Below are positions 1-64,000 of a DNA stretch of 64,000 nt, in pieces (within the stretch, counting starts at the first letter, position 1; the number at the start of each line of letters is the position of its first letter). The stretch covers positions 434,001 to 498,000 of the forward strand of contig NZ_JAAKGS010000002.1 in NCBI RefSeq assembly GCF_011043555.1, in the 5' to 3' direction. Origin of the DNA: Sphingobacterium sp. SGR-19. GTDB lineage: Bacteria > Bacteroidota > Bacteroidia > Sphingobacteriales > Sphingobacteriaceae. Below the pieces are notes generated by a model that saw only the letters and a list, made by a program, of their open reading frames with translations, was not told the DNA's origin and did no database searches. The translations under genes were made by a program, and so were the position numbers.

Positions 1-761
1 TTGCTGTTGATGCGTACCTTTACTCCTGCCTCAAACAGGAAAGGGTCGGAGAGCCTGGAAGAAAAGAATACCCCTAACGTTGTACTTGTTTTAAATACAG
101 GGTCGGAGCCAGTTAACGGAAATTCAGCACCCGCATAAACATTCACACCATGTCGATATTTACCGTAATAGCCGTCAGATGTCGACCTTGATTTATTCTT
201 ACTTGATGTTTGAGGTGTCGTTCCACTGTGTACCTGATAAAATTCATCAATATGATCAGCAAATAACAGTGTGATTTTTTCTTCCTGTTCGGTCAGGTTA
301 TAAGATGGTGAGTTCAGTAGTGCTATTGCTTTTATTTTAATGAGCGAATCAATCGAATGTCTTAGAGGAACAAAATCAAAATCAGCCTTGTTGTTTTGAT
401 AAATTTGTGCATACTTTTCTTCGACAGAATAGTCCCAGCGCATCACCAATACCTCTTGATAATTTTTTGCTAAATAATCAGCAATAATGTCTCCGGTCGT
501 TTTTTTCTCGATCAATAAACGGAGAATACGGACACGCTGTATAAACTCATTTTCACCGCAGCCGCTCTGAATCGTATTTAAAACAGGATCTAGGTTTTCA
601 AAATCATTTTTGCGGAAAATGTCAACCAATTTGTCCAAGGCTACTTTTGTTACTTGTTCGCAATTCTGCCATCTTCTAGATATATGGTGTTCTTCCCCAT
701 AACTATAAATGGGAAAGGAAGCAAGCTGCATAAACAGAAGAAATGTTAAAAATTTAGCCAT
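1..761 (-). CDS. exported protein of unknown function, C-terminus cut by window edge
   Basis: The minus strand reads open from an ATG at 761 to the window edge, giving the first 253 residues. Residues 1-20 look like a cleavable signal peptide: a short basic start, then a hydrophobic run ending in PIYS. The middle (about 25-150) is helical and charged with two isolated Cys. The last 50 visible residues switch to short beta-like segments with aromatic residues and glycines (YAGAEFPL, LGVFFSS), as at the start of an outer-membrane barrel or periplasmic beta domain. I recognise no family. Upstream, between the start and the repeat unit at 796, there is no clear Shine-Dalgarno. Confidence 0.7.
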   Translation of the reverse strand, partial: MAKFLTFLLFMQLASFPIYSYGEEHHISRRWQNCEQVTKVALDKLVDIFRKNDFENLDPVLNTIQSGCGENEFIQRVRILRLLIEKKTTGDIIADYLAKNYQEVLVMRWDYSVEEKYAQIYQNNKADFDFVPLRHSIDSLIKIKAIALLNSPSYNLTEQEEKITLLFADHIDEFYQVHSGTTPQTSSKNKSRSTSDGYYGKYRHGVNVYAGAEFPLTGSDPVFKTSTTLGVFFSSRLSDPFLFEAGVKVRINS

Positions 762-795
762 GGTGTAACAAATCGCAAACCAAAGTAAGGAAATT

Positions 796-904
796 TTACT
801 TTTTTCCCTCAAAAAAGTAACAAAAAAATCGTCGCTTTGGATATTTGAGAGGATTTGTAGTGCAAAGAGGATAGTTCTACAAACCTCAAATATCCATATG
901 CGAC
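796..904. repeat. repeat unit 1L: A/T hairpin plus long palindrome (BIME-like)
   Basis: A small perfect hairpin (796-805 pairing with 811-820, arms TTACTTTTTT / AAAAAAGTAA) is followed by a long imperfect palindrome at 831-904. The palindrome's outer arm starts GTCGCTTTGGATATTTGAG and its inner arm, read on the minus strand, starts GTCGCATATGGATATTTGAG. It forms an inverted pair with unit 1R (963-1115) in the 377-nt gap between the left-edge gene and trmN6. The rest of this gap holds no gene I can support. Confidence 0.75.
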
Positions 905-962
905 CTTAAAGGTTAAAGGAAAGATTGTGCAATTGTACTGTCTCTCCCTTAACATTAGAACG

Positions 963-1115
963 GCCGCATCCGAATGTTTTACAACTGTACAAACTAATTC
1001 TTAGTACTATCCCAAATGTAAAATATTCGAAGCGGCGATTTTATGAACAAGTGTTTGTTTTGGTGTTCATGAGCTCCTTTCAGTCGGTTTGCGCTCCTTT
1101 TTCTAAAAAAGGAGC
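963..1115. repeat. repeat unit 1R: long palindrome plus A/T hairpins
   Basis: The palindrome 963-1036 pairs GCCGCATCCGAATGTTTTACA (inner arm) with a TGTAAAATATTCGAAGCGGC outer arm. Its interior matches the interiors of units 2L and 3R. After it come a hairpin with ATGAACA / TGTTCAT arms (about 1043-1070) and a second perfect hairpin, GCTCCTTTTT (1093-1102) with AAAAAGGAGC (1106-1115). The last hairpin ends 23 nt before the trmN6 start codon. Confidence 0.75.
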
Positions 1116-1126
1116 AGAAGAAAAGG

Positions 1127-1135
1127 TACTTTTGC
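1127..1135 (+). promoter_or_regulatory. predicted promoter -7 box of trmN6, near-leaderless
   Basis: TACTTTTGC matches the Bacteroidota -7 consensus TAnnTTTG. It ends 4 nt before the ATG at 1139, so transcription would start at or next to the start codon. No canonical TTTG -33 box lies 19 nt upstream; that position is inside the hairpin 1093-1115. Confidence 0.5.
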
Positions 1136-1138
1136 AGT

Positions 1139-1846
1139 ATGCGTTCAGTTTTTCGTTTTAAACAGTTTGAGGTAGATCAAGGCAATTGTGCGATGAAAAT
1201 TAATACGGATGGTGTACTGTTGGGTAGCTCAACGTATTTTCCCGACGCGAGACGTATATTGGATATCGGAACGGGTACGGGTGTTATTGCATTGATGCTC
1301 GCGCAAAGTCATCCCCATGCCTTTATCGATGCTGTCGAAATTGAAGAGGATGCTTATCAGCAAGCCAATATTAATTTTCAAAAATCAGATTTTGCGGAAC
1401 GTCTGCAGGTGTTTCTAGGCTCATTTGTGGATCTTCAACCGGAATTAGCTTATGATTTGATCGTATCGAATCCACCATTTTATACCAATTCACTTCATAA
1501 TCCCGATACACGAAAACGTCTAGCAAAACATACGGACATGTTATTTTTTGAAAAACTGTTGTCTTTTGTATCGCGCTACTTAACAGATAACGGGCAATTT
1601 AAGCTGATCATTCCGTCTGCGTTGGCAGACGAAGCGATTGCTCCGATTCTTTCCGATTACAAGCTGTATATACAACATGAAACGACTATATCTTCTTTTT
1701 CGGGGGAAATCCCGATTAGGAAAGTATGGGGGATTGGAAAGAAGGCACGACCTCTAGAAACGCAGGATTTTCATATTTATGCAGATAGAGGAATTTATTC
1801 CGACCACTATAAAACGTTATTGAAACCTTATTTTTTAGCGTTCTGA
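1139..1846 (+). CDS. trmN6: tRNA1(Val) adenine-N6 methyltransferase (TrmN6/YfiC)
   Basis: This 235-residue protein is a class I SAM-dependent methyltransferase that should methylate N6 of A37 in tRNA1(Val). The N-terminus (FRFKQF..., residues 4-10) and the INTDGVLLG segment (21-29) are typical of the YfiC group. SAM motif I is LDIGTGTGV (41-49) and the amino-methyltransferase motif IV is NPPF (111-114). Length is close to the family norm. The gene ends 1 nt before the phosphoesterase gene, so the two are probably co-transcribed. The start is set by the conserved N-terminus; it is preceded by a -7 box at 4 nt and a repeat hairpin at 23 nt. Confidence 0.92.
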   Translation: MRSVFRFKQFEVDQGNCAMKINTDGVLLGSSTYFPDARRILDIGTGTGVIALMLAQSHPHAFIDAVEIEEDAYQQANINFQKSDFAERLQVFLGSFVDLQPELAYDLIVSNPPFYTNSLHNPDTRKRLAKHTDMLFFEKLLSFVSRYLTDNGQFKLIIPSALADEAIAPILSDYKLYIQHETTISSFSGEIPIRKVWGIGKKARPLETQDFHIYADRGIYSDHYKTLLKPYFLAF

Positions 1847-1847
1847 C

Positions 1848-2342
1848 ATGAGAAAAATTGGACTTATATCGGATACCCATGGTTTTCTTGATGATGCTGT
1901 TTTCAAATATTTCGATCAGTGTGACGAGATATGGCATGCGGGTGATTTCGGGTCTGTCGCTATAGCAGATACGTTAGCGGCTTTTAAGCCTTTTAAGGGC
2001 GTATGGGGTAATATCGATGGAAAAGATGTACGTGTAGCATGTCCCGAGCATCAACGTTTTTATTGTGAAGAGGTAGATGTATGGATGACGCATATTGGAG
2101 GCTATCCAGGGCGTTACTCGGCGCAAGTGAAACCTGAGATCGTTCTTAATCCACCAAAGCTTTTTATCTGTGGACATTCCCATATCTTAAAAGTACAGTT
2201 TGATCCGAAACTGGGGTTACTGCATCTCAATCCGGGTGCCGCAGGTAAGCAAGGATGGCATAAGGTGCGTACGTTAATGCGTTTCGATATCAATGGTGAT
2301 AAGATAGAAAACTTGGAAGTGATCGAATTGGGAATACGATAG
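1848..2342 (+). CDS. YfcE/MJ0936-family metallophosphoesterase
   Basis: The 164-residue protein carries the calcineurin-like phosphoesterase motifs in order: DTH (9-11), a GD at 32-33 in HAGDFG, GNxD (54-57), and GHSH near residue 110 followed by NPGA. These residues bind the two catalytic metals, and the family hydrolyses phosphodiesters in the cytoplasm; the physiological substrate is not known. The gene starts 1 nt after trmN6 and probably belongs to its transcript. Confidence 0.88.
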   Translation: MRKIGLISDTHGFLDDAVFKYFDQCDEIWHAGDFGSVAIADTLAAFKPFKGVWGNIDGKDVRVACPEHQRFYCEEVDVWMTHIGGYPGRYSAQVKPEIVLNPPKLFICGHSHILKVQFDPKLGLLHLNPGAAGKQGWHKVRTLMRFDINGDKIENLEVIELGIR

Positions 2343-2352
2343 GTCGCGAGTC

Positions 2353-2688
2353 CTACAGGCTATCTCGAACCTCGAGTAAGAACTTTTTTAACCGTTCCAA
2401 CGAATCAATAACCCGCTGATTCTCTTTTACTTCATTTTTGTTGGATCGGATATAATCTCTTGCGCCTTGTAGGGTGTAGCCTTTATCTTTTACCAGATTG
2501 AAGATAATTTTGAGGTTGGCGATGTCCTCTTGTGTGAAAAGACGGTTCCCCTTTTTGTTCTTTTTCGGTTGTATAATATCGAACTCCCGTTCATAAAAAC
2601 GTATCTGTGATGCATTTACACCGAACATAGCGGTTACCTCACCCATGGTATAGTATAACTTGTTTATTTCACGTTCTTTGTACGGCAT
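2353..2688 (-). CDS. MerR-family transcriptional regulator
   Basis: The 111-residue protein has the MerR winged-helix DNA-binding domain: YTMGEVTAMFGVNASQIRFY (about 12-31) is the helix-turn-helix and the start of the wing, and GNRLFTQEDI follows at about 48. The C-terminus is a short helical dimerisation segment with no effector-binding domain and no Cys, so no ligand can be inferred. This short form is widespread in Bacteroidota near yfiC-like genes. It converges on the phosphoesterase gene with a 10-nt gap. Its target is unknown. Confidence 0.85.
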   Translation of the reverse strand: MPYKEREINKLYYTMGEVTAMFGVNASQIRFYEREFDIIQPKKNKKGNRLFTQEDIANLKIIFNLVKDKGYTLQGARDYIRSNKNEVKENQRVIDSLERLKKFLLEVRDSL

Positions 2689-2729
2689 ATCTTCCGAGAA
2701 TTTGTAACCTTAACAAACAAATATACAAT

Positions 2730-3347
2730 CTAAGTTTGGATTTTAAAAAAGTTTCCCCCCAACCATTCTTCTTCTAAGGTAAATGAGATCAACCAATCTG
2801 CGTGGTCAGCGAAAATCATAACGTCGCCATGCCAGGGGTTGAATAGATCCTCGTGTTCGTGGTTGGAAAGTTCGGTAAGAGATAGTTGCAGTACAACCCC
2901 ATAGTTTAGGTAATATACGTAGACTTGTTGATCCATTAGACCGAGTTCCTGTATTACTCGGTGTAATCCATTGCGGGCACCATCCGACGAGACGCCATGG
3001 TAATTTGCATACTCCGGTAAATCTGGTACATAGCGCAAAGGGTTAATAGACGGGAACCGATCGAATATGGTATTGATCAAATGTGCCAAATGGAACTTTT
3101 GCAGGTGATCCGGCTGGAATCCGTAAGCATCGTAGGGAGTTTGAGTTATAGTTTGTTCTACATGGACATGATATTCCGCAGGTACGTATGCGAGTCCGGC
3201 GATTTGGTAAGCGACCCCCTGCTGGCGTATACAATCGAATATCTCCTGCATAGGTTTTATATACTGGTCTATATACGCTTCTGCTTTTATCTTTACCTGT
3301 AGCTGTTGGCGTTTTTGCTCGAGTTGTATACGTTTGTCGTTGTTCAT
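2730..3347 (-). CDS. uncharacterised cytoplasmic protein next to serpin-like gene
   Basis: I set the start at the ATG 3347, giving 205 residues; a farther upstream start at 3407 would overlap the serpin-like gene by 37 nt. There is no signal peptide and no membrane segment. The N-terminal 35 residues are a charged helix rich in Gln and Lys. The rest mixes aromatic and acidic residues, with a C-terminal WHGDVMIFADHADWLISFTL segment ending the domain. I do not recognise a family; the C-terminus vaguely recalls small immunity-type proteins, which I do not claim. It lies 23 nt downstream of the serpin-like gene on the same strand, so the two probably form an operon. Confidence 0.6.
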   Translation of the reverse strand: MNNDKRIQLEQKRQQLQVKIKAEAYIDQYIKPMQEIFDCIRQQGVAYQIAGLAYVPAEYHVHVEQTITQTPYDAYGFQPDHLQKFHLAHLINTIFDRFPSINPLRYVPDLPEYANYHGVSSDGARNGLHRVIQELGLMDQQVYVYYLNYGVVLQLSLTELSNHEHEDLFNPWHGDVMIFADHADWLISFTLEEEWLGGNFFKIQT

Positions 3348-3370
3348 CGTTGTTCTTTTGTGTCGCTGGT

Positions 3371-4399
3371 TTATTTTATCTCCAATAACTCGGTATTGTT
3401 GATCCATAGCACGAGGTAGGGAGAAAGGTTATCATCCTTTTTTTTGACGATGATATAAAAAGGTTTATCTAGCATCATAGTTTTCGGTGTGAATGCAGCT
3501 CGAGGCAAACCATTCCTATCCACCTCCTTGTTCATTTCAGCCGCCAGTTTAGTACCTGTTTCGTTCAATAAAAAGGCTACTGACTGGTGTACACTTGCCA
3601 ATGTCAACTGCTCCTCTCCATTTTGTAATATACTGCCAGATAGTTGTGGATACGCTCCTTGAACACCGAGTACTATCCGAGGGATGGCGACCCGGTCGTA
3701 TGGAGTCCAGCTATAACGCCATAGACGATCCGGGACGGTCATGTCCGCACGGCCGTGCTGGATTTCGTCTTGTAGACCCGTATACATCGCCGCCAACGTA
3801 GTGTACTTTTTATCGGTTTTGTAGATTAAGACCTGTTGCTGCCGGTCTGTCGGTAACAGTCCGATAATAAAATGATTATCGTCGCGGTAGCGGTGGATTT
3901 CGATTTGCTTATGTAGATGGTCAAAGGAGTTTTCGCTCATACCAAATGCCTCCACTGGAATGCCACTAAATGTCGTGCCGGATGCCATGTGTTCAAAATA
4001 CGGTTCAAAAAGGATGGTGGCATCCAATGTTGCGGTTATGGAGATCGTGTTTTCTTGGCGATGGACGGTTGCTTGAAATTGCTCAACATCTACGCCGTTT
4101 TTATCAACCGCGGCGTAGGCGAGCTGTTGTAGCGTGGGTGATTGCTCATCGGCACGGATGGTATTTCCAAGTTGTTCCTGTAAAGAGGACCACAGCAGAG
4201 GTAAGCTGGCATACACCGCATTTTTATCACAAGCCAGTGGTTGTTCCATTGTAGGGAGCCATATTGTCTTGGGATAACTTGCCGGAGGCAAGGTGGCGGG
4301 AAGTTGTTGAAGTTGGCCTTTTGTTGCGACACCGCAAGATATAATTAGAAAGCATAAGTAAAGAAAGAGAATAGGGCGTAAAATATACTGCAACATCAT
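3371..4399 (-). CDS. serpin-like lipoprotein
   Basis: The 342-residue protein starts with a hydrophobic signal and a lipobox IISC (Cys22), so it should be a lipid-anchored cell-envelope protein. The C-terminal two thirds align by eye with the serpin fold. ATLDATILFEPYF (123-135) sits where serpins have the central strand 'NaiyFkg.W..pF'. HFIIGLLP (176-183) matches the 's.vilLP' strand. A reactive-loop hinge LNETGTKLAAEM (278-289) compares with the consensus 'vnEeGTeAaAaT'. The closing strand is MMLDKPFYIIV (308-318), compared with 'DrPFlfli'. The classic serpin N-terminal helices are short or missing, and the hinge has Leu and Glu where inhibitory serpins prefer small residues. It is divergently transcribed from two caspase-family genes. 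Serpin membership is inferred by eye and needs a profile search. Confidence 0.55.
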   Translation of the reverse strand: MMLQYILRPILFLYLCFLIISCGVATKGQLQQLPATLPPASYPKTIWLPTMEQPLACDKNAVYASLPLLWSSLQEQLGNTIRADEQSPTLQQLAYAAVDKNGVDVEQFQATVHRQENTISITATLDATILFEPYFEHMASGTTFSGIPVEAFGMSENSFDHLHKQIEIHRYRDDNHFIIGLLPTDRQQQVLIYKTDKKYTTLAAMYTGLQDEIQHGRADMTVPDRLWRYSWTPYDRVAIPRIVLGVQGAYPQLSGSILQNGEEQLTLASVHQSVAFLLNETGTKLAAEMNKEVDRNGLPRAAFTPKTMMLDKPFYIIVKKKDDNLSPYLVLWINNTELLEIK

Positions 4400-4552
4400 T
4401 TTTAAATTAACCTATACGGATTTCCAATCTCTCGAGACCAAGCTAAGCTACGCAAACATTTTTAACAAAAGAATACCCAATAATGGGTATTTTTTATGCT
4501 GATTATTCTATTTATTTTGGTGCCTATATACATTTTAAAGATAATATAACCG

Positions 4553-5524
4553 ATGAGCAATATTAACCCTTTTCTGCGCACAGCACTTATTATGGCCTGC
4601 TGTACGACCTTGTGCTATCTATATACCGGCTGTATCGGATCCAAATACGGATCAAAAAAGAAGGCAGAACGTCATACCGCGGCACTCACCCCAGAAAAAG
4701 AAGTGATCACCTACGCGATGGTGATGGACTACGGTCCACAAGCCGCCTATTGGGCTGCGTTGGGCCGAGGTGAACCGGCGAGGGGATTGCTGCCGGGCAC
4801 TGATAAATTAATTTCACTAGCTACCGATGGAATCCATAAACTCATCGAGAATGACAAGAAGAAGTACCAGGCTGACTACAGCTTTGCGCTCAACGATATG
4901 TATTTCTACGATAAGAATTCTACCAATGCGGTGTTTGATCCGATCGGTATGCAGTTCACCGGTTTTGAAGTAACCCGTACGTTTGCCAACGCCGAAGGCC
5001 AAACAGATACGGCTATGCATGCAGTGTTTGAACCCATTTTGGACAATCCTGAAGAAATTTATCAGAACGCGATTTTCCGCCTCAAGCTAAAGGAAATTAA
5101 GCTCAACTATGCCAAAGCAAAGGTTCCGTTCAATAACGGAAAGAAGCTGAATCTAGATTTTGAAATTAGTCTCTATACATCGTATGTGTCGCAGCAAGGT
5201 ACGTTAAATGAACGAGTGAAACTGGGAACTTTTATCTATAGCCTCCGCGACGCACCGCTCGATAAATCAGATGATGGTTATGCTATATACTATGCTCGAC
5301 ATGCGGATAAGCCTTGTAAAGGACAAAGTTTTATCGTGCCACGCTCCTATAGTTATTACCTAGACGAAGCGGGCGAACCGGCGCACTTGTACAGCCGTGG
5401 TCTATATTCCATTGTCGTCAAAGTAAAGGAATCCTCCAAAGACGTTTTTGTGAATAAAATATTGATGGAAAATAGTGGTGTGCTCATTGATGCCGCAGGC
5501 AAGGGCATCAAATCGCTTCAATAA
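4553..5524 (+). CDS. predicted lipoprotein of unknown function, first gene of caspase operon
   Basis: The 323-residue protein has a hydrophobic N-terminus ending in YTGC (Cys27), a loose lipobox, so it is probably anchored to the envelope; a plain signal peptide is the alternative. The region after residue 40 alternates beta-like segments and short helices and has an aromatic run YSYYLDEAGEPAHLYSRG near 270. No catalytic motif or known domain was recognised. The gene ends 12 nt before the first caspase gene, which overlaps the second, so the three look like one operon. The upstream gap to the divergent serpin-like gene is 153 nt and must hold both promoters. Codon choice is GC-richer than in the flanking housekeeping genes. 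Confidence 0.7.
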   Translation: MSNINPFLRTALIMACCTTLCYLYTGCIGSKYGSKKKAERHTAALTPEKEVITYAMVMDYGPQAAYWAALGRGEPARGLLPGTDKLISLATDGIHKLIENDKKKYQADYSFALNDMYFYDKNSTNAVFDPIGMQFTGFEVTRTFANAEGQTDTAMHAVFEPILDNPEEIYQNAIFRLKLKEIKLNYAKAKVPFNNGKKLNLDFEISLYTSYVSQQGTLNERVKLGTFIYSLRDAPLDKSDDGYAIYYARHADKPCKGQSFIVPRSYSYYLDEAGEPAHLYSRGLYSIVVKVKESSKDVFVNKILMENSGVLIDAAGKGIKSLQ

Positions 5525-5536
5525 CCCAGGTACGCT

Positions 5537-7579
5537 ATGAAACAATTGTTTTTCTACTTAAGCTTGTTACTTGGAGTTGGGCTGCTATCGTTTAGTCAGG
5601 GAACGGCTCAAACTAAACGGGCATTGGTCATCGCCATTGGTGAGTATAAAGATCATGGTCCAGGCAAATCTTGGTCATCTATTTCCAGCGTTAACGATAC
5701 GGCATATATCCTGCCTGCATTGCGCCGTCAGGGTTTCACCGGAGACGATACGCGGCTTCTACTAAACGAACAGGCTACAATGACGGGCATCCGATCGGCT
5801 TTTGACCACTTGGTTCGCGACGCCGGACCGGGCGATGTCGTAACCATCCATATTAGTGCCCATGGAGCCCAGATTGAAGATGACAACGGGGATGAAATCG
5901 ATGGACTCGACGAGACCATTGTGAGCTATGGTGCACAACTGCCCCCGCGAACGGCTACTACTGATTTTGAAACGCTACAGCTGGATTATTTCCGTGATGA
6001 TGAGTTTGGGGGATATATGCAGCAGCTGCGCGAGCGGCTTGACAGCGAGGGAGATATTGTGGTCTTCATGGACAATTGTCATTCGGGCAGCGGCACGCGT
6101 GGAACGGCCATTGTACGAGGCGGCGCGCCACCATTGCTGTCACCCAAATTTGATGCCGGTAGATATCGCTTGCAGGATGAAGGTGTGTTTCAGGAACCCG
6201 GTTCGAGGGGTGGCGGTGATAATCTCGCAAGCTATGTTGTTATTAGCGCCTCACGAGCGGAAGAGCTCAATTACGAGACCCGCGATGAGCAAGGCCGAGG
6301 TGTGGGGACACTTACCTTGGCTGTTAGTAAGGCCTTGGAGAACTTGGTTCCCGGAACGACCTACCGCAATTTCTACGCTCAGGTGCAGGCAACCGTCAAT
6401 CAGCGGGCTGCCCGGCAGAATCCAGTGATTGAAGGTACCGGGTTGGATCGCGAACTGTTTGGGGGCGATCTTGTACAGCAGACATCCTATTTCGAGGTGA
6501 GCCGTATTGCACCCTCGGGTACCGATATCGAGATTCGTGCCGGACTGCTAAACGGGCTTGCCGATAGTGCGGTGGTAGCCATTTACCCTAGCGGTACGAC
6601 CTCTATGGAGGCCGGTAAACCTATTGCCGAGGGATTGGTGACGCGTGCCAGTAATTTCTCGGCGACCGTAAAGCTAGACGCACCTTTGGGACTTAGACAT
6701 TCCGAGCGAGCGAAAGCGTGGGTTTTCCTTAAAAGTAAAACCAGTAAATTGTCGCCCGTTGTACTGGCTTTTGCAGATCCGAATCCTACGCGAGGGGGGA
6801 TATCGAACCACCTTTCCGCGGCTGAAATCGAAACCTACCGCGCTGCGCTAGCAGATATGCCGATTGTTTCTTTTGAAGGTCCGCCGGATCTGGCTTTAGT
6901 GCGCGGCCAATATGGACCTGTATTGAAGATGGCTGGCGATGGACAGGATTTTGTGGAAGTAGCGGATGAATACGATCTTCAGGAACGGATCCGGGATTTT
7001 ACACGTTATCAATTTTTGCGATCCCTGTATGATGGCGATAATGGCATGTTAGACATACAGCTGATCCCAGTAGTCAATGGTCGTCCGGATACCACGGCTA
7101 TTCCAGCCTATATGGATCTTGGACAATATGCATTTGCCCCAGGGGATGAGTTTGTGCTGCGGATTAAAAATAAGACCCGCTGGCCCGTATACGTCAATGT
7201 GTTGGATCTCCAACCTAATGGGGTGATTAATGCTATTTTTCCAAATACGCAGGTTCACCCACCTATTACACCGGAAGAACTCCGCATTGAAGGCTACGGT
7301 GAACGGTTATTCGATCAGTTTCCTATTGCAATCGGTCCACCATATGGCATCGAAACATTCTTGTTTTTTGCTTCACGTGAATTGATTAATCTGGAGCAGG
7401 TAGCGACACCAAAATCGGTACGAAACGGCGCAAGGGGCGTACTTACCGATTTGGAATCGTTAGTTTCGACTGCCTTCGATGAGGAGATGACCAGCCGAGG
7501 AGGCACCAGTAGCAGCAAAGCCGCTACATCAGATGGTAGCATCTCCTCCGTGGTGTTCAAGATCGTGGAAAAAAGATGA
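5537..7579 (+). CDS. secreted caspase-family (C14) protein with DUF4384-like C-terminus
   Basis: The 680-residue protein begins with a signal peptide (about 1-25, ending in GTAQ). The caspase p20-like domain follows directly: RALVIAIGEY (28-37), the catalytic His109 in HISAHGAQ, an acidic loop EDDNGDEIDGLDET (114-127) typical of metacaspase-type proteins, and the catalytic Cys181 in DNCHSGSG. Both dyad residues are intact, so it should be an active Cys peptidase in the periplasm or outside the cell. After a linker, residues about 525-620 (VLRIKNKTRWPVYVNVLDL, then FPN) resemble DUF4384, a beta domain often fused to caspases. It starts 12 nt after the lipoprotein gene and overlaps the next caspase gene by 4 nt. 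The substrate is unknown; metacaspase-type enzymes usually cut after Arg or Lys. Confidence 0.88.
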   Translation: MKQLFFYLSLLLGVGLLSFSQGTAQTKRALVIAIGEYKDHGPGKSWSSISSVNDTAYILPALRRQGFTGDDTRLLLNEQATMTGIRSAFDHLVRDAGPGDVVTIHISAHGAQIEDDNGDEIDGLDETIVSYGAQLPPRTATTDFETLQLDYFRDDEFGGYMQQLRERLDSEGDIVVFMDNCHSGSGTRGTAIVRGGAPPLLSPKFDAGRYRLQDEGVFQEPGSRGGGDNLASYVVISASRAEELNYETRDEQGRGVGTLTLAVSKALENLVPGTTYRNFYAQVQATVNQRAARQNPVIEGTGLDRELFGGDLVQQTSYFEVSRIAPSGTDIEIRAGLLNGLADSAVVAIYPSGTTSMEAGKPIAEGLVTRASNFSATVKLDAPLGLRHSERAKAWVFLKSKTSKLSPVVLAFADPNPTRGGISNHLSAAEIETYRAALADMPIVSFEGPPDLALVRGQYGPVLKMAGDGQDFVEVADEYDLQERIRDFTRYQFLRSLYDGDNGMLDIQLIPVVNGRPDTTAIPAYMDLGQYAFAPGDEFVLRIKNKTRWPVYVNVLDLQPNGVINAIFPNTQVHPPITPEELRIEGYGERLFDQFPIAIGPPYGIETFLFFASRELINLEQVATPKSVRNGARGVLTDLESLVSTAFDEEMTSRGGTSSSKAATSDGSISSVVFKIVEKR

Positions 7580-10500
7580 TGAACAAATTCCTGTTATTCC
7601 GGTTAATCGCCGTACTGACCTTTGTAGGTCTTCTCTTCGATGGTCACGCGCAAGTGCGACAGTCCCGCTTCGCGCCGGCGTTGGGCAATACACAGCAAAT
7701 AACAGCATCCTATTTCGACCGGGATTCGGCGATGCTTTTTGCTTATGATGCCTCGGGTACCGTGGTCGTATGGGATACGGATAATATGCGTCCTATACGT
7801 AGTTTCCCGACAGTTCCTATGGATATCTGGAATCCAATCGTCCAGCCAACGGCGACTTCGTTCTACCAGTCCAATATCGATATCCACGTCAACCGGAACA
7901 AATTCTGGGTTATGCGGACGGATTCTTTTGATAACGGCAAAAATGGCGTATATGATGTTTACGGTCGCGTGTCGGGTACGCATTTCTACCAGTCGGACAC
8001 GACCGTGACCACAGAGCGTATACATTTATTGCGAAAGGACAATGGCTTAGCGCTAATACGTAGCGGCAAAAAGCCATTCTATGAAAATGGAGGTGTATTT
8101 TGGGGCGCTTTAGCTGTCTATATCGACGATAGCGCCCGCACGGTCAATCTAAAACAGCCGGGAGCGGTCTGCCTCCGGCTCTCCCCCGATGAAAGCAAGA
8201 TTGCTATTGGATATGAGTGGGGCGGGGTAGAGGTGTTTGATATGCAAAACCTCAAATGTATATTCCGCTCGGAACGACCCGCGGAGTATGTAGCGCGGGA
8301 GGTCAACGATATCTTGTTTCTACCCAACGATCGGGGTATCGTCTATACATATAAATACAGTTCACCATATGCGGTATTTGTGCACAAATTCATAGATACG
8401 TCCCCATATTCGCAAGCTGTACAGCTGAGTGGTGAATTCGCTGCAGGGAAACTTGCCGCGGCCTTGTCGCCTTCCGGCCGTTATTTGGCAATAGCTGGTC
8501 GTTCTACGCTTGATATTTATGATTTGGAAACCGAGACAAAAGTCTTTACACAATCTACCAGCTACGGAAACCTCGGGCTCGATATCGCGAATGGTCTGCA
8601 CTTTCTCAACGACGACATTCTATTATTGGCAGGAAAGGCTCAGGAAGAAAATATCTACCAGTGGTATATGCAAAACACCGGAGCCGGACTGTATAAATTC
8701 GATTGGAAAGCAGGGATCAGATCAGCGAATTATGCTAGGGACAATGCGCGAATGGGCGCGCTGCTTGGAGGTACCCTTAGTGCCGTGGGCGACTATAGTT
8801 TCCGTATCCACGATTTTTCTGGCGGATACATCAGTAGTTGGTCACATGTGATGACACCGAGTAGGTTGGAAAACCGATTCCTGCATTATGGTACAGGGCT
8901 ATCTATGGAGGTAAGCGATTTTTTGAATCGTAACCAGTTGCCCCAAAGATCGTTCAACGATACGTTGCAGGCAGGACAGCAAAGATACGGACTGCTTATT
9001 GACGATGCTTTGCCCGAAACAAGTTGGTTGGCGACCGCGTTGGTTGGCGATAGTGCCGCACTGCTTCGGATTGACAGTACCCAAACGGGTTTTGAGGGCT
9101 TTATTTCCTTTAAACATCTGCATGGATATGAACTTAAACGAATCCACTCGGGGCGACAGTTCCTGATTTGGCAGAAAACGACTCACGTACGGAGCAATAT
9201 GTTTACCCAGCAACTTGCGGTGAGTAACATGGACGGTAGGGTCTTGCTGGCCGATTCAATACAGTTTTTTGCGGAATCGCCTTATCTGTTTTCGAAAGAT
9301 GGTGCGTGGTTGGCCTATAGACGCAGCAACGCTGAAATAGTATATGTGTCTACCGACCGCTTTGACGATAAGCATGTTCTGCAAACCGGACTGGACGCGT
9401 CGTATTATATGCCCAATCGGCTTCAGTTTGACAGCGCTTCCGCCCGATTTGCGTTTCAGCAGTACAATCCCGATGGACTGCAGACGTTTACGCTGGCTCA
9501 AGTGGTATTAAACAGCCATGCTACAGATACCTTGGCGACAATCCCTATACGGCCTCTTGTCTTTGCATTAACAACAGACTTTAAGCATTTGGCGTTGTCT
9601 TACTCCTTCAATGTGGTGAATGAGGAGTTAGTGGGCGACAGTACACGTTTAGCGCGCGCAGTGTCATTCGGCATGCGCAATGAATATCAACCTACTATCC
9701 TGCTTATGGATGTAGGGACGGATAATTATCGCGCTATCCCTACGCGTGGTGGCTATCCGGCAACACAGCTGCTGGTCGACGACCGACGGATTACTGCGTT
9801 ACAGCAAGACGGATTGCTTTATTATTATGATCTGGGCGATACCAATAAAGTAGTGTCTCATCAATTGGAAGGTGTTTCACAAAGTTTCTTTACCGATTCC
9901 TGCTATTTCGCCACGGAAGAGTTGGTGCCGCAGATTAACTTCCTATCAGCCTTCGACTACCATCCCGTAGGTCGGCAGGATGTATATTACAATAGACCGC
10001 ATACCTTTTTACGGCTATTTGGCGACGATCGTAGTGTGACCGCTGCGCTTTATGAAAAAGCTTACGAGAAGCGGTTACGGCAATATGACTACGACTTCAG
10101 CGACGCTGCTGTCAATAGCGTTCCACCGCGTATTCGGATAGAACCAGCTATTGGTATTGGATTCCACACGCACGCCGACCAGTTGGAGATTCCGGTGTAT
10201 TTGGACGGAGGATCGCCGATTGAACACCTTTTTGTTACCGTCAATGGGTATGCTATTCACGGTAAAGCAGGTCTGACAGTTGCGCACCGTACACGTGAGC
10301 TCAGGGTAAAGGTTCCGCTGGATTCGGGGCATAACCACATTCAACTGCAGGCAGTCAGTGCAGATCATCGCTACGCCCCGCCTGTCAATTTGCAATATCG
10401 TGCGGATTTTACGCAAGTTAAGAAACCCAGAACATTGTGGTTACTCGCTGCGGGTGTATCCGACTATCAGGACACTACTCAACGACTCCAATTTGCCGCG

Positions 10501-11448
10501 AAGGATGCCCAAGATATGACGCGCGTGTTCACCTATAAAGAAAACTACGACACGGTGGTTGTCCGCACACTTCTCAACGAGCAGGTACAGCGTGATGCAC
10601 TGCTTAAAGAAATACAGATGGCGTCCACTCTTGGTAAAGACGACGTCTTCATTCTATATCTTGCTGGTCATGGCTTGTTGGATGATGACGCTAACTTCCA
10701 CTATGCCACGTACAATATGGATTTTGACAGGCCTGCCGCATATGGTCTAGCTTACGAAACGCTTATGTCGACACTGGAACAATTATCCGTGCGTAACAAG
10801 CTGTTGCTGTTGGATGCCTGCCATAGTGGACTGGTGGATCGTAGTACGGTCAGCATCGGCCGTGCCGACGCTGTTACCTCTGAGGGGACAGTCAGTGTTC
10901 AGGGAGCCCGAGGTGGGGGTGTCAGAAACACGAATACAACGGTTCGTCTACGGGAGCAGGATGTGTTCTTATTTATGCAACAAACGTTTTCGTCTTTGGC
11001 GTATGATAACCATGTGAGTGTACTTTCGGCCGCTTTGGGCAACAACTTGGCATTGGAAAACAACCGTCTACAGAACGGACTTTTTACTTATGCGCTCATC
11101 AAAGGGCTCGGTTTGGCGAAGGCGACTGATCGCTATAATGTTCAGGGCGATTTGATGACCATAGCGATGGATGACAGTACGGCCAAACGGGAGTACGGTG
11201 AATCTTCTACCGTAACGGTGCCCCAGCTTCAGCATTATATACAGCGGGAAGTGCAACGCCTGAGCCGTGGATATCAGGTGCCGAGTTTCACACTTAGTCG
11301 TAATGCCGAAAATATCTGGTTTTCTGAGAGTTCCTTTCCACGATACCTATATACCTTCAGTTATCAACCATTGGAAGGTGAGTCAAAATTAAGCGACGAA
11401 GAGAAATATAAATTGTTTTTAGACCGGTATAAAGAATTCAGAAAGTAA
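7576..11448 (+). CDS. large exported protein: beta-propeller-like repeats plus C-terminal caspase (C14) domain
   Basis: The 1290-residue protein has a signal peptide (about 1-25). Residues about 30-820 are built of short beta segments with WD40-like phrases (GTVVVWDTD, LSPDESKIAIGYEWGGVEVFD, LSPSGRYLAIAG), consistent with one or two beta-propellers for protein binding. A beta-sandwich linker spans about 850-945. The C-terminal caspase domain has the dyad His1032 (LAGHGLLDD) and Cys1082 (DACHSGL), both intact. The start ATGA overlaps the stop of the previous caspase gene, suggesting translational coupling. Propeller plus caspase fusions are known in Bacteroidota and Cyanobacteria. Here the propeller may recruit the target or sense a signal, while the 680-residue partner may be the co-processed protease. 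Confidence 0.85.
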   Translation: MMNKFLLFRLIAVLTFVGLLFDGHAQVRQSRFAPALGNTQQITASYFDRDSAMLFAYDASGTVVVWDTDNMRPIRSFPTVPMDIWNPIVQPTATSFYQSNIDIHVNRNKFWVMRTDSFDNGKNGVYDVYGRVSGTHFYQSDTTVTTERIHLLRKDNGLALIRSGKKPFYENGGVFWGALAVYIDDSARTVNLKQPGAVCLRLSPDESKIAIGYEWGGVEVFDMQNLKCIFRSERPAEYVAREVNDILFLPNDRGIVYTYKYSSPYAVFVHKFIDTSPYSQAVQLSGEFAAGKLAAALSPSGRYLAIAGRSTLDIYDLETETKVFTQSTSYGNLGLDIANGLHFLNDDILLLAGKAQEENIYQWYMQNTGAGLYKFDWKAGIRSANYARDNARMGALLGGTLSAVGDYSFRIHDFSGGYISSWSHVMTPSRLENRFLHYGTGLSMEVSDFLNRNQLPQRSFNDTLQAGQQRYGLLIDDALPETSWLATALVGDSAALLRIDSTQTGFEGFISFKHLHGYELKRIHSGRQFLIWQKTTHVRSNMFTQQLAVSNMDGRVLLADSIQFFAESPYLFSKDGAWLAYRRSNAEIVYVSTDRFDDKHVLQTGLDASYYMPNRLQFDSASARFAFQQYNPDGLQTFTLAQVVLNSHATDTLATIPIRPLVFALTTDFKHLALSYSFNVVNEELVGDSTRLARAVSFGMRNEYQPTILLMDVGTDNYRAIPTRGGYPATQLLVDDRRITALQQDGLLYYYDLGDTNKVVSHQLEGVSQSFFTDSCYFATEELVPQINFLSAFDYHPVGRQDVYYNRPHTFLRLFGDDRSVTAALYEKAYEKRLRQYDYDFSDAAVNSVPPRIRIEPAIGIGFHTHADQLEIPVYLDGGSPIEHLFVTVNGYAIHGKAGLTVAHRTRELRVKVPLDSGHNHIQLQAVSADHRYAPPVNLQYRADFTQVKKPRTLWLLAAGVSDYQDTTQRLQFAAKDAQDMTRVFTYKENYDTVVVRTLLNEQVQRDALLKEIQMASTLGKDDVFILYLAGHGLLDDDANFHYATYNMDFDRPAAYGLAYETLMSTLEQLSVRNKLLLLDACHSGLVDRSTVSIGRADAVTSEGTVSVQGARGGGVRNTNTTVRLREQDVFLFMQQTFSSLAYDNHVSVLSAALGNNLALENNRLQNGLFTYALIKGLGLAKATDRYNVQGDLMTIAMDDSTAKREYGESSTVTVPQLQHYIQREVQRLSRGYQVPSFTLSRNAENIWFSESSFPRYLYTFSYQPLEGESKLSDEEKYKLFLDRYKEFRK

Positions 11449-11562
11449 CAACTTAGGAATAACTACGTCAGAGGCATCGAAGAGATAGCCTTAGATAGCT
11501 ATCGAAAAAATTAATACATTTCCTCTATAAAATAAGCCTTGAATGGCAGAGGAGCGAAATAG

Positions 11563-11607
11563 ATTCATTTTATATACTGCGCAATTAAGTTGCATATAAA
11601 AATGAAT
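11563..11607. repeat. A/T-rich inverted repeat in the gap after the caspase operon
   Basis: ATTCATTTTATAT (11563-11575) is complementary, with one bulge, to ATATAAAAATGAAT (11594-11607), enclosing an inner GCGCAATTAAGTTGC. It has no downstream T-run, so a terminator role is doubtful. It lies in the 326-nt gap 11449-11774, which otherwise holds one possible small ORF and the promoter of the next gene. Confidence 0.45.
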
Positions 11608-11623
11608 TTATTTAGGTTTGAGT

Positions 11624-11737
11624 ATGCATATACTTACATGGACAATAGGAAGGGAGGAGATTGTTATCCTATCCATTTTGGTTATCATATTGGTTTTTTT
11701 CGGGATTGTTTTTAGTCGTTTGTTGAAGAGGAAGTAA
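11624..11737 (+). CDS. possible 37-residue membrane protein resembling a TatA N-terminus
   Basis: An ATG ORF of 37 codons encodes a charged start with TIGREEIVIL, a hydrophobic helix of about 18 residues ending FFG, and a basic tail SRLLKRK. The pattern G-x-E, then a short transmembrane helix, then FG, then a basic amphipathic start is that of TatA-type proteins. The long amphipathic helix of real TatA is missing. A purine-rich stretch lies inside rather than before the ORF. The -33 box of the next gene's promoter overlaps its last codons, which weakens the case. It could be a real single-pass microprotein, a tatA remnant, or chance. Confidence 0.3.
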   Translation: MHILTWTIGREEIVILSILVIILVFFGIVFSRLLKRK

Positions 11738-11750
11738 TGCGTACCTTTGC
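11719..11750 (+). promoter_or_regulatory. promoter of the deoxyhypusine-synthase-like gene
   Basis: TTTG (11719-11722), a 19-nt spacer, then TACCTTTGC (11742-11750) match the Bacteroidota -33/-7 consensus TTTG-N19-TAnnTTTG exactly. The predicted start of transcription is near 11755, leaving a leader of about 20 nt before the ATG at 11775. Confidence 0.7.
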
Positions 11751-11774
11751 TAATAGAATAGAAAACTTGAAACT

Positions 11775-12755
11775 ATGAGTACACAAAAAGGTCCTATTTC
11801 TCAATTTATAGAGAAAAACTACTTACATTTCAACGCAGCTGCTTTGGTAGATGCGGCTAAAGGATATGAGACCCACCTATTGGAAGGAGGAAAGATGTTA
11901 ATCTCTTTGGGCGGTGCTATGAGTACAGCCGAATTAGGAATTTCACTGGCGGAAATGATCCGTCAAGATAAAGTCCATATTATTTCTTGTACTGGTGCGA
12001 ATTTGGAAGAAGATGTAATGAATTTAGTCGCGCATTCCCATTATAAGCGTGTACCCAATTATCGTGATCTGACGCCGGAGCAAGAGCGTGAATTGTTAGA
12101 CCAGCATTATAACCGCGTAACGGATACCTGTATTCCGGAAGAGGAAGCTTTTCGCCGTTTACAGAAGCATTTAGAAGATGTTTGGCATGCTGCTGAGGAA
12201 AAAGGCGAACGCTATCTGCCTCATGAGTTTCTATATCAAGTGGTGAATTCGGGTGTATTGGAACAATACTACGAAATTGATCCGAAGAACTCTTGGATTG
12301 TCGCCGCGGCGGAGAAAAACCTTCCTATCGTATGTCCGGGATGGGAGGATTCTACAACGGGAAATATCTTTGCTTCCAATGTAATTAAAGGTAATCTGAA
12401 AGCCAGCACAGTGAAGTCAGGTATTGAATATATGATCTATTTAACCGAATGGTATCGTGCTAATTCCGGTGGTAAAGGCGTAGGATTCTTCCAGATTGCT
12501 GGTGGTATATCCGGAGATTTTCCTATCTGTGTTGTACCGATGATGTACCAGGATCTAGAATGGGAAGATGTACCTTTTTGGGCTTACTTCTGTCAGATAT
12601 CGGATTCAACGACTTCTTATGGTTCGTATTCAGGTGCGGTTCCCAATGAGAAAATTACTTGGGGTAAATTGGATATAGATACACCGAAGTTTGTAGTGGA
12701 GTCTGATGCTACTATTGTGGCGCCGTTGATTTTCTCTTATATTTTAGGACATTAA
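11775..12755 (+). CDS. deoxyhypusine synthase family protein
   Basis: The 326-residue protein matches the deoxyhypusine synthase fold throughout. It has an NAD-binding segment around MLISLGGAMSTAELG (40-54), HIISCTGANLEED (73-85) and, near the C-terminus, ITWGKLDIDTPKFVVESDA. The Lys of the WGK motif is the residue that forms the enzyme-imine intermediate. Bacteria lack eIF5A, and characterised bacterial homologues are often homospermidine synthases that transfer the aminobutyl group of spermidine or putrescine to putrescine. A polyamine role is therefore likelier than hypusination. It has its own strong promoter. No other polyamine gene is adjacent; the following gene is of unknown function. 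Confidence 0.85.
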   Translation: MSTQKGPISQFIEKNYLHFNAAALVDAAKGYETHLLEGGKMLISLGGAMSTAELGISLAEMIRQDKVHIISCTGANLEEDVMNLVAHSHYKRVPNYRDLTPEQERELLDQHYNRVTDTCIPEEEAFRRLQKHLEDVWHAAEEKGERYLPHEFLYQVVNSGVLEQYYEIDPKNSWIVAAAEKNLPIVCPGWEDSTTGNIFASNVIKGNLKASTVKSGIEYMIYLTEWYRANSGGKGVGFFQIAGGISGDFPICVVPMMYQDLEWEDVPFWAYFCQISDSTTSYGSYSGAVPNEKITWGKLDIDTPKFVVESDATIVAPLIFSYILGH

Positions 12756-12777
12756 TCTTTCTTCCCTCCCTCTCCCT

Positions 12778-13308
12778 ATGAGTCATTTGAAAACAGACAA
12801 CCCTGTTGCACTTCAAGCGTTAATGTCAGAAACTCTTTTCGTTTCCAAAAAGGAAGAAGTAGCTGTAGCTTCACGGTCAGGAAATGTCGTGGATGAGACC
12901 AAAGGAGGAGAGGGAGCAGAATTTATTTACCAAGGCGATAAATCTACGGGTATATTATTTATCTTACGTTATCCTGATTATCCTTATTTTTCACCACAAG
13001 CGGAAGAGGCTTTTGTGAAAACCTTAGGTGCGCTCCATCTGTCGTTTAAAAATGTAGCGGTCGTTAATTTGGCAAATCCGCACAATCCCAACGATTTTAA
13101 GCGGATTATGCAGTTTTTTGAACCGACCAAGATTACCTTGCTTGGTGTCGAACCCGTCTCGCTCAAGCTTCCCGACATTGCACACAACGCGTATATGAAA
13201 GGACGGGTGGCGACAGTCTTCAATACCTTCAGCTTTGAGGAGATGTTTGCTGATGTACAAAAGAAAAAAATGTTCTGGAACGAATTTAAGACGTTTATTA
13301 ATTCGTAG
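12778..13308 (+). CDS. conserved protein of unknown function upstream of rdgB
   Basis: The 176-residue protein is soluble with no signal peptide. It has a beta strand GILFILRYPDYPYF (about 59-72), an alternating alpha/beta centre with VAVVNLANPHNP (about 93-104) and ITLLGVEP (about 119-126), and a basic C-terminal helix (KKKMFWNEFKTF). This looks like a small Rossmann-like domain. I do not recognise the family. It sits 22 nt after the deoxyhypusine-synthase-like gene and 16 nt before rdgB on the same strand, so it is probably part of the same transcript. Confidence 0.75.
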   Translation: MSHLKTDNPVALQALMSETLFVSKKEEVAVASRSGNVVDETKGGEGAEFIYQGDKSTGILFILRYPDYPYFSPQAEEAFVKTLGALHLSFKNVAVVNLANPHNPNDFKRIMQFFEPTKITLLGVEPVSLKLPDIAHNAYMKGRVATVFNTFSFEEMFADVQKKKMFWNEFKTFINS

Positions 13309-13324
13309 GAACGAATTACGAAAA

Positions 13325-13903
13325 ATGGAATTAGTTTTTGCAACAAACAACGCCCATAAGCTTGAAGAGGTTCAAGCGATTGTTGGGAATAGGTTTACTA
13401 TAAAATCTTTAGCTGATATCGGTTGTTCGGATGATATTCCGGAAACCGGCGTGACCTTTGAAGAGAATGCCAAACAGAAAACAGACTATCTTTTCCATAA
13501 ATACGGACTGGATTGTTTCGGCGATGATTCCGGATTGGAAATTGATGCGCTGAACGGAGAGCCTGGTGTTTATTCTGCCCGTTATTCCGGGTCGCGTGAT
13601 ATGGAAAGGAATATCGACTTGGTATTATCCAGATTGGGTGATAATCCGGGACGGACGGCATGTTTTCGAACGGTAATTTCGCTTTTTCTGAATAAACAAC
13701 AATATTTCTTTGAGGGTGTTATTGAAGGACATATCATTCATGAGCGTAGGGGGGCGGGAGGTTTTGGTTACGATCCTATTTTTATTCCTGCAGGCTATGA
13801 TAAAACATTTGCGGAAATGACCCCCGAAGAGAAAAATAAAATCAGCCATCGGGCTATTGCGGTAGGGAAATTAGCGGCGTTTTTGAAAGATAATGCTGAT
13901 TAG
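13325..13903 (+). CDS. rdgB: XTP/dITP pyrophosphatase (non-canonical purine NTP pyrophosphatase)
   Basis: From the ATG at 13325 the protein is 192 residues, the usual length for this house-cleaning enzyme. It hydrolyses dITP, XTP and ITP to the monophosphate. The N-terminal motif VFATNNAHKLEEV (4-16) and the later GDDSGLEIDALNGEPGVYSAR segment with FGYDPIF are the family signatures. An earlier in-frame ATG at 13235 would overlap the preceding gene by 74 nt and add unrelated residues, so it is rejected. Confidence 0.92.
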   Translation: MELVFATNNAHKLEEVQAIVGNRFTIKSLADIGCSDDIPETGVTFEENAKQKTDYLFHKYGLDCFGDDSGLEIDALNGEPGVYSARYSGSRDMERNIDLVLSRLGDNPGRTACFRTVISLFLNKQQYFFEGVIEGHIIHERRGAGGFGYDPIFIPAGYDKTFAEMTPEEKNKISHRAIAVGKLAAFLKDNAD

Positions 13904-13994
13904 GTATTTAGTTATTGCGTTATAAACCATAGATATACTTCCTCAAAGTATAATGTGAAGATGGGACATAAAGATAGCTTATTCGAAATTTCCG

Positions 13995-16490
13995 TTATTT
14001 TGCTGTACCTCTTGAACCTGTTGCTGCCTCTTTTTCCGGTTGCGCTGCTTCTGGTGCCGGTTTCTTCGGCTCGATTTCTGTTTCACTCGTCTCTACAGGA
14101 GACGCCGCTTCCTTTTCTTCTTCGGTTTGCTGAGGTGCTCCGTTTTCCGATTCGGTTTCTTCTTCCTTTCCTGAAGTTGATGAAGTTTCCTCGTCTGGAT
14201 TTTCCACTATGTCATCCGGAATGCTAGGCGAGTTTCCGTCCGGAGCACCTCCTGGGGGTGCTTCTGGTTTCTCTATCTCCCGTTTCCGGTTCATCATGTC
14301 TTCTTTTGATTTCGGTCGATCTTGCGGTCGCCAAATGAATCCCGGTAACACCTCGTTTTCCTGCGTCACTTGTTTAAAGGGGTAAAGCTTTTGGTCTACT
14401 TTCCGTATCGTGATGTAGTCAATGATTTTTTTGCCCTCCATTTTGATTTTGATCCGCGCGCCACGATCGTGGAACATCTCCGTTATCCGATGGGTCTTAT
14501 CATTGGTCGCAAACGTTAGGTTCTCCGCATTTCCATCTACGTAGAGCCGGTCAATAGAATTGTTGGCGAAGAAAGCGGTAATCTTACGTCCTTTGAGCTG
14601 ATTAAATTTCACCGTATCTAACACTGCATTGACCATAAAGGCATTGTTGATCAGTAAAGCGTTGTCCATTCGCTGGTTTTGAATCTGCATATAGATCGTG
14701 TCGGACGAAATCTGCGATCCTTCTGCCCATATCATCGGGCGTCCCATAAAGCGGAACATGGAATCTGCCATGCCATAGTATACCGAATCGGCAACCGCCT
14801 GTAAATCGGATTTGAACAAGCGGACATTATAATACGCTTTAACAATCCGCGTTCGAGCGGTGTCTAGATAAGCGTCATCAGTGGTATCTTTGAAGGTGGT
14901 GTCTGGGGTTTGAGCGCTAGCTATCGCCTGATTGATGAGGCTGTCTGCCGTAGCTTCTTCCGGAATGACAGCTTGCTGTCGTAATACGGAGTCTTGTGCC
15001 ATGCTTCGCGGAATATCTGCCCGGGCAGCCTCCTTGACAACTGCTGCTGGTTTAGTGGAGTTTATTGGAGTGACTTTTTTGATTCCTGTAGCCTTATCTA
15101 TCGTTGATTTTTCTTCGATTCTTTTTGCCGCTGAAGCCTCTATACTATCTATTACCCCGTTAACAAAAATGCTATCTCTGGAGACGCTATCGATAGTGGT
15201 TTTAACAGAGTCGGACAGTTGCGTTAGACTATCCGTTTCTACGCCGTTGTCATTCGAGCCATAGTCATCCTCGTCGCCGTAATCGATATCCTCATCGGTC
15301 TCAATTTCTCCGCCACTCCGGTCTAGCTTGAAATCTAGTGCTTTATAATCCCGTAGCATAATCACGCGCGAATAGAGCGTGTCGGCCGTCATATACACGG
15401 AATCTACTTTGGCAGTATCTCGCGGAAGCTGCATCTGCGTAGAGTCTATATCCGTTATAATTTCTTGACCTGTCGGTATATCGTCTTCTTCTACCTGAAT
15501 GATCTCTTCCTGCGATGTTTCACCTTCTCTCGCTTTTGCCTTTTCAGAATAGTCGGTTTTGACGGAATCTATGGGCGTGATAGCTGTGCTATCTGGGGGT
15601 GTAGAACTGGTAGAGTCATTTTCAACTACCATCGTGATCAGAGGTTTGTCGGTCATCGTAATAGATTCATCCGCCTGGTCGTATAAACCGTAACCGCCGT
15701 AGGCGTAGAATTTGTCCAAGGTATCGACAAATACAACATTTCGATAGGCTTTTCCTACACCTGTAGCCCTATCGTAGTAAAGACTGTCGCCCTTTAAGAA
15801 ACGTGTTCCTTCTGTATATAAATTGTTTTTGGAGAAATTGGCTATGCCTGTCTCTGTATTATAATTGCCTTTTTCGGTATACAGATTTTCACCACTATTT
15901 CCTTTGATGTTTGTTGGTCCAAAGAAATACGTCATGCGCTGGTTTGAATTGTAACGCATGGTATCGGTATAAATTTTTACATCGGGCGTACGCACAACGA
16001 CTTTATTTCGAAAATAGGCATCTTGTGTGTTTTCGAAATAATAAGCATTTCGCGAGGTAATGGTATCACCTTTGGAGACAATCCGTCCTCCTCCGGTATA
16101 ATTACCTATTTTGTCACGCATCTTATAGATGAGATGATTTGTAGTTAAAACCGAATTGGCATCTACCATGCGGACGTTATTCGTTAACGTGGCAATCTGT
16201 GGAGCGGCATCATAATGCAAGCGGTCGGAGTAGATGATTGTTCCCGATGGTTGGGTGATAACGACGTTGCCGAAAGCCTCAAAGAACTGTCGACCAATTT
16301 CATCTTCGTAGATGATACCACTGTCTGCAGACAAGGTATTTCCTTTGTGTGCATAAACAGGTTGAATACTGCTGAATCCCTGTTGATCGATAATCGTGCT
16401 GTACCTCGAAGAGATAAGACGTAGCTCTTCCTGGGCAAATAGCGATGTGAGCCACACGAGGTTTAAAATAAGAGCAAAACAGTATTTCAC
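13995..16490 (-). CDS. OstA-like outer-membrane LPS transport protein with long acidic linker and tail
   Basis: The 831-residue protein starts with GTG at 16490 and has a signal peptide (about 1-19, ending in LFAQ). Residues about 25-290 are successive OstA/LptA-type beta-jellyroll segments (SADSGIIYED, FFEAFGNVVI, IIYSDRLHYD, LTTNHLIYKM). A Ser/Thr/Asp-rich low-complexity linker covers about 290-540. A second OstA-like part with an LptD-like look follows (VRLFKSDLQAVADSVYYG, then FRFMGRPMIWAEG). The last 90 residues are Pro/Glu-rich and disordered. It likely carries LPS across the periplasm. The -7 box TATTTTTG (16503-16496) lies 5 nt before the GTG, so the mRNA may be leaderless. Confidence 0.75.
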   Translation of the reverse strand: MKYCFALILNLVWLTSLFAQEELRLISSRYSTIIDQQGFSSIQPVYAHKGNTLSADSGIIYEDEIGRQFFEAFGNVVITQPSGTIIYSDRLHYDAAPQIATLTNNVRMVDANSVLTTNHLIYKMRDKIGNYTGGGRIVSKGDTITSRNAYYFENTQDAYFRNKVVVRTPDVKIYTDTMRYNSNQRMTYFFGPTNIKGNSGENLYTEKGNYNTETGIANFSKNNLYTEGTRFLKGDSLYYDRATGVGKAYRNVVFVDTLDKFYAYGGYGLYDQADESITMTDKPLITMVVENDSTSSTPPDSTAITPIDSVKTDYSEKAKAREGETSQEEIIQVEEDDIPTGQEIITDIDSTQMQLPRDTAKVDSVYMTADTLYSRVIMLRDYKALDFKLDRSGGEIETDEDIDYGDEDDYGSNDNGVETDSLTQLSDSVKTTIDSVSRDSIFVNGVIDSIEASAAKRIEEKSTIDKATGIKKVTPINSTKPAAVVKEAARADIPRSMAQDSVLRQQAVIPEEATADSLINQAIASAQTPDTTFKDTTDDAYLDTARTRIVKAYYNVRLFKSDLQAVADSVYYGMADSMFRFMGRPMIWAEGSQISSDTIYMQIQNQRMDNALLINNAFMVNAVLDTVKFNQLKGRKITAFFANNSIDRLYVDGNAENLTFATNDKTHRITEMFHDRGARIKIKMEGKKIIDYITIRKVDQKLYPFKQVTQENEVLPGFIWRPQDRPKSKEDMMNRKREIEKPEAPPGGAPDGNSPSIPDDIVENPDEETSSTSGKEEETESENGAPQQTEEEKEAASPVETSETEIEPKKPAPEAAQPEKEAATGSRGTAK

Positions 16491-16495
16491 GGAGG

Positions 16496-16503
16496 CAAAA
16501 ATA
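16496..16503 (-). promoter_or_regulatory. predicted -7 box of the OstA-like gene
   Basis: On the minus strand TATTTTTG followed by C matches TAnnTTTGC and ends 5 nt before the GTG start, predicting a leaderless or nearly leaderless transcript. Confidence 0.45.
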
Positions 16504-16546
16504 GTTAATTAAATAGCAAAAATTTGTTAAAGCAAAATTTTTTCAT

Positions 16547-16654
16547 CTTCTTTTTCCCCGCGAAAAAGAAGCAAAAAGCTCCCGCTTCGAATGTTTTACA
16601 TTTTGGATCGTGCTAAGGATGAATTTGTACAGTTGTAAAACATTCGGATGCGAC
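16547..16654. repeat. repeat unit 2L: A/T hairpin plus long palindrome
   Basis: Hairpin CTTCTTTTT (16547-16555) / AAAAAGAAG (16563-16571), then a palindrome 16583-16654 with outer arm CGCTTCGAATGTTTTACA and inner arm GTCGCATCCGAATGTTTTAC on the minus strand. Its interior contains CGTGCTAAGGATG, the exact reverse complement of a segment in unit 2R. It lies in the 357-nt gap between the OstA-like gene and tilS; apart from the two units and two promoters I see nothing else there. Confidence 0.75.
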
Positions 16655-16710
16655 ATTAGCGTTTAAGAATGGGATAATACAATTGCATGAACCCTCCTTT
16701 AACTTTTTAG

Positions 16711-16824
16711 GTCGCATCCAGATATTTGAGGTCTGTAGACGCCCATCCTTAGCACGGTCCCTTTTTCTCAAATATCTGAAGCGACGAGCTTTTTTGCATA
16801 CTTTTTTTGCGGGAAAAAAAGTAT
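16711..16824. repeat. repeat unit 2R: long palindrome plus A/T hairpin before tilS
   Basis: Palindrome 16711-16785 pairs GTCGCATCCAGATATTTGAG (inner arm) with CTCAAATATCTGAAGCGAC (outer arm). Its interior carries CATCCTTAGCACG, the inverse of unit 2L. The hairpin ATACTTTTTTT (16798-16808) / AAAAAAAGTAT (16814-16824) follows and ends 23 nt before the tilS ATG. Confidence 0.75.
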
Positions 16825-16835
16825 AAAGAAAAACT

Positions 16836-16843
16836 TAACTTTG
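16836..16843 (+). promoter_or_regulatory. predicted -7 box of tilS, near-leaderless
   Basis: TAACTTTG matches TAnnTTTG, ends 4 nt before the ATG at 16848, and begins 11 nt after the repeat hairpin, the same geometry as at trmN6. Confidence 0.5.
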
Positions 16844-16847
16844 AACT

Positions 16848-18182
16848 ATGGATTTGGTTCATCGTTTTCAACAATATATGCAAGAAACATTGGATGTTAG
16901 TGTGGACGATAAAGTCCTGCTGACAGTTAGTGGTGGACGAGATTCCATGTTAATGGCGCATCTTTTCATAGCATCTGGCTATTCTTGTGTCATAGCACAT
17001 TGTAATTTCCATTTACGCGAAGTGGACGCTGACTTAGATGAGCAGCTGGTAAGCGTGTTTGCGGAACGAAATAAAGTTCCTTTCTTTGCTCGGCATTTCC
17101 AAACGAATGCCTACGCAAAGCAGTATGGTGTGTCCACCCAAATGGCGGCACGTGAACTGCGCTATGCTTGGTTTGAAGAACTGCGTATACAACAAGGTGT
17201 CGATTGGATTGCTGTCGCACAGCATCAAGATGACCATATCGAAACGGTGTTGCTTAATCTGACGAGAGGAACAGGTCTGCAGGGGCTACAGGGGATTCTT
17301 CCGAAAAGAGGAAATATAATTAGACCTTTACTCTTTTTGTCATCGGAAGAAATTACAACCCACGTAAAGGAATTGCAGATTCCATTTCGGGACGACCAAT
17401 CTAATTTTTCTACAAAGTACGCACGAAATAAAGTGCGCTTGGAAATTATACCTAAGTTTCGGGAAATTAGTGCGGAATTTGACGATATCATGCGGGAGAA
17501 TATTGTTCATTTTCAAGAAGCGTATGATTTGCTTCAATCGTTTGTTTTACCTATTCGAGAGGAACTGTTTATGTCAGAAGACAGTTTAATCCGCATTAAG
17601 AAATCAAAATTGCAACCCTATCTTCATCGGCTTCCTTTATTGTTTGAGCTGTTTAAACCTTATGATTTCTCTAAAAATGTTTTGGCAGATATGCGGGAAC
17701 ATTGGAATGGTGAATCGGGTAAAATATTCCACTCGCCGGAATATGAGTTATTGTTGGATAGGGACGATATTTGGCTGAAAGCAAAGGCAGAAAAACACTT
17801 CTCCGGTTCGGCTATAGAAATACAAACGAGTACTTCTTTTTTTTCTTTTGCAGATAAGCTATTCGAAATATCGATAGGAGGGAACACATCTATCTGCCCA
17901 TCAGAAAATGTGCTACAGTTGGATTATGAAAAGCTGCAGTTTCCGCTGAAATTGCGGTTCTGGGAAGAGGGTGATTATTTTTATCCGCTCGGCATGGAAG
18001 GCAAAAGTAAAAAGGTAAGTGACTACTTCATCCAGAAGAAAATAGGACGGTATGCGAAGGTGACAATTCCTATATTAATCAATGGAAACGGCGATATCGT
18101 ATGGATTGTTAACTATCGTGCAGATAATCGGTATAGGATAACGAAAAGTACAAAAAAAGTCTTTACTTTAGTTTGTAAATAA
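16848..18182 (+). CDS. tilS: tRNA(Ile)-lysidine synthetase
   Basis: The 444-residue enzyme uses ATP and lysine to convert C34 of the CAU-anticodon tRNA(Ile) to lysidine, which switches both charging and decoding to isoleucine. The N-terminal PP-loop SGGRDS (28-33) activates the base. HCNFHLR (51-57) and the AVAQHQDDHIETVLLNL segment (about 122-138), followed by LTRGTG, are TilS hallmarks. The C-terminal half contains the tRNA-binding domain ending in PLKLRFWEEGDYFYPLG. The length is normal for the long bacterial form. A repeat hairpin and a -7 box lie just upstream. Confidence 0.95.
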   Translation: MDLVHRFQQYMQETLDVSVDDKVLLTVSGGRDSMLMAHLFIASGYSCVIAHCNFHLREVDADLDEQLVSVFAERNKVPFFARHFQTNAYAKQYGVSTQMAARELRYAWFEELRIQQGVDWIAVAQHQDDHIETVLLNLTRGTGLQGLQGILPKRGNIIRPLLFLSSEEITTHVKELQIPFRDDQSNFSTKYARNKVRLEIIPKFREISAEFDDIMRENIVHFQEAYDLLQSFVLPIREELFMSEDSLIRIKKSKLQPYLHRLPLLFELFKPYDFSKNVLADMREHWNGESGKIFHSPEYELLLDRDDIWLKAKAEKHFSGSAIEIQTSTSFFSFADKLFEISIGGNTSICPSENVLQLDYEKLQFPLKLRFWEEGDYFYPLGMEGKSKKVSDYFIQKKIGRYAKVTIPILINGNGDIVWIVNYRADNRYRITKSTKKVFTLVCK

Positions 18183-18187
18183 AAGCT

Positions 18188-18679
18188 ATGAGCGGACATT
18201 ATTTTTTTCAGGAAAAACAATATTTAGGACGGGATGCTACGTGGATTAGTGTACGGATGATATTGGCTCTATTTTGTTTTGTAGCGTATTATTTAAATAT
18301 AGAAAATATGCCTTCGAGACAATTGTTTTTCATTGTCGGGACAGGTGTTATTGTCGTCTCCATCATAATGATTTACATGGTGCATTATAAAACGACAGTG
18401 GAGGGAAAGTTTTTGATCCTAAGTGGGCTGTGGTCGTCTAAATTAGTTAAAATAGACTTGTATAATATTGCTAAGGTAGAATTAAAACCATATAGTTCTT
18501 TTATTTTCAATAATCCGGTTTATAATTTGCATAAAGGGGGAAAAATCCGTTTTTATTCGGGAGGAAAAGATGCCGTATGGCTGACGGATAAAGAGGGATT
18601 GATATATATTATCGGTTCGCACAAAGCAGAAGAGTTAGCACGCGCTATTATGGAGGCTAAGCGAAAGCTAAATACTTAA
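18188..18679 (+). CDS. small membrane protein with PH-like domain
   Basis: The 163-residue protein has two transmembrane helices (about 22-36 and 46-65) and a short loop between them. They are followed by a beta-rich domain (FLILSGLWSSKLVKIDL, IRFYSGGKDAVWL) and a C-terminal helix. The layout resembles bacterial PH-domain membrane proteins (bPH_2-like), whose functions are mostly unknown. It follows tilS by 5 nt and is probably co-transcribed with it. The family assignment is tentative. Confidence 0.7.
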   Translation: MSGHYFFQEKQYLGRDATWISVRMILALFCFVAYYLNIENMPSRQLFFIVGTGVIVVSIIMIYMVHYKTTVEGKFLILSGLWSSKLVKIDLYNIAKVELKPYSSFIFNNPVYNLHKGGKIRFYSGGKDAVWLTDKEGLIYIIGSHKAEELARAIMEAKRKLNT

Positions 18680-18763
18680 ATTTTGTTAACGGTTCTGATG
18701 CTGACATTCTGTTGACGGTAAAAAAAGAATTAATTTGCTAAATTTGATAAAAACGTAAAACGC

Positions 18764-19084
18764 ATGGAACTACTTAAAATACTCGCTATATTTTTGCTTG
18801 TCTTTTATGGATTAAAATACTTATTTCGTCTCTTAATGCCTTTTGCATTGCGTAAAATGACGGAGCGTCTCATGAATAAAGCGCAACAGCAACAATCTAC
18901 AGGGGGGGGACGCGGTACATATTATTATACGACCGGAGGAAATCCTTTTGATCAATTTAAGCAACAAACTCCACCAAAAAAAGAGGGGGAGGTACGTGTG
19001 GATTATGTACCACAGGATGATGCTAAATCAAAAAAAGGAACGCAAACTGCAGGGGAGTTTATTGATTTCGAGGAGGTTAAGTAG
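18764..19084 (+). CDS. DUF4834 family protein
   Basis: The 106-residue protein has one N-terminal transmembrane helix (LLKILAIFLLVFYGLKYLF), a short basic segment, a Gly/Thr/Tyr-rich stretch (about 45-62), and a conserved acidic end FIDFEEVK. That combination is the DUF4834 pattern found next to recF in Bacteroidota. Function is unknown. A candidate -7 box TAAATTTG lies at 18739-18746. It ends 5 nt before recF, so recF is likely on the same transcript. Confidence 0.8.
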   Translation: MELLKILAIFLLVFYGLKYLFRLLMPFALRKMTERLMNKAQQQQSTGGGRGTYYYTTGGNPFDQFKQQTPPKKEGEVRVDYVPQDDAKSKKGTQTAGEFIDFEEVK

Positions 19085-19089
19085 GCCGG

Positions 19090-20193
19090 ATGTGGTTAAG
19101 GCAACTTTCAGTTTTCAATTTTAAGAACTATACCGAATCCTCTTTGGAGTTTTTGCCCCAGATAAATGCTTTTGCTGGAGCAAATGGTGCCGGGAAGACC
19201 AATTTACTTGATGCTATACACTATCTTGCCTTATGCAAGTCTTATTTTAATCCGATCGACTCACAGCATATCAAAAAGGGCTTCGACTGGTTTATCGTGC
19301 AAGGTGAATTTGAACGCGACGAAGTACCGGATGTTATTTCTTGTAGCTTAAAAAAAAATCAGAAAAAGCAATTTAAACGTAATAAAAAGGATTACCAACG
19401 TCTGGCGGATCATATTGGGTTATTTCCGTTGGTCATGATCTCTCCTAATGATACGATTATCGTGACGGAAGGAAGCGAAGAACGACGTAAATTCATGGAT
19501 AATGTTATCTCCCAAACAGATAATCATTATTTAGATATACTTATCCAGTATAATAAGATTCTTTTGCAGCGCAATACGCTGCTTAAACAGGTGAAGGAAA
19601 AAGGCGTATTGGATCTGGGAGTATTGGAGATTTTGAACTTGCAGTTGAGCGAAGTAGGGGAGCGGATATTTGAAAGAAGAAAGCAGTTTATGAATGAATT
19701 TCTTCCCGAATTTGAACGATACTATGCATTCTTAACAGAAGGAGCAGAGGAGGTTTCGTTGGTTTACGAATCACCGTTAATGGGAACGGATTTCGAAACG
19801 TTGCTACGGAATAGCTTGGAAAAAGATCGCGTATTGGAGCGGACCTCGCAAGGGATTCATAAAGATGATTTGTTGTTTACGATCCATGATGATATGGCAT
19901 TAAAAAAATTCGGTTCGCAAGGCCAGCAGAAATCTTTTTTGATTGCCTTAAAATTGGCACAATACAGTTTCCTTCGAAGCAAGAAAAAATATAAGCCGCT
20001 GTTATTATTAGATGATATTTTTGACAAGTTGGATGATAAGAGAACAAAAAAGCTTATGCAGCTTGTTTCAGAGGACGAGTTTGGACAGATTTTCATTACA
20101 GATACGGATGCGGAAAGAATAAAAGATATTTTTGTTGAAATAGCGCAACCAATTCGTATTTTTGAAGTGAAAGGGGGCACTATTGATGTATAA
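19090..20193 (+). CDS. recF: DNA replication and repair protein RecF
   Basis: The 367-residue SMC-like ATPase loads RecA at gaps as part of RecFOR. Walker A is GANGAGKT (about 29-36), followed by the typical LLDAIHYLALCKSYF. The signature motif is FGSQGQQKSFLIALKLA (about 274-290) and Walker B is PLLLLDDIFDKLD (about 304-316). Length and motif spacing are normal. It is followed by a DUF721/DciA-like gene that overlaps it by 8 nt, a usual arrangement in this phylum. Confidence 0.95.
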   Translation: MWLRQLSVFNFKNYTESSLEFLPQINAFAGANGAGKTNLLDAIHYLALCKSYFNPIDSQHIKKGFDWFIVQGEFERDEVPDVISCSLKKNQKKQFKRNKKDYQRLADHIGLFPLVMISPNDTIIVTEGSEERRKFMDNVISQTDNHYLDILIQYNKILLQRNTLLKQVKEKGVLDLGVLEILNLQLSEVGERIFERRKQFMNEFLPEFERYYAFLTEGAEEVSLVYESPLMGTDFETLLRNSLEKDRVLERTSQGIHKDDLLFTIHDDMALKKFGSQGQQKSFLIALKLAQYSFLRSKKKYKPLLLLDDIFDKLDDKRTKKLMQLVSEDEFGQIFITDTDAERIKDIFVEIAQPIRIFEVKGGTIDV

Positions 20194-20500
20194 GAAGAAA
20201 CAGGATGAAATCCCAACTAAAGATGATGTCGGCATCAAGGAGGCTATCGAGAAATGGATTGAAACTTATCGTCTACGCTCCAAATATGATGAATCATCGA
20301 TAGTGAATGCTTGGCCCGATATTATCGGGAAAGCTATTGCTAACCGTACCCAGAAAATTTACATCCACGATAAAAAATTGTTTGTTAAGGTCGAGTCAGC
20401 GGTGATTAAGAATGAATTGGCATTGATGCGCCGTCAGATTATCGGCCGTGTGAACGAATATGTTGGACACGTTGTGGTAGAAGAGTTTGTAATCCTATAA
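20186..20500 (+). CDS. DUF721 (DciA-like) protein
   Basis: From the ATG at 20186 (ATGTATAA, sharing 8 nt with the recF end) the protein has 104 residues. It holds the DUF721 core: AIEKWIETYRLRSKYDESSI, then VNAWPDIIGKAIANRT (about 46-61), and FVKVESAVIKNELALMRRQI. DciA-type DUF721 proteins help load the replicative helicase in bacteria without DnaC. In this family the short form lacks the extra domain, so the role is inferred. The end converges on the TsaC-like gene with a 6-nt overlap. Confidence 0.82.
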   Translation: MYKKKQDEIPTKDDVGIKEAIEKWIETYRLRSKYDESSIVNAWPDIIGKAIANRTQKIYIHDKKLFVKVESAVIKNELALMRRQIIGRVNEYVGHVVVEEFVIL

Positions 20501-21115
20501 ATATTCTTCGAGATCACCTTTTCCTTCTCTTATTACGGCAAATTCTCCTGATGTAACATCGACAATCGTCGACGCGACATTGCCTCCATAACCACCGTCG
20601 ATAACCAAATCAACAAGGTCTTGATATTTTTCATATATCAGTTCAGGATCAGTAGAATATTCGATGATATCATCTTCATCACGGATGGACGAAGTAACAA
20701 TCGGATTGCCTAGTTCTTTGACAATTTCGCGGACGATATTGTTATCCGGAACGCGGATACCCACGGTTTTCTTTTTCGTGCTTAAGAGTTTGGGAACTTG
20801 ACTGCTGGCATTGAAGATGAAAGTGAAAGGACCCGGTAGCGTTTTCTTTAATACACGAAATACAGCTGTGTCAAAGGGTTTGGTGTATTGCGAAATGTCG
20901 GTCAAATCATAACATATAAACGATAGATTGGACTTTTCTGGTTTAAGGCCTCTGATCTTGCATACGCGTTCAATGGCTTTCTGATTTGTAATATCACAGC
21001 CGATACCGTATACGGTGTCCGTAGGATATATAATGACACCACCTTTTTTGAGAACATCTACCGCCTGTTCGATAAATTTCGGATTCGGATTCTCTTCGTA
21101 TATTCTTAAAAGCAT
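20495..21115 (-). CDS. L-threonylcarbamoyladenylate synthase (Sua5/YciO/YrdC family)
   Basis: The 206-residue protein is a single YrdC domain. It has the N-terminal nucleotide-binding region GGVIIYPTDTVYGIGCD (30-46), then KPEKSNLSFIC (about 78-88), GPFTFIF, and VGIRVPDN (about 143-150). The family makes threonylcarbamoyl-AMP from Thr, bicarbonate and ATP for tRNA t6A37. The YciO branch is close and partly degenerate, so I cannot distinguish TsaC from YciO by eye. The Sua5 domain is absent. It is transcribed alone on the minus strand. Confidence 0.82.
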   Translation of the reverse strand: MLLRIYEENPNPKFIEQAVDVLKKGGVIIYPTDTVYGIGCDITNQKAIERVCKIRGLKPEKSNLSFICYDLTDISQYTKPFDTAVFRVLKKTLPGPFTFIFNASSQVPKLLSTKKKTVGIRVPDNNIVREIVKELGNPIVTSSIRDEDDIIEYSTDPELIYEKYQDLVDLVIDGGYGGNVASTIVDVTSGEFAVIREGKGDLEEYL

Positions 21116-21144
21116 GTGATATAATGATAAGAAGCTATAAAAAT

Positions 21145-21179
21145 AAAACCGCTGAAAGTTAAAAAAGTTCAGCGGTTTT
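21145..21179 (-). terminator. intrinsic terminator of asnS
   Basis: AAAACCGCTGAA / TTCAGCGGTTTT form a 12-bp hairpin with an 11-nt loop. On the minus strand it is followed by a T-rich tract (TATTTTTAT), 10 nt past the asnS stop codon. Confidence 0.75.
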
Positions 21180-21188
21180 ACCCTTTTA

Positions 21189-22634
21189 TTAAAATTCCGC
21201 GTTTTTGGGAGTTCTTGGAAACGGAATAACGTCTCGTATATTGGTCATCCCGGTTACAAATAACACCAAGCGTTCAAAACCTACACCAAAACCTGAATGT
21301 GGAGCAGATCCGAAACGACGCGTGTCTAGGAACCAATCCATCTCTTCCTCGGGGATGCCGACTTCGGCCATACGGGTGAGCAGCTTGCCAAGATTTTCTT
21401 CCCGCTGTGAGCCACCTACCATTTCACCGATTCCTGGAAATAGGATATCCATTGCGCGTACCGTATGGCGACCTTGCGCATCAGGTTCATTCTGTTTCAT
21501 GTAGAACGATTTGATTTCGCGCGGATAGTCCGTCAGAATTACCGGTTTCTTATAGTGTTTTTCTACCAAGTAGCGCTCGTGTTCCGATTGTAAATCCGCA
21601 CCCCATTCATCGATAAGGTATTTGAATTGCTTCTTCTGATTGGGCTTGCTTCTTTTGAGGATTTCAATAGCCTCTGTATAAGTGACACGTTCAAAATCGT
21701 TTTCGATTACGAAGTTCAATTTTTCAATCAGCCCCATTTCAGAACGTTGGTTCTGAGGTTTTGATTTCTCTTCTTCCAATAGACGGCTGTTCAGTAGCTC
21801 AATTTCTTCCGGACAGGTATTTAGCGCATATTGAATGACGTATTTCAGCAAGTCCTCCGCTAAGTCCATATTATCTTCTAGCTCATAGAAAGCCATTTCG
21901 GGTTCAATCATCCAGAACTCGGCTAGATGGCGCGTTGTATTCGAGTTCTCTGCCCGGAAGGTAGGACCGAAAGTATAGATATTGCCCAATGCCATTGCCG
22001 CCAGCTCACCCTCTAATTGTCCGGATACCGTCAGGTTCGTCGGTTTACCGAAAAAATCTTCTTTAAAGTCTATTTCGCCCGATTCGGTACGAGGAGGATT
22101 ATTTAAATCCAAGGTTGTTACCTGGAACATCTCGCCAGCACCCTCCGCGTCAGAACCAGTAATAATGGGCGTATGCATATACACGAAATCCCGTTCGTTG
22201 AAGAATTTATGCACGGCAAATGCTAGCGCGTTGCGCACTTTAAATATGGCGTTAAATGTACCCGTTCGAAAACGTAGGTGCGCTATTTCCCGTAAAAATT
22301 CCAAACTGTGCTTTTTCGGTTGTAATGGATATTTCTCTGGATCTGAATCGCCTAGGATAGTCAGTTCATTAACTTTAATCTCTACACGTTGCCCTTTCCC
22401 CAGAGATTCTACAAGTTGCCCTTTTACCCGTATTGCTGCACCCGTTGTTATCCGTTTCAATAAGGCTTCATTCGTATGCTCAAAATCTACAACAGCCTGT
22501 ATATTGTTGATAGACGAACCGTCGTTGATCGCTATAAATTGATTGTTACGGAAAGTCCGTACCCAACCTTTGACAATGACTTCTTTACCGAATTCTTCTG
22601 TTTTTAATAACTCTTTTATACGTGTGTGTTCCAT
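21189..22634 (-). CDS. asnS: asparaginyl-tRNA synthetase
   Basis: The 481-residue class IIb synthetase has an N-terminal OB-fold anticodon-binding domain (about 1-120, with [11 protein letters not shown]). The class II catalytic core follows: motif 2 is around [21 protein letters not shown] and motif 3 is [15 protein letters not shown] near the C-terminus. The overall length and the [11 protein letters not shown] sequence fit AsnRS and not AspRS. The start region has a repeat hairpin ending 22 nt upstream and no canonical -7 box. Confidence 0.95.
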
Positions 22635-22656
22635 TTTAATAATAGTATTATTATAC

Positions 22657-22817
22657 TCTCCTTTTTTCTTGATAAAAAAGGAGACAAAAAATCAAGACTG
22701 AATATGGTTCTGCTATTTTTCTTTGTCTATTCCTAAACAAAATAAAACTCGCTTCGCTCAAACATTATTTTGTTTTTAACGGAATAGCCGGCAGAAAAAA
22801 TGGCCGCAGAACAATAT
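22657..22817. repeat. repeat unit 3L: A/T hairpin plus nested palindrome
   Basis: Hairpin TCTCCTTTTTT (22657-22667) / AAAAAAGGAGA (22674-22684) is followed by nested inverted repeats. The outer pair is ATATGGTTCTGC (22702-22713) / GCAGAACAATAT (22806-22817). The middle pair is CTATTCC (22727-22733) / GGAATAG (22781-22787). The core pair is CAAAATAA (22738-22745) / TTATTTTG (22765-22772). The stem sequences differ from the other palindromes but the layout is the same. The unit lies in the 473-nt gap between asnS and sucC; 22818-22932 holds nothing I can assign. Confidence 0.7.
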
Positions 22818-22932
22818 AAGGTCATTTTAGTCCGCGTCATCACTTACCTTACTGATCGCATTTATTTACGCAGTACACACGGCCAGTTTGTCTTTCAGCA
22901 CGCCATGCACCATCCCCATCTTAACCTCTAAT

Positions 22933-23038
22933 GTCGCATCCGGATGTTTTACAACTGCACAAATTCATTCTTCGTACTATCCCAGATGTAAAACATCCGA
23001 AGCGACGATTTTTTCGTTCTTTTTTCTAAAAAAAGAAC
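22933..23038. repeat. repeat unit 3R: long palindrome plus A/T hairpin
   Basis: Palindrome 22933-23006 pairs GTCGCATCCGGATGTTTTAC with a GTAAAACATCCGAAGCGAC arm. The interior (CTGCACAAATTCATTC...) is nearly identical to that of unit 1R and, inverted, unit 2L. Hairpin GTTCTTTTTT (23016-23025) / AAAAAAGAAC (23029-23038) follows. No gene start lies next to this hairpin; the 3' end of sucC is beyond it. Confidence 0.75.
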
Positions 23039-23056
23039 ATAAAAAAATATTTTAAT

Positions 23057-23092
23057 AAAAAAAACCGGTTTTCGAAAGGAAACCGGTTTTTT
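23057..23092 (-). terminator. intrinsic terminator of sucC
   Basis: AAAACCGGTTT / AAACCGGTTTT pair around a short TCGAAAGG loop. On the minus strand a T-run follows (TTTTTTTTATT). Confidence 0.75.
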
Positions 23093-23107
23093 ATAACATT
23101 GTCTTTA

Positions 23108-24301
23108 TTATCCTTTCAGTACTTTCGTTACTAATTCTGCCGCTTCTTTCAACAAGATAGCAGAGTAAACTTGCAAGCCGGATTCATCAATTAATTTTTT
23201 GGCTTCTGCAGCGTTTGTACCTTGAAGACGAACGATGATAGGCACAGGGATGTTTCCAATTTCCTGGTATGCATCGATTACGCCTTGTGCAACGCGGTCA
23301 CAACGAACGATACCACCAAAGATGTTGATCAAAATAGCTTTTACGTTAGGGTCTTTCAAAATAATATTAAAACCAGCTTTTACGGTTTCCGCATTTGCTG
23401 TACCACCTACGTCCAAGAAATTTGCTGGTTCACCGCCAGCAAGTTTAATGATGTCCATAGTCGCCATAGCCAATCCGGCACCGTTTACCATACAGCCTAC
23501 ATTACCATCCAGTTTTACATAATTCAAATTAGACTTTCCTGCTTCTACTTCCGTAGGATCTTCTTCTGCTAAGTCGCGCAAAGCAGCATAGTCTGTGTGA
23601 CGGTATAGTGCGTTTTCGTCAAAATTGACTTTTGCGTCTACGGCGAGGATTTTATCATCTGATGTTTTCAATACAGGATTGATTTCGAACAATGATGCGT
23701 CAATAGAATCGTACGCTTTGTACAAAGCAGCGATGAATTTCACCATTTCTTTATGTGCAGCGCCTGAAAGACCTAGATTGAAAGCAATTTTACGTGCTTG
23801 GAAACCTTGTAAACCTGCCTTAGGGTCGATTTCTTCTTTGAAAATTAAGTGAGGAGTTTTTTCAGCAACTTCTTCAATGTCCATGCCGCCTTCGGTAGAG
23901 TACATGATGATGTTACGTCCTGTTGCCCGGTCTAATAAAACGGAAACATAAAATTCTTTGACTTCACTCTCTCCAGGGTAATATACATCCTGTGCAACCA
24001 AAACTTTACTTACTTTTTTCCCTTCGGGACCTGTTTGTGGAGTAACCAGCTGCATGCCGATGATATCTGTTGCACGTTGCAACACCTCATCGTGGTTTTT
24101 TGCCAATTTCACACCACCACCTTTACCGCGGCCGCCGGCATGGATTTGTGCTTTTACGACCACCCAGTCCGAGTTAAAATCTTGTTTTAATGTCTGTGCA
24201 GCCTCAACAGCCTGCTCAGGAGTTTCTGCAAGGATTCCTTCTTGAACTCTTACGCCAAAACTTTTAAGTATTTCTTTTGCTTGATATTCGTGAATGTTCA
24301 T
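23108..24301 (-). CDS. sucC: succinyl-CoA synthetase beta subunit (ADP-forming)
   Basis: The 397-residue subunit starts with MNIHEYQAKEILKSFGV, the conserved ATP-grasp opening, and contains VVKAQIHAGGRGKGGGVKLA (about 47-66). The C-terminal ligase domain has FLDVGGTANAETV and ILINIFGGIVRCD. It carries the nucleotide-binding half of the TCA enzyme that makes succinate and ATP from succinyl-CoA. sucD is not adjacent and must be elsewhere. It is divergent from the LolD-like gene across 78 nt. Confidence 0.95.
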   Translation of the reverse strand: MNIHEYQAKEILKSFGVRVQEGILAETPEQAVEAAQTLKQDFNSDWVVVKAQIHAGGRGKGGGVKLAKNHDEVLQRATDIIGMQLVTPQTGPEGKKVSKVLVAQDVYYPGESEVKEFYVSVLLDRATGRNIIMYSTEGGMDIEEVAEKTPHLIFKEEIDPKAGLQGFQARKIAFNLGLSGAAHKEMVKFIAALYKAYDSIDASLFEINPVLKTSDDKILAVDAKVNFDENALYRHTDYAALRDLAEEDPTEVEAGKSNLNYVKLDGNVGCMVNGAGLAMATMDIIKLAGGEPANFLDVGGTANAETVKAGFNIILKDPNVKAILINIFGGIVRCDRVAQGVIDAYQEIGNIPVPIIVRLQGTNAAEAKKLIDESGLQVYSAILLKEAAELVTKVLKG

Positions 24302-24367
24302 CTTAAAAAATTTGTCGTAAAATTATGGTTTTTAAATGGAAAGGGCAAGTAATTATTTTTTGTTTAT

Positions 24368-24375
24368 TACCTTCG
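24368..24375 (+). promoter_or_regulatory. possible -7 box of the LolD-like gene
   Basis: TACCTTCG is one mismatch from TAnnTTTG and ends 4 nt before the ATG at 24380, the same spacing as at trmN6, tilS and the DEAD-box gene. Confidence 0.35.
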
Positions 24376-24379
24376 TATC

Positions 24380-25033
24380 ATGATATTGGAAGCAAACCAG
24401 CTATATAAGTCTTTCGGTCAACTGCCGATTTTACGCGGTGTAGATCTTTTTGTGGAAAAAGGAGAGATTGTTTCTATTGTTGGCGCATCGGGTGCAGGCA
24501 AAAGTACATTGCTACATATTATCGGTACGCTCGACAGACCAGATAGTGGACAGATTGTCATTAACGGTACGGACGTAAGTGAACTGAGTGAAAAGAAAAT
24601 GAGTTTATTTCGCAATAAACATATAGGTTTTGTATTCCAATTTCATCATCTACTACCGGAATTTACAGCGCTCGAAAATGTTTGTATTCCGGCATTTATC
24701 AGCCAGGTTGGGAAAAAAGAGGCAGAAAAACGCGGTATGGAACTTTTGGAAAGATTGGGAGTCCAGCATCGTGCCCAACATAAGCCATCGGAAATGTCCG
24801 GCGGTGAGCAGCAAAGAGTTTCGGTGGCGCGGGCATTAATCAATCAACCAGCACTAATCCTGGCCGATGAACCTTCCGGCAACCTCGACTCGGAGAATGC
24901 CGCTTCTTTGCACCAGTTGTTTTTTGAACTACGTGCCTCGCTTGGCCAGACCTTTATCATTGTTACGCACAATGAGGAGCTGGCGAATATCTCAGACCGT
25001 ACGGTTCACATGCGCGATGGACAGATTCTTTGA
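24380..25033 (+). CDS. ABC transporter ATP-binding protein, LolD/MacB type
   Basis: The 217-residue ATPase has Walker A GASGAGKS (35-42), a Q-loop [16 protein letters not shown], signature [15 protein letters not shown] (about 139-153), Walker B ILADEP and the H-loop VTHNEE. The sequence [20 protein letters not shown] is typical of the LolD family that powers lipoprotein release or MacB-type export. The membrane partner is not in this window next to it, so the precise substrate is open. It is followed closely (5 nt) by an orphan pre-ATP-grasp-like gene. Confidence 0.85.
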
Positions 25034-25038
25034 AATAA

Positions 25039-25506
25039 ATGATAGATAGTATTTTAATAACTTACGGTACACGGCCTTTTGCTCAGCGTGTCGGTAGACT
25101 ATTGTCTTCACGTTACGAAGTGGCTTACGCTAGTTCGGAACCGTTTCCGGATATATTGCTAAAACAGCGTTATAATCGGATTCCGACAGGAGCAAACCCC
25201 ACGTTCGCGCATGAAATATTAAAATTGTGTTTGGATAGTGGGTATCAGATGGTGCTTCCTTTGGGAAAAATGGAATGGCGACCACTAAATGAAGCTAGGG
25301 TATTACTGGAAGAGTATGGGATAGTCGTTCTATTGCCTTACGATCTGGAAGACCGTTTCATTCTCGAAAACCCATCTGGTAGCGTTCATGTGCTGAAATC
25401 AGGAAAAGATTTGCTGACAGATGAACAGTTATGTGATAGCCATTTTTCGGGCGTAGGCATGTTGTCTGACTCAGGTGAAGAACCTGTATGGTGTGTTATT
25501 GAATGA
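25039..25506 (+). CDS. orphan pre-ATP-grasp-like domain protein
   Basis: The 155-residue protein starts DSILITYGTRPFAQRVGRLL, a Rossmann-like fold. It continues with YNRIPTGANPTFAHEILKLC (about 45-64), MVLPLGKMEW (about 71-80) and LPYDLEDRFILENPSG. This resembles the N-terminal pre-ATP-grasp domain of CarB/PylC-like ligases, up to the point where the ATP-grasp domain would begin. The catalytic ATP-grasp half is absent and the reading frame stops cleanly. It overlaps the next gene by 4 nt (ATGA). A binding or scaffold role is inferred. Confidence 0.6.
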   Translation: MIDSILITYGTRPFAQRVGRLLSSRYEVAYASSEPFPDILLKQRYNRIPTGANPTFAHEILKLCLDSGYQMVLPLGKMEWRPLNEARVLLEEYGIVVLLPYDLEDRFILENPSGSVHVLKSGKDLLTDEQLCDSHFSGVGMLSDSGEEPVWCVIE

Positions 25507-26063
25507 TGGATAAAAATTTTGATAAGTCGGTTTATGTTTTTGAAATCGACGATGTACTATATCCTAAACGGGATTATTTGTTGCAGGTATATTATTTGTT
25601 TTCCAATTTTGTGGAATATACAGAAGGACGCCCTCTCGCAACGGAGATTGTACATTTTATGAAGCGAACTTTAGAAATAGCAGACGAAAGCGTCGTGTTG
25701 CCGAAAACGGTAGCGCACTTTGAATTAAGTGAGAAGTACCATGAAAATTTTGAAAGGCTGAAGGCCAATGCCCATTTGCCACTGAAGCTTATTTTAAAAG
25801 ACAATATCAAAACATTATTGCTATCTTTATTCGAGAGGGGTAAGAAAGTTGGGATACTGACCGACGGAAACCCCGTAGAGCAACTGAATAAACTGAAACA
25901 CATAGATTGGCAAGAATTAACCGAATTTTTACCGTCGTTAAAGGTGTTTTTTATACGCGAATTGGAGTTTCGTAGTATGGAGCCTATTGATTATCTTGTA
26001 GAGGAGTATAATGTACCGGCGGATGAAATACAAGTCATCGCGGGAAATGAATCAGGATTTTGA
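25503..26063 (+). CDS. HAD-superfamily protein lacking catalytic residues
   Basis: The 186-residue protein has the HAD layout: motif I near the N-terminus, a helical cap, VGILTDGNPVEQLNKL as motif II, and VPADEIQVIAGNESGF near the end. The key residues are replaced. Motif I is FEIDDVLYP where the family has DxDxT, so the nucleophilic Asp is Glu. The motif III Lys (usually KP) is not present in RSMEPIDYL. The motif IV acidic pair is GNE. It should therefore be a binding pseudoenzyme or use altered chemistry. It overlaps the previous gene by 4 nt, suggesting a complex. Confidence 0.65.
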   Translation: MMDKNFDKSVYVFEIDDVLYPKRDYLLQVYYLFSNFVEYTEGRPLATEIVHFMKRTLEIADESVVLPKTVAHFELSEKYHENFERLKANAHLPLKLILKDNIKTLLLSLFERGKKVGILTDGNPVEQLNKLKHIDWQELTEFLPSLKVFFIRELEFRSMEPIDYLVEEYNVPADEIQVIAGNESGF

Positions 26064-26094
26064 TAGTTTGTTTTACTAATAAATACACATTGGC

Positions 26095-27102
26095 ATGAAG
26101 AAAAAGCCTACAACGATAAAGGAAATTGCGCGTAAATTGAAAATATCACCCTCCACCGTTTCACGGGCGTTAAATGATCATCCGAGTATAGGCTTGGTCA
26201 CGACTATGCGAGTAAAAAAGATTGCTGAAGAATTGAATTATGAACCTAACCAGACCGCTATTTTTTTTAAGCAACGGCGGACATTTACAATTGGTGTTGT
26301 TCTTCCCAGTCTTTCCGAGCCCTTCTTTTCCTCCGCGATAAGCGAAATCGAAAAGGTGGCAGGAGAACGCGACTATACGGTGCTCATGGGGCAATCACAT
26401 GACGATGCGGAGCGCGAATTGAAGATTCTCCAAACGTTCAAGAAGCATCGGGTGGACGGAATCTTAATGTCCTTGGGGAAAAACACGGAAGATTTGAGTT
26501 TTGTCGAGATGTTGAACGACGCTGAAGTTCCTATTGTTTTTTTCGATTGTGTCCCAAAAATTGAAGGAGTGAATAAAGTATATAGTGATCTTTCTACGGG
26601 TATGCGTGAAGCAATCCAGGCATTTGCTTCGATAGGACATCAAAATATTGCACTGATCAATGGACCGGAAAATTTATTGGCGTCACAGGAGCGGGTAGAA
26701 GCCTATAAGGCAGCGTTGGAAAGTGAAGAACTAGAATACAATGAACGTTATGTCGTCCATACCGATTTGACGGAACAAGGAAATACCGAGGCAATAGACA
26801 AATTATTGGCTTTACCCCAGCGTCCATCGGCGATCGTGTCTTTTAATGATTTTGTCACATTGGATGTGATGAAATATGTGCGACAGAGGGGATTGGTACA
26901 AAAGAAAGATATTTTCTTTATCAGCTACGCAAACTATCCGCTCTGGAAATATATGGAAAATCCGCCGATGGGAAGTATAGAACAATACCCCGACCAACAA
27001 GCACGTAAAGCGGCTGAAATTCTATTTAAACATATTGGTGCCAATGACACTGAAGTAGCATTGGAAACAGTGGTTTTTGAATCAAAACTGGTACTAAAAT
27101 AA
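26095..27102 (+). CDS. LacI-family transcriptional regulator
   Basis: The 335-residue protein has an N-terminal LacI helix-turn-helix (TIKEIARKLKISPSTVSRAL, 7-26), the hinge helix (about 48-60), then a periplasmic-binding-protein-like sensor domain (TIGVVLPSLSEPFF about 66-79, VPIVFFDCVP near 150, IGHQNIALINGP). It lies 31 nt after the HAD-like gene and may be co-transcribed with it. Neither its ligand nor its operator is evident, and no sugar-use genes are near. Confidence 0.88.
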   Translation: MKKKPTTIKEIARKLKISPSTVSRALNDHPSIGLVTTMRVKKIAEELNYEPNQTAIFFKQRRTFTIGVVLPSLSEPFFSSAISEIEKVAGERDYTVLMGQSHDDAERELKILQTFKKHRVDGILMSLGKNTEDLSFVEMLNDAEVPIVFFDCVPKIEGVNKVYSDLSTGMREAIQAFASIGHQNIALINGPENLLASQERVEAYKAALESEELEYNERYVVHTDLTEQGNTEAIDKLLALPQRPSAIVSFNDFVTLDVMKYVRQRGLVQKKDIFFISYANYPLWKYMENPPMGSIEQYPDQQARKAAEILFKHIGANDTEVALETVVFESKLVLK

Positions 27103-27103
27103 T

Positions 27104-27129
27104 AAGAGCGAGACACATGCCTCGCTCTT
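27104..27129. terminator. bidirectional terminator between lacI-type gene and lpd
   Basis: AAGAGCGAG / CTCGCTCTT around an 8-nt loop, between two convergent genes, with A/T-rich flanks on both sides. Confidence 0.65.
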
Positions 27130-27134
27130 TATAA

Positions 27135-28523
27135 TTATAAATGAATTACTTCATCGTAAGCGGCAGCCGCAGCTTCCATAATGGCTTCACTCATGGTTGG
27201 ATGTGGATGAACGGCTTTGATCATTTCGTGCCCTGTGGTTTCCAGTTTTCTGGCAACAACGATTTCGGCAATCATCTCCGTCACATTGGCTCCAATCATG
27301 TGGGCTCCGAGAAGCTCGCCATATTTAGCATCAAAAATTAACTTGATAAATCCGTCTTTCGCTCCCGCTGCGGACGCTTTACCTGAAGCGGAGAACGGGA
27401 ACTTACCTACTTTAAGTTCATATCCAGCGTCTTTAGCAGCTTTCTCGGTGTAACCGACGGAAGCAATTTCTGGCGAACAATAGGTACATCCAGGAATATT
27501 ATTGTAATCAATAGGTTCGACATGTAGACCTTTAATTTTCTCTACACAAGTTATCCCCTCGGCAGAAGCAACGTGTGCTAAAGCCTGACCTTTTACGATA
27601 TCACCGATGGCATAGACACCTTCTACGTTTGTTTTATAGAAATCGTCCACTACAATTCGGCCCTTATCCGTTTTTACGCCAACTTCTTCTAAGCCTAAGT
27701 TTTCGATATTTGGTGTGATACCTACAGCAGAAAGTACAACTTCTGCTTCGATAGTTTCCGTGCCTTTTGCTGTTTTAATGGAAACTTTCGATAGGTCACC
27801 TTTAGTATCTACGGATTGTACCTCGGATTTGACCATGATATCGATACCTGCTTTTTTAAGAGATTTTTCCAATTGCTTGGAAACTTCTTCATCTTCTACA
27901 GGTACAATTCTGTCCATAAATTCAACAATAGTCACTTTTGTGCCAACAGCGTTATAAAAATAGGCAAACTCCACACCAATAGCGCCAGACCCGACAACGA
28001 CGAGTGATTTAGGTTGCTTAGGAAGGTTCATCGCTTGACGATAGCCGATGATCTTCTTGCCATCCTGAGGCAAGTTAGGTAATTCGCGCGAACGGGCACC
28101 TGTCGCCAGTATCGTATGTTTAGCAGTGTATTCTTTGGTCGAACCATCAGCACCTTTCACCTCTATCTTACCGCCTTTTTTAATTTTAGCCGTACCCATA
28201 ATGACATCAACCTTGTTCTTTTTCATTAAGAACTGAATACCTTTGCTCATGCCATCAGCGACGCCACGGCTTCTCTTTACAATGGCAGAAAAGTCAGCTT
28301 CTCCACCTTGAACTTTGATTCCGTATTCTTCGGCGTGGTTTAAATATTCAAATACCTGTGCACTTTTCAATAAAGCTTTCGTCGGGATACAGCCCCAGTT
28401 TAAGCAGATGCCGCCTAATGCTTCGCGTTCCACAATGGCTGTTTTAAAGCCTAACTGAGATGCGCGGATGGCAGCAACATATCCTCCTGGACCACTACCG
28501 ATTACTATGATGTCGTAGTTCAT
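27135..28523 (-). CDS. dihydrolipoyl dehydrogenase (first copy)
   Basis: The 462-residue flavoenzyme reoxidises dihydrolipoamide of 2-oxoacid dehydrogenase complexes. FAD-binding GSGPGGYVAAIRA (8-20), redox disulfide CLNWGCIPTK (about 40-49), NAD-binding VVGSGAIGVEFAYF (about 177-190) and the C-terminal HPHPTMSEA active base are all present. It differs from the second copy at 29537 mainly around the disulfide (W instead of V) and by domain-wide divergence. No E1/E2 genes adjoin it, so the complexes served cannot be assigned. Confidence 0.92.
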   Translation of the reverse strand: MNYDIIVIGSGPGGYVAAIRASQLGFKTAIVEREALGGICLNWGCIPTKALLKSAQVFEYLNHAEEYGIKVQGGEADFSAIVKRSRGVADGMSKGIQFLMKKNKVDVIMGTAKIKKGGKIEVKGADGSTKEYTAKHTILATGARSRELPNLPQDGKKIIGYRQAMNLPKQPKSLVVVGSGAIGVEFAYFYNAVGTKVTIVEFMDRIVPVEDEEVSKQLEKSLKKAGIDIMVKSEVQSVDTKGDLSKVSIKTAKGTETIEAEVVLSAVGITPNIENLGLEEVGVKTDKGRIVVDDFYKTNVEGVYAIGDIVKGQALAHVASAEGITCVEKIKGLHVEPIDYNNIPGCTYCSPEIASVGYTEKAAKDAGYELKVGKFPFSASGKASAAGAKDGFIKLIFDAKYGELLGAHMIGANVTEMIAEIVVARKLETTGHEMIKAVHPHPTMSEAIMEAAAAAYDEVIHL

Positions 28524-28769
28524 AATGTGTATTTGTTTTTAAGCGTATTTACCGTACAATGGGTATTCTGAGTACGCATTTAATTTAAATGTTTTGTAGT
28601 AAAAGACTTTGTTCGCATATGAACGTTCCAAAAATACATATTTTTTTCATCTTGTTCCATACAAATGCCATATTCTTGATCACATGTCAGCATTTGGTCA
28701 ATAGATGATTAAAATACTTCGCTATTGGACTTTAGAACGTATGTTTGCGGAAACTTTTAATCGATCATT

Positions 28770-29075
28770 ATGCTACGTATTTTTCAGCAAATTGCATTGT
28801 GGGAGGCTATCTCCACTGTTATACTTTTCTTCATCGCTATGCCCTTGAAATATCTGGCAGATATTCCGGAGGCCGTTCGTATTGCCGGCTCAATTCATGG
28901 TTTTTTAGTCGTACTGTTTGTTATTCTGCTGGTTATGTGCTGGAACGAATATAAATGGCCCGCTAGCCGCGTGGTAAAATACTTTTTGGCTTCCTTAATA
29001 CCTATTGTATCCTTTTGGGTAGAGCGGGATGTTAAACGTCAGATTCACGCACAAAAGACGACCGATACACTTTAG
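28770..29075 (+). CDS. DUF3817 family membrane protein
   Basis: The 101-residue protein has three predicted transmembrane segments: ISTVILFFIAMPLKYL (14-29), SIHGFLVVLFVILLVM (about 40-55) and FLASLIPIVSFWV. It starts with LWEAISTVILFFI, the usual start of DUF3817 proteins (YdzA-like), whose function is unknown. A candidate -7 box TATGTTTG (28740-28747) lies 22 nt before the ATG. Confidence 0.75.
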   Translation: MLRIFQQIALWEAISTVILFFIAMPLKYLADIPEAVRIAGSIHGFLVVLFVILLVMCWNEYKWPASRVVKYFLASLIPIVSFWVERDVKRQIHAQKTTDTL

Positions 29076-29077
29076 CC

Positions 29078-29482
29078 TTATTGCTTGTCCGGAAAGGAGT
29101 CGATGCTCATGTAGGCATAAGTGATCTCTGTCTTTCCATGGGGTACAGGATTGCCGTCTTTGTCCAGATTGACGAATACAAGCTTGTCGATCGAAAGTAT
29201 GGTTTTTCGGGTAATCTTGTTGCGCACTTCACACCGCATGGTGATGGATGTTGTGCCGAAATGTGTCGCCGTGATGCCCATTTCTATAATATCGCCCTGC
29301 TTAGCGGAACTTACAAAATTGATCTCGGAAATGTATTTCGTGACAACATGAGGATTGCCTAATTGTACAATTGCATAGATTACGGCCTCTTCATCTATCC
29401 AACTTAACAACCTCCCACCGAACAGAGAGCCATTGGGATTTAGATCTTCGGGTTTTATCCATTTTCTAGTGTGAAAATTCAT
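29078..29482 (-). CDS. acyl-CoA thioesterase (hotdog fold)
   Basis: The 134-residue protein has the hotdog acyl-CoA thioesterase pattern: PEDLNPNGSLFGGRLLSWID (about 11-30) with the conserved N and G residues, then FVSSAKQGDIIEMGITATHFGTTSI. It is a single hotdog domain, so it should act as an oligomer on acyl-CoA in the cytoplasm. A second, longer thioesterase lies at 59695. The gene lies downstream of the second lpd copy, past a terminator hairpin. Confidence 0.85.
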   Translation of the reverse strand: MNFHTRKWIKPEDLNPNGSLFGGRLLSWIDEEAVIYAIVQLGNPHVVTKYISEINFVSSAKQGDIIEMGITATHFGTTSITMRCEVRNKITRKTILSIDKLVFVNLDKDGNPVPHGKTEITYAYMSIDSFPDKQ

Positions 29483-29501
29483 AATGTCAATGATTAATTA
29501 A

Positions 29502-29530
29502 AAAAGGCAAGATAATCGATCTTGCCTTTT
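29502..29530 (-). terminator. terminator of second lpd gene
   Basis: AAAAGGCAAGAT / ATCTTGCCTTTT, 12-bp stem with a 5-nt loop, flanked by A/T tracts; 6 nt past the lpd stop codon on the minus strand. Confidence 0.7.
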
Positions 29531-29536
29531 AATTAT

Positions 29537-30943
29537 TTAAGCGTGAATTGCTCTATTTGCTGTCGCAGCCAATGCTGCTTCTTTTATTGCTTCCGTAAAT
29601 GTCGGGTGCGCGTGGCATATTCTGCCGATATCCTCAGCCGACGCCCGGTACTCCATGGCGACAACGGCTTCCGCGATCATATCGGCTGCACGTGGGCCGA
29701 TCATGTGTACACCTAATACCTCATCGGTTTCGGCATCCGCCAAAACTTTAATAAAACCGTCGGTATCTCCAGAAGCTTTAGCACGTCCAGATGCTTTAAA
29801 AGAAAACGAACCTGCTTTATATTTTACGCCTGTTTCTTTCAATTCTTCTTCCGTTTTTCCAACAGAAGCTACTTCAGGCCAAGTATATACCACCCCTGGG
29901 ATGAGATTGTAGTCGATGTGCGGTTTTTGTCCAACAATTCGTTCAGCTACGTAAATACCTTCGTCTTCCGCCTTATGGGCAAGCATGGCACCTTTTATGA
30001 CATCGCCGATTGCATAAATACCTTCCACGGATGTTTCCAGGTGCTCATTAACGGGAATTTTGTTTCCTCGTTCTTCGGTTTTGATTCCAATATTGTCTAA
30101 CCCAAGGCCTTCTGTATAGGCAGTTCTTCCGACTGCAACAATACAGTAGTCACCCTCCAAGGAAACAGCCTCACCTTTTTGATTTTCCGCAGTTACCGTT
30201 ACTTTTTTACCTTTCGCAGTAGCACCGGTCACTTTGTGACCTAAGAAAAATTCCATACCTAGATTTTTCTTTAGCACACGTTGTAGTTCCTTCCCTAAAC
30301 CGGCGTCCATGGTGCCGATGATAGATTTAGCAAATTCCACAACCGATACCTTCGCGCCAAGTCGTGCATAAACAGACCCCAATTCTAAGCCAATTACACC
30401 ACCGCCGATGACAATAAGATGCTTAGGCACTTCTTGAAGGTTTAAGGCTTCCGTAGAAGTGATGATCCTTTTTTTGTCAATTGGTAAAAATGGGAGCGTC
30501 GTAGGTTTTGAACCTGTGGCAATAATGACGTTTTTTGCTTTCAGCTCTTCCGTGCTGCCGTCTTTTTTAGTGACCTTAATCGTGTTTTTATCGATGAAAG
30601 ACCCTACACCTTCGTAAGTGTCTATTTTGTTTTTCTTAAAAAGAAACGTAATACCGGCCGTATTTTGCGAGATAACCTCATTTTTACGCTCCATCATCTT
30701 TTTCACGTCGATTTGGAGGTTAGATAAACCTATTCCGTGTGCTTCAAAATTGTGTGCTGCATTGTGGTAATGCTCTGAGCTATCCAATAATGCTTTGGAA
30801 GGGATACAGCCTACATTTAAACAGGTTCCTCCAAAAGTGCTATATTTCTCGATTACAGCCGTTTTTAGTCCAAGCTGGGCACAGCGAATAGCGCCAACAT
30901 ATCCACCGGGGCCGCTTCCTATAACGATTACGTCGTATTGCAT
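29537..30943 (-). CDS. lpdA: dihydrolipoyl dehydrogenase (second copy)
   Basis: The 468-residue protein is the canonical form. FAD motif GSGPGGYVGAIRC is at 8-20, redox disulfide CLNVGCIPSKALL at about 40-52, NAD motif VIGGGVIGLELGSVY at about 181-195, and the catalytic base region CHAHPTFTEA near the C-terminus. It is the E3 of pyruvate, 2-oxoglutarate and branched-chain dehydrogenase complexes and of glycine cleavage. The presence of two lpd genes within 4 kb suggests division between complexes. Confidence 0.93.
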   Translation of the reverse strand: MQYDVIVIGSGPGGYVGAIRCAQLGLKTAVIEKYSTFGGTCLNVGCIPSKALLDSSEHYHNAAHNFEAHGIGLSNLQIDVKKMMERKNEVISQNTAGITFLFKKNKIDTYEGVGSFIDKNTIKVTKKDGSTEELKAKNVIIATGSKPTTLPFLPIDKKRIITSTEALNLQEVPKHLIVIGGGVIGLELGSVYARLGAKVSVVEFAKSIIGTMDAGLGKELQRVLKKNLGMEFFLGHKVTGATAKGKKVTVTAENQKGEAVSLEGDYCIVAVGRTAYTEGLGLDNIGIKTEERGNKIPVNEHLETSVEGIYAIGDVIKGAMLAHKAEDEGIYVAERIVGQKPHIDYNLIPGVVYTWPEVASVGKTEEELKETGVKYKAGSFSFKASGRAKASGDTDGFIKVLADAETDEVLGVHMIGPRAADMIAEAVVAMEYRASAEDIGRICHAHPTFTEAIKEAALAATANRAIHA

Positions 30944-31022
30944 AAAAATAGTATTGTAGTTTTCGGCCTCAAAGTTAACGATTTAAATAAATTTAATTGT
31001 ATTTAATGCGTAAAATAAAAAA

Positions 31023-31043
31023 GCGCTTATCCAAGATAAGCGC
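31023..31043 (-). terminator. terminator of azurin gene
   Basis: GCGCTTATC / GATAAGCGC with a 3-nt loop, then TTTTTTATTTTA on the minus strand, downstream of the azurin stop codon. Confidence 0.7.
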
Positions 31044-31074
31044 CTTTTGTAAAGCTGTTTTAAGAACTATCTTA

Positions 31075-31611
31075 TTATTCAGCAACGATTTTACCTTGCA
31101 TTACGCCGAAATGTCCTGGGAAACTACAAATGTAGGTATAAACACCCTTTTCCAAGGTAAACGTAATGGTATCTTCTTCCCCTGGTCCTAATAATCTTGT
31201 GTGTGCAACGACAGAGCTTAAAGATGTTTTAGGAATATAGTCATTATCAGCAGCAGCAACAGCTTCTCCGCCGAACGTAGCAACATCTACACCCGGAGCC
31301 AATACAACGAAGTTGTGCCCCATAGATTCTTTAGGTAATTCACCCACGTTTTTTAACGTCAGTTCAACTTCTTCACCAGCTTTCACACGTAAAAGCTCCT
31401 TGTCAAACTTCATTTGGTCGTTGCCTTCGACGACAAGTTTATTGGATAGTTCCACGTTTTCAATACCTGGAACAGTTTCTGTTGTTGCACTTCCCGAGCC
31501 AGTTGTGGTTGTTTCTTCTGTTGTAGTCGACGTGTTTTTATTTTCTGAACCACCGCAAGCCGCAAACGACAATGCGATCGCGATCGCTGGAAAAACAAAT
31601 AATCTTTTCAT
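31075..31611 (-). CDS. lipoprotein azurin-type cupredoxin
   Basis: The 178-residue protein has a lipobox ending at Cys19 (SFAAC) and a Ser/Thr/Glu-rich tether (about 22-46). The cupredoxin domain has type-1 copper ligands His99 (MGHNF), Cys162 (YICSFPGH), His167 and Met171 (VMQG). It is a small blue-copper electron carrier anchored to the envelope, likely feeding a terminal oxidase or reductase. It stands alone between the second lpd and the two-component cluster. A -7-like TAACTTTC lies just before the ATG. Confidence 0.92.
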   Translation of the reverse strand: MKRLFVFPAIAIALSFAACGGSENKNTSTTTEETTTTGSGSATTETVPGIENVELSNKLVVEGNDQMKFDKELLRVKAGEEVELTLKNVGELPKESMGHNFVVLAPGVDVATFGGEAVAAADNDYIPKTSLSSVVAHTRLLGPGEEDTITFTLEKGVYTYICSFPGHFGVMQGKIVAE

Positions 31612-31689
31612 TTTAAAGAAAGTTAAATATAAATTATATGTGTGTATGCTTTAAGCAAATTTAGCTAATATTATTTTATAATCAAGGTA

Positions 31690-33294
31690 TCATCCCCTTT
31701 TTGAAATAAGTTTGTCAATTTTATGATATAAATCTATAGGATCAAAAGGTTTCCCAATTACACTATCTGCTCCCGCTTTATATGCGGCATCTTGTTCGTG
31801 TTGCAATACCGATGCAGAAATAGTGATGATAGGGGTATAAGCTTTCTTCAGATTAGGATGTGTTTTGATCTCTTGTATCGCTTGGAATCCTGACATGACG
31901 GGCATGTGCGTGTCCATCATAATAAGGTCATAGTCGCGTTCATTGACATATTCTAGGGCTATTTTTCCATTTTTTGCAAGATCGACCTTGCAACCCCAAG
32001 ATTTAAGGATGTGTAGGAGCATAAAACTGTTTAGCTCGTTGTCTTCTGCTACTAGGATTCGCACATTATCAAATTTATGCAGCAATGAAGTGGTTTTTGT
32101 ATCTCGTGTTTCTTCTTGTCTAAAATCGTCTACTTTTTCGAAAGTGGCTTGGAAAGAAAATTCGGAGCCTTTTCCATATGTGCTTTTTGCTTCGATTTTT
32201 CCATGTAGCAAGTCTGCCAATTTCTTTACAATAGCAAGTCCCAGACCCGTTCCACCATATTTTTTCGTTATGCTGTCGTCTCCCTGTTCGAAAGCCAGAA
32301 ATATCTTGTCAATTGCTTCCGGTTTGATACCTATTCCCGTATCGGTCACTGTAAACTTAATCGTATAATGTAGGTTCAGTTGTTCGACTACACTTGCTTT
32401 CAACGTGATTTTGCCCTCTTCGGTAAATTTCAGGGCATTGGATATAAAGTTGTTTATAATTTGTTGTATACGGATAGGTGAGCTTTTTATATATTCCGGT
32501 AATTGTGGGTCAATATCCGTCTCGAAGGCGAGACTTTTATCGAGTGCTTTTATTTTAAAGAAGTTATTGATGTCCATCAATTTTTGATGGATGGAAAAAT
32601 TCTCATATTCTATTTTCATCATGCCAGAATCTATCTTGGATATGTCCAGGATGTCATTAATGATTAATAAAAGTGAGTTTGAAGCACTGTCTAGCCGATT
32701 GATCCAGTCGCGTTGTTCGTTGCTAAGTTGTGTATTTCGGAGGATGTGTATAATACCGACAATGCCGTTAATTGGCGTTCTGATTTCGTGGCTCATGTTA
32801 GCGAGGAAGCTTTCTTTTGATCGACTAGCTTCTTCTGCTTCTTCTTTTGCAAGGATGAGTTGTCTTTGCGATTCTTCCAACGCAACGTTCTTCTGTTTGA
32901 TTTCCTCTTGTATGTGAATTTGCTGGACAAAAGAGGTAACTTTTGCTACCGTGATTTCTGGGTTGAGGGGTTTGTAGAGGTAGTCAACCGCTCCGCTTTC
33001 CAATCCTTTCAACAAGTATTTATCTTCTTTGGAAATTGCTGTTACCATGATGGCCATGATATGGTTGGTCTTCGGGTTTGATTTCAGTAGTGAAACAAAC
33101 TCAAAGCCATTTATTTCAGGCATTTGCACATCTACCAAAGCAATCGCGATATCGTTTTTCCAACAGATCTTCAGTGCTTCATTCGGATCAGTTGAGCTGA
33201 TGATGTTGATGTGTTCGACTTCCGAAAGTAATGCAGATAAACTGATGATGTTCTCTTCCTTGTCATCTAAAATGAGAAGATTAACAGGCTTCAT
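31690..33294 (-). CDS. hybrid sensor kinase, receiver-HisKA-HATPase-receiver
   Basis: The 534-residue protein begins with a receiver domain (phosphoryl site Asp55 in ALVDVQMPE), a coiled-coil linker, HisKA with the phosphorylated His169 in MSHEIRTP, then HATPase_c with the N-box INNFISNALKF and the GTGLGL box. A C-terminal receiver (MMDTHMPVMSGF) follows. It has no sensor or membrane segment, so it must take its signal from partners through the first receiver. Its ATG overlaps the CheR stop by 4 nt. It probably acts with the CheR protein and the broken kinase upstream. Confidence 0.9.
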   Translation of the reverse strand: MKPVNLLILDDKEENIISLSALLSEVEHINIISSTDPNEALKICWKNDIAIALVDVQMPEINGFEFVSLLKSNPKTNHIMAIMVTAISKEDKYLLKGLESGAVDYLYKPLNPEITVAKVTSFVQQIHIQEEIKQKNVALEESQRQLILAKEEAEEASRSKESFLANMSHEIRTPINGIVGIIHILRNTQLSNEQRDWINRLDSASNSLLLIINDILDISKIDSGMMKIEYENFSIHQKLMDINNFFKIKALDKSLAFETDIDPQLPEYIKSSPIRIQQIINNFISNALKFTEEGKITLKASVVEQLNLHYTIKFTVTDTGIGIKPEAIDKIFLAFEQGDDSITKKYGGTGLGLAIVKKLADLLHGKIEAKSTYGKGSEFSFQATFEKVDDFRQEETRDTKTTSLLHKFDNVRILVAEDNELNSFMLLHILKSWGCKVDLAKNGKIALEYVNERDYDLIMMDTHMPVMSGFQAIQEIKTHPNLKKAYTPIITISASVLQHEQDAAYKAGADSVIGKPFDPIDLYHKIDKLISKRG

Positions 33295-34121
33295 ATTATT
33301 TTTTGATAAATGTTAAACTTTTTGTTTATCACCTTGAATTTAGACATGATTTCATGATGGAACAATGTTTCTTTTGTGCCAAGACATAAAAAGCCAAACT
33401 TGCTTAAGGATTCGTAAAATAGATGAAATATGCGGTTTTGAAGTTCTAAATCGAAATAAATAAGCACATTCCGACAGGATATGAACTGAAACTCATTAAA
33501 CACATAGTCTGTAGCAAGGTTATGTTGGGAAAAGAGTATGTTCTTCCGAATATCAGTACGGATGATAGCCGCATCATACATGGCTGTGTAATAATCTGAT
33601 AGACTATTGAATGCGCCTGTGGCATTGTAGTTAGCGGTGTATAATTTGATGTTTTTAAGTGGATATATTGCTTTTTTTGCAACTTCGAGCACGATGCTAT
33701 TTACATCCGTACCGTAGATGAAGCTACGATTGTATAAACCCGCCTCCGTCAACATGATAGCTAAGGAATACACCTCTTCTCCCGTGGAACATCCTGCACT
33801 CCATAACTTGAGGCGGGGAAAGGTTTCAAGATAGGGGAAAACGTTGCTACGTAAAGCGTTATAATAGAGCGGATCCCGAAACATCTCCGTTACGTTAACG
33901 GTAATTTCGTTCATTAAATATGTGTGAAAACCTTCCACATTGATAATAGCATTTTTCAAATCTACGACATCCATCTGCTCTATATCCATCACACGCTGGA
34001 TACGGCGTTTTAGTGAAGATTTACTATAACCCATTAAATTAAAACCAGAGACTTTACCCACTAACTCTACAATGTCCTGAAGTTCCTGAAAACTGATGTG
34101 GGTGGATGTTAACTTAGCCAT
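33291..34121 (-). CDS. CheR-type protein-glutamate methyltransferase
   Basis: The 276-residue protein has the CheR N-terminal helical domain (about 1-70) and the SAM-binding domain with LWSAGCSTGEEVYSLAIML (about 107-125), FISCRNVLIYFD (about 213-224) and LFLGTKETL-like end. It methylates glutamate residues in receptor or signalling proteins. In the Bacteroidota context, the CheB partner is missing from the neighbourhood. The gene overlaps both neighbours (13 nt with the receiver part of the broken kinase, 4 nt with the downstream kinase), marking a tight operon. Confidence 0.88.
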   Translation of the reverse strand: MAKLTSTHISFQELQDIVELVGKVSGFNLMGYSKSSLKRRIQRVMDIEQMDVVDLKNAIINVEGFHTYLMNEITVNVTEMFRDPLYYNALRSNVFPYLETFPRLKLWSAGCSTGEEVYSLAIMLTEAGLYNRSFIYGTDVNSIVLEVAKKAIYPLKNIKLYTANYNATGAFNSLSDYYTAMYDAAIIRTDIRKNILFSQHNLATDYVFNEFQFISCRNVLIYFDLELQNRIFHLFYESLSKFGFLCLGTKETLFHHEIMSKFKVINKKFNIYQKII

Positions 34122-37100
34122 ACACGCATCAACGATATTAATTTGTCAATGTCGATCGGTTTGCTAATATAATCGCTTGCACCAATCTGTATTGATTTTT
34201 CCCTATCGCCTTGCATGGCCTTTGCCGTAACGGCAATAATAGGCAGATTAGCGTTTTGTTTATGCTTTCTAATTTTCTTTATCGCTTCATAACCATCCAT
34301 TTCCGGCATCATGATATCCATCAAAACAATATCGATCTTTCCGATATTATTATTGGCGATCTCTACTGCTTCTATGCCATTATTGGCGATTTCGATTTCC
34401 ATATTATACTCTTGAAGTGTAGTGGTTAAGGCGAAAACGTTGCGCATATCATCGTCGGCAATCAATACTTTTTTCCCCTCAAGACTACCAGATTGCTGAT
34501 TATTCTTTTTAAGTTTGTCAATATTCTTTATAGGTGTATAATCGTCTGAGCTTATTTTATTTAGGAACAAAGTAACCTCGTCTATCAATCGGTTATTACT
34601 TTTGCTAGACTTAAGTATCATGGCCTTGGTATGCAGCCTGATGTGCTATATCTGTTCAGTTGAAAGATCATAGGCGGTGTTAATAATAACAGGTATATCA
34701 GCGTAGGACGGGATAGACTTAATCTGGTCTAAAACATCCAACCCGTTCGCATCGGGAAGTTTGATGTCCAGTATGACACAGTCGATACTTTGTTCTTCTT
34801 GGAGTTTACTGAGGGCAGATTTCGCCGAGAACGCTTGGATAACATTAATGTTGTGTTCAGCAAATGCCGATTTTATAACATCACTCTGAAATTCTTGGTC
34901 TTCGACCAACAATACTTTTTTGATTTCCTTATTAATATTAAGCTGAATATTTTCAAAGGCTTTTCGTAATGCACCTTCAGAAACGGGTTTCGATAGGAAA
35001 CCAATAGCGCCTTTTTCGATAAACTCGCGCTGGTTGAAAGTGGCTGCGGACATCATGTGGACAGGAATGTGCTTGGTTTCGGGATCCGCTTTTAGCGTGC
35101 GCAGTACTTCCCAACCGTCCGATATTGGCAGCATCACATCCAATATCATGGCTTGTGGTTTAAATTGCCGTGCCTTTTGTATGCCGTCGACACCGTTGTG
35201 TACTAACATGACCTGGAAGCCATATAGTTCGGCAAATTCACGTAAAATTTCAGCGAAATTAATATCATCCTCCACGATGAGTAACGTGCGGGTTGCGTCC
35301 GGGCCATTTTCATGCTTTGCTGCGGTAGGGATCGGCGTGGTCTCGGGAGCGGATATATCTTTTGCTTCTAAATCGGCGACCGTATTTATTGTCAATTGTT
35401 GCCTAAGCGATGTGGCGTTCTTTTCGTTTGCTTGATAAGGGATGGTTAGCGTAAATGTACTCCCTTTATCGATTTCACTAGTTAAGGAGATATGCCCTCC
35501 CAATAATATAGCGATTTCTCTGCTGATGGATAAGCCTAAACCCGTGCCTCCGTATTTTTGGCTCGTAGAACCGTCCTCCTGGCGAAACGCTTCAAAAATC
35601 AACTGCTGTTTTTCATTGGATATACCTTTCCCGGTGTCCGAAACGGCAAATTTCAAGTAGTCGTTATCGTTTGTAATGGCTAATCTGATCTTTCCTTTAT
35701 TATCCGTGAATTTGAAGGCATTTGAAAGGAAACTTTTTAGTATCTGCTCTAACCTATAATCATCACAGACAAAGGTTAGAGCGACCCCCTCATGGATAGT
35801 GATGTCGAATTGTATGTCTTTTTTTTGTGCATCAGTGGCAAATAAACTTTCGATGTTGTCTGCAAATTCCTGTGTACGGATAATATCTTGGTTGAGTTCG
35901 ACTTTCCCCGCTTCAATTTTTGCAAGATCTAATAACTCGTTGATAAGCTGTAGCAAGTCACTGCCCGCACTGTGGATAACAGAAGCATATTTGACTTGAT
36001 CGGCATTGAGCGTTTCCCCTTTATTATCTTGTAAGAGTTTGGCTAAAATTAAAATGCTATTGAGTGGCGTTCTAAGTTCATGGCTCATGTTTGCCATAAA
36101 TTCCGATTTATACCTGCTGGCAAGCTCTACCTCCTTGATTTTTTCTTCCACAGTTTTCTGCGCCGCGTTCAGTTCTTCATTGCGTGACGTTAGTTGTTTG
36201 GCTTTTTCTTCTAATTCGGTATTGGCTTGTTGCAGTTCTTCTTGTTACACACGTAGCTCTTCTTCCGATGCTTCCAATAAATTCGTTTTATAGATGAGCT
36301 CTTCGTTGGTAATACGCAGTTCTTCCTGCTGTGCTTCCAACTCCTCCTTTTGTTGTTGCGTTTCTTCCAAAAGATTTTCTACCAACATATGCGCCTGCCC
36401 GCTTTTTATAGCGATGGCTAAAACGCGCGCAATACGTTCTATATAACCTTTGATTCTCGGCAGGACATCATCAGTATAGTTACCTTCGATTTCAAGTACG
36501 CCCAATGTTCGACTATCTTCTACAAAAGGAATTAAAAGGATAGTCTGAACTTGATTTGAACTCAATGAACTGGAGGAGCTGAGTATTTCTCCACATTTTC
36601 ATGGATAACCTGTAGTTTCCTCTTTTTTGCAACACGCCCTAACAAGCCTTCACCTTCCAGAAAGGACTCCGGCAGTTTGGATGTGCTATCTACGCCAATG
36701 TGTTGCTTTAGTTCATATTCGTACGAATGTACTTTTCTTATATATATCGCTGCAGCATGTGGTTCGATGGCTTCCAAAATGGTGTTAAAAGCAATCTGCG
36801 CAATCTTATTGTCGTCGTCCACGCCACTGATCCGCTCATTAAGTTTGCTGGATTCGCTTAGCACCCAGTTACTATCTTCGATCTTTTTTTGAGCCGCTTG
36901 GATTTCCTTATTCAACAAATGGGTCTCTTTAGAACGCTGCCTAAGCTCTCGTATAGTTTTTACTATCCTATTCAGGATATACAAGAGGACAAGCATCAGA
37001 AAAGCTATCAATATATAGGTTCTAGTTTTCAGAACATCTGCCGATTGGTTGAGCCCATTGACAACGCTGTCAAATTCATGCACGGAGTTTATCTGACCTT

Positions 37101-37242
37101 GTATTTTTGAGCCGACGCCTTTAAATTTTTCAATCTGTTTATCGATTCCGTTGAAGAAGTATAGGGCAGCACCTATAATTAAGATATAGGTTAGTGTTAT
37201 GCCGATGAACAATTGCCATTTCAGGCCTACATTTTTTTTCAT
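34109..37242 (-). pseudogene. broken hybrid histidine kinase with three receivers (one frameshift, two in-frame stops)
   Basis: A single gene of about 1,044 codons can be reassembled on the minus strand. In order it has two transmembrane helices flanking a short periplasmic loop, a coiled coil, a GAF domain, a second coiled coil, HisKA with SHELRTPLNS, HATPase_c (GGTGLGLS), and three receivers (ILDVMLPISDGWEV, ILDIKLPDANG, LMDIMMPEMDG). Near 36575 one base is missing inside the GAF domain, so the first part ends at 36562 with SAPPVH. At 36245 a TAA replaces a Gln codon (EEELRV stop QEELQQ). At 34646 a TAG interrupts between the second and third receivers (STEQI stop HIRLHTKAM). The fragments 36245-36565, 34646-36151 and 34109-34621 are its remains. 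All domains remain readable, so the lesions look recent. Confidence 0.82.
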
Positions 37243-37516
37243 TTGACTATCCGCATCGTATCTTAAAGGGCAATTTAAACAATCATCGAACCTCTATTCA
37301 CGTCCTAAATGCTTTTCTCTTAGATAGATGCCCGTTGGTACAAAAATAGCAATTGACTGATAGAAAGATGGCTATATCTAAAAATAATTTATGAGGTGAC
37401 ACGTTAACAAGTGTCCAACCCTTGTACAGTCTGTGTCCACTATTATCAATTAAGTTGTTTAAAATGCGAAATAAAATAATATCTTTAAGGAGTTACTTAA
37501 ATTAATATTATAACGT

Positions 37517-38500
37517 ATGGGACCTGAAATTAGCTTAATTTTAATTATTGTCGGAGGAGTTGTTGCCTTTTTTGTACTGATATACCTGTTGCCGGTGAAC
37601 CTTTGGTTTACGGCGCAACTTTCCAATGTAAGAATCAGTCTTTTAAATTTAGTGTTGATGCGTCTGCGGAAAGTGCCACCGTCGTTGGTGACCAATGCGA
37701 TGATTACGTCGACCAAAGCTGGATTACGTATCTCTACGAATGAAATCGAAACCCATTATCTTGCCGGCGGCAATGTGAATAAAGTGATCAAAGCGCTTAT
37801 TTCTGCGGACAAAGCGAATATTCCGCTTGATTTCAAGTTAGCCACTGCTATCGATCTAGCCGGTCGGGACGTTTTTGATGCTGTACAGCTGTCCGTGAAT
37901 CCGCAGGTCATCAATACACCACCTGTTGCGGCGGTTGCAAAGGACGGTATACAACTCATTGCGAAAGCGCGGGTAACCGTACGGGCCAATATCAATCAGC
38001 TGGTTGGTGGAGCAGGAGAGGAAACCATATTAGCCCGGGTAGGAGAGGGGATTGTGACGACCATTGGATCTGCTATAGACCATAAACAAGTATTGGAAAA
38101 TCCCGATAATATCTCTAAAACCGTGCTTTCTAAAGGTTTGGATTCAGGAACAGCATTTGAGATCTTATCCATTGATATCGCCGATATCGATATCGGCGAA
38201 AACGTTGGTGCGAAGTTGCAAACAGATCAAGCAGAAGCGGATCTGAAAGTGGCAAATGCCCGAGCAGAAGAACGTCGGGCAATGGCAGTAGCTACCGAAC
38301 AGGAAATGCGTGCGAAGGCGCAGGAAGCAAAAGCGAAAGTTATCGAAGCAGAGTCGCAGGTTCCATTAGCAATGGCTGAGGCGTTCCGAAGTGGAAATTT
38401 GGGTATTATGGATTACTATAAAATGCAAAATATGCAGGCGGATACAGAAATGCGCTCTTCCATTTCTAAACCAACGTCGGGAGGCAAGGGGAAGCCATAA
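37517..38500 (+). CDS. floA: flotillin-like protein FloA (UPF0365)
   Basis: The 327-residue protein has an N-terminal membrane segment ([20 protein letters not shown], about 5-24), a SPFH/band-7-like region with [18 protein letters not shown], and a long Ala/Glu/Gln-rich coiled coil ([17 protein letters not shown] type, about 225-300). The ending and its length are typical of FloA. It scaffolds membrane microdomains and is anchored in the inner membrane. A repeat-free 274-nt gap precedes it in which I see no clear promoter. Confidence 0.93.
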
Positions 38501-38524
38501 CGAAAGCGAATTGTTCTAAAAACA

Positions 38525-38551
38525 AAACCCTGGCGATGGGCGCCAGGGTTT
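38525..38551 (+). terminator. stem-loop after floA
   Basis: AAACCCTGGCG / CGCCAGGGTTT, 11-bp stem, 5-nt loop, 25 nt after the floA stop. There is no T-run behind the stem, so it may be a stabilising stem or a leader hairpin instead. Confidence 0.5.
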
Positions 38552-38595
38552 GCTACTAACCAATTATAAACCTAAATTATGAAAAGACAATTTTA

Positions 38596-38631
38596 TACTG
38601 TAATCGCTGATGTTTCGCATTGATTACAGTA
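38596..38631. repeat. perfect inverted repeat over an orphan 13-codon ORF
   Basis: TACTGTAATC (38596-38605) and GATTACAGTA (38622-38631) are perfect complements around a 16-nt loop. The region reads ATGAAAAGACAATTTTATAC from 38579, a 13-codon ORF. It could be a small leader peptide, or the remnant start of a lost gene. Confidence 0.4.
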
Positions 38632-38761
38632 CAAAAGTACGTCGAAAAATCATATTTGTCAAGGTTTAGGTAGGTATAGTTGCTTATGTAACTAACATCT
38701 GACAAATCTCTGATGTTATGACTCTTTTTGATAAAAAATTGACTTAATTAATCAATGTTCT

Positions 38762-39280
38762 ATGATATTACAACGGTTTGCACACATTAAAGTTCTCGTT
38801 TTGGATGTAGATGGGGTGCTCACGGACGGCTCGGTACTTGTAACAGAGGAAGGTGAGCAATTGAGGCGGTTCTCTGTTAAAGATGGGTACGCCATACAGT
38901 TGGCCATTAAACGCGGGCTTCGTATCCTGGCTATCACCGGGGGAAAGTCGACGGGCATATTCCATCGACTCCGCGGGCTGGGAGTAGAAGATGTTTATCT
39001 TGACGTCGCGGACAAGCTGACGCTCCTACAGGAAGTTATTCGCCGTTACGATGTGGCCTTGGAAGATGTAGCTTTCATGGGAGATGATATGCCAGATCTA
39101 AAGTGTTTAAAAGAAGTCGGACTACCGATGTGCCCACAAGATGCAGTAGAGGAGATAAAAGCCGTATCTCGGTACGTCTCCCCGAAGAGGGGGGGGGAAG
39201 GTTGTGTACGGGATGTCATCGAAAAGATTTTGAAGCTACAAAAAAAATGGTACGAGGACGCCACGGTAAAAAGTGTTTAA
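38762..39280 (+). CDS. kdsC: HAD phosphatase of the KdsC family
   Basis: The 172-residue protein has the intact HAD motifs of KdsC: LDVDGVLTDG (16-25) with both Asp, ITGGKS (about 60-65) as motif II, and FMGDDMPDL (about 101-109) with the acidic pair. The short capless form is typical of KDO-8-phosphate phosphatase, which releases phosphate to give KDO for lipid A core. The close maf gene starts 4 nt later. Other short HAD phosphatases share the motifs, so the substrate is inferred. Confidence 0.82.
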   Translation: MILQRFAHIKVLVLDVDGVLTDGSVLVTEEGEQLRRFSVKDGYAIQLAIKRGLRILAITGGKSTGIFHRLRGLGVEDVYLDVADKLTLLQEVIRRYDVALEDVAFMGDDMPDLKCLKEVGLPMCPQDAVEEIKAVSRYVSPKRGGEGCVRDVIEKILKLQKKWYEDATVKSV

Positions 39281-39284
39281 TATA

Positions 39285-39866
39285 ATGTCGTTAAATAAAT
39301 TCAAAAATATCCCCATTATTTTGGGTTCGCAATCGCCCAGACGCAAAGAACTCCTAGGGAAAATGGGATTTGATTTCCAAGTCATCGTCAAAGAGACGGA
39401 TGAAGGTTATGGCGAACTGCAGTCACCCCAAGAGATCGTTAAGCACATTGCCACCAATAAGATTCTAGGCTTTGATGACGTCTTGTTCCGCGACACGTTG
39501 GTTATTACCGCAGATACGATTGTTGTACACAAAGATGAGATCTTGGGAAAACCCCGCGATCACAAAGAGGCATTGGAGACGTTGACCACATTACAAGGCA
39601 ATCGTCACCTCGTATTGACCGGTGTGGCCTTGCAGTATCAAGGGAGGCGGCATTGTTTTGTTGAAGAAACCACGGTGGAATTTTATCCCCTGTCAACGGA
39701 AGAAATTCTTTTTTATGTGGAAAGATATCACCCTTTTGATAAAGCAGGTTCGTATGGTATCCAAGAATGGATAGGATTGGTGGGGATAAAATCGATCACA
39801 GGCGCCTATGAAAACGTGGTGGGACTGCCGACGGCGCGGCTGTATCAGGAAATGAAAAAATTATAG
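39285..39866 (+). CDS. maf: Maf-like nucleotide pyrophosphatase
   Basis: From the ATG at 39285 the protein is 193 residues. IILGSQSPRRKELL (about 11-24) is the Maf signature, followed by ADTIVVHKDEILGKP (about 78-92) and HPFDKAGSYGIQEW. The enzyme hydrolyses dTTP, UTP or modified pyrimidine NTPs and keeps them out of nucleic acids. A GTG at 39273 in the same frame would overlap kdsC by 8 nt and is less likely. It converges on the copper TonB receptor across a terminator. Confidence 0.88.
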   Translation: MSLNKFKNIPIILGSQSPRRKELLGKMGFDFQVIVKETDEGYGELQSPQEIVKHIATNKILGFDDVLFRDTLVITADTIVVHKDEILGKPRDHKEALETLTTLQGNRHLVLTGVALQYQGRRHCFVEETTVEFYPLSTEEILFYVERYHPFDKAGSYGIQEWIGLVGIKSITGAYENVVGLPTARLYQEMKKL

Positions 39867-39888
39867 GGGCAAAGAAAACTGCCCCTAT
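39863..39888. terminator. bidirectional terminator between maf and TonB receptor
   Basis: ATAGGGGCA / TGCCCCTAT, 9-bp stem around an 8-nt loop between two convergent genes. Confidence 0.6.
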
Positions 39889-39893
39889 GTATA

Positions 39894-42464
39894 TTACTTA
39901 ATATGATATCGTATCCCCGTATAGAACATCCGGCCTGTTAAAGGTCCCCACAACAGGTTGGTGTCAAAATGATTTCCAAAAGGTTCTTCGAACGCTAGAA
40001 TTGGATCTTTCTGGTAGAAGTTCGTCAGGTTTTCCCCTCCAAAGTATACGGTGAAGTTCTTATCTGCACCGAAGCTTTTGCTAATTTGGGCGTTCATGGT
40101 AACGTAGGAGTCGGAATAGGCAGCCAATTGATAGTCGACCGGATTATCTACGGTAGATGGCAAGCGTTTTTTGCCAACCACATTCAACGTATAATCGAAA
40201 CTCCACCCACTATGTAGGTTATAAGCCATATTAATGAATCCACGGTGCTTAGCTGTCAATGGTTTTTGGAGACGCCCTCGATCGATGTAGTCCGTTTGAA
40301 CATCCAACAACCGGTAAGCCATTCTGGTTTCAAAATGCTGCATCGGCATAAACCGAAATTCTGCTTGTAAACTGTTGGAGTATGATTTTCCGTCTAGATT
40401 ATAGAAAGACACAGTCCGGGGATCTTCCCAATCTACAACCACCTGATTGGTGAAACTGTTATGGTAAAGTTCGAATGATATCCCCGATTCCCTACCGAAT
40501 AATCGGAAATCTTGATCAAAAGTAAGTCCTGTATTCCAAGATACCTCTGGCTTCAGTCCGTAAGCTGTACCGTCATTGGTGACGAGATCTTCATAGTCTA
40601 TTGCGCGGCTAGATGCAAACATGCCTAAGTTTTCCGCGAAAATATTGGCGGTACGCTGTCCTCTTCCAGAGCTTAATCGGAATGTAGTCACGTCGGTGGG
40701 CGCATAGCGAATCACCGCCCGCGGTGTGGTAAACCAGCCGTAAATGCTATTGTAGTCTTGCCGTAGACCCAATACGGCATCTAATTTCTCGCTAGGAGCG
40801 TAGGTGTATTCAAGAAATGCCCCTGAGACGGTTTCCGTTCGGCGAAAGTCGTATGCGAGGATGTTTTCGTTGTATTTGTCATATGACACGGATAATCCGG
40901 CTCTGTATTTATGGTTTACATTGCCTATCACATCTTGATAAAGTAGGTTGGCATATCCGCTATTTTGTTCGTTATCATAAGTCGTTAAACCAAAAAAACT
41001 GTTTTGACGGAAATGTGATCCGGAGAGTTGTAAGCCTATGCTGCGGAGTTTGTTGCTTGGGAAAACATAGCCAATTTTAGCGAAACCTTCCACGCGGTCA
41101 ATATCGAACCCCAATCCGTAACGATTGGTGGTCAACTTGTCGGTTTTTTTATCAAAATCGATTTGTCCCCCGGTACGGTCGTCACTTAAATACTTGATGC
41201 CAAACTGTGCAATTAAGCCCTTGCCATCTTCATAATGCCACCTGTTGATACCCGAAAAAGTATTGCCAACAGGCATATCTCTAAAACCGTTGTTGCTGAA
41301 ATTCATGGTCTTATTATACATGAAATTGTCATGTAACAAGAGGCCTATAGACCATTTGTCATTTATTTTTTGCGCTAGGTTTAAATTGACGTCGGTACGG
41401 CCCATGTTATTAGCATAGGCATTAAAATAGAGACGATCTGTGTTATGCGGTTTTTTTAATTCAACATTGATTTGTCCCGACATACTTTCAAAGCCATTTG
41501 CCACCGATCCCATACCTTTACTGATATGTATGGCTTCTATCCAAGGCCCAGCCATGCTATTTAAACCCAAGGGGGATGCGAATCCTCGGGGACCAGGAAG
41601 ATTCTCGACCGTTAATTGGGTGTAAATACCGCTTAAGCCCAATAGTTGTACTTGTTTTGCACCTGTCACCGCATCGCTTGCCACGACATCCACCGAAGCG
41701 TTGGTTTCAAAACTTTCACTAAGATCACAACAAGCGGCCTTAAATAGTTCTCTTGCCGTAATCGTCTCTACACGGTTTGCGTTTAATTTATCGACATAAG
41801 CCGTGCGCTGCCTTCGGGAAACCACCACTTCGCCTAAAACGTTGTTTTTCGCATGGATGACTAATATCTCATGTAAATTCTTTACTTCTATAGTGTCGGG
41901 TTGCATACCGGCATAGCCCACCACGAGATTTCTGTAACCTTTTTCGTGTTTAATGTCAAACACACCTTCTTCATTACTCTGCTTTTGTGTTGTTTTATTT
42001 TCGAGCCAATGTACGTTCACACCTGGAATTGGCGTTAAGTCGCCCCGGTTGTTTTCTTGCACGACCACTCCACGTATAATGTGGTCGTGATCATGGTGGT
42101 CGTCTTGTTCGTGATCATCGTTTTCCTCACCGAGACGTTCATATAAACAACATTGGTGAAGTTTTTCATAAACCTCTTGCTTTGCTCTTGCCTCGTCGGT
42201 ATCATGCCCAGCGTCGGCAATCGATTGTTTAATGTTTTTGGAGGAAGTAACATTTGAATTGAAGGCCACGGTCGCCATGCCATCTTGGGCGTTCCATGTG
42301 GCTTGGGAAACACCGTCTATTTTCGCTGCTTTCTCGATCCGTTGTTTACACATTGCACAATTTCCCGCTACTTCAAAGGTGATTGTGCTATCCTGTTGGG
42401 CTAAGCCGATTGTATATATACTGATAAAAAGTAAGGTAATAAATCCTTTATATATGCTGTTCAT
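39894..42464 (-). CDS. TonB-dependent receptor with N-terminal heavy-metal (HMA) domain
   Basis: The 856-residue protein has a signal peptide (about 1-23). An HMA domain (about 25-100) has the metal motif GNCAMC (Cys36, Cys39), followed by a CC pair (105-106) and a His/Asp-rich linker (about 116-128). A carboxypeptidase-like regulatory domain (about 130-215) follows, then the plug with GIYTQLTVENLPGPRGF (about 285-301), and a 22-strand-type beta barrel ending in IRYHIK. Cu or another soft metal is the likely cargo, because of the soft Cys ligands and the adjacent HYC_CC_PP-like protein. No matching periplasmic chaperone is next to it. Confidence 0.88.
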   Translation of the reverse strand: MNSIYKGFITLLFISIYTIGLAQQDSTITFEVAGNCAMCKQRIEKAAKIDGVSQATWNAQDGMATVAFNSNVTSSKNIKQSIADAGHDTDEARAKQEVYEKLHQCCLYERLGEENDDHEQDDHHDHDHIIRGVVVQENNRGDLTPIPGVNVHWLENKTTQKQSNEEGVFDIKHEKGYRNLVVGYAGMQPDTIEVKNLHEILVIHAKNNVLGEVVVSRRQRTAYVDKLNANRVETITARELFKAACCDLSESFETNASVDVVASDAVTGAKQVQLLGLSGIYTQLTVENLPGPRGFASPLGLNSMAGPWIEAIHISKGMGSVANGFESMSGQINVELKKPHNTDRLYFNAYANNMGRTDVNLNLAQKINDKWSIGLLLHDNFMYNKTMNFSNNGFRDMPVGNTFSGINRWHYEDGKGLIAQFGIKYLSDDRTGGQIDFDKKTDKLTTNRYGLGFDIDRVEGFAKIGYVFPSNKLRSIGLQLSGSHFRQNSFFGLTTYDNEQNSGYANLLYQDVIGNVNHKYRAGLSVSYDKYNENILAYDFRRTETVSGAFLEYTYAPSEKLDAVLGLRQDYNSIYGWFTTPRAVIRYAPTDVTTFRLSSGRGQRTANIFAENLGMFASSRAIDYEDLVTNDGTAYGLKPEVSWNTGLTFDQDFRLFGRESGISFELYHNSFTNQVVVDWEDPRTVSFYNLDGKSYSNSLQAEFRFMPMQHFETRMAYRLLDVQTDYIDRGRLQKPLTAKHRGFINMAYNLHSGWSFDYTLNVVGKKRLPSTVDNPVDYQLAAYSDSYVTMNAQISKSFGADKNFTVYFGGENLTNFYQKDPILAFEEPFGNHFDTNLLWGPLTGRMFYTGIRYHIK

Positions 42465-42565
42465 TATATTTTGTCATTTGATTACTGTTAAATAAATGAT
42501 ACTCATATTCCTTTTCCTTGAGCGGAAGGGGAATAAATAGTCGTTTTAATCCTTAACAGCGAAAA

Positions 42566-43003
42566 TCAAATTCGGAAGTTACAATGAAGGAGGTAGGTCG
42601 GCTTGGATCGTGTTGTCAGAAGGAGCTGATCAGATCCGGTGTTTATTTTTTGCGTGTCATAATGTGGCTGAAAAACAACTAGCCAAATGATTGAGAGCGT
42701 AGCTGGCGACAGTGTCATAAAATTAAAGGAAGAAGGTGTACTTTCAACCTCTTCTTGTCCTTTCTTTAAGTCTATTTTAATGTCTCTACAACAATCGTCC
42801 TTATCCACGTCACAAACATGGGATGAAGGTGACTCTTTTTCATGTCCATGATCTAGACATATAGAACAATTTTGATGATGTTCACCAGCCTTGTCCTGTA
42901 GCATAACCATCGAGCCTCCATGACACTGATGCATATAGATAGTAGCTCCTGTACACGTTAATGTGTAAAAGAATAAAACTATGCTCGACAAGAATGCTCT
43001 CAT
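42566..43003 (-). CDS. HYC_CC_PP-like small Cys/His-rich envelope protein
   Basis: From the ATG at 43003 the protein is 145 residues with a signal peptide or membrane helix at the start (AFLSSIVLFFYTLTCTG). The mature region has MHQCHGG (about 24-30), HHQNCSICLDHGH, and DDCCRDIKIDLKK, giving many Cys and His. This resembles the Bacteroidota family named after HYC, CC and PP motifs, often found beside copper TonB receptors. Here the first motif is HQC and the PP element is unclear. It lies 102 nt upstream of the receptor on the same strand and probably binds metal. Confidence 0.7.
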   Translation of the reverse strand: MRAFLSSIVLFFYTLTCTGATIYMHQCHGGSMVMLQDKAGEHHQNCSICLDHGHEKESPSSHVCDVDKDDCCRDIKIDLKKGQEEVESTPSSFNFMTLSPATLSIIWLVVFQPHYDTQKINTGSDQLLLTTRSKPTYLLHCNFRI

Positions 43004-43123
43004 TAAAAACAAAGGTAAGCAAAAGATTTTTAAAATCTTTTGCTAAAAAACGCAAAAAATAAATGTAGGTATTGTTTTTAAGTAAAGAAGATATTAAATT
43101 TAAAACATCATAAACTAATCGAT

Positions 43124-43234
43124 ATGGAACAATTAATGTCTGAGCCTAGGGTTCTTTTCTCTTTAGCGGCATCGCTCTTGTTAATCGCTATCGGTATATT
43201 CAAAGTATACTCGAGGTACGTAAAAGAGCCTTAG
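43124..43234 (+). CDS. possible 36-residue single-pass membrane protein
   Basis: An ATG ORF of 36 codons encodes a short polar start, one helix of about 18 hydrophobic residues (VLFSLAASLLLIAIGIFKVY) and a basic end RYVKEP. The upstream stretch is A/T-rich and lacks a clear ribosome site, as is common here. It ends 6 nt from the trpA stop on the opposite strand. Composition fits a real membrane microprotein, but no family is known to me. Confidence 0.35.
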   Translation: MEQLMSEPRVLFSLAASLLLIAIGIFKVYSRYVKEP

Positions 43235-43240
43235 GATGTT

Positions 43241-44011
43241 TTACGATTTGATACCTTTAATGAAAGGCTCTATTTTATCCATATAGTCATTGTCCGACAA
43301 TAATTTAACAAATGCACTGCCGATAATAGCTCCTTTTGCATAATTGGTGGCTTTCCGGAATGTATCCCTGTCTGAGATTCCGAAACCAATGACCAATGGA
43401 TTCCCTAAATCCATATCTTTCAAACGTCGAAAATATTGTTCTGCTTGTTCGCCCACTTCCAGGTTTTTGCCTGTAGTCGCATTGGACGATAAAAGGTAAA
43501 TAAAGCTATTGGAAAGATTGTCTATTTTTCGTATCCGTTCGTAGGATGTCTGTGGTGTCACCAAAAAGATATTACTGATGCCATATTGCTTAAATATATC
43601 TTGATACAGGTCCTCGTATTCATATATGGGTAAATCAGGAATAATAGCGCCATTCACACCTACTTCCTGACAAGATTTACAAAAGTTTTCTACGCCGTAC
43701 TGTAAAACGGTATTAAAATATCCCATTAAAAAAATGGGGATGGATACGCGTGATCTTAACTCACCCAATTGTTGAAAAAGCAGTTGAAGCGTCATGCCGT
43801 TTTTTAGGGCGACTTCCGAGCTATGTTGGATAACAGGTCCATCTGCCACAGGGTCGGAATAAGGAAAGCCAATTTCCAAGAAATCTGCACCCGCCTGTTC
43901 TAATTTTTCGGCAATAGCAATTGTGCTGTCTAAGTTCGGATATCCTGCTGTATAATAAATGGATAGTAATCCTTTTGATGCGTTGTTTTTAAATATATCT
44001 TGTGCTTGCAT
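43241..44011 (-). CDS. trpA: tryptophan synthase alpha chain
   Basis: The 256-residue subunit cleaves indole-3-glycerol phosphate. It has FLEIGFPYSDPVADGPVIQ (about 45-63) with the catalytic Glu and the conserved Asp of PYSDP, and GIIPDLPIYE-like AIIPDLPI. The phosphate-binding GFGISDR lies at about 207-213. It follows trpB by 5 nt and completes the operon. Confidence 0.95.
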   Translation of the reverse strand: MQAQDIFKNNASKGLLSIYYTAGYPNLDSTIAIAEKLEQAGADFLEIGFPYSDPVADGPVIQHSSEVALKNGMTLQLLFQQLGELRSRVSIPIFLMGYFNTVLQYGVENFCKSCQEVGVNGAIIPDLPIYEYEDLYQDIFKQYGISNIFLVTPQTSYERIRKIDNLSNSFIYLLSSNATTGKNLEVGEQAEQYFRRLKDMDLGNPLVIGFGISDRDTFRKATNYAKGAIIGSAFVKLLSDNDYMDKIEPFIKGIKS

Positions 44012-44016
44012 AGTGT

Positions 44017-45201
44017 TTAAAATCCAAAATATTTCATATAGTTGTCCAAATCCTTATCTCCACGTCCCGATAAACAGATGACGACATTTTCATTACCTTG
44101 AAAAGTCATCTTTTCTAAATAGGCTAAGGCGTGTGAGCTTTCGATTGCGGGTATGATACCTTCCAGTTTAGTAAGTAACAATCCGGCTTGCATTGCTTCG
44201 TCGTCGGTAATACTGACATATTTTCCACGACCACTTTTATATAACCATGCATGTTGAGGGCCAATACCCGGATAATCCAATCCCGCAGAAATAGAATAGG
44301 GTTCGACGACTTGTCCATCATCTGTTTGCATGAGGATAGAACGGCTTCCATGCAGTACACCTTCTTTACCTAATGCGGTTGTAGCAGCGGATTCACCACT
44401 GTCTACACCATGTCCGGCAGCTTCCACGGCGATAAGTTGCACCTGCTCATCTTCCAAAAAATGGTAGAACATTCCCGCTGCATTTGATCCGCCACCTACA
44501 CAAGCCAACACATAGTCGGGGAGACCATTGCCTGTTTTTTCAGCGAGTTGTTTTTTTGTTTCTTCAGATATGACAGATTGAAATCGTGCGACTAAATCAG
44601 GGTAGGGATGAGGACCCACCACCGAGCCGATAATATAATGCGTGTCTACAGGGTTATTTATCCAGTCGCGTAGAGCCTCATTGGTGGCATCTTTCAAGGT
44701 TTTACTTCCAGATTGCGCCGCAATGACAGTGGCACCCATCATTTTCATGCGGGCCACATTGGGTGCTTGCCGTTGGATGTCGATCTCGCCCATGTAAACC
44801 ACACATTCTAATCCTTTTAATGCACATACCGTGGCTGTGGCGACACCGTGTTGGCCTGCTCCTGTTTCTGCGATAATCCGTTTTTTGCCTAGCCGTTCAG
44901 CCAAGAGGATCTGCCCGATGGTGTTGTTAATTTTATGTGCTCCTGTATGATTCAGGTCTTCCCTTTTTAGGAAGATGTTCGCACCATATCGTGCAGATAA
45001 ACGTTGGGCAAGATACAAAGGCGAAGGGCGTCCTACATAATCTTTCAGCAATTCCTGAAATTGTTGTTGAAAGCTCTCTTCTTGCATAATCTCCATATAT
45101 TTTTTTTGGAGTTCCGCGACATTTGGATACAACATTTCGGGAATATAAGCGCCTCCAAATGGGCCGTAATATCCTTTTTCGTTTACGTTATATTTGCTCA
45201 T
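44017..45201 (-). CDS. trpB: tryptophan synthase beta chain
   Basis: The 394-residue PLP enzyme condenses indole with serine. The cofactor Lys sits in [15 protein letters not shown] (about 83-97). GGGSNAAG (about 230-237) binds the PLP phosphate, and the C-terminal [10 protein letters not shown] holds the ring. It overlaps the end of trpF by 14 nt, showing tight coupling. Its N-terminus with [12 protein letters not shown] is normal. Confidence 0.96.
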
Positions 45202-45814
45202 GTTTGATTATTTTCAATACTTGCTTTAATTTGTCAATGTCTTTTAATCCCGGTTTTACCTCAAATTTTGAGTTGATGTCAAGACCGACCAAGCGTTCGT
45301 CTGTGATCGTGAGTGCACTTGGAATATTGGTGAGGTCGAGCCCACCACTTAAAAAATAGGGAACGTCATAAGGATAGTTTTTCAATAATCCCCAATCAAA
45401 GGTGCGGCCCGTCCCCCCATGTTGTGGGCTGCTGGTGTCAAACAGGAAGTAATCAACGATCCCTACATAGGGTGCCAAGGCTTCCCACCGTGTATCGGCG
45501 CCGATTCCAAATGCTTTGATAACCTCAACACACGCTTTTTTTACCTCTTGGCAGAACACGGGGGACTCTTGTCCATGTAATTGTACAGCCTGCAACCCCT
45601 GCGCAATGATATGGTCAACATACGTGTTTTCCGCATTTACGAATACGCCCGTTTTCTTTATTCGATCAGGAATGGAAATGGTTGGAAGCTCTGCTATATA
45701 GCGGGCTGACTTTTCATAAAAGATAAACCCCATATAGTCGATGGGAAACGAGGCAAGAGCTTGGATATTTATTGGCTCGCGCATGCCACATACTTTTATT
45801 TTTAGATCGTTCAT
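45188..45814 (-). CDS. trpF: phosphoribosylanthranilate isomerase
   Basis: The 208-residue TIM barrel opens with [18 protein letters not shown], in which Cys is the catalytic residue. VQLHGQESP (about 77-85) and [20 protein letters not shown] (about 124-143) carry the catalytic Asp and the glycine-rich phosphate site. [10 protein letters not shown] closes the site. It starts 1 nt after the trpD stop, so the two are coupled. Confidence 0.94.
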
Positions 45815-45815
45815 G

Positions 45816-46805
45816 TTATGCGGAAATCAATTTACGGAAACTTTGCCATGCTTTTTTTCCCAGCAAGGATGATTCGGCTTCGTAATAACAATCTCCGAAT
45901 GTTTTTTCAGGATGTATTGTTTTGATAGCGAAAGCGGCATTCGTCAGTACCACATTATTTTGTTTGTCATTGCCATCCGCGCTGATTATGCGATGGAAGA
46001 TAGCAGCGGCGTCTTCCACGGTGTCTCCTCCTGCGAGGTCTGCCGGGGTTATCGGCGAAAAACCGAGATCCTCTACCTTCATGTATTTCTCTCCTTGATT
46101 ATCGATAATTTTAAAATCGCCCGTGAGCGATATTTCGTCGTAGCCATCGAGCGCATGGATAACACTATACTGCTTGGATGTTTGTTGATAGAGATAATTG
46201 TACAGACGGGCGAGTTCCAAGCTAAATACACCCACCGCCTGGAATTTAGGGTTAGTGGGATTGGTAAGCGGACCTAACATATTGAAGAATGTTTTGACTC
46301 CCAATGCCCTTCGGATCGGTGCAACTGTTTTCATTGCAGGGTGAAAAAGCGGAGCATGCAAGAAACAGATACGAGCCTCATCTAATTGACGTTGAAGTTC
46401 ATCCTGATTGTTGGTGAACGTATAGCCCAAATATTCCATGACATTGGAGGAGCCACATCCCGAAGAAACACCCACATTGCCGTGCTTTGCCACGTGATAG
46501 CCCGCTCCTGCGACAACAAAGGATGCCAATGTGGAAATATTGAAGGTATTTTTACCATCACCACCTGTACCGCATAGGTCAATTAAGTCATACCCAGCAA
46601 ATTCTACCTTTTGGCAGAGGTCGTACATCGCATTGCGAAAGCCGCTAAGTTCCTCTACACGTATGCTTCGCATGCCATAGGTGGTCATAAAAGCCGCTAT
46701 TTGGTGTGGGTCATATTTCCCAGTTGCGATATTCGTAAGAATGCTGTATGCCTCTTCTGTTGTGAATGTTTTATACTCAAATAAATGAGCTAGTATTTCT
46801 TTCAT
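45816..46805 (-). CDS. trpD: anthranilate phosphoribosyltransferase
   Basis: The 329-residue enzyme has LIDLCGTGGDGKNTFNIST (about 75-93), the PRPP-binding site, then HGNVGVSSGCGSSNVMEYLG (about 108-127) and FLHAPLFHPAMK. It couples anthranilate to PRPP. It is the first structural gene after the leader and terminator, and its start lies 22 nt after the terminator's T-run. trpE, trpG and trpC are not in this operon. Confidence 0.95.
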   Translation of the reverse strand: MKEILAHLFEYKTFTTEEAYSILTNIATGKYDPHQIAAFMTTYGMRSIRVEELSGFRNAMYDLCQKVEFAGYDLIDLCGTGGDGKNTFNISTLASFVVAGAGYHVAKHGNVGVSSGCGSSNVMEYLGYTFTNNQDELQRQLDEARICFLHAPLFHPAMKTVAPIRRALGVKTFFNMLGPLTNPTNPKFQAVGVFSLELARLYNYLYQQTSKQYSVIHALDGYDEISLTGDFKIIDNQGEKYMKVEDLGFSPITPADLAGGDTVEDAAAIFHRIISADGNDKQNNVVLTNAAFAIKTIHPEKTFGDCYYEAESSLLGKKAWQSFRKLISA

Positions 46806-46834
46806 ATTATCCAGGACAAAAGTCTACAAAAAAA

Positions 46835-46857
46835 GGCTTGCCTAATTTAGGCAAGCC
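46835..46857 (-). terminator. trp attenuator terminator
   Basis: Minus-strand GGCTTGCCTAA / TTAGGCAAGCC hairpin, tightly closed, followed by seven T (46834-46828). It sits between the leader peptide and trpD, in the position of a transcription attenuator. Its 5' arm contains TTGCC, which can alternatively pair with GGCAA (46900-46896) to form an antiterminator. Confidence 0.85.
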
Positions 46858-46906
46858 CACTATCTTTTGATGTAAAAATTTCAAGCAATAGGTTTTTGCC
46901 ACAACA

Positions 46907-46954
46907 TTAACTGTTGTGCCACCACCAAGCTTTATTTACAATACTAAGTTTCAT
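46907..46954 (-). CDS. trpL: trp operon leader peptide with three consecutive Trp codons
   Basis: A 15-codon ORF, MKLSIVNKAWWWHNS, starts at 46954 and stops at 46909-46907. TGG TGG TGG (46927-46919) is the ribosome stall site. A weak hairpin CACAAC / GTTGTG spans the stop codon. When Trp is scarce, stalling at the Trp codons would free GGCAA to pair with the terminator 5' arm and let transcription reach trpD. When Trp is plentiful the terminator would form. Length and layout are those of a classical attenuator leader. Confidence 0.88.
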   Translation of the reverse strand: MKLSIVNKAWWWHNS

Positions 46955-47047
46955 TTTTATCACTATCCAATAGCAAATGTCTAATATTTGTTAATCAAAT
47001 GCAAGAAAAAATGTAAAAATTGTTCAAAAAGATGTTTACGAGCTACT

Positions 47048-47509
47048 TTAATATGTCACAAAATGTGCTTTGTTGCCTTTCGATACAAGGGTGAAAGATG
47101 CTATTTTGTTCTGTGCGATATAGATAGCTAACATCTGCCGGTTACGGTAGCGCAAGAAGTACATTTTATCTGTAGGTTTTCCCTCGGGATCGATATCTCT
47201 GGTTTCCCGTTTGGACAATGCCTGAAAAGGGAGGTATTCTATTTCATTCAGGTTTTTCGGTTGTAGATTAATCCGTATTTCTTCTATACTGGCTTCCAAA
47301 TAGTCGTATTCTTCATCTGTTTCCGTCTGTTCCAATAATACATGCCTGCTTAAAATGAGGTCCGGGCGTTGTGTTTCGTCCGCTATATCAAAGATAAAAT
47401 CTTTTATAAGAGCAATATCATCTTGTGCGGTTGTTTCAGAGGTTTGTGCTATAACGGGCTGAATTGAACAAAAAAGAAGAAAAAAACCTTGTAATAATAT
47501 CTTTTGCAT
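47048..47509 (-). CDS. exported protein of unknown function
   Basis: The 153-residue protein has a signal peptide (about 1-22, ending in PVIAQ). The mature part is a small mixed domain with an acidic first half and FLRYRNRQMLAIYIAQNKIASFTLV in the second, ending HFVTY. I recognise no family. It stands alone on the minus strand, upstream of the trp leader region and downstream of DUF2795. Confidence 0.65.
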   Translation of the reverse strand: MQKILLQGFFLLFCSIQPVIAQTSETTAQDDIALIKDFIFDIADETQRPDLILSRHVLLEQTETDEEYDYLEASIEEIRINLQPKNLNEIEYLPFQALSKRETRDIDPEGKPTDKMYFLRYRNRQMLAIYIAQNKIASFTLVSKGNKAHFVTY

Positions 47510-47545
47510 AAAAAGCGTACTTTTTAGGTAAGACCGCTTTTCAAA

Positions 47546-47566
47546 GAGAAGGATTAATACCTTCTC
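47546..47566 (-). terminator. stem-loop after the DUF2795 gene
   Basis: GAGAAGG / CCTTCTC, 7-bp stem, 7-nt loop, 4 nt past the stop codon, with only a short T-run behind it on the minus strand. Confidence 0.4.
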
Positions 47567-47569
47567 CTT

Positions 47570-47791
47570 TTAATATTCGTCTTCGTTAAAGAAGAAATCG
47601 TCTTTTGTCGGATAGTCGGGCCAAATCTCTTCGATGTTCTCGTAAGGCTCCCCATCATCCTCCAAGGCTTGGAGATTTTCAATGACCTCAACTGGAGCCC
47701 CGGAACGAATACCATAGTCAATTAACTCATCCTTAGTCGCTGGCCATGGTGCGTCTTCCAAATGTGAAGCAAGTTCTAGTGTCCAATACAT
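47570..47791 (-). CDS. DUF2795 family protein
   Basis: The 73-residue acidic protein starts YWTLELASHLEDAPWPATKDEL and contains EIWPDYPTKDDFFFNEDEY. The Trp-Pro-Ala-Thr/Lys and WPDYP elements are the DUF2795 pattern, conserved as a stand-alone protein across Bacteroidota. Function is unknown. It has neither a signal peptide nor a membrane segment. Confidence 0.85.
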   Translation of the reverse strand: MYWTLELASHLEDAPWPATKDELIDYGIRSGAPVEVIENLQALEDDGEPYENIEEIWPDYPTKDDFFFNEDEY

Positions 47792-47914
47792 ATATCTAAC
47801 TATTTAGTGAATCCCTTTTTTTCGCAAAAATAACATTATTATCCACTAAATCAAGTCAAACGATTGTTATTAATTCAGTTGTAATGTAATTGATTGTGGT
47901 ACAGTTAAATAAAA

Positions 47915-48673
47915 TTATATATTTTCAAAATCAGACCCTTTTTCTTTGAGTGCATCGAGTCTCGGATGTACAGACTTGATGTCCGGGTTAGGATAATCAT
48001 CCTCAACGAGTCCGTCACGCATACGAACAATGCGGTGTGCATGTTGTGCGATATCCTCTTCGTGGGTTACCAAAATAATCGTGTTGCCTCTTGCATGTAT
48101 ATCTTCCATCAGGCCCATGATTTCAATGGATGTTTTAGTGTCTAGGTTCCCGGTAGGTTCGTCGGCCAAAATGATAGAGGGGTCGTTAATGAGAGCGCGT
48201 GCTACAGCTACCCGTTGCCGTTGTCCGCCTGATAGCTCGTTAGGTTTATGGTCGACACGGTTTCCCAGTCCCACGTTTTCTAAAGCTTGCAATGCCTTTT
48301 CTTCTCGCGCTTTTTTACTGTAACCGGCGTAAATCAGGGGAAGAGCCACATTTTCCAGTGCCGAATTTTTCGGTAGGAGATTGAACGTTTGAAAAACAAA
48401 ACCGATTTCTTTGTTACGAACCTCCGCCAGTTCGTTCTCACTCATCTCGGAGACGTTAATGCGGTTTAGTATATATTGTCCTTTAGTCGGTGTATCCAAA
48501 CAGCCTAAAATATTCATCAAAGTAGATTTTCCAGAGCCAGAGGGGCCCATCAGGGCAACGAACTCTCCCTTTTTTATATTTAAGGATACCGACTTCAGTG
48601 CGTGAATCCTTTCCGCCCCGATGACGTATTCTCTTCCAATATCTTCTATTTGAATTAAATAATGCTCTTCCAT
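47915..48673 (-). CDS. ABC transporter ATP-binding protein, MacB/LolD type
   Basis: The 252-residue ATPase has Walker A GPSGSGKS (about 44-51), Q-loop [16 protein letters not shown], signature [15 protein letters not shown] (about 146-160) and Walker [17 protein letters not shown]-terminal extension (about 220-252) is acidic and polar. MacB-like or LolD-like export of a lipoprotein or peptide is likely. No permease gene adjoins it. It starts 34 nt downstream of the PlsC stop on the same strand. Confidence 0.88.
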
Positions 48674-48706
48674 GCGTTTCGCGTTAAGTGAGGGATAAGA
48701 TACAAT

Positions 48707-49447
48707 TTATTTGTTACAGATGTTCCATGCTTCGTCCATTTTGTGGTAGACTTCAGCTTCCAGTGAGCTGAATGCTTCGCCACCTTCGGCGTTAGGAGCT
48801 ATAGGGGCCAATACCTTAACATGAATGACACCGGGTTTCGAACCGTAGGTTTTTCCATCATCCCAAAGCACTTGCCAAGCGTCCTGAATAACAATGGGGA
48901 GAATAGGTGTCCGGTTTTCGCAAGCTATCCGGAACGCGCCGGATTTAAAGCGGTGCAGGACGGGAGGATAAACGTTATCAATTCTACCTTCGGGGAAAAT
49001 AGCCAATGATTTACCGTCTTGGAGAAACTCGAGTGCCCTTTTATATGCTTTAAAGGCGGATACCTTGCTGTCTCTTTTAACAGGTATATCGATGGTCTGA
49101 AAGAATATACGCGTAACAGGGTTTTTCAGCAATTCTATTTTCCCCATAAAGGAAAAAGGAGATTTACACAGATAGTTTAAAATGGTGATATCGAGGAAGG
49201 AAGTATGGTTGGCACATAGTACATAGTTTTGAGACCAATCGATAGGCGTTTCATACGTCACACGGACGCGGATACCGACAGCGTAGATACCGGCTAAGCT
49301 GATCCATCTTCGAAATGAAACCAATTTTCGGTAGTGCTTTTTAGGGTTTCTAGCATAATAAAATAGAAGGGGATAGCCCAATGAAAAGAAAAATAGGACA
49401 GAGGCAAAATATGCATAAAGATGTATTCTTCTTAAGATTCCGGTCAT
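48707..49447 (-). CDS. 1-acyl-sn-glycerol-3-phosphate acyltransferase (PlsC-like)
   Basis: From the ATG at 49447 the protein is 246 residues. A GTG at 49471 in frame is the only other start. It has an N-terminal membrane segment, then the acyltransferase motif NHTSFLD (HX4D) near residue 78 and FPEGRID near 155. It should acylate lysophosphatidate on the inner membrane. The neighbouring ABC gene may be co-transcribed. Confidence 0.88.
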   Translation of the reverse strand: MTGILRRIHLYAYFASVLFFFSLGYPLLFYYARNPKKHYRKLVSFRRWISLAGIYAVGIRVRVTYETPIDWSQNYVLCANHTSFLDITILNYLCKSPFSFMGKIELLKNPVTRIFFQTIDIPVKRDSKVSAFKAYKRALEFLQDGKSLAIFPEGRIDNVYPPVLHRFKSGAFRIACENRTPILPIVIQDAWQVLWDDGKTYGSKPGVIHVKVLAPIAPNAEGGEAFSSLEAEVYHKMDEAWNICNK

Positions 49448-49493
49448 ACCTAATACATAGAGACGTAGCACGCTACGTCTCTACAATTATAAT

Positions 49494-50864
49494 CTATTTA
49501 TTCAATTCAGCATAATATTTGAAGAATAACGGAATAGTTTCAATACCTTTCAGATAGTTCTCTATACCGTATTTTTCGTTCGGTGAGTGCAGATTATCGC
49601 TGTCAAGTCCAAAGCCTAGCAAAACGGTCTTTACGTTCAGCTCTTTTTCGAACAGTGCTACAATGGGAATGGAACCTCCGCCGCGGGTCGGAATAGGCTT
49701 TTTGTTGAACGCTTCTTCTAATGCTTTCTCGGCCGCTCGATAAGCTGTACTATCAGTCGGTGTTACTACTGGCTCACCCCCATGATGCGGTGTTACCATT
49801 ACTTCCACGTAAGGGGGAGCGATCGCCTCAAAATGTTTTTTGAACAGGTTGGTGATCTTTTCCGAATTTTGATTAGGGACTAATCGCATGGATATTTTAG
49901 CGTAGGCTTTAGCGGGCAATACGGTTTTTGCACCTTCTCCTATATAACCACCCCATATACCGTTTACCTCTAGTGTCGGGCGGATTCCGGTACGCTCGAT
50001 CGTCGTGTAACCTTTTTCTCCCCACACATCGTTAATGCCAAGATCGGCTTTGTATTCTTCGATATCGAACGGTGCTTTATTCAAAGCTTCCCTTTCTTCT
50101 TTGCTCAAGTCTACGACGTCGTCATAAAATCCGGGAATGGCGATGTGGTTGTTTTCGTCGTGTAAGGAAGCAATGAGTTTAGCAAGGATGGTTGCAGGAT
50201 TCGCTACACCACCTCCGTAGACGCCCGAATGTAGATCCCGGTTCGGTCCGGTTACTTCTACTTCGACATACGAAAGTCCTCGCAATCCCGTTTCCAGCGA
50301 AGGTTGTTCAAGACTGATCATAGAGGTGTCGGAAATGACGATGACATCGTTCTTTAAACGCTCTTTATTCTCTTTGACAAAAGTTCCTAAATTAGCGGAA
50401 CCTACTTCTTCTTCGCCTTCGATCATAAATTTAATGTTACAGGTCAAGGAATTATTTTTCACCATGTATTCGAATGCCTTGACATGCATGTAAAATTGTC
50501 CTTTATCGTCCGCGGCTCCTCTTGCATATATTTTTCCATCACGGATAGTAGGTTCAAACGGAGGGGTATCCCACAAATCCAAAGGGTCAGCCGGTTGTAC
50601 GTCATAATGCCCATATACCAAAACTGTCGGAAGGGACGTGTCGACAATTTTTTCGCCATAAACAATCGGATTACCTGCTGTTGGACAAACTTCTACCTTG
50701 TCAGCTCCCGCTTCTTTCAACTTATCAGCGACAAAGTTGGCGGTATTTACGATGTCTTCCTTGTATTTGGAATCGGCACTTATAGATGGGAAACGTAATA
50801 ATGCGAATAATTCTTCTAAAAATCTATCCTTATTGGACAGGACATATTCTTTTATTGTTTGCAT
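49494..50864 (-). CDS. M20 family dipeptidase
   Basis: The 456-residue protein has the M20 metal-binding segments: VLVYGHYDVQPAD (about 81-93) with His and Asp ligands, GAADDKGQF (about 115-123), FMIEGEEEVGS (about 148-158) with the catalytic Glu, and a downstream dimerisation domain with GGYIGEGAKTVLPA. It hydrolyses dipeptides in the cytoplasm, as no signal is present. It starts with ATG and ends 47 nt before the PlsC start. Confidence 0.92.
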   Translation of the reverse strand: MQTIKEYVLSNKDRFLEELFALLRFPSISADSKYKEDIVNTANFVADKLKEAGADKVEVCPTAGNPIVYGEKIVDTSLPTVLVYGHYDVQPADPLDLWDTPPFEPTIRDGKIYARGAADDKGQFYMHVKAFEYMVKNNSLTCNIKFMIEGEEEVGSANLGTFVKENKERLKNDVIVISDTSMISLEQPSLETGLRGLSYVEVEVTGPNRDLHSGVYGGGVANPATILAKLIASLHDENNHIAIPGFYDDVVDLSKEEREALNKAPFDIEEYKADLGINDVWGEKGYTTIERTGIRPTLEVNGIWGGYIGEGAKTVLPAKAYAKISMRLVPNQNSEKITNLFKKHFEAIAPPYVEVMVTPHHGGEPVVTPTDSTAYRAAEKALEEAFNKKPIPTRGGGSIPIVALFEKELNVKTVLLGFGLDSDNLHSPNEKYGIENYLKGIETIPLFFKYYAELNK

Positions 50865-51035
50865 AATGTTGTGTTTTTACAAACGTAAATAAAATGCGTC
50901 GCATTCACGAACCGAATGTTAAATGAGCGCAAGCACGCCTTTAAAAATAAGTAAAAATGCAACCGCGAGCATAGGCGAAAGATGTTAAGAAAATGCTAAA
51001 TTTTTAGAAAAAAGAGAAATTATCGTATAATTATG

Positions 51036-51043
51036 ATATTTTC
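51036..51043 (+). promoter_or_regulatory. possible -7 box of the outer-membrane receptor gene
   Basis: TATTTTCG is one base from TAnnTTTG, about 38 nt before the ATG at 51082. The -33 position upstream is weak. Confidence 0.3.
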
Positions 51044-51081
51044 GTAGATCTGTTAGAGTTTTGAATTTAGCTGCCAATTTA

Positions 51082-53847
51082 ATGAAAGGACAATTTATAA
51101 TATTTTTTGCACTCTTTTTTTTGGGTTGCTTGACGCATTTGGGGGCACAAACGACCATCAAGGGCCGGGTGCTGGATGAAAATGATCAAACTTCGCTTGT
51201 CAATGCTACAATTATGTTATTGCAGGCGAAGGATTCTATCTTGGTGGACCACACGAGGGCAGACGAAAACGGAAAGTTCAACTTAACCAAGCCAGACACC
51301 ATTCCGTATCTATTGATTGTAAGTTATCCGAAATATGGCGATTATTATAAGCGTATTGATGACGATGGCGATACAGATTTAAGCGATGTAAAATTGACGA
51401 GCGTAAGCCATTTGATTGAAGAGGTTATCGTTACGGGTAAAATTCCTGTTGTGATAAAAGGAGACACCACGGAATACGATGCATCAAGCTTTGTTGTCGA
51501 GAAAAACGCGAAGGTCGAAGATTTATTGAAAGTATTGCCCGGTATTTCGGTAGATGCGGATGGTAAAATAACCGCCCAGGGGAAGACTGTAGAAAAGGTG
51601 CTTGTGGATGGCGAGGAGTTTTTCGGTGATGATCCGACATTGGTAACGCGCAATATCCGTTCGGATATGGTGGACAAAGTTCAATTATATGAGAAGAAAT
51701 CCGAAGAAACAGAGCGTACAGGTGTGGATGACGGGCAACGTATACAGACCATCAATGTTAAATTGAAGGAGGACGCGAAAAAAGGAATGTTTGGTAAGGT
51801 AGAGGGTGCGGGAGGTACGGACGATTTTTATTTAGGAAAGCTTGCCCTTAACAAATTCAGTGGTAGCCAGAAAATTGGAGCCTATCTTATGGGCGCGAAT
51901 GACGGTAATCTAAGCTTAAATTGGCAGGAAGCAGAGAAATTTGGTATGTCGAGTATGGAGACTGGAATGACGGATGGAGGAGATATGTATATGGTATATA
52001 GTGGCGACAGCTTTGATTATTGGGATGGGAAAGGTAGGCCCGAAGCGTTGAGTACGGGCGTCAGTTTTCTGGATGCTTGGAAAGAAAATAAGCACAAGTT
52101 AAACGGGAGCTATAAATACGGCATGGTCCAAAATGATGTAGGAGAGAGTTCCCTATCCAGGAATAGTTTGCCGGATAATAAAGAACTGAATACATCCAGT
52201 ATATCCAATAGAGAAACGGATGCACGCAGACATCGTTTTAATACGAAATACGACTTGAAAATAGATTCATTGACCACCCTTACAATCAATCTATCAGCAT
52301 CAAAAAGCAAATCAGAATCGAATAGCCGCACAGAGGCTTCTTCTTGGGATGAAAATGGTGACTTTGTGAATAGTAATGAGAGAACAGAGAGTTCCATATC
52401 CGATAATACGGATTTTAACTACCGAGGTTACCTTACGCGACGGTTCAAAAAAACAGGGCGGTCGGTATCCTTTCGGTTTGGTGGAAATGTCAGTGATAAC
52501 AAAGGGTCGGGCTTTTTGAACTCTACCCTTGATACGTTAGACAACAGCGGTAATGTCGTGTCTGTTCCCACAGATCAACAAAAAGAAATAGATCGTCAAT
52601 CGAATAGCATAACCACTTCGCTAACCTATACCGAACCTATTACTTCGAAATTGAATTCCTCTATCGGATATGAGTATAATATGTCTAGAGCGCACGCCAT
52701 CAATACCTCCTACAATAGCGATGGTGAAGGTAACTATACGGATTTTGATGAGGAATTTAGTAGTGACTTTAATTTCAATACCGTAAGAAATGCGGTTAAC
52801 GTGGCCTTTAACTATAAGCTGGAAAAATTCGAGGCTAATTTCACGAATAACTTTAGGAATGATGATATGTTCCAGCAAAATAATTACGAAGACCTCAACG
52901 CAAGCCGTGACTTTTTTACTTACAATCCGTCGGCAAGGTTACGTTACAATTTAAGTAGTAATAAAAGGATCGGTTTTCACTATAATCATTCGAATACACT
53001 GCCTTCACTCTCTCAGATCCAACCGCTTCGGCAGAATCAAGATCCATTAAATATCGTCGTAGGTAATGAAGGTCTGACTCCAGCGCGTAATGACCGATAT
53101 AATATGTTTTACAGCAACTATAATATGATGAAGGGTACCAATTTATATGTGGATGTAGAGTGGCGGCAAACCCGGAATGCTATTCAACAGAATGTGCAGA
53201 TTGAAAACGGGGTACGGACACTATTTTATGAAAATTTGGATGGATACGTAACAAATAACGGACGGATATGGTTCGGCGGAGGCTTCGACGTCAGCAAAAA
53301 AATACAATTGAAAGCGCGTATTTCGGGAAACGGAAGCTACAATAATGATTATAATTATATCAATGGACAGTTGAACGAGAATACAAACTATGATTACTCC
53401 TTTGGTTTGAATCTCTCGAAGAATACAACCAAAAATATTGATTTCAATATCGGTTTCCACCCGGGGTGGCGTTTGTTAGAAACTTCCTTACAGCCAGAGT
53501 TAAATAGTTCGGGGTTTGTTTATCGCACGAATGTTTGGTACTCGTGGAAGTTGCCGTGGAAATTGAGTTTCTATGGAGATATGACCTATAATTACGAAGC
53601 GCCAACGAAAGCGCTCAACGAGAAATTTGAACTCTTGTTATTCAAGCCGGGGATATCTAAGAAGTTCTTAAAAGATGAAAGCCTCGTGGTGGATATATAT
53701 GTTAATGATATCTTCAACCAGAATAAGGGGTTCAGAAGATTCCAGTCGGGCAGTATGATCTCACAAAACACCTATAATACGATATCACGCTATTTCATGC
53801 TGAAAGTCAGTTGGGATTTTACATCGATGAAAGGAGGAAAAGAATAA
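51082..53847 (+). CDS. outer-membrane beta-barrel protein of the TonB-receptor-like family
   Basis: From the ATG at 51082 the protein is 921 residues; the TTG upstream adds 7. It has a signal peptide (FIIFFALFFLGCLTHLGAQ), a carboxypeptidase-like regulatory domain (TTIKGRVLDENDQTSLVNAT, about 23-42), a plug-like segment (EEVIVTGKIPVV, then the DLLKVLPGISVDADGKI motif), and a long barrel. This is the 'outer membrane beta-barrel family protein' group, which often lacks a recognisable TonB box. The next gene (GLPGLI family) overlaps its stop by one base. Substrate is unknown. Confidence 0.85.
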   Translation: MKGQFIIFFALFFLGCLTHLGAQTTIKGRVLDENDQTSLVNATIMLLQAKDSILVDHTRADENGKFNLTKPDTIPYLLIVSYPKYGDYYKRIDDDGDTDLSDVKLTSVSHLIEEVIVTGKIPVVIKGDTTEYDASSFVVEKNAKVEDLLKVLPGISVDADGKITAQGKTVEKVLVDGEEFFGDDPTLVTRNIRSDMVDKVQLYEKKSEETERTGVDDGQRIQTINVKLKEDAKKGMFGKVEGAGGTDDFYLGKLALNKFSGSQKIGAYLMGANDGNLSLNWQEAEKFGMSSMETGMTDGGDMYMVYSGDSFDYWDGKGRPEALSTGVSFLDAWKENKHKLNGSYKYGMVQNDVGESSLSRNSLPDNKELNTSSISNRETDARRHRFNTKYDLKIDSLTTLTINLSASKSKSESNSRTEASSWDENGDFVNSNERTESSISDNTDFNYRGYLTRRFKKTGRSVSFRFGGNVSDNKGSGFLNSTLDTLDNSGNVVSVPTDQQKEIDRQSNSITTSLTYTEPITSKLNSSIGYEYNMSRAHAINTSYNSDGEGNYTDFDEEFSSDFNFNTVRNAVNVAFNYKLEKFEANFTNNFRNDDMFQQNNYEDLNASRDFFTYNPSARLRYNLSSNKRIGFHYNHSNTLPSLSQIQPLRQNQDPLNIVVGNEGLTPARNDRYNMFYSNYNMMKGTNLYVDVEWRQTRNAIQQNVQIENGVRTLFYENLDGYVTNNGRIWFGGGFDVSKKIQLKARISGNGSYNNDYNYINGQLNENTNYDYSFGLNLSKNTTKNIDFNIGFHPGWRLLETSLQPELNSSGFVYRTNVWYSWKLPWKLSFYGDMTYNYEAPTKALNEKFELLLFKPGISKKFLKDESLVVDIYVNDIFNQNKGFRRFQSGSMISQNTYNTISRYFMLKVSWDFTSMKGGKE

Positions 53848-54638
53848 TGAAAAAAGTAATTTATTTGTTCGTTATAATGACTGCAGTTTTCACTGTTGGA
53901 TCGGTAAAAGCACAACATGCTTATTTCCCAACGGAAGGTACTATTCTGTATGATAAGACTGTACATGTTAAGAATCTGTTGAAAAGACATATTTCTACAT
54001 TAAAAGACGATAATTTCAGCAAGACATATTACCAAGAATTGTTGGATAGGGTATCCGAAACGACTGTGTTAAAAAAGAAAGTTTCTTTTCGTGGAAACGA
54101 AATGAGTATGGAAAGCGTGCCTGGTACCTATGAACCAATGATTAACAATCTGTTAAGGTCGGGCTTGCTGGACTTTCAACAAACCCTCTATCAAGACTTG
54201 GCTAAATCCACGTTAAAATCCGCTTTTGAATTAGGTGGATCTCCGGTTCTTATTCAAGATTCGTTGCTTCAAGTAAAGTGGAAGATTACGAACGAATATC
54301 GTAACATCGCAGGGTATGATTGCCGTAGAGCCAATGGCGTTACCTTGGATTCGGTGTATGTAGTTGCTTTCTATACCGACCAGATTCCGACGTCAGCAGG
54401 GCCGGGGGCCGTACATGGGCTTCCAGGGGTGATTTTGGGATTAGTGGTGCCAGAACAACATTTTAATATATATGCAACAGATGTGAAGTTCGGTCCTCCT
54501 ACCTTGAAAACGGCGGTGGGTAGAAAAAGAGACGAACCGATGACACGTAAAGAAGCACAAAGCAGGCTGAAGGATATCCTCGGACGCTGGATGACGGATC
54601 AACAATTCAATCTGATACTGGCAGCGATGTTTCTTTAG
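53847..54638 (+). CDS. GLPGLI family exported protein
   Basis: From the ATG at 53847 (TAATG, sharing its A with the previous stop) the protein is 263 residues. The preceding AAAGGAGG at about 53830 is a strong Shine-Dalgarno, rare in this window. A signal peptide (about 1-23) is followed by a domain with WKITNEYRNIAGYDCRRA and the family hallmark AVHGLPGVILGL. GLPGLI proteins are Bacteroidota-specific and of unknown function, and commonly pair with an outer-membrane barrel as here. Confidence 0.9.
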   Translation: MKKVIYLFVIMTAVFTVGSVKAQHAYFPTEGTILYDKTVHVKNLLKRHISTLKDDNFSKTYYQELLDRVSETTVLKKKVSFRGNEMSMESVPGTYEPMINNLLRSGLLDFQQTLYQDLAKSTLKSAFELGGSPVLIQDSLLQVKWKITNEYRNIAGYDCRRANGVTLDSVYVVAFYTDQIPTSAGPGAVHGLPGVILGLVVPEQHFNIYATDVKFGPPTLKTAVGRKRDEPMTRKEAQSRLKDILGRWMTDQQFNLILAAMFL

Positions 54639-54656
54639 TACAGGTCTACATGCATA

Positions 54657-54688
54657 AAAAATCCCGGTTGGATACAATCGGGATTTTT
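54657..54688 (+). terminator. intrinsic terminator after the GLPGLI gene
   Basis: AAAAATCCCG / CGGGATTTTT with a 12-nt loop, followed by ATTTT; 18 nt past the stop codon. Confidence 0.7.
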
Positions 54689-54713
54689 ATTTTAAATCAT
54701 CGATATGAAAGGA

Positions 54714-54893
54714 TTATTTTCCTTCGTTTTTCTTCGCAGTTACCTCATTACGAATTTCTTGCGCTAACGTTTTGATTTCTTGTAAACCTTTACGTACGCG
54801 TGTTCCTGCAGCCGAATTACCATTGTTGTAGAACTTGTCTGCATCAGCTTCGATAGATGCTACCAAGTCTTTTAGTTTGTTGTAGTTTTCCAT
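54714..54893 (-). CDS. histone H1-like small basic protein
   Basis: A 59-residue ORF on the minus strand. The protein starts MENYNKLKDLVASIEADADK and contains GNSAAGTRVRKGLQEIK and a Lys-rich end KKNEGK. This is the small histone H1-like (Hc1-type) family of Bacteroidota, thought to bind DNA. The start is an ATG with no clear ribosome site. It lies in the 389-nt gap between the GLPGLI gene and the S46 peptidase gene; no other gene is seen there. Confidence 0.85.
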   Translation of the reverse strand: MENYNKLKDLVASIEADADKFYNNGNSAAGTRVRKGLQEIKTLAQEIRNEVTAKKNEGK

Positions 54894-55027
54894 TTTTTAA
54901 AAAGTAATTTAGTTTTTATGAATATTATATTTTAAGCTGATTAAAAATACAAGCTAAATATACAAAAACAACGTTGTAAAGTGCAATTTTTGTATTAAAA
55001 TCAAAAAATAAATTTCGTTTGACGGTA

Positions 55028-57166
55028 TTATTCTACAATTTTCAGTTCATCAATGATATTTTGTGCGCCAGCAAATTTATCGATAATGAACAATACATAT
55101 CGGATATCGACAGATATCGTACGTTGTAAAACCGGATCAAATATAACGTCGCCTGCCATGGCTTCAATATTTCCGTCAAAAGCCAAGCCGATGAGTTCGC
55201 CGTTTCCATTTAATACCGGAGAACCTGAATTCCCGCCGGTGATATCTTGATCGCTTAAGAAATTTACAGACATATGGCCGTCTTTGTCCGCATATCGTCC
55301 GTAGTCTTTTGCTTCATACAAGTCCATCAAACGTTGTGGCAGATCAAACTCCTCGTCACCAGGTTGGTATTTTGCAATTGTACCCTTTAAGGTCGTGTAG
55401 TTGTTAATTTTTGCATCATTACGGGCATCCTTAGGTAAAGCACGGATGGTTCCGTAAGTTAACCGTAAGGTCGAATTTGCATCCGGATAGTATTTTCCTT
55501 TCGGATTGGCCTCCAATGTGCCAGCTATATATTTACGGTAAGCTGACTGGAATTTGTCATCTAGGGCTTCAATTTCCGGCGTTCTTTCGCGGTATTTATC
55601 CATTAAAGCGGTGGAAATCAAGTAAAGCGGATCGTTATCAATCACGTCTACTGACGGGTTGGCTAAAAACGAATTCAGTTTGTCTGTCGAAGCAAAAATA
55701 CTTTGGTCGAAAGCTGTCTGAACATCTGTTTTGAAATTGCCATTATTTTTGGAAGCGAGCTCCTGTATATAAGGCGCGATATTTCCCGCTTTTGCAGCAT
55801 AGAGGTTCAATTCGTCAGACAAGACATCAATTTCCAATGGAAGATAGAGATTCTCAAAGGTTTCAGCAATTCCATTTTCCAGACGTGGTGACATGTCCGT
55901 ACGTCCTTTTTCATTAGCAGCGGCATACTGTTTTAAAGCATTTCCCAAGCTGTAAGGAAGCGGAGCAAACGTCGAGGAACGGAGCATACCAATAAGGTAG
56001 TTGTCATGTCTCGCCTTTTCGTTGGTCGCGGCATAGTAAGCGTTAATATCAGAAAGTACATCGCCATATTTAGCCCGATTAGCTTTTTTGTTTGCCCATT
56101 TCTGAAATTTCTTTTCCTGCTTGCGTTTGGTGGCTGCAGTACGGTGTTTCGTCAATGCGTCAATCATTCCCTGGCGGTTTTTCCAATAATTTGCAACACC
56201 GGAATAAGTTGACGCGTAGTTTAACTTTACCGCTTGATCGCTGTCCATATGTTTCTTCATAGCGTCCATCCCTACTTTAGAAGCCTCTACCCAAGCGGGG
56301 TACGCATACTCGACATTTTGATCGATGCCAGCGGCAGGCATCCAACGATTTGTACGTCCCGGATAGCCCAAGATCATCGAGAAATCACCTTCTTGAAAAC
56401 CTTTAATGCTGATAGGCAAGAAATGCCTAGGTTTCAATGGTACGTTGTCTTCCGAATAATCGGCTGGATGACCATCTTTATCTGCATATACACGGAAAAC
56501 AGAAAAATCACCGGTGTGTCTAGGCCATTCCCAGTTATCCGTGTCGCCACCGAATTTTCCAATGCTGTTTGGAGGGGTACCGACTAAACGTACGTCGTGA
56601 TAATCTTGGTAAACGAAATAATAATACTCGTTTCCATTGTAGAACGATTTAACGGAAACAATGTATTTGCCATTTTCGCTGTTCTCCTGTTCGATTTTGG
56701 CGATCTCTTGGTTAACGATTTTTTCCCGCTCTTTTTCACTCATGTTGTCATTTACCAAACTCAAAATACGTTTGGTAACGTCGTCCATGCGAACGAAGAA
56801 CCGAACATATAAAGATTTTGGTTTCAACTCTTCGTCTAGTGATTTTGCCCAAAATCCGTTCGTTAAATAATCATTCTCTGGAGAAGAAAGCTCCGCTATA
56901 GCGCCATAGCCACAGTGGTGGTTTGTAAATACGAGCCCTTTGCCCGAGACGATTTCCGCCGTACAACCTCCGTTAAACTGTACGATAGCATCTTTCAGGG
57001 AGGAATTATTGATGCTGTATATTTCTTCGGCTGTCAGCTTCAGCCCCTTTTTTTGCATATCCGCCTCATTCAGGCGTTTTAAATGCATTAAAAACCACAT
57101 TCCCTCGTCAGCGAACGTGGTCATACTCACCGTGGTAAGGAGTATAAAAATCCAAATTTTCTTCAT
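55028..57166 (-). CDS. S46 family dipeptidyl-peptidase (DPP7/DPP11-like)
   Basis: From the ATG at 57166 the protein is 712 residues; an upstream in-frame ATG adds 17 residues that are not signal-like. The signal peptide (about 1-19) is followed by EGMWFLMHL, the conserved S46 start. The catalytic His is at about 84 in FTNHHCGYG and the Ser in TGGNSGSPVLNGNG near the C-terminus. These peptidases release dipeptides from the N-terminus of oligopeptides in the periplasm of asaccharolytic Bacteroidota. I cannot tell Asp/Glu from hydrophobic P1 preference by eye. Confidence 0.92.
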   Translation of the reverse strand: MKKIWIFILLTTVSMTTFADEGMWFLMHLKRLNEADMQKKGLKLTAEEIYSINNSSLKDAIVQFNGGCTAEIVSGKGLVFTNHHCGYGAIAELSSPENDYLTNGFWAKSLDEELKPKSLYVRFFVRMDDVTKRILSLVNDNMSEKEREKIVNQEIAKIEQENSENGKYIVSVKSFYNGNEYYYFVYQDYHDVRLVGTPPNSIGKFGGDTDNWEWPRHTGDFSVFRVYADKDGHPADYSEDNVPLKPRHFLPISIKGFQEGDFSMILGYPGRTNRWMPAAGIDQNVEYAYPAWVEASKVGMDAMKKHMDSDQAVKLNYASTYSGVANYWKNRQGMIDALTKHRTAATKRKQEKKFQKWANKKANRAKYGDVLSDINAYYAATNEKARHDNYLIGMLRSSTFAPLPYSLGNALKQYAAANEKGRTDMSPRLENGIAETFENLYLPLEIDVLSDELNLYAAKAGNIAPYIQELASKNNGNFKTDVQTAFDQSIFASTDKLNSFLANPSVDVIDNDPLYLISTALMDKYRERTPEIEALDDKFQSAYRKYIAGTLEANPKGKYYPDANSTLRLTYGTIRALPKDARNDAKINNYTTLKGTIAKYQPGDEEFDLPQRLMDLYEAKDYGRYADKDGHMSVNFLSDQDITGGNSGSPVLNGNGELIGLAFDGNIEAMAGDVIFDPVLQRTISVDIRYVLFIIDKFAGAQNIIDELKIVE

Positions 57167-57258
57167 ATTCAACCAATTTTGATTGACAAAGTTGGCGTAT
57201 TTATTGCAAAGTAGCAAACGGCAATTTATTCTGCACTATCTCTCTTTAAACATAAAGG

Positions 57259-57313
57259 GCCACATCAGATCCGAAGTGGCGAGTTTTTGTCCACTTTTGC
57301 GGTCAAAAGTGGA
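57259..57313. repeat. degenerate repeat unit before the DEAD-box gene
   Basis: A short palindrome GCCAC (57259-57263) / GTGGC (57276-57280) with TTCGGAT in the arm is a remnant-like match to the larger units. The hairpin TCCACTTTT (57290-57298) / AAAAGTGGA (57305-57313) follows, with the same position relative to the gene (24 nt before the ATG) but a different sequence. Confidence 0.55.
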
Positions 57314-57325
57314 GTCAGAAATTAC

Positions 57326-57333
57326 TATCTTTG
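57326..57333 (+). promoter_or_regulatory. predicted -7 box of the DEAD-box gene, near-leaderless
   Basis: TATCTTTG matches TAnnTTTG, begins 12 nt after the hairpin and ends 4 nt before the ATG at 57338. Confidence 0.5.
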
Positions 57334-57337
57334 TTCA

Positions 57338-58669
57338 ATGGCGTCATTTGAAGATTTCAAGCTCAATAAGCAATTGCAAAATGCAATTGTGGAAGCGGGC
57401 TACACTGTTCCTACGGAAATTCAACAAAAAGCAATCACACCTATTCTTGCTGGGCAGGATGTAATGGGAATTGCACAAACAGGTACAGGGAAAACGGCTG
57501 CTTTCGTGTTGCCGATGCTCATGAAATTGAAATACGCGCAAGGGAATGATCCCCGCGCTTTGATTTTATCTCCCACGCGTGAGTTGGCGATGCAGATTGA
57601 CGAACATATCCGTTTGTTTTCTACTTACCTCGATTTGCGTACCGTGTTGTTATATGGAGGTTTAGGGCCTAAAACACAAAAAGAGCAGTTAGCAAAAGGA
57701 TGCGATATCATTGTAGCGACGCCAGGACGTTTCCTTGACCTTTATCTGGAAGGTGATATTAACACCAAATCCTTGAAATTTTTGGTGATGGACGAGGCCG
57801 ATAAAATGATGGATATGGGCTTTATCGGTAAAATCCATCGGATACTGGAAGTCGTACCGCGGAAACGGCAAAACCTTCTTTTCTCCGCTACGATGAGTGA
57901 ACTCGTCCGCAAGATAGCGGGTGACTTTCTCGCGTTCCCGACAGTTATTGAAGTGACAGAACAGGCGACCCCGGCACAGACCGTAACCCAAGCGCTTTAC
58001 GAAGTGCCCAACTTAAAGACTAAGCTCAATCTCCTGCAGCATCTTTTGAAAGATGATGAATCATTTCATCGAATTATCGTTTTCTGCAAAACAAAAACGG
58101 TTGCGGATAATGTTTTCCATTACCTGGAGCGGAAATATGGACAGGAACAGGTACGGGTTATTCATGCGAACAAAGGACAAAACACACGTATAAATTCGAT
58201 CAACGCCTTTAAGGAAGGAAGCATTCGCATTTTAGTTGCGACAGATGTCGCAGCTCGAGGTTTGGATGTTTCGAACGTAAGTCATGTGTTTAATTTTGAC
58301 GTGCCTATTGTTATCGAGGATTATGTGCACCGGATTGGCCGCACAGGACGAGCGTTTAATCACGGTGACGCCATAACGTTTTGTAATCCGGCAGAGAAAT
58401 ATTACTTGGATAAGATCGAAAAACTTATTCGGCAAAAAATCCCAGTATATCCTATTCCTGATGGAGTTTTTATCGAAAAAACAGATTTTCAGGAAGGCCA
58501 AGCGATAGCACGTGAAATAGATAATCAAAAAAGAAAAGAAAACCCGGATTTTAAAGGGGCTTTTCATGAGAAAAAGCATGTGCCAAAAGATAATGGACGA
58601 ACGAAAAAGGCTTCAAGAGGAAAAACAACGAGCCATAAAGGAAAACCTAGTAAATTCAGGAAAAAATAA
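57338..58669 (+). CDS. DEAD-box RNA helicase
   Basis: From the ATG at 57338 the protein is 443 residues; an earlier in-frame ATG at 57287 lies inside the hairpin and is rejected. The motifs are in order: Q motif (TEIQQKAI), motif I AQTGTGKT (about 48-55), Ia PTRELAMQ, DEAD as MDEADKMMDMGF, SAT, motif VI HRIGRTGR. The C-terminal 60 residues are Lys-rich and disordered, typical of cold-shock or ribosome-assembly helicases in this phylum. The next small gene starts 3 nt after its stop. Confidence 0.92.
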   Translation: MASFEDFKLNKQLQNAIVEAGYTVPTEIQQKAITPILAGQDVMGIAQTGTGKTAAFVLPMLMKLKYAQGNDPRALILSPTRELAMQIDEHIRLFSTYLDLRTVLLYGGLGPKTQKEQLAKGCDIIVATPGRFLDLYLEGDINTKSLKFLVMDEADKMMDMGFIGKIHRILEVVPRKRQNLLFSATMSELVRKIAGDFLAFPTVIEVTEQATPAQTVTQALYEVPNLKTKLNLLQHLLKDDESFHRIIVFCKTKTVADNVFHYLERKYGQEQVRVIHANKGQNTRINSINAFKEGSIRILVATDVAARGLDVSNVSHVFNFDVPIVIEDYVHRIGRTGRAFNHGDAITFCNPAEKYYLDKIEKLIRQKIPVYPIPDGVFIEKTDFQEGQAIAREIDNQKRKENPDFKGAFHEKKHVPKDNGRTKKASRGKTTSHKGKPSKFRKK

Positions 58670-58672
58670 TTG

Positions 58673-58912
58673 ATGAAGCTTACGCCTTTAAATATCACAT
58701 TGGCCTGTGTGCTGGTTTGGGTAATTTCGGAAATGAATTTGGACACCGAAATGACATTCTCATGGGACTGGCTGATCGCACTATGTGTAATTTTGTCGCT
58801 GGTAGATTTAGGGTTTCGGATGATTTTTAAAGATCTGAAAAAGTTATGGTTTGCTCAGATTGCGTTTATATTGGTCGTTGGGATATTGATGGTGGTTATA
58901 AAGGTGATGTGA
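58673..58912 (+). CDS. small membrane protein of unknown function
   Basis: From the ATG at 58673 the protein is 79 residues with three hydrophobic segments (LACVLVWVISEM, LIALCVILSLVDLGFRMIF, IAFILVVGILMVVI). It follows the helicase stop by 3 nt and precedes gldC by 22 nt, so it likely shares a transcript. No family recognised. Confidence 0.65.
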   Translation: MKLTPLNITLACVLVWVISEMNLDTEMTFSWDWLIALCVILSLVDLGFRMIFKDLKKLWFAQIAFILVVGILMVVIKVM

Positions 58913-58934
58913 GGAGTTATAAGATATTGAAAAT

Positions 58935-59285
58935 ATGAAACAAGCAGAAATAAAACTAAATGTCACGTTAGATGAACAAAATATTCCGGAGCGTATAGAT
59001 TGGTCGTCAACGGACGGAGAAACTTCCGAAGAAATGCCCTCAAAGGCGATGTTCTTGGCTCTTTGGGACGCACAATATAAGAATTCTTTACGTATCGACC
59101 TTTGGACAAAGGATATGCCTTACGATGAAATGAAGCGTTTCTTCTATGAAACGTTGCAGACTTTGGGCGATTCTTTCTTGCGTGCGTCGGGAGGAGATCC
59201 TATGGCAGATAAGGTAATCGGTGACTTGCGGGACTACTGTGCACATTTTGCCGAAAAAATGGAAGTATTGGAGGAGGAAAAATGA
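58935..59285 (+). CDS. gldC: gliding-motility protein GldC homologue
   Basis: The 116-residue acidic soluble protein begins EIKLNVTLDEQNIPERIDWS and contains RIDLWTKDMPYDEMKRFFYE, then a helical end. This is the full GldC length and pattern. In Flavobacterium it is needed for gliding and stabilises the Gld machinery; homologues also occur in non-gliding Bacteroidota, where the role is unclear. It overlaps the next gene by 4 nt (ATGA). Confidence 0.88.
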   Translation: MKQAEIKLNVTLDEQNIPERIDWSSTDGETSEEMPSKAMFLALWDAQYKNSLRIDLWTKDMPYDEMKRFFYETLQTLGDSFLRASGGDPMADKVIGDLRDYCAHFAEKMEVLEEEK

Positions 59286-59689
59286 ACTATTTCTTAGTAA
59301 AATCCGAACCGTTTAAATATAGCTGGGAACAATTTAATAAAGACGGAGAAACGTTTTGGGATGGCGTGCGTAACTATCAAGCGCGAAACAATCTTAAAGC
59401 AATGAAAAAAGGCGATTTGGTGTTGTTTTATCACAGCAACGAAGGAAAAGAGGTTGTGGGTGTTGCTAAGGTTGTCAAAGAATTCTATCAAGACCCGACC
59501 ACAGACGACGAACGCTGGGTAGTTGTAGACCTGGCGCCTGTTGAAACATTCAAAACACCTGTAACGTTGGAGATGGTAAAGGCTGATCCGCTCTTGCAGG
59601 ATATCGCATTGGTACGCCAAGGCCGGCTTTCAGTTATGCCGCTGAAAGCGGAAGAATTTGACCGGATCGTAGAATTGGGGAACGGGTGA
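59282..59689 (+). CDS. EVE domain protein
   Basis: The 135-residue protein is a single EVE domain: NYFLVKSEPFKYSWEQF (2-18), TFWDGVRNYQARNNLKAMKKGD (about 24-45) and LVFYHSNEGKEVVGVAKVV-like centre. EVE folds read modified DNA or RNA bases and occur as stand-alone proteins of unknown role. It overlaps gldC by 4 nt and converges on the thioesterase gene. Confidence 0.88.
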   Translation: MNYFLVKSEPFKYSWEQFNKDGETFWDGVRNYQARNNLKAMKKGDLVLFYHSNEGKEVVGVAKVVKEFYQDPTTDDERWVVVDLAPVETFKTPVTLEMVKADPLLQDIALVRQGRLSVMPLKAEEFDRIVELGNG

Positions 59690-59694
59690 TTTAG

Positions 59695-60219
59695 TTAGTG
59701 TGCCGCGGCGGAATTAATCAGCTGCTTCAGGCTCTTTGCATCTTTGATTTCCATTTTTCCTGCTAGGATCAATCGCAGCTCGCGACGTTGTAAAGCTTCG
59801 TCGAATAGCTTTTTTTCATCTTCCGTTTCCGGCATAAGTTCAGCGACTTTTTTAGGCTTGGTGTGTTCATCAATAGCAACGAACGTGTAGTAGGCTTCGT
59901 TGGTTTTCACGCGTGTTCCTTCCGGCAGGTTATGTGCAAAAATCTCCATGCGTACTTCCATCGACGAACTAAATGCGCGAGAAACCTTTGCCTGTATGGT
60001 AACCACTTCGCCTAGTTTAATGGAGCGTTTAAACGAAACATTATCCACCGATACCGTTACTACAGGGCTATTGGAGTGCTTTTGGGCTGCCATAGCCGAA
60101 CAAATGTCCATCCAATAGAGTAACCGTCCGCCCATCAGATTGCCAAACGTGTTTGTGTCGTTGGGAAGTACGAGTTCGTTCATTTCCGTATAGGATTCTT
60201 TTGCGAATTTTTTATTCAT
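59695..60219 (-). CDS. acyl-CoA thioesterase (hotdog, 174 residues)
   Basis: The protein has the hotdog thioesterase signature NELVLPNDTNTFGNLMGGRLL (about 12-32), with LYWMDICSAMAAQ and the Ser/Asp-containing VVTVSVDNVSFKRSIKLGEVV strand that follows. A helical tail of about 50 residues makes it longer than the copy at 29078. It acts on acyl-CoA in the cytoplasm; chain specificity is unknown. Confidence 0.88.
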   Translation of the reverse strand: MNKKFAKESYTEMNELVLPNDTNTFGNLMGGRLLYWMDICSAMAAQKHSNSPVVTVSVDNVSFKRSIKLGEVVTIQAKVSRAFSSSMEVRMEIFAHNLPEGTRVKTNEAYYTFVAIDEHTKPKKVAELMPETEDEKKLFDEALQRRELRLILAGKMEIKDAKSLKQLINSAAAH

Positions 60220-60238
60220 GCGTTTGTTGTTGTTTTGT

Positions 60239-61162
60239 CTATTTGTTATAAAAACTGAACTGCTGTTCTATTTCCCTTAATGATTCTATAAACGGAGTAG
60301 GAGCATATCCTAAATCCGTTTTTGCCTTGTCGAGGATGAAACCGGTTTTTCTTGGACGATTGTTTTCCTGTCCGATATCCACGGCGCGGATGGGATTAAT
60401 AAGCGACCTATCCAACTGCCAAAAATCTGCAATATAGTAGACGGCATCTAGTACGGACATCATTTCTTCGCCAGAGATGTGGTATACTCCAGTTGCTTCT
60501 TTTTCTATGGCAAGGATACAGGCATTCGCTAAATCGTTTACAAAAGTAGGCATGCGCCATTGGTCGCTTACGACATTGATGCGGTTGTTATTTTCTAATT
60601 GTGCTTTCGCCCATAATACCAGATTGGAACGTTTCGGATCCCCATTTACACCGTACACTAAAATAGTCCTTAGGATAGCGGTACGACAAGTGGTGGATAA
60701 TAAACGAGTTTCGGAGGCCGCTTTGCTTTTTCCATATGCGTTACAGGGATTTGTCTTATGATCCTCCTTATAGGGTCCTTCTTTCCCATCAAATACGAAA
60801 TCGGTCGATAGATGGACAAGGTGCTTATCATATTGCGCGCAATATTTCCCTAGTTGATAAACGGCTTCTATATTGACCTTTTCGCATAATGCAGGGTCGT
60901 TCTCGCAAGCCTCCACACTGCTCATCGCTGCGGTATGGATGATATGATCGGGGTGGACTTCTTCCAATAGCGATCGGAGAGCAGCGCTATCGGTAAAGTT
61001 ACAAGAACGGTAAGTATAGCCTTCGCGGATAAAATTTCGGTTTTCACTTTTAGAAGTCGCTATGACACGGTAGTGTTGCATGTTGACAAGTTTCTCCATG
61101 AGTTTCTGTCCGAGAAACCCGTTTGCACCCGTAATAAGAATCGTTTGTTTTAGTTTGTCCAT
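60239..61162 (-). CDS. RmlD-like NAD(P)-dependent sugar-nucleotide reductase
   Basis: The 307-residue protein is an extended SDR with NAD-binding ITGANGFLGQKL (about 10-21), HLSTDFVFDGKEGPY (about 118-132) and the YxxxK catalytic pair in NAYGKSKAASE. The RmlD family reduces dTDP-4-dehydrorhamnose, but the clade also includes other epimerases or reductases. No rfb neighbours help. It overlaps the end of the M28 gene by 13 nt on the same strand. Confidence 0.75.
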   Translation of the reverse strand: MDKLKQTILITGANGFLGQKLMEKLVNMQHYRVIATSKSENRNFIREGYTYRSCNFTDSAALRSLLEEVHPDHIIHTAAMSSVEACENDPALCEKVNIEAVYQLGKYCAQYDKHLVHLSTDFVFDGKEGPYKEDHKTNPCNAYGKSKAASETRLLSTTCRTAILRTILVYGVNGDPKRSNLVLWAKAQLENNNRINVVSDQWRMPTFVNDLANACILAIEKEATGVYHISGEEMMSVLDAVYYIADFWQLDRSLINPIRAVDIGQENNRPRKTGFILDKAKTDLGYAPTPFIESLREIEQQFSFYNK

Positions 61163-62106
61163 TGAAAATCCATTTTATCCTGTTTCATGGAATTGTCGAT
61201 AACATCAACTTCCAGTTTTAAGATAGATTCTAATGCGTTGTAGTCAATTTTTTCCGGATCATCTCCCGGTTTATGGTAGTCCTCATGCCCCCCGGTATGA
61301 AAAAACAAGACGGGAATATTTTTTTTATAAAAGGACGTTTGATCGGATCCACCATTTCCATCGCGGCTGAGGTTAAACTTGATATCGCTTGTTATGCTGT
61401 CAAAAATAACCGGGAATTTCGAACTGGTTCCATAGCCAATAACGGCAAGGCCATTATTGGCATTGTATCGGCCAATCATATCCATATTCAACATCCAATG
61501 GATGTTTTCCAATGGAATCGTAGGGTTCTCAGTAAAATACCGGGAGCCTACCAATCCAAGTTCTTCCGCTCCAAACGCGATAAATAATAAATCGAAGGGT
61601 TCCTTTATCTCATTGCTGCTGTAATGACGGGCAAGCTCCAATAAACCGGCAACACCTGAGGCGTTGTCATCCGCACCGTTATGTATTTTGCCCACGCCGA
61701 GCGAATCCTTCGAGCCTCCCTGACGTCCGTCTCCTAAGTGATCATAATGTGCGCCGATAACGATAGTGTATCGGGCACCGTTGTCAAGGTAACCGATTAC
61801 GTTGTCTGCTTGGCGGATACTGTCGTTCACGACGGCACGACGTACTCTTGCTTCGAAAGTTTGACGGTAGCCTTTTTCTCCTTTTGGCTCTAGTCCATAT
61901 TGTTTGAAATGCTTTTCGATATATTTTGCTGCTTTTTTGACCTGCTTGGAACCGGTACCGCGGCCTTTCATGTTGTCGTCAGCTAAATAATAGATGTGTT
62001 TTTTTAGGTTTTCTTGGTTGATCTGTGCTAAAACAGATTGAAAGGGAATAAATAATAGAAAATGTAGCGCTATTATATAAAAAGAAAATGGGGCTTTATT
62101 TTTCAT
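61150..62106 (-). CDS. M28 family zinc aminopeptidase, exported
   Basis: The 318-residue protein has a signal peptide (about 1-27). The M28 metal ligands follow: IGAHYDHLGD (His, Asp), NGADDNASG (Asp), FGAEELGLVG (Glu-Glu), NMDMIGR (Asp) and FFHTGGHEDYH (His). The length is that of a compact aminopeptidase without extra domains, so it likely cleaves N-terminal residues from peptides in the periplasm. It follows lspA with a 13-nt gap. Confidence 0.92.
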   Translation of the reverse strand: MKNKAPFSFYIIALHFLLFIPFQSVLAQINQENLKKHIYYLADDNMKGRGTGSKQVKKAAKYIEKHFKQYGLEPKGEKGYRQTFEARVRRAVVNDSIRQADNVIGYLDNGARYTIVIGAHYDHLGDGRQGGSKDSLGVGKIHNGADDNASGVAGLLELARHYSSNEIKEPFDLLFIAFGAEELGLVGSRYFTENPTIPLENIHWMLNMDMIGRYNANNGLAVIGYGTSSKFPVIFDSITSDIKFNLSRDGNGGSDQTSFYKKNIPVLFFHTGGHEDYHKPGDDPEKIDYNALESILKLEVDVIDNSMKQDKMDFQWTN

Positions 62107-62119
62107 GCCCCAAAGATAC

Positions 62120-62770
62120 TTAATCTTCTAAAACTTCGCTGTTCACGCTTTCTTTTTCTACGTGTTCCTCTTTGAAATAACGTTTCTGAAAAATGAGAAT
62201 AAGGAATACACCAACAGAGATGGCGGAGTCAGCGATATTGAATACAGGTCGGAAAAACAGGAAATGCTCTCCCCCCCAAATAGGGAACCAATCGGGGAAA
62301 TTACCCTCGATTAAGGGGAAATAAAGCATATCTACGACTTTTCCGTGAAATAAAGAGGAGTATCCTCCGCCGTCGGGAAATAGGACAGCTTTTTCGTAGA
62401 ACGTACTTTCGCTGAATATAACGCCGTAAAAAGTGGAATCGATTATGTTGCCCAACGCACCGGCAAATATCAACGCGACATTGAGGATAAAGCCCCGGTG
62501 GTATTTGTTTTTAACCATATAATGCAAACCGTACCCGATGCCTATCACCGCGACGATTCGAAACAAGGTCAGGAAAAGCTTCCCGAACTCTCCGCCAAAT
62601 TCCATACCGTAAGCCATCCCGTTATTCTCAATAAAGTGGATGAGAAACTTGTTGCCAATGATATTAAAATCCTGTCCGATGGTCATATTGAGTTTTACCC
62701 AGAATTTGGATGCTTGATCGATAAACAGGATAATAGCAATCAGTAAGAGTGGTCGGTTATAGCCTTTCAT
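62120..62770 (-). CDS. lspA: lipoprotein signal peptidase LspA
   Basis: The 216-residue protein has four transmembrane segments and the LspA active-site Asp pair in AGALGNIIDSTFYG and FNIADSAISVG. It removes signal peptides of lipoproteins after lipidation. An extra extracellular loop around the DMLYFPLIEGNFPDWFPIWG segment makes it about 50 residues longer than the E. coli form, as in other Bacteroidota. Confidence 0.93.
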   Translation of the reverse strand: MKGYNRPLLLIAIILFIDQASKFWVKLNMTIGQDFNIIGNKFLIHFIENNGMAYGMEFGGEFGKLFLTLFRIVAVIGIGYGLHYMVKNKYHRGFILNVALIFAGALGNIIDSTFYGVIFSESTFYEKAVLFPDGGGYSSLFHGKVVDMLYFPLIEGNFPDWFPIWGGEHFLFFRPVFNIADSAISVGVFLILIFQKRYFKEEHVEKESVNSEVLED

Positions 62771-62775
62771 AAGTA

Positions 62776-62822
62776 CAAAAAAATGGAGATGCTTAAATAT
62801 AATATTTTGAACATCTCCATGC
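62776..62822 (-). terminator. terminator between the DksA-like gene and lspA
   Basis: ATGGAGATG / CATCTCCAT around a 20-nt A/T loop, followed by seven T on the minus strand, so transcripts from ileS and the DksA-like gene should end here. Confidence 0.7.
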
Positions 62823-62833
62823 TATCTCAATTG

Positions 62834-63214
62834 TTAATATTGTTTATTTTTCGCCTCAATGCTCAATGTGGTGTGCGGTACGGCTTTTAAACGCTCTTTT
62901 TGGATTAACTTTCCGGTTTCACGGCAGATGCCGTACGTTTTGTTTTCAATACGTACCAATGCAGCTTCCAAATTGTCAATAAATTTTTTCTGACGAGCAG
63001 CAAGCTGGTTTGTTTGCTCCTTTTCCAGCGTCGCTGAACCATCTTCTAACGTTTTATATGTCCCCGCGGTATCGTCCGTTCCATTGGCGTTGCTACTGCT
63101 CAGCGAAGACGTCAAAGCTGCAAGCTCTTCTTTTGCGATACGAAGCTTTTCAAGAATAATCTCTTTGAATTCTTGAAGTTCAGCATCACTGTAGCGTGTT
63201 TTTTCTGTACTCAT
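62834..63214 (-). CDS. TraR/DksA-like protein without zinc ligands
   Basis: The 126-residue protein has the N-terminal coiled coil of DksA-like proteins (YSDAELQEFKEIILEKLRIA) with a Ser/Asn-rich centre, and a C-terminal YGICRETGKLIQKERLKAVP region. Of the four Cys that bind zinc in DksA only the first remains; the others are Thr, Ser and Glu or Lys. The fold could be kept by other contacts. It lies 8 nt after ileS on the same strand, so expression probably follows ileS. Role in rRNA or amino-acid regulation is inferred. Confidence 0.82.
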   Translation of the reverse strand: MSTEKTRYSDAELQEFKEIILEKLRIAKEELAALTSSLSSSNANGTDDTAGTYKTLEDGSATLEKEQTNQLAARQKKFIDNLEAALVRIENKTYGICRETGKLIQKERLKAVPHTTLSIEAKNKQY

Positions 63215-63222
63215 TCTCCTAA

Positions 63223-64000
63223 TTAATTTTTATCAACAATTACTCTTAACTCCGTGCCATCGATCTCGATAGTATCTCCTGATTCCAACGGTCCTGCATT
63301 AAAATCAATAGAGTTTGCCAGAATTTCGGTGCAAATATACGATAAATTATTCTCTACAGCTTCTTGTATTTCAGTATTTTGAGTTATTGTCACTTTAATT
63401 CTATCCGTGACCTCAAAACCCTTCTCTTTGCGGAGATTCTGTATACGGTTAACCAGTTCTCTGGACATCCCTTCTTTTTTCAGTTCAGGGGTAATATTAA
63501 TGTCCAACGCAACGGTTAATTTCCCCAGATTGGCAACCTGCCATCCGGCAACATCTTCTGCGATAATGTCTACGTCTTCTGGTTGAATTGTATAGAGGGT
63601 GCCTTCTAGCTTTAACGATCCCTCGTGTTCTAGTAAGCTAATTTGTTCATCGTTCAAGGACTGGATGGCCGCAGCCACCGTTTTCATATCCTTTCCTACT
63701 TTAGCGCCTAGAACCTTAAAGTTTGGTTTTATTTTCTTTTTGATGATTCCCGCCGTATCCGTAATGAAGGATATCTCCTTAATATTTGTTTCCGATAAAA
63801 TAAGTTCTTTGACTTTTTCTACTTTTTCTTGGAAAGCATTGTCTAATACCGGAACTAAAATTTTGTTTAGTGGTTGACGAACATTAATACCTGTTTTCTT
63901 CCGCAAGGACAATGTCAGTGATGAGATGTCTTGTGCCAACGCCATGCGTTCCTCTAGGTCTTTATCCACCAGATCCGCATGATAAGCAGGGAAATCTGCC
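63223..64000 (-). CDS. ileS: isoleucyl-tRNA synthetase, C-terminal part (start beyond the window)
   Basis: The frame is open from the right edge to the stop at 63223, about 259 residues, and lacks the start. DFPAYHADLVDKDLEERMAL matches the junction after the anticodon-binding domain, followed by NVRQPLNKILVPV and a DUF5915-like domain with MSRELVNRIQNLRKEKGF and ITQNTEIQEAVENN. The HIGH and KMSKS motifs are off the window. The DksA-like gene follows 8 nt later. Confidence 0.9.
   Translation of the reverse strand, partial: ADFPAYHADLVDKDLEERMALAQDISSLTLSLRKKTGINVRQPLNKILVPVLDNAFQEKVEKVKELILSETNIKEISFITDTAGIIKKKIKPNFKVLGAKVGKDMKTVAAAIQSLNDEQISLLEHEGSLKLEGTLYTIQPEDVDIIAEDVAGWQVANLGKLTVALDINITPELKKEGMSRELVNRIQNLRKEKGFEVTDRIKVTITQNTEIQEAVENNLSYICTEILANSIDFNAGPLESGDTIEIDGTELRVIVDKN

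Follow-up and report, generated by a model that had tools for sequence, protein, structure and literature searches.

In the 64,000 nucleotides of Sphingobacterium sp. SGR-19 DNA that we analysed (the window), an operon for two exported caspase-family proteins faces a gene for a serpin-like lipoprotein. The question raised by this locus is whether the two sides form a protease/inhibitor system, as an earlier note on this DNA had proposed, or are adjacent only through insertion at the same variable spot. The genes and borders concerned are the following.

2353..2688, minus strand: gene for a MerR-like regulator, which bounds the variable site on the left (Pfam MerR_1, 73.1 bits); it adjoins the DS gene in five insert-free relatives
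2730..3347, minus strand: P205, partner gene of SERP (68% identity to L041:8702-9307 from residue 21 on)
3371..4399, minus strand: SERP, divergent serpin-like lipoprotein of 342 aa (ORF list, Pfam, hhalign, models)
4553..5524, plus strand: LIPO, 323-aa lipoprotein belonging to the caspase module; in G289 the protein that immediately follows caspase A is 29% identical to it (E 4e-29)
5537..7579, plus strand: CASA, exported C14 caspase-family peptidase of 680 aa with a C-terminal DUF4384-like region
7576..11448, plus strand: CASB, exported beta-propeller protein of 1290 aa with a C-terminal caspase domain
11775..12755, plus strand: DS, deoxyhypusine-synthase-family gene, right border of the variable site (Pfam DS, 134.9 bits)
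2730..11616, ends approximate, no strand: stretch missing in five relatives (blastn of five empty sites, gene order, G+C)

The ORF coordinates agreed with the geometry described earlier: SERP and LIPO diverge with 153 nt between their starts, and LIPO lies upstream of CASA and CASB, whose ORFs share 4 nt. P205, behind SERP, was absent from the earlier note; its longest ORF spans 2730-3407, the start was set at the internal ATG that aligns with the start of the homolog, and a Pfam scan assigned it to no family. The window gave no Rfam match at the gathering score and no tRNA. Promoter-like sites (12, fewer than the 16.2 in shuffles) and terminator-like sites (14 compared with 9.1 in shuffles, sd 2.8) were left unused.

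We addressed the descent of SERP by profile and structure comparison. Because its score against Pfam Serpin PF00079 (17.7 bits, E 0.0023, residues 255-324) was under the 27-bit gathering score, SERP was called a serpin relative and not filed as a Pfam Serpin; its kin scored 20.6 and 13.5 bits. In a profile-to-profile comparison by hhalign, the C-terminal half (residues 162-338) matched ordinary Bacteroidota serpins with probability 96.4, E 1.1e-9 and a score of 77.3, compared with at most 25.0 in 100 shuffles. The input was 10 of the 11 rows of alignment A8 against 12 serpins; row L132, wrongly cut at both ends, was left out here and kept in the hinge count, the trees and the phylum-sample search. 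Profile hits were obtained in both directions: with the ordinary-serpin profile, SERP proteins were hit at 3.8e-5 to 8.8e-4, and with the SERP profile, one ordinary serpin was hit at 4.8e-5 out of two that the searched set contained. PAI-1 made up 15 of the 18 PDB profile hits. The earlier reading of a lipoprotein with a serpin-like C-terminus was thereby upheld. The structural comparison with serpins bore it out in part: an AlphaFold model of the window SERP from six sequences had a pLDDT of 37.8 and a Foldseek list that was not significant (E 0.06 and up), whereas a second model, of the mature part only and with the S. corticibacterium ortholog first, still of low confidence (pLDDT 48.5), gave 28 Foldseek hits at E <= 0.001, with serpins in 50 of the 50 rows listed and VIA Z up to 7.5. 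That SERP is unrelated to serpins, with a match due to chance or convergence, would fit the sub-threshold Pfam score, the N-terminal half, which alone scored 15.4 against serpins with shuffles reaching 21.7, the low confidence of both models and the single ordinary serpin recovered; however, the hhalign score, the reciprocal profile hits, the PAI-1 matches and the serpin rows of the second model make this very improbable. We concluded from sequence profiles and models that SERP is a very divergent serpin relative. It grouped with the S. micropteri and S. corticibacterium copies in the tree (100/100), and no serpin-like relative was found among the 17 viral-contig stretches that matched the scan patterns.

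The hinge of inhibitory serpins has the P17-P9 consensus ExGTEAAAA (PMC8233489). Five of the seven scored positions match in the window SERP (P17 Glu, P15 Gly, P14 Thr and Ala at P11 and P10), with Leu at P12 and Glu at P9 as the deviants; its ten relatives match at 1-4 of 7 and twelve ordinary serpins at 5-7 of 7. The window hinge is the best of its family and level with the poorest of the ordinary serpins, and the family as a whole appears, from these residues, to have mostly lost the inhibitory hinge. SERP might nonetheless be an atypical inhibitory serpin directed, independently of the caspases, against another periplasmic or incoming protease, for example a trypsin-like one. The residues retained would agree with this, and the organism's own genome carries an ordinary lipoprotein serpin with a good hinge (G000:C31:65912-67009), which makes serpin inhibition plausible in this organism. 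Against it stand the two deviant positions and the paralogs and distant kin, whose poor hinges in mostly open genes suggest another function, and we consider this alternative rather unlikely. A binding or structural role in the system of its own insertion is more likely for SERP than that of a suicide inhibitor of caspases.

The caspases themselves were as described before. Peptidase_C14 was above the 21.4-bit cut-off in CASA (49.9 bits) and CASB (54.6 bits), and DUF4384 in CASA was sub-threshold (24.1 compared with 27); in CASB, beta-propeller matches are followed by the caspase domain at residues 959-1241 of 1290. The His/Cys dyads were intact, His109/Cys181 of CASA being invariant in 15 of 15 aligned caspase-A rows and His1032/Cys1082 being common to CASB and its one aligned homolog. 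Both proteins carry signal sequences, judged by eye, in keeping with the export proposed earlier. A signal-peptidase site followed by Gln, as expected under the Bacteroidetes Q-rule (PMC5837995), appears to be present in both (by pattern check in CASA, by eye in CASB), and the strict pattern is present in 7 of the 15 CASA rows. Type IX export was considered and rejected, as no such C-terminal family was matched by the caspases in Pfam at E up to 1. At the same limit LIPO matched nothing in Pfam or NCBIfam, and its G289 ortholog was the only other copy detected by sequence in the loci scanned. The 306-aa lipoprotein of G031 gave nothing significant in BLAST against LIPO and E 0.022 against the G289 protein; kinship of LIPO with the 306-aa lipoproteins of G031 and G070 was not significant. 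In the tree, the window CASA sits on a long branch (1.96) and lacks a supported neighbour, and the G031 and G070 copies cluster with that of G360. A plasmid search with CASA matched 121 records in part, and in no record did a single place span 80% of the query.

The site between the MerR-like gene and the DS gene, which was absent from the earlier note, is variable among relatives. The DS gene was present in 93 of 93 genomes of the genus, and among the eight genomes whose DS gene is closest to that of the window, five (G014, G007, G013, G076 and G034) had an empty site, where the two border genes adjoin directly, and three were occupied; one of the five empty-site relatives had a short patch matching 11503-11521 of the window in blastn. 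Serpin-like genes were found at the site, without caspase A there, in G031, G070 and G020. In relatives the insertions at the site are larger (in order of size, 14, 24 and 47 kb), and two of them hold Hsp70, Sel1 and WG-repeat genes; the serpin-like gene is accompanied by Hsp70 and WG-repeat genes in three genomes. A DnaJ-like label, given by eye to the N-terminal parts of WG-repeat proteins and related island proteins, had no Pfam support and was dropped. P205 lies beside the serpin-like gene in G031, G070 and G085, and is not labelled so in G020. Of such an insertion, the window site carries only the SERP-P205 pair. In G031 and G070, caspase A is encoded on a different contig, well away from the contig ends and beside the 306-aa lipoprotein; G020 had no caspase A match, and G085 has a serpin-like gene and no caspase A. 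G+C was 0.510 in CASA, 0.483 in CASB, 0.451 in LIPO, 0.458 in SERP and 0.439 in P205, with 0.418 in DS and 0.413 over 13995-64000, the LIPO-CASA-CASB operon being the higher-GC of the two cargoes. Repeats within 2340-11800 were short imperfect pairs, with no evident attachment site among them. These comparisons place SERP-P205, on the minus strand, in a divergent serpin-like lipoprotein family that is found in larger insertions at the same site in relatives.

The context of caspase A was read in class-sample genomes with at least 365 bits, in 12 of the 14 apart from the organism's own (G232 and G265 were left out), and the stretches L119, L127, L131 and L135 end at contig ends. A trypsin-like protease adjoins caspase A in 6 of the 12 loci outside the genus, and all three such neighbours that were scanned matched Trypsin_2 in Pfam. 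What recurs is an exported caspase, accompanied variously by a lipoprotein, by a second caspase and, in these six loci, by the trypsin-like protease. LIPO-CASA-CASB is the local version of this exported caspase module, which is scattered over Bacteroidia, often beside a trypsin-like protease. Among the papers listed in a literature search, none dealt with an exported caspase with a recurrent lipoprotein and a trypsin-like neighbour.

Linkage between the two sides was not conserved. No serpin relative was near caspase A in the 14 other caspase-A loci, and no caspase A was near the serpin-like gene in the 11 other serpin-like loci, some stretches of both sets being limited by contig ends; outside the genus, the corresponding counts were 0 of 12 caspase-A stretches with a serpin or serpin-like gene and 0 of 7 serpin-like stretches with caspase A. 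Absence of linkage in relatives was one of the outcomes that the earlier note had named as refuting its proposal. Co-occurrence elsewhere in Bacteroidota, which it had also raised, gave a divided answer. The genome samples comprised 295 and 318 genomes. In the class sample of 294 genomes, counted without the organism's own and without G352, which was dropped from the serpin-like counts because its gene is an ordinary serpin, 3 carried both genes, 4 the serpin-like gene only, 11 caspase A only and 276 neither (one-sided Fisher p = 0.0027 with kinship ignored; p = 0.019 when only intact serpin-like genes were counted). In the genus, 3 of 3 genomes with full-length caspase A also carry the serpin-like gene, which is present in 5 of 93 (p = 7.7e-5), although four of the five carriers are close kin by the DS gene and thus not independent. 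The new genomes of the phylum sample included 1 with the serpin-like gene and 4 with caspase A, with no overlap, in a test of little power.

The reading of the locus as a caspase/serpin system, in which SERP would be a dedicated inhibitor trapping CASA or CASB in the envelope as AtSerpin1 does metacaspases, draws on the serpin descent of SERP, its divergent position beside the caspase operon, the unlinked co-occurrence, a hinge that equals the poorest among the ordinary serpins compared and the known inhibition of metacaspases by plant and green algal serpins (PMC10609998). We consider it highly unlikely, given the lack of linkage at all other loci, the serpin-like genes of G020 and G085 in genomes without caspase A, the Leu and Glu in the hinge and the fewer hinge matches of all ten relatives, and the low-power phylum sample without overlap. 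SERP is found with P205, whereas the companions of the caspase are its lipoprotein, another caspase or a trypsin-like protease. A dedicated protease/inhibitor pair at the window site is unlikely, because comparison with related genomes suggests that the adjacency results only from insertion at the same variable spot. The comparison with viral CrmA was also inapt, because characterised non-animal C14 peptidases cleave after Arg/Lys and not Asp (PMC5756287), and CrmA-like inhibition was dropped on specificity, linkage and the imperfect hinge. It is likewise a long shot that SERP, unlinked in other genomes, might be anchored in the envelope as a regulator and bind or trap either the exported caspase or the trypsin-like protease found with it elsewhere, which would make it the first counterpart in bacteria of the brake that serpins put on plant metacaspases; if this were true, the unlinked co-occurrence of two rare genes would be its footprint.

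We therefore propose, with reasonable confidence, that SERP-P205 and LIPO-CASA-CASB are two independent cargoes lying side by side in one variable chromosomal site. CASA and CASB would work in the periplasm, LIPO may tether them to the membrane and the CASB propeller may sense or scaffold; CASA, by analogy with other non-animal C14 peptidases, would cut at basic residues and might act in a proteolytic cascade on envelope proteins, in which the trypsin-like protease found elsewhere could be activator or target. Three points run against this proposal, namely the unlinked co-occurrence at the genome level, the window SERP hinge being the best of its family and the detection of LIPO in only one other scanned locus, with no significant kinship to the 306-aa lipoproteins.

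A role of the caspase module as a conflict system, of anti-phage or suicide type, is doubtful. In its favour, CASA and CASB match the caspase model of PADLOC (31.7 and 37.4 bits), CASB has some resemblance to the EACC1-associated caspase of NCBIfam (74.6 bits, cut-off 140), published conflict systems repeatedly contain caspases and trypsins (PMC7159879, PMC10907252) and the operon is cargo of a variable site. Against it, CASA and CASB have export signals as judged by eye, CASB has its caspase domain at the C-terminus, and the neighbouring window genes that were scanned included no EACC1, MoxR, vWA, nucleotide cyclase or gasdermin. That no gasdermin or nucleotide cyclase lies nearby, as stated before, held in PADLOC and in Pfam (ten genes between 1139 and 13308).

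The tempting bacterial CrmA-like pair is thus weakened, and two testable leads stand in its place. One is a family of serpin-descended envelope lipoproteins, with the hinge mostly lost, in large variable insertions with Hsp70 and WG-repeat genes. The other is the exported caspase module that recurs in Bacteroidia, where the caspase is joined by a lipoprotein, another caspase or a trypsin-like protease. Most discussion of prokaryotic caspases treats them as proteases of the cell interior; the recurrence of an export-bound set that includes a second protease suggests that proteolytic cascades may operate in the bacterial envelope.

Compared with known systems, SERP is like ordinary bacterial serpins (PF00079; for example miropin and G000:C31:65912-67009) in a homologous and collinear C-terminal half, a similar length and a lipoprotein-type signal, and unlike them in its Pfam score under the cut-off, an N-terminal half not alignable above chance and a hinge that deviates from the consensus in SERP itself and has largely disappeared from its kin. 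The plant and algal pairs (AtSerpin1 with AtMC9 and AtMC1; CrSERPIN with CrMCA-I; PMC10609998) likewise combine a serpin relative and caspase-fold peptidases in one organism; there, however, inhibition is reported from experiments, whereas the window locus has an imperfect hinge and no conserved linkage. The EACC1-caspase system, defined by a leading EACC1 gene and a second protein whose caspase domain is N-terminal (Kaur et al. 2020, PMC7159879 section 33), shares with the window a caspase with an upstream membrane-associated partner and the partial match of CASB to the NCBIfam model; the window differs in that no EACC1 was found, the caspase lies C-terminally behind a propeller and export signals are present. 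Membership of CASB in that system was rejected on the C-terminal domain, the lack of an EACC1 match in LIPO and the bit score. With prokaryotic caspase homologs or orthocaspases, for which WD40-type repeats, possible signal peptides and multi-caspase operons are already reported, Bacteroidetes included (PMC3501461, PMC5756287), the window caspases share the C14 p20 domain with its His/Cys dyad, and the window type is set apart from them by an exported caspase with a recurrent lipoprotein and a trypsin-like neighbour.

We checked the open reading frames and domains behind the candidate caspase/serpin protease-inhibitor system claimed in the earlier note, in the following setting:

2353-2688, minus strand: MerR-like gene, left border of a variable site
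2730-3347, minus strand: P205, partner gene of SERP
3371-4399, minus strand: SERP, 342-residue serpin-like lipoprotein
4553-5524, plus strand: LIPO, 323-residue lipoprotein
5537-7579, plus strand: CASA (caspase A), 680 residues
7576-11448, plus strand: CASB, 1290 residues
11775-12755, plus strand: DS gene, deoxyhypusine-synthase family, right border of the site

The coordinates and spacing of the four frames from SERP to CASB were borne out, and the genes and families were as claimed: Peptidase_C14 scored above the Pfam cut-off in both large proteins, and alignments reproduced their His/Cys pairs (His109/Cys181 and His1032/Cys1082). In CASB, the caspase domain is C-terminal and is preceded by beta-propeller matches (Pfam), and the Serpin match of SERP (residues 255-324) lay below the Pfam threshold. 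Signal sequences of the window proteins were assessed by eye. Both caspases resemble the Bacteroidetes Q-rule, a signal-peptidase site followed by Gln (PMC5837995), in that Gln stands behind an apparent signal-peptidase-type site (CASA by pattern, CASB by eye); 7 of 15 CASA rows show such a site with Gln near the signal end (pattern). Acidic residues are absent from the five positions behind the Cys of SERP and LIPO, which thus lack the type of signal for surface export described in three other Bacteroidetes (PMC5080379); this feature of the sequence suggests a probable periplasmic side for both lipoproteins. A short hairpin (4472-4491, by eye) that has T-rich stretches on both strands, possibly a terminator or attenuator, lies in the 153-nt divergent gap between SERP and LIPO. 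Ten genes sampled from 16848-58669 have ordinary chromosomal functions (TilS, RecF/SMC type, CoA ligase, pyridine-nucleotide oxidoreductase, two hybrid histidine kinases, TonB receptor, outer-membrane barrel, S46 peptidase and DEAD helicase).

The linkage of the genes was not conserved in the genomes compared. Within Sphingobacterium, the genus of the window genome, the serpin-like gene was present in 5 of 93 genomes, the named carriers being S. micropteri (G031), S. corticibacterium (G070), and Sphingobacterium sp. FBM7-1 (G020), and a full-length caspase A match in 3 (three more gave weak domain matches). The two other genus genomes with both genes carried them on separate contigs, and G020 and G085 had the serpin-like gene and no caspase A match. 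In other families, neither a serpin nor a serpin-like gene was found in 12 caspase-A stretches, drawn from 14 such genomes with a match of at least 365 bits, and caspase A was found in none of 7 serpin-like stretches. With G031 and G070 added to the former, and G031, G070, G020, and G085 to the latter, a serpin relative accompanied 0 of 14 other caspase-A loci, and caspase A lay near 0 of 11 other serpin-like loci.

We then compared the site among the eight genomes with the DS genes closest to that of the window. In five (G014, G007, G013, G076, and G034), the MerR-like gene directly adjoins the DS gene, and blastn of these empty sites placed the ends of the extra window DNA near 2730 and 11616. 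The other three fill the same site with different genes (~14 kb in G070, ~24 kb in G020, and ~47 kb in G031); all three inserts carry an OmpA-like gene, two types of serpin-like genes, and an FGE-type gene, with P205 in G031 and G070, and Hsp70, Sel1-repeat, and WG-repeat genes in G031 and G020. In G085, a serpin-like gene lies at another place, but Hsp70, WG-repeat-like proteins, and P205 accompany it there too. The most fitting reading is thus that SERP-P205 is what remains of such larger insertions, or a minimal version of them, and that LIPO-CASA-CASB is another, separate cargo of the site. The G+C content is 0.510 and 0.483 in the caspase genes, 0.458 in SERP, and 0.413 in the rest; in trees, SERP follows the genus (100/100 with two orthologs), and the window CASA forms a long unplaced branch, with the CASA of G031 and G070 grouping with G360. 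We concluded that the claimed partners are most likely neighbours by chance, through sharing one insertion site, rather than a system. No described system was recognised in the G031 (L069, L070, L041) and G020 (L071, L042) inserts; that of G031 also encodes a vWA protein. The deoxyhypusine-synthase family is usually tied to eukaryotes and archaea; the DS gene was present in 93 of 93 Sphingobacterium genomes.

In favor of the caspase-serpin reading, the two genes share class genomes above expectation, kinship not being corrected: three genomes had both, 4 the serpin-like gene only, 11 caspase A only, and 276 neither (p = 0.0027; own genome excluded, ordinary serpin of G352 not counted as serpin-like). 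These numbers became 2, 3, 12, and 277 (p = 0.019) without two broken or split serpin-like genes. The three genomes with both represent three families, and the genes are linked in none. In a phylum sample (318 genomes; caspase A cut-off at least 400 bits), the only genomes with both were two already known, the own genome and G249, and the new carriers of the serpin-like gene (G565) and of caspase A (G631, G504, G537, and G533) did not overlap; six further C-terminal matches of 21-39 bits in 411-450-aa frames are probably ordinary serpins. Plants and a green alga have serpins that inhibit metacaspases (PMC10609998), so a SERP-caspase link in trans is conceivable, though unlikely.

Serpin descent of SERP can be held with high confidence. 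In two relatives, Pfam Serpin matched the corresponding region, also below threshold (20.6 and 13.5 bits). When PDB sequences were compared with a profile built from six family members, 15 of 18 rows were the serpin PAI-1 (best E 0.0016). Profile-profile comparison of the family (10 of the 11 rows of its alignment, relatives from other class families included) with 12 ordinary Bacteroidota serpins scored 77.3 (E 1.1e-9, probability 96.4, residues 162-338), compared with a maximum of 25.0 over 100 column shuffles; the reversed alignment reached 18.3 and an unrelated one 24.0. HMM detection worked in both directions, the SERP profile finding one of two ordinary serpins in the searched set (L136, not L086). 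The S. corticibacterium ortholog, modelled at low confidence (pLDDT 48.5), gave 28 Foldseek matches at E <= 0.001, and each of the 50 matches listed was a serpin; the 50 matches listed by a second aligner were likewise all serpins by title (best Z 7.5, alone a weak level). The window SERP's own model was worse and gave no significant fold match, and the N-terminal half alone had no recognisable serpin match; a whole serpin fold is likely. Split, truncated, or stop-bearing copies in several genomes (L042:7973-8860, L054:12949-13464, L131, L133, and L056) indicate that the family is decaying or turning over.

The hinge ExGTEAAAA, at P17-P9, is common to inhibitory serpins (PMC8233489). At seven scored positions, 12 ordinary serpins matched 5-7 times, and the window SERP 5, as few as the lowest-scoring ordinary serpin (L083); for its two closest orthologs the count was 4, and for the remaining eight family members 1-3. 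The window SERP has a bulky Leu at P12 and a charged Glu at P9. Because of these counts and misfits, a classical suicide mechanism is doubtful across the family, and it may or may not operate in the window SERP itself. The own genome also encodes an ordinary lipoprotein serpin (G000:C31:65912-67009; L086:8784-10034) with a good inhibitory hinge (6/7), around which no caspase was apparent in a 19-kb stretch.

Two points deserve some attention: this divergent lineage of serpins, and the module of exported caspases with a trypsin-like protease. Of 295 sampled class genomes, 15, including the own one, had CASA homologs of at least 365 bits, and the gene next to CASA encodes a trypsin-like protease in 6 of 12 stretches (L117, L119, L120, L123, L124, and L126; four class families); all three proteases scanned have Trypsin_2 by Pfam, their signals being seen by eye. 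Small proteins of ~140-180 aa with signal-like starts recur near these loci. A clear LIPO ortholog lies immediately behind CASA in G289 (29%, E 4e-29), and a second caspase matching CASB by BLAST lies near CASA in L118, L119, L121, and L124, that of L121 having its caspase domain in front, unlike CASB. Our best guess is a periplasmic proteolytic cascade, in which LIPO would tether the module, the CASB propeller would sense or hold, CASA would cut, and the trypsin-like protease would be a partner where present. Among the matches listed in open-licence literature (serpins/Bacteroidetes lipoproteins, caspase/DUF4384, prokaryotic caspase/WD40/signal peptide, serpin/orthocaspase/metacaspase, and Bacteroidetes caspase/periplasm/lipoprotein), no paper described a bacterial caspase-serpin locus or an exported module like LIPO-CASA-CASB, which is weak evidence of absence for both. 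Non-animal C14 peptidases that have been characterised favour Arg/Lys at P1 (PMC5756287). Earlier work on prokaryotic caspases had noted operons with several caspases, WD40-caspase proteins, and probable signal peptides (PMC3501461). The window caspase module differs in architecture from the caspase-EACC1 system (PMC7159879).
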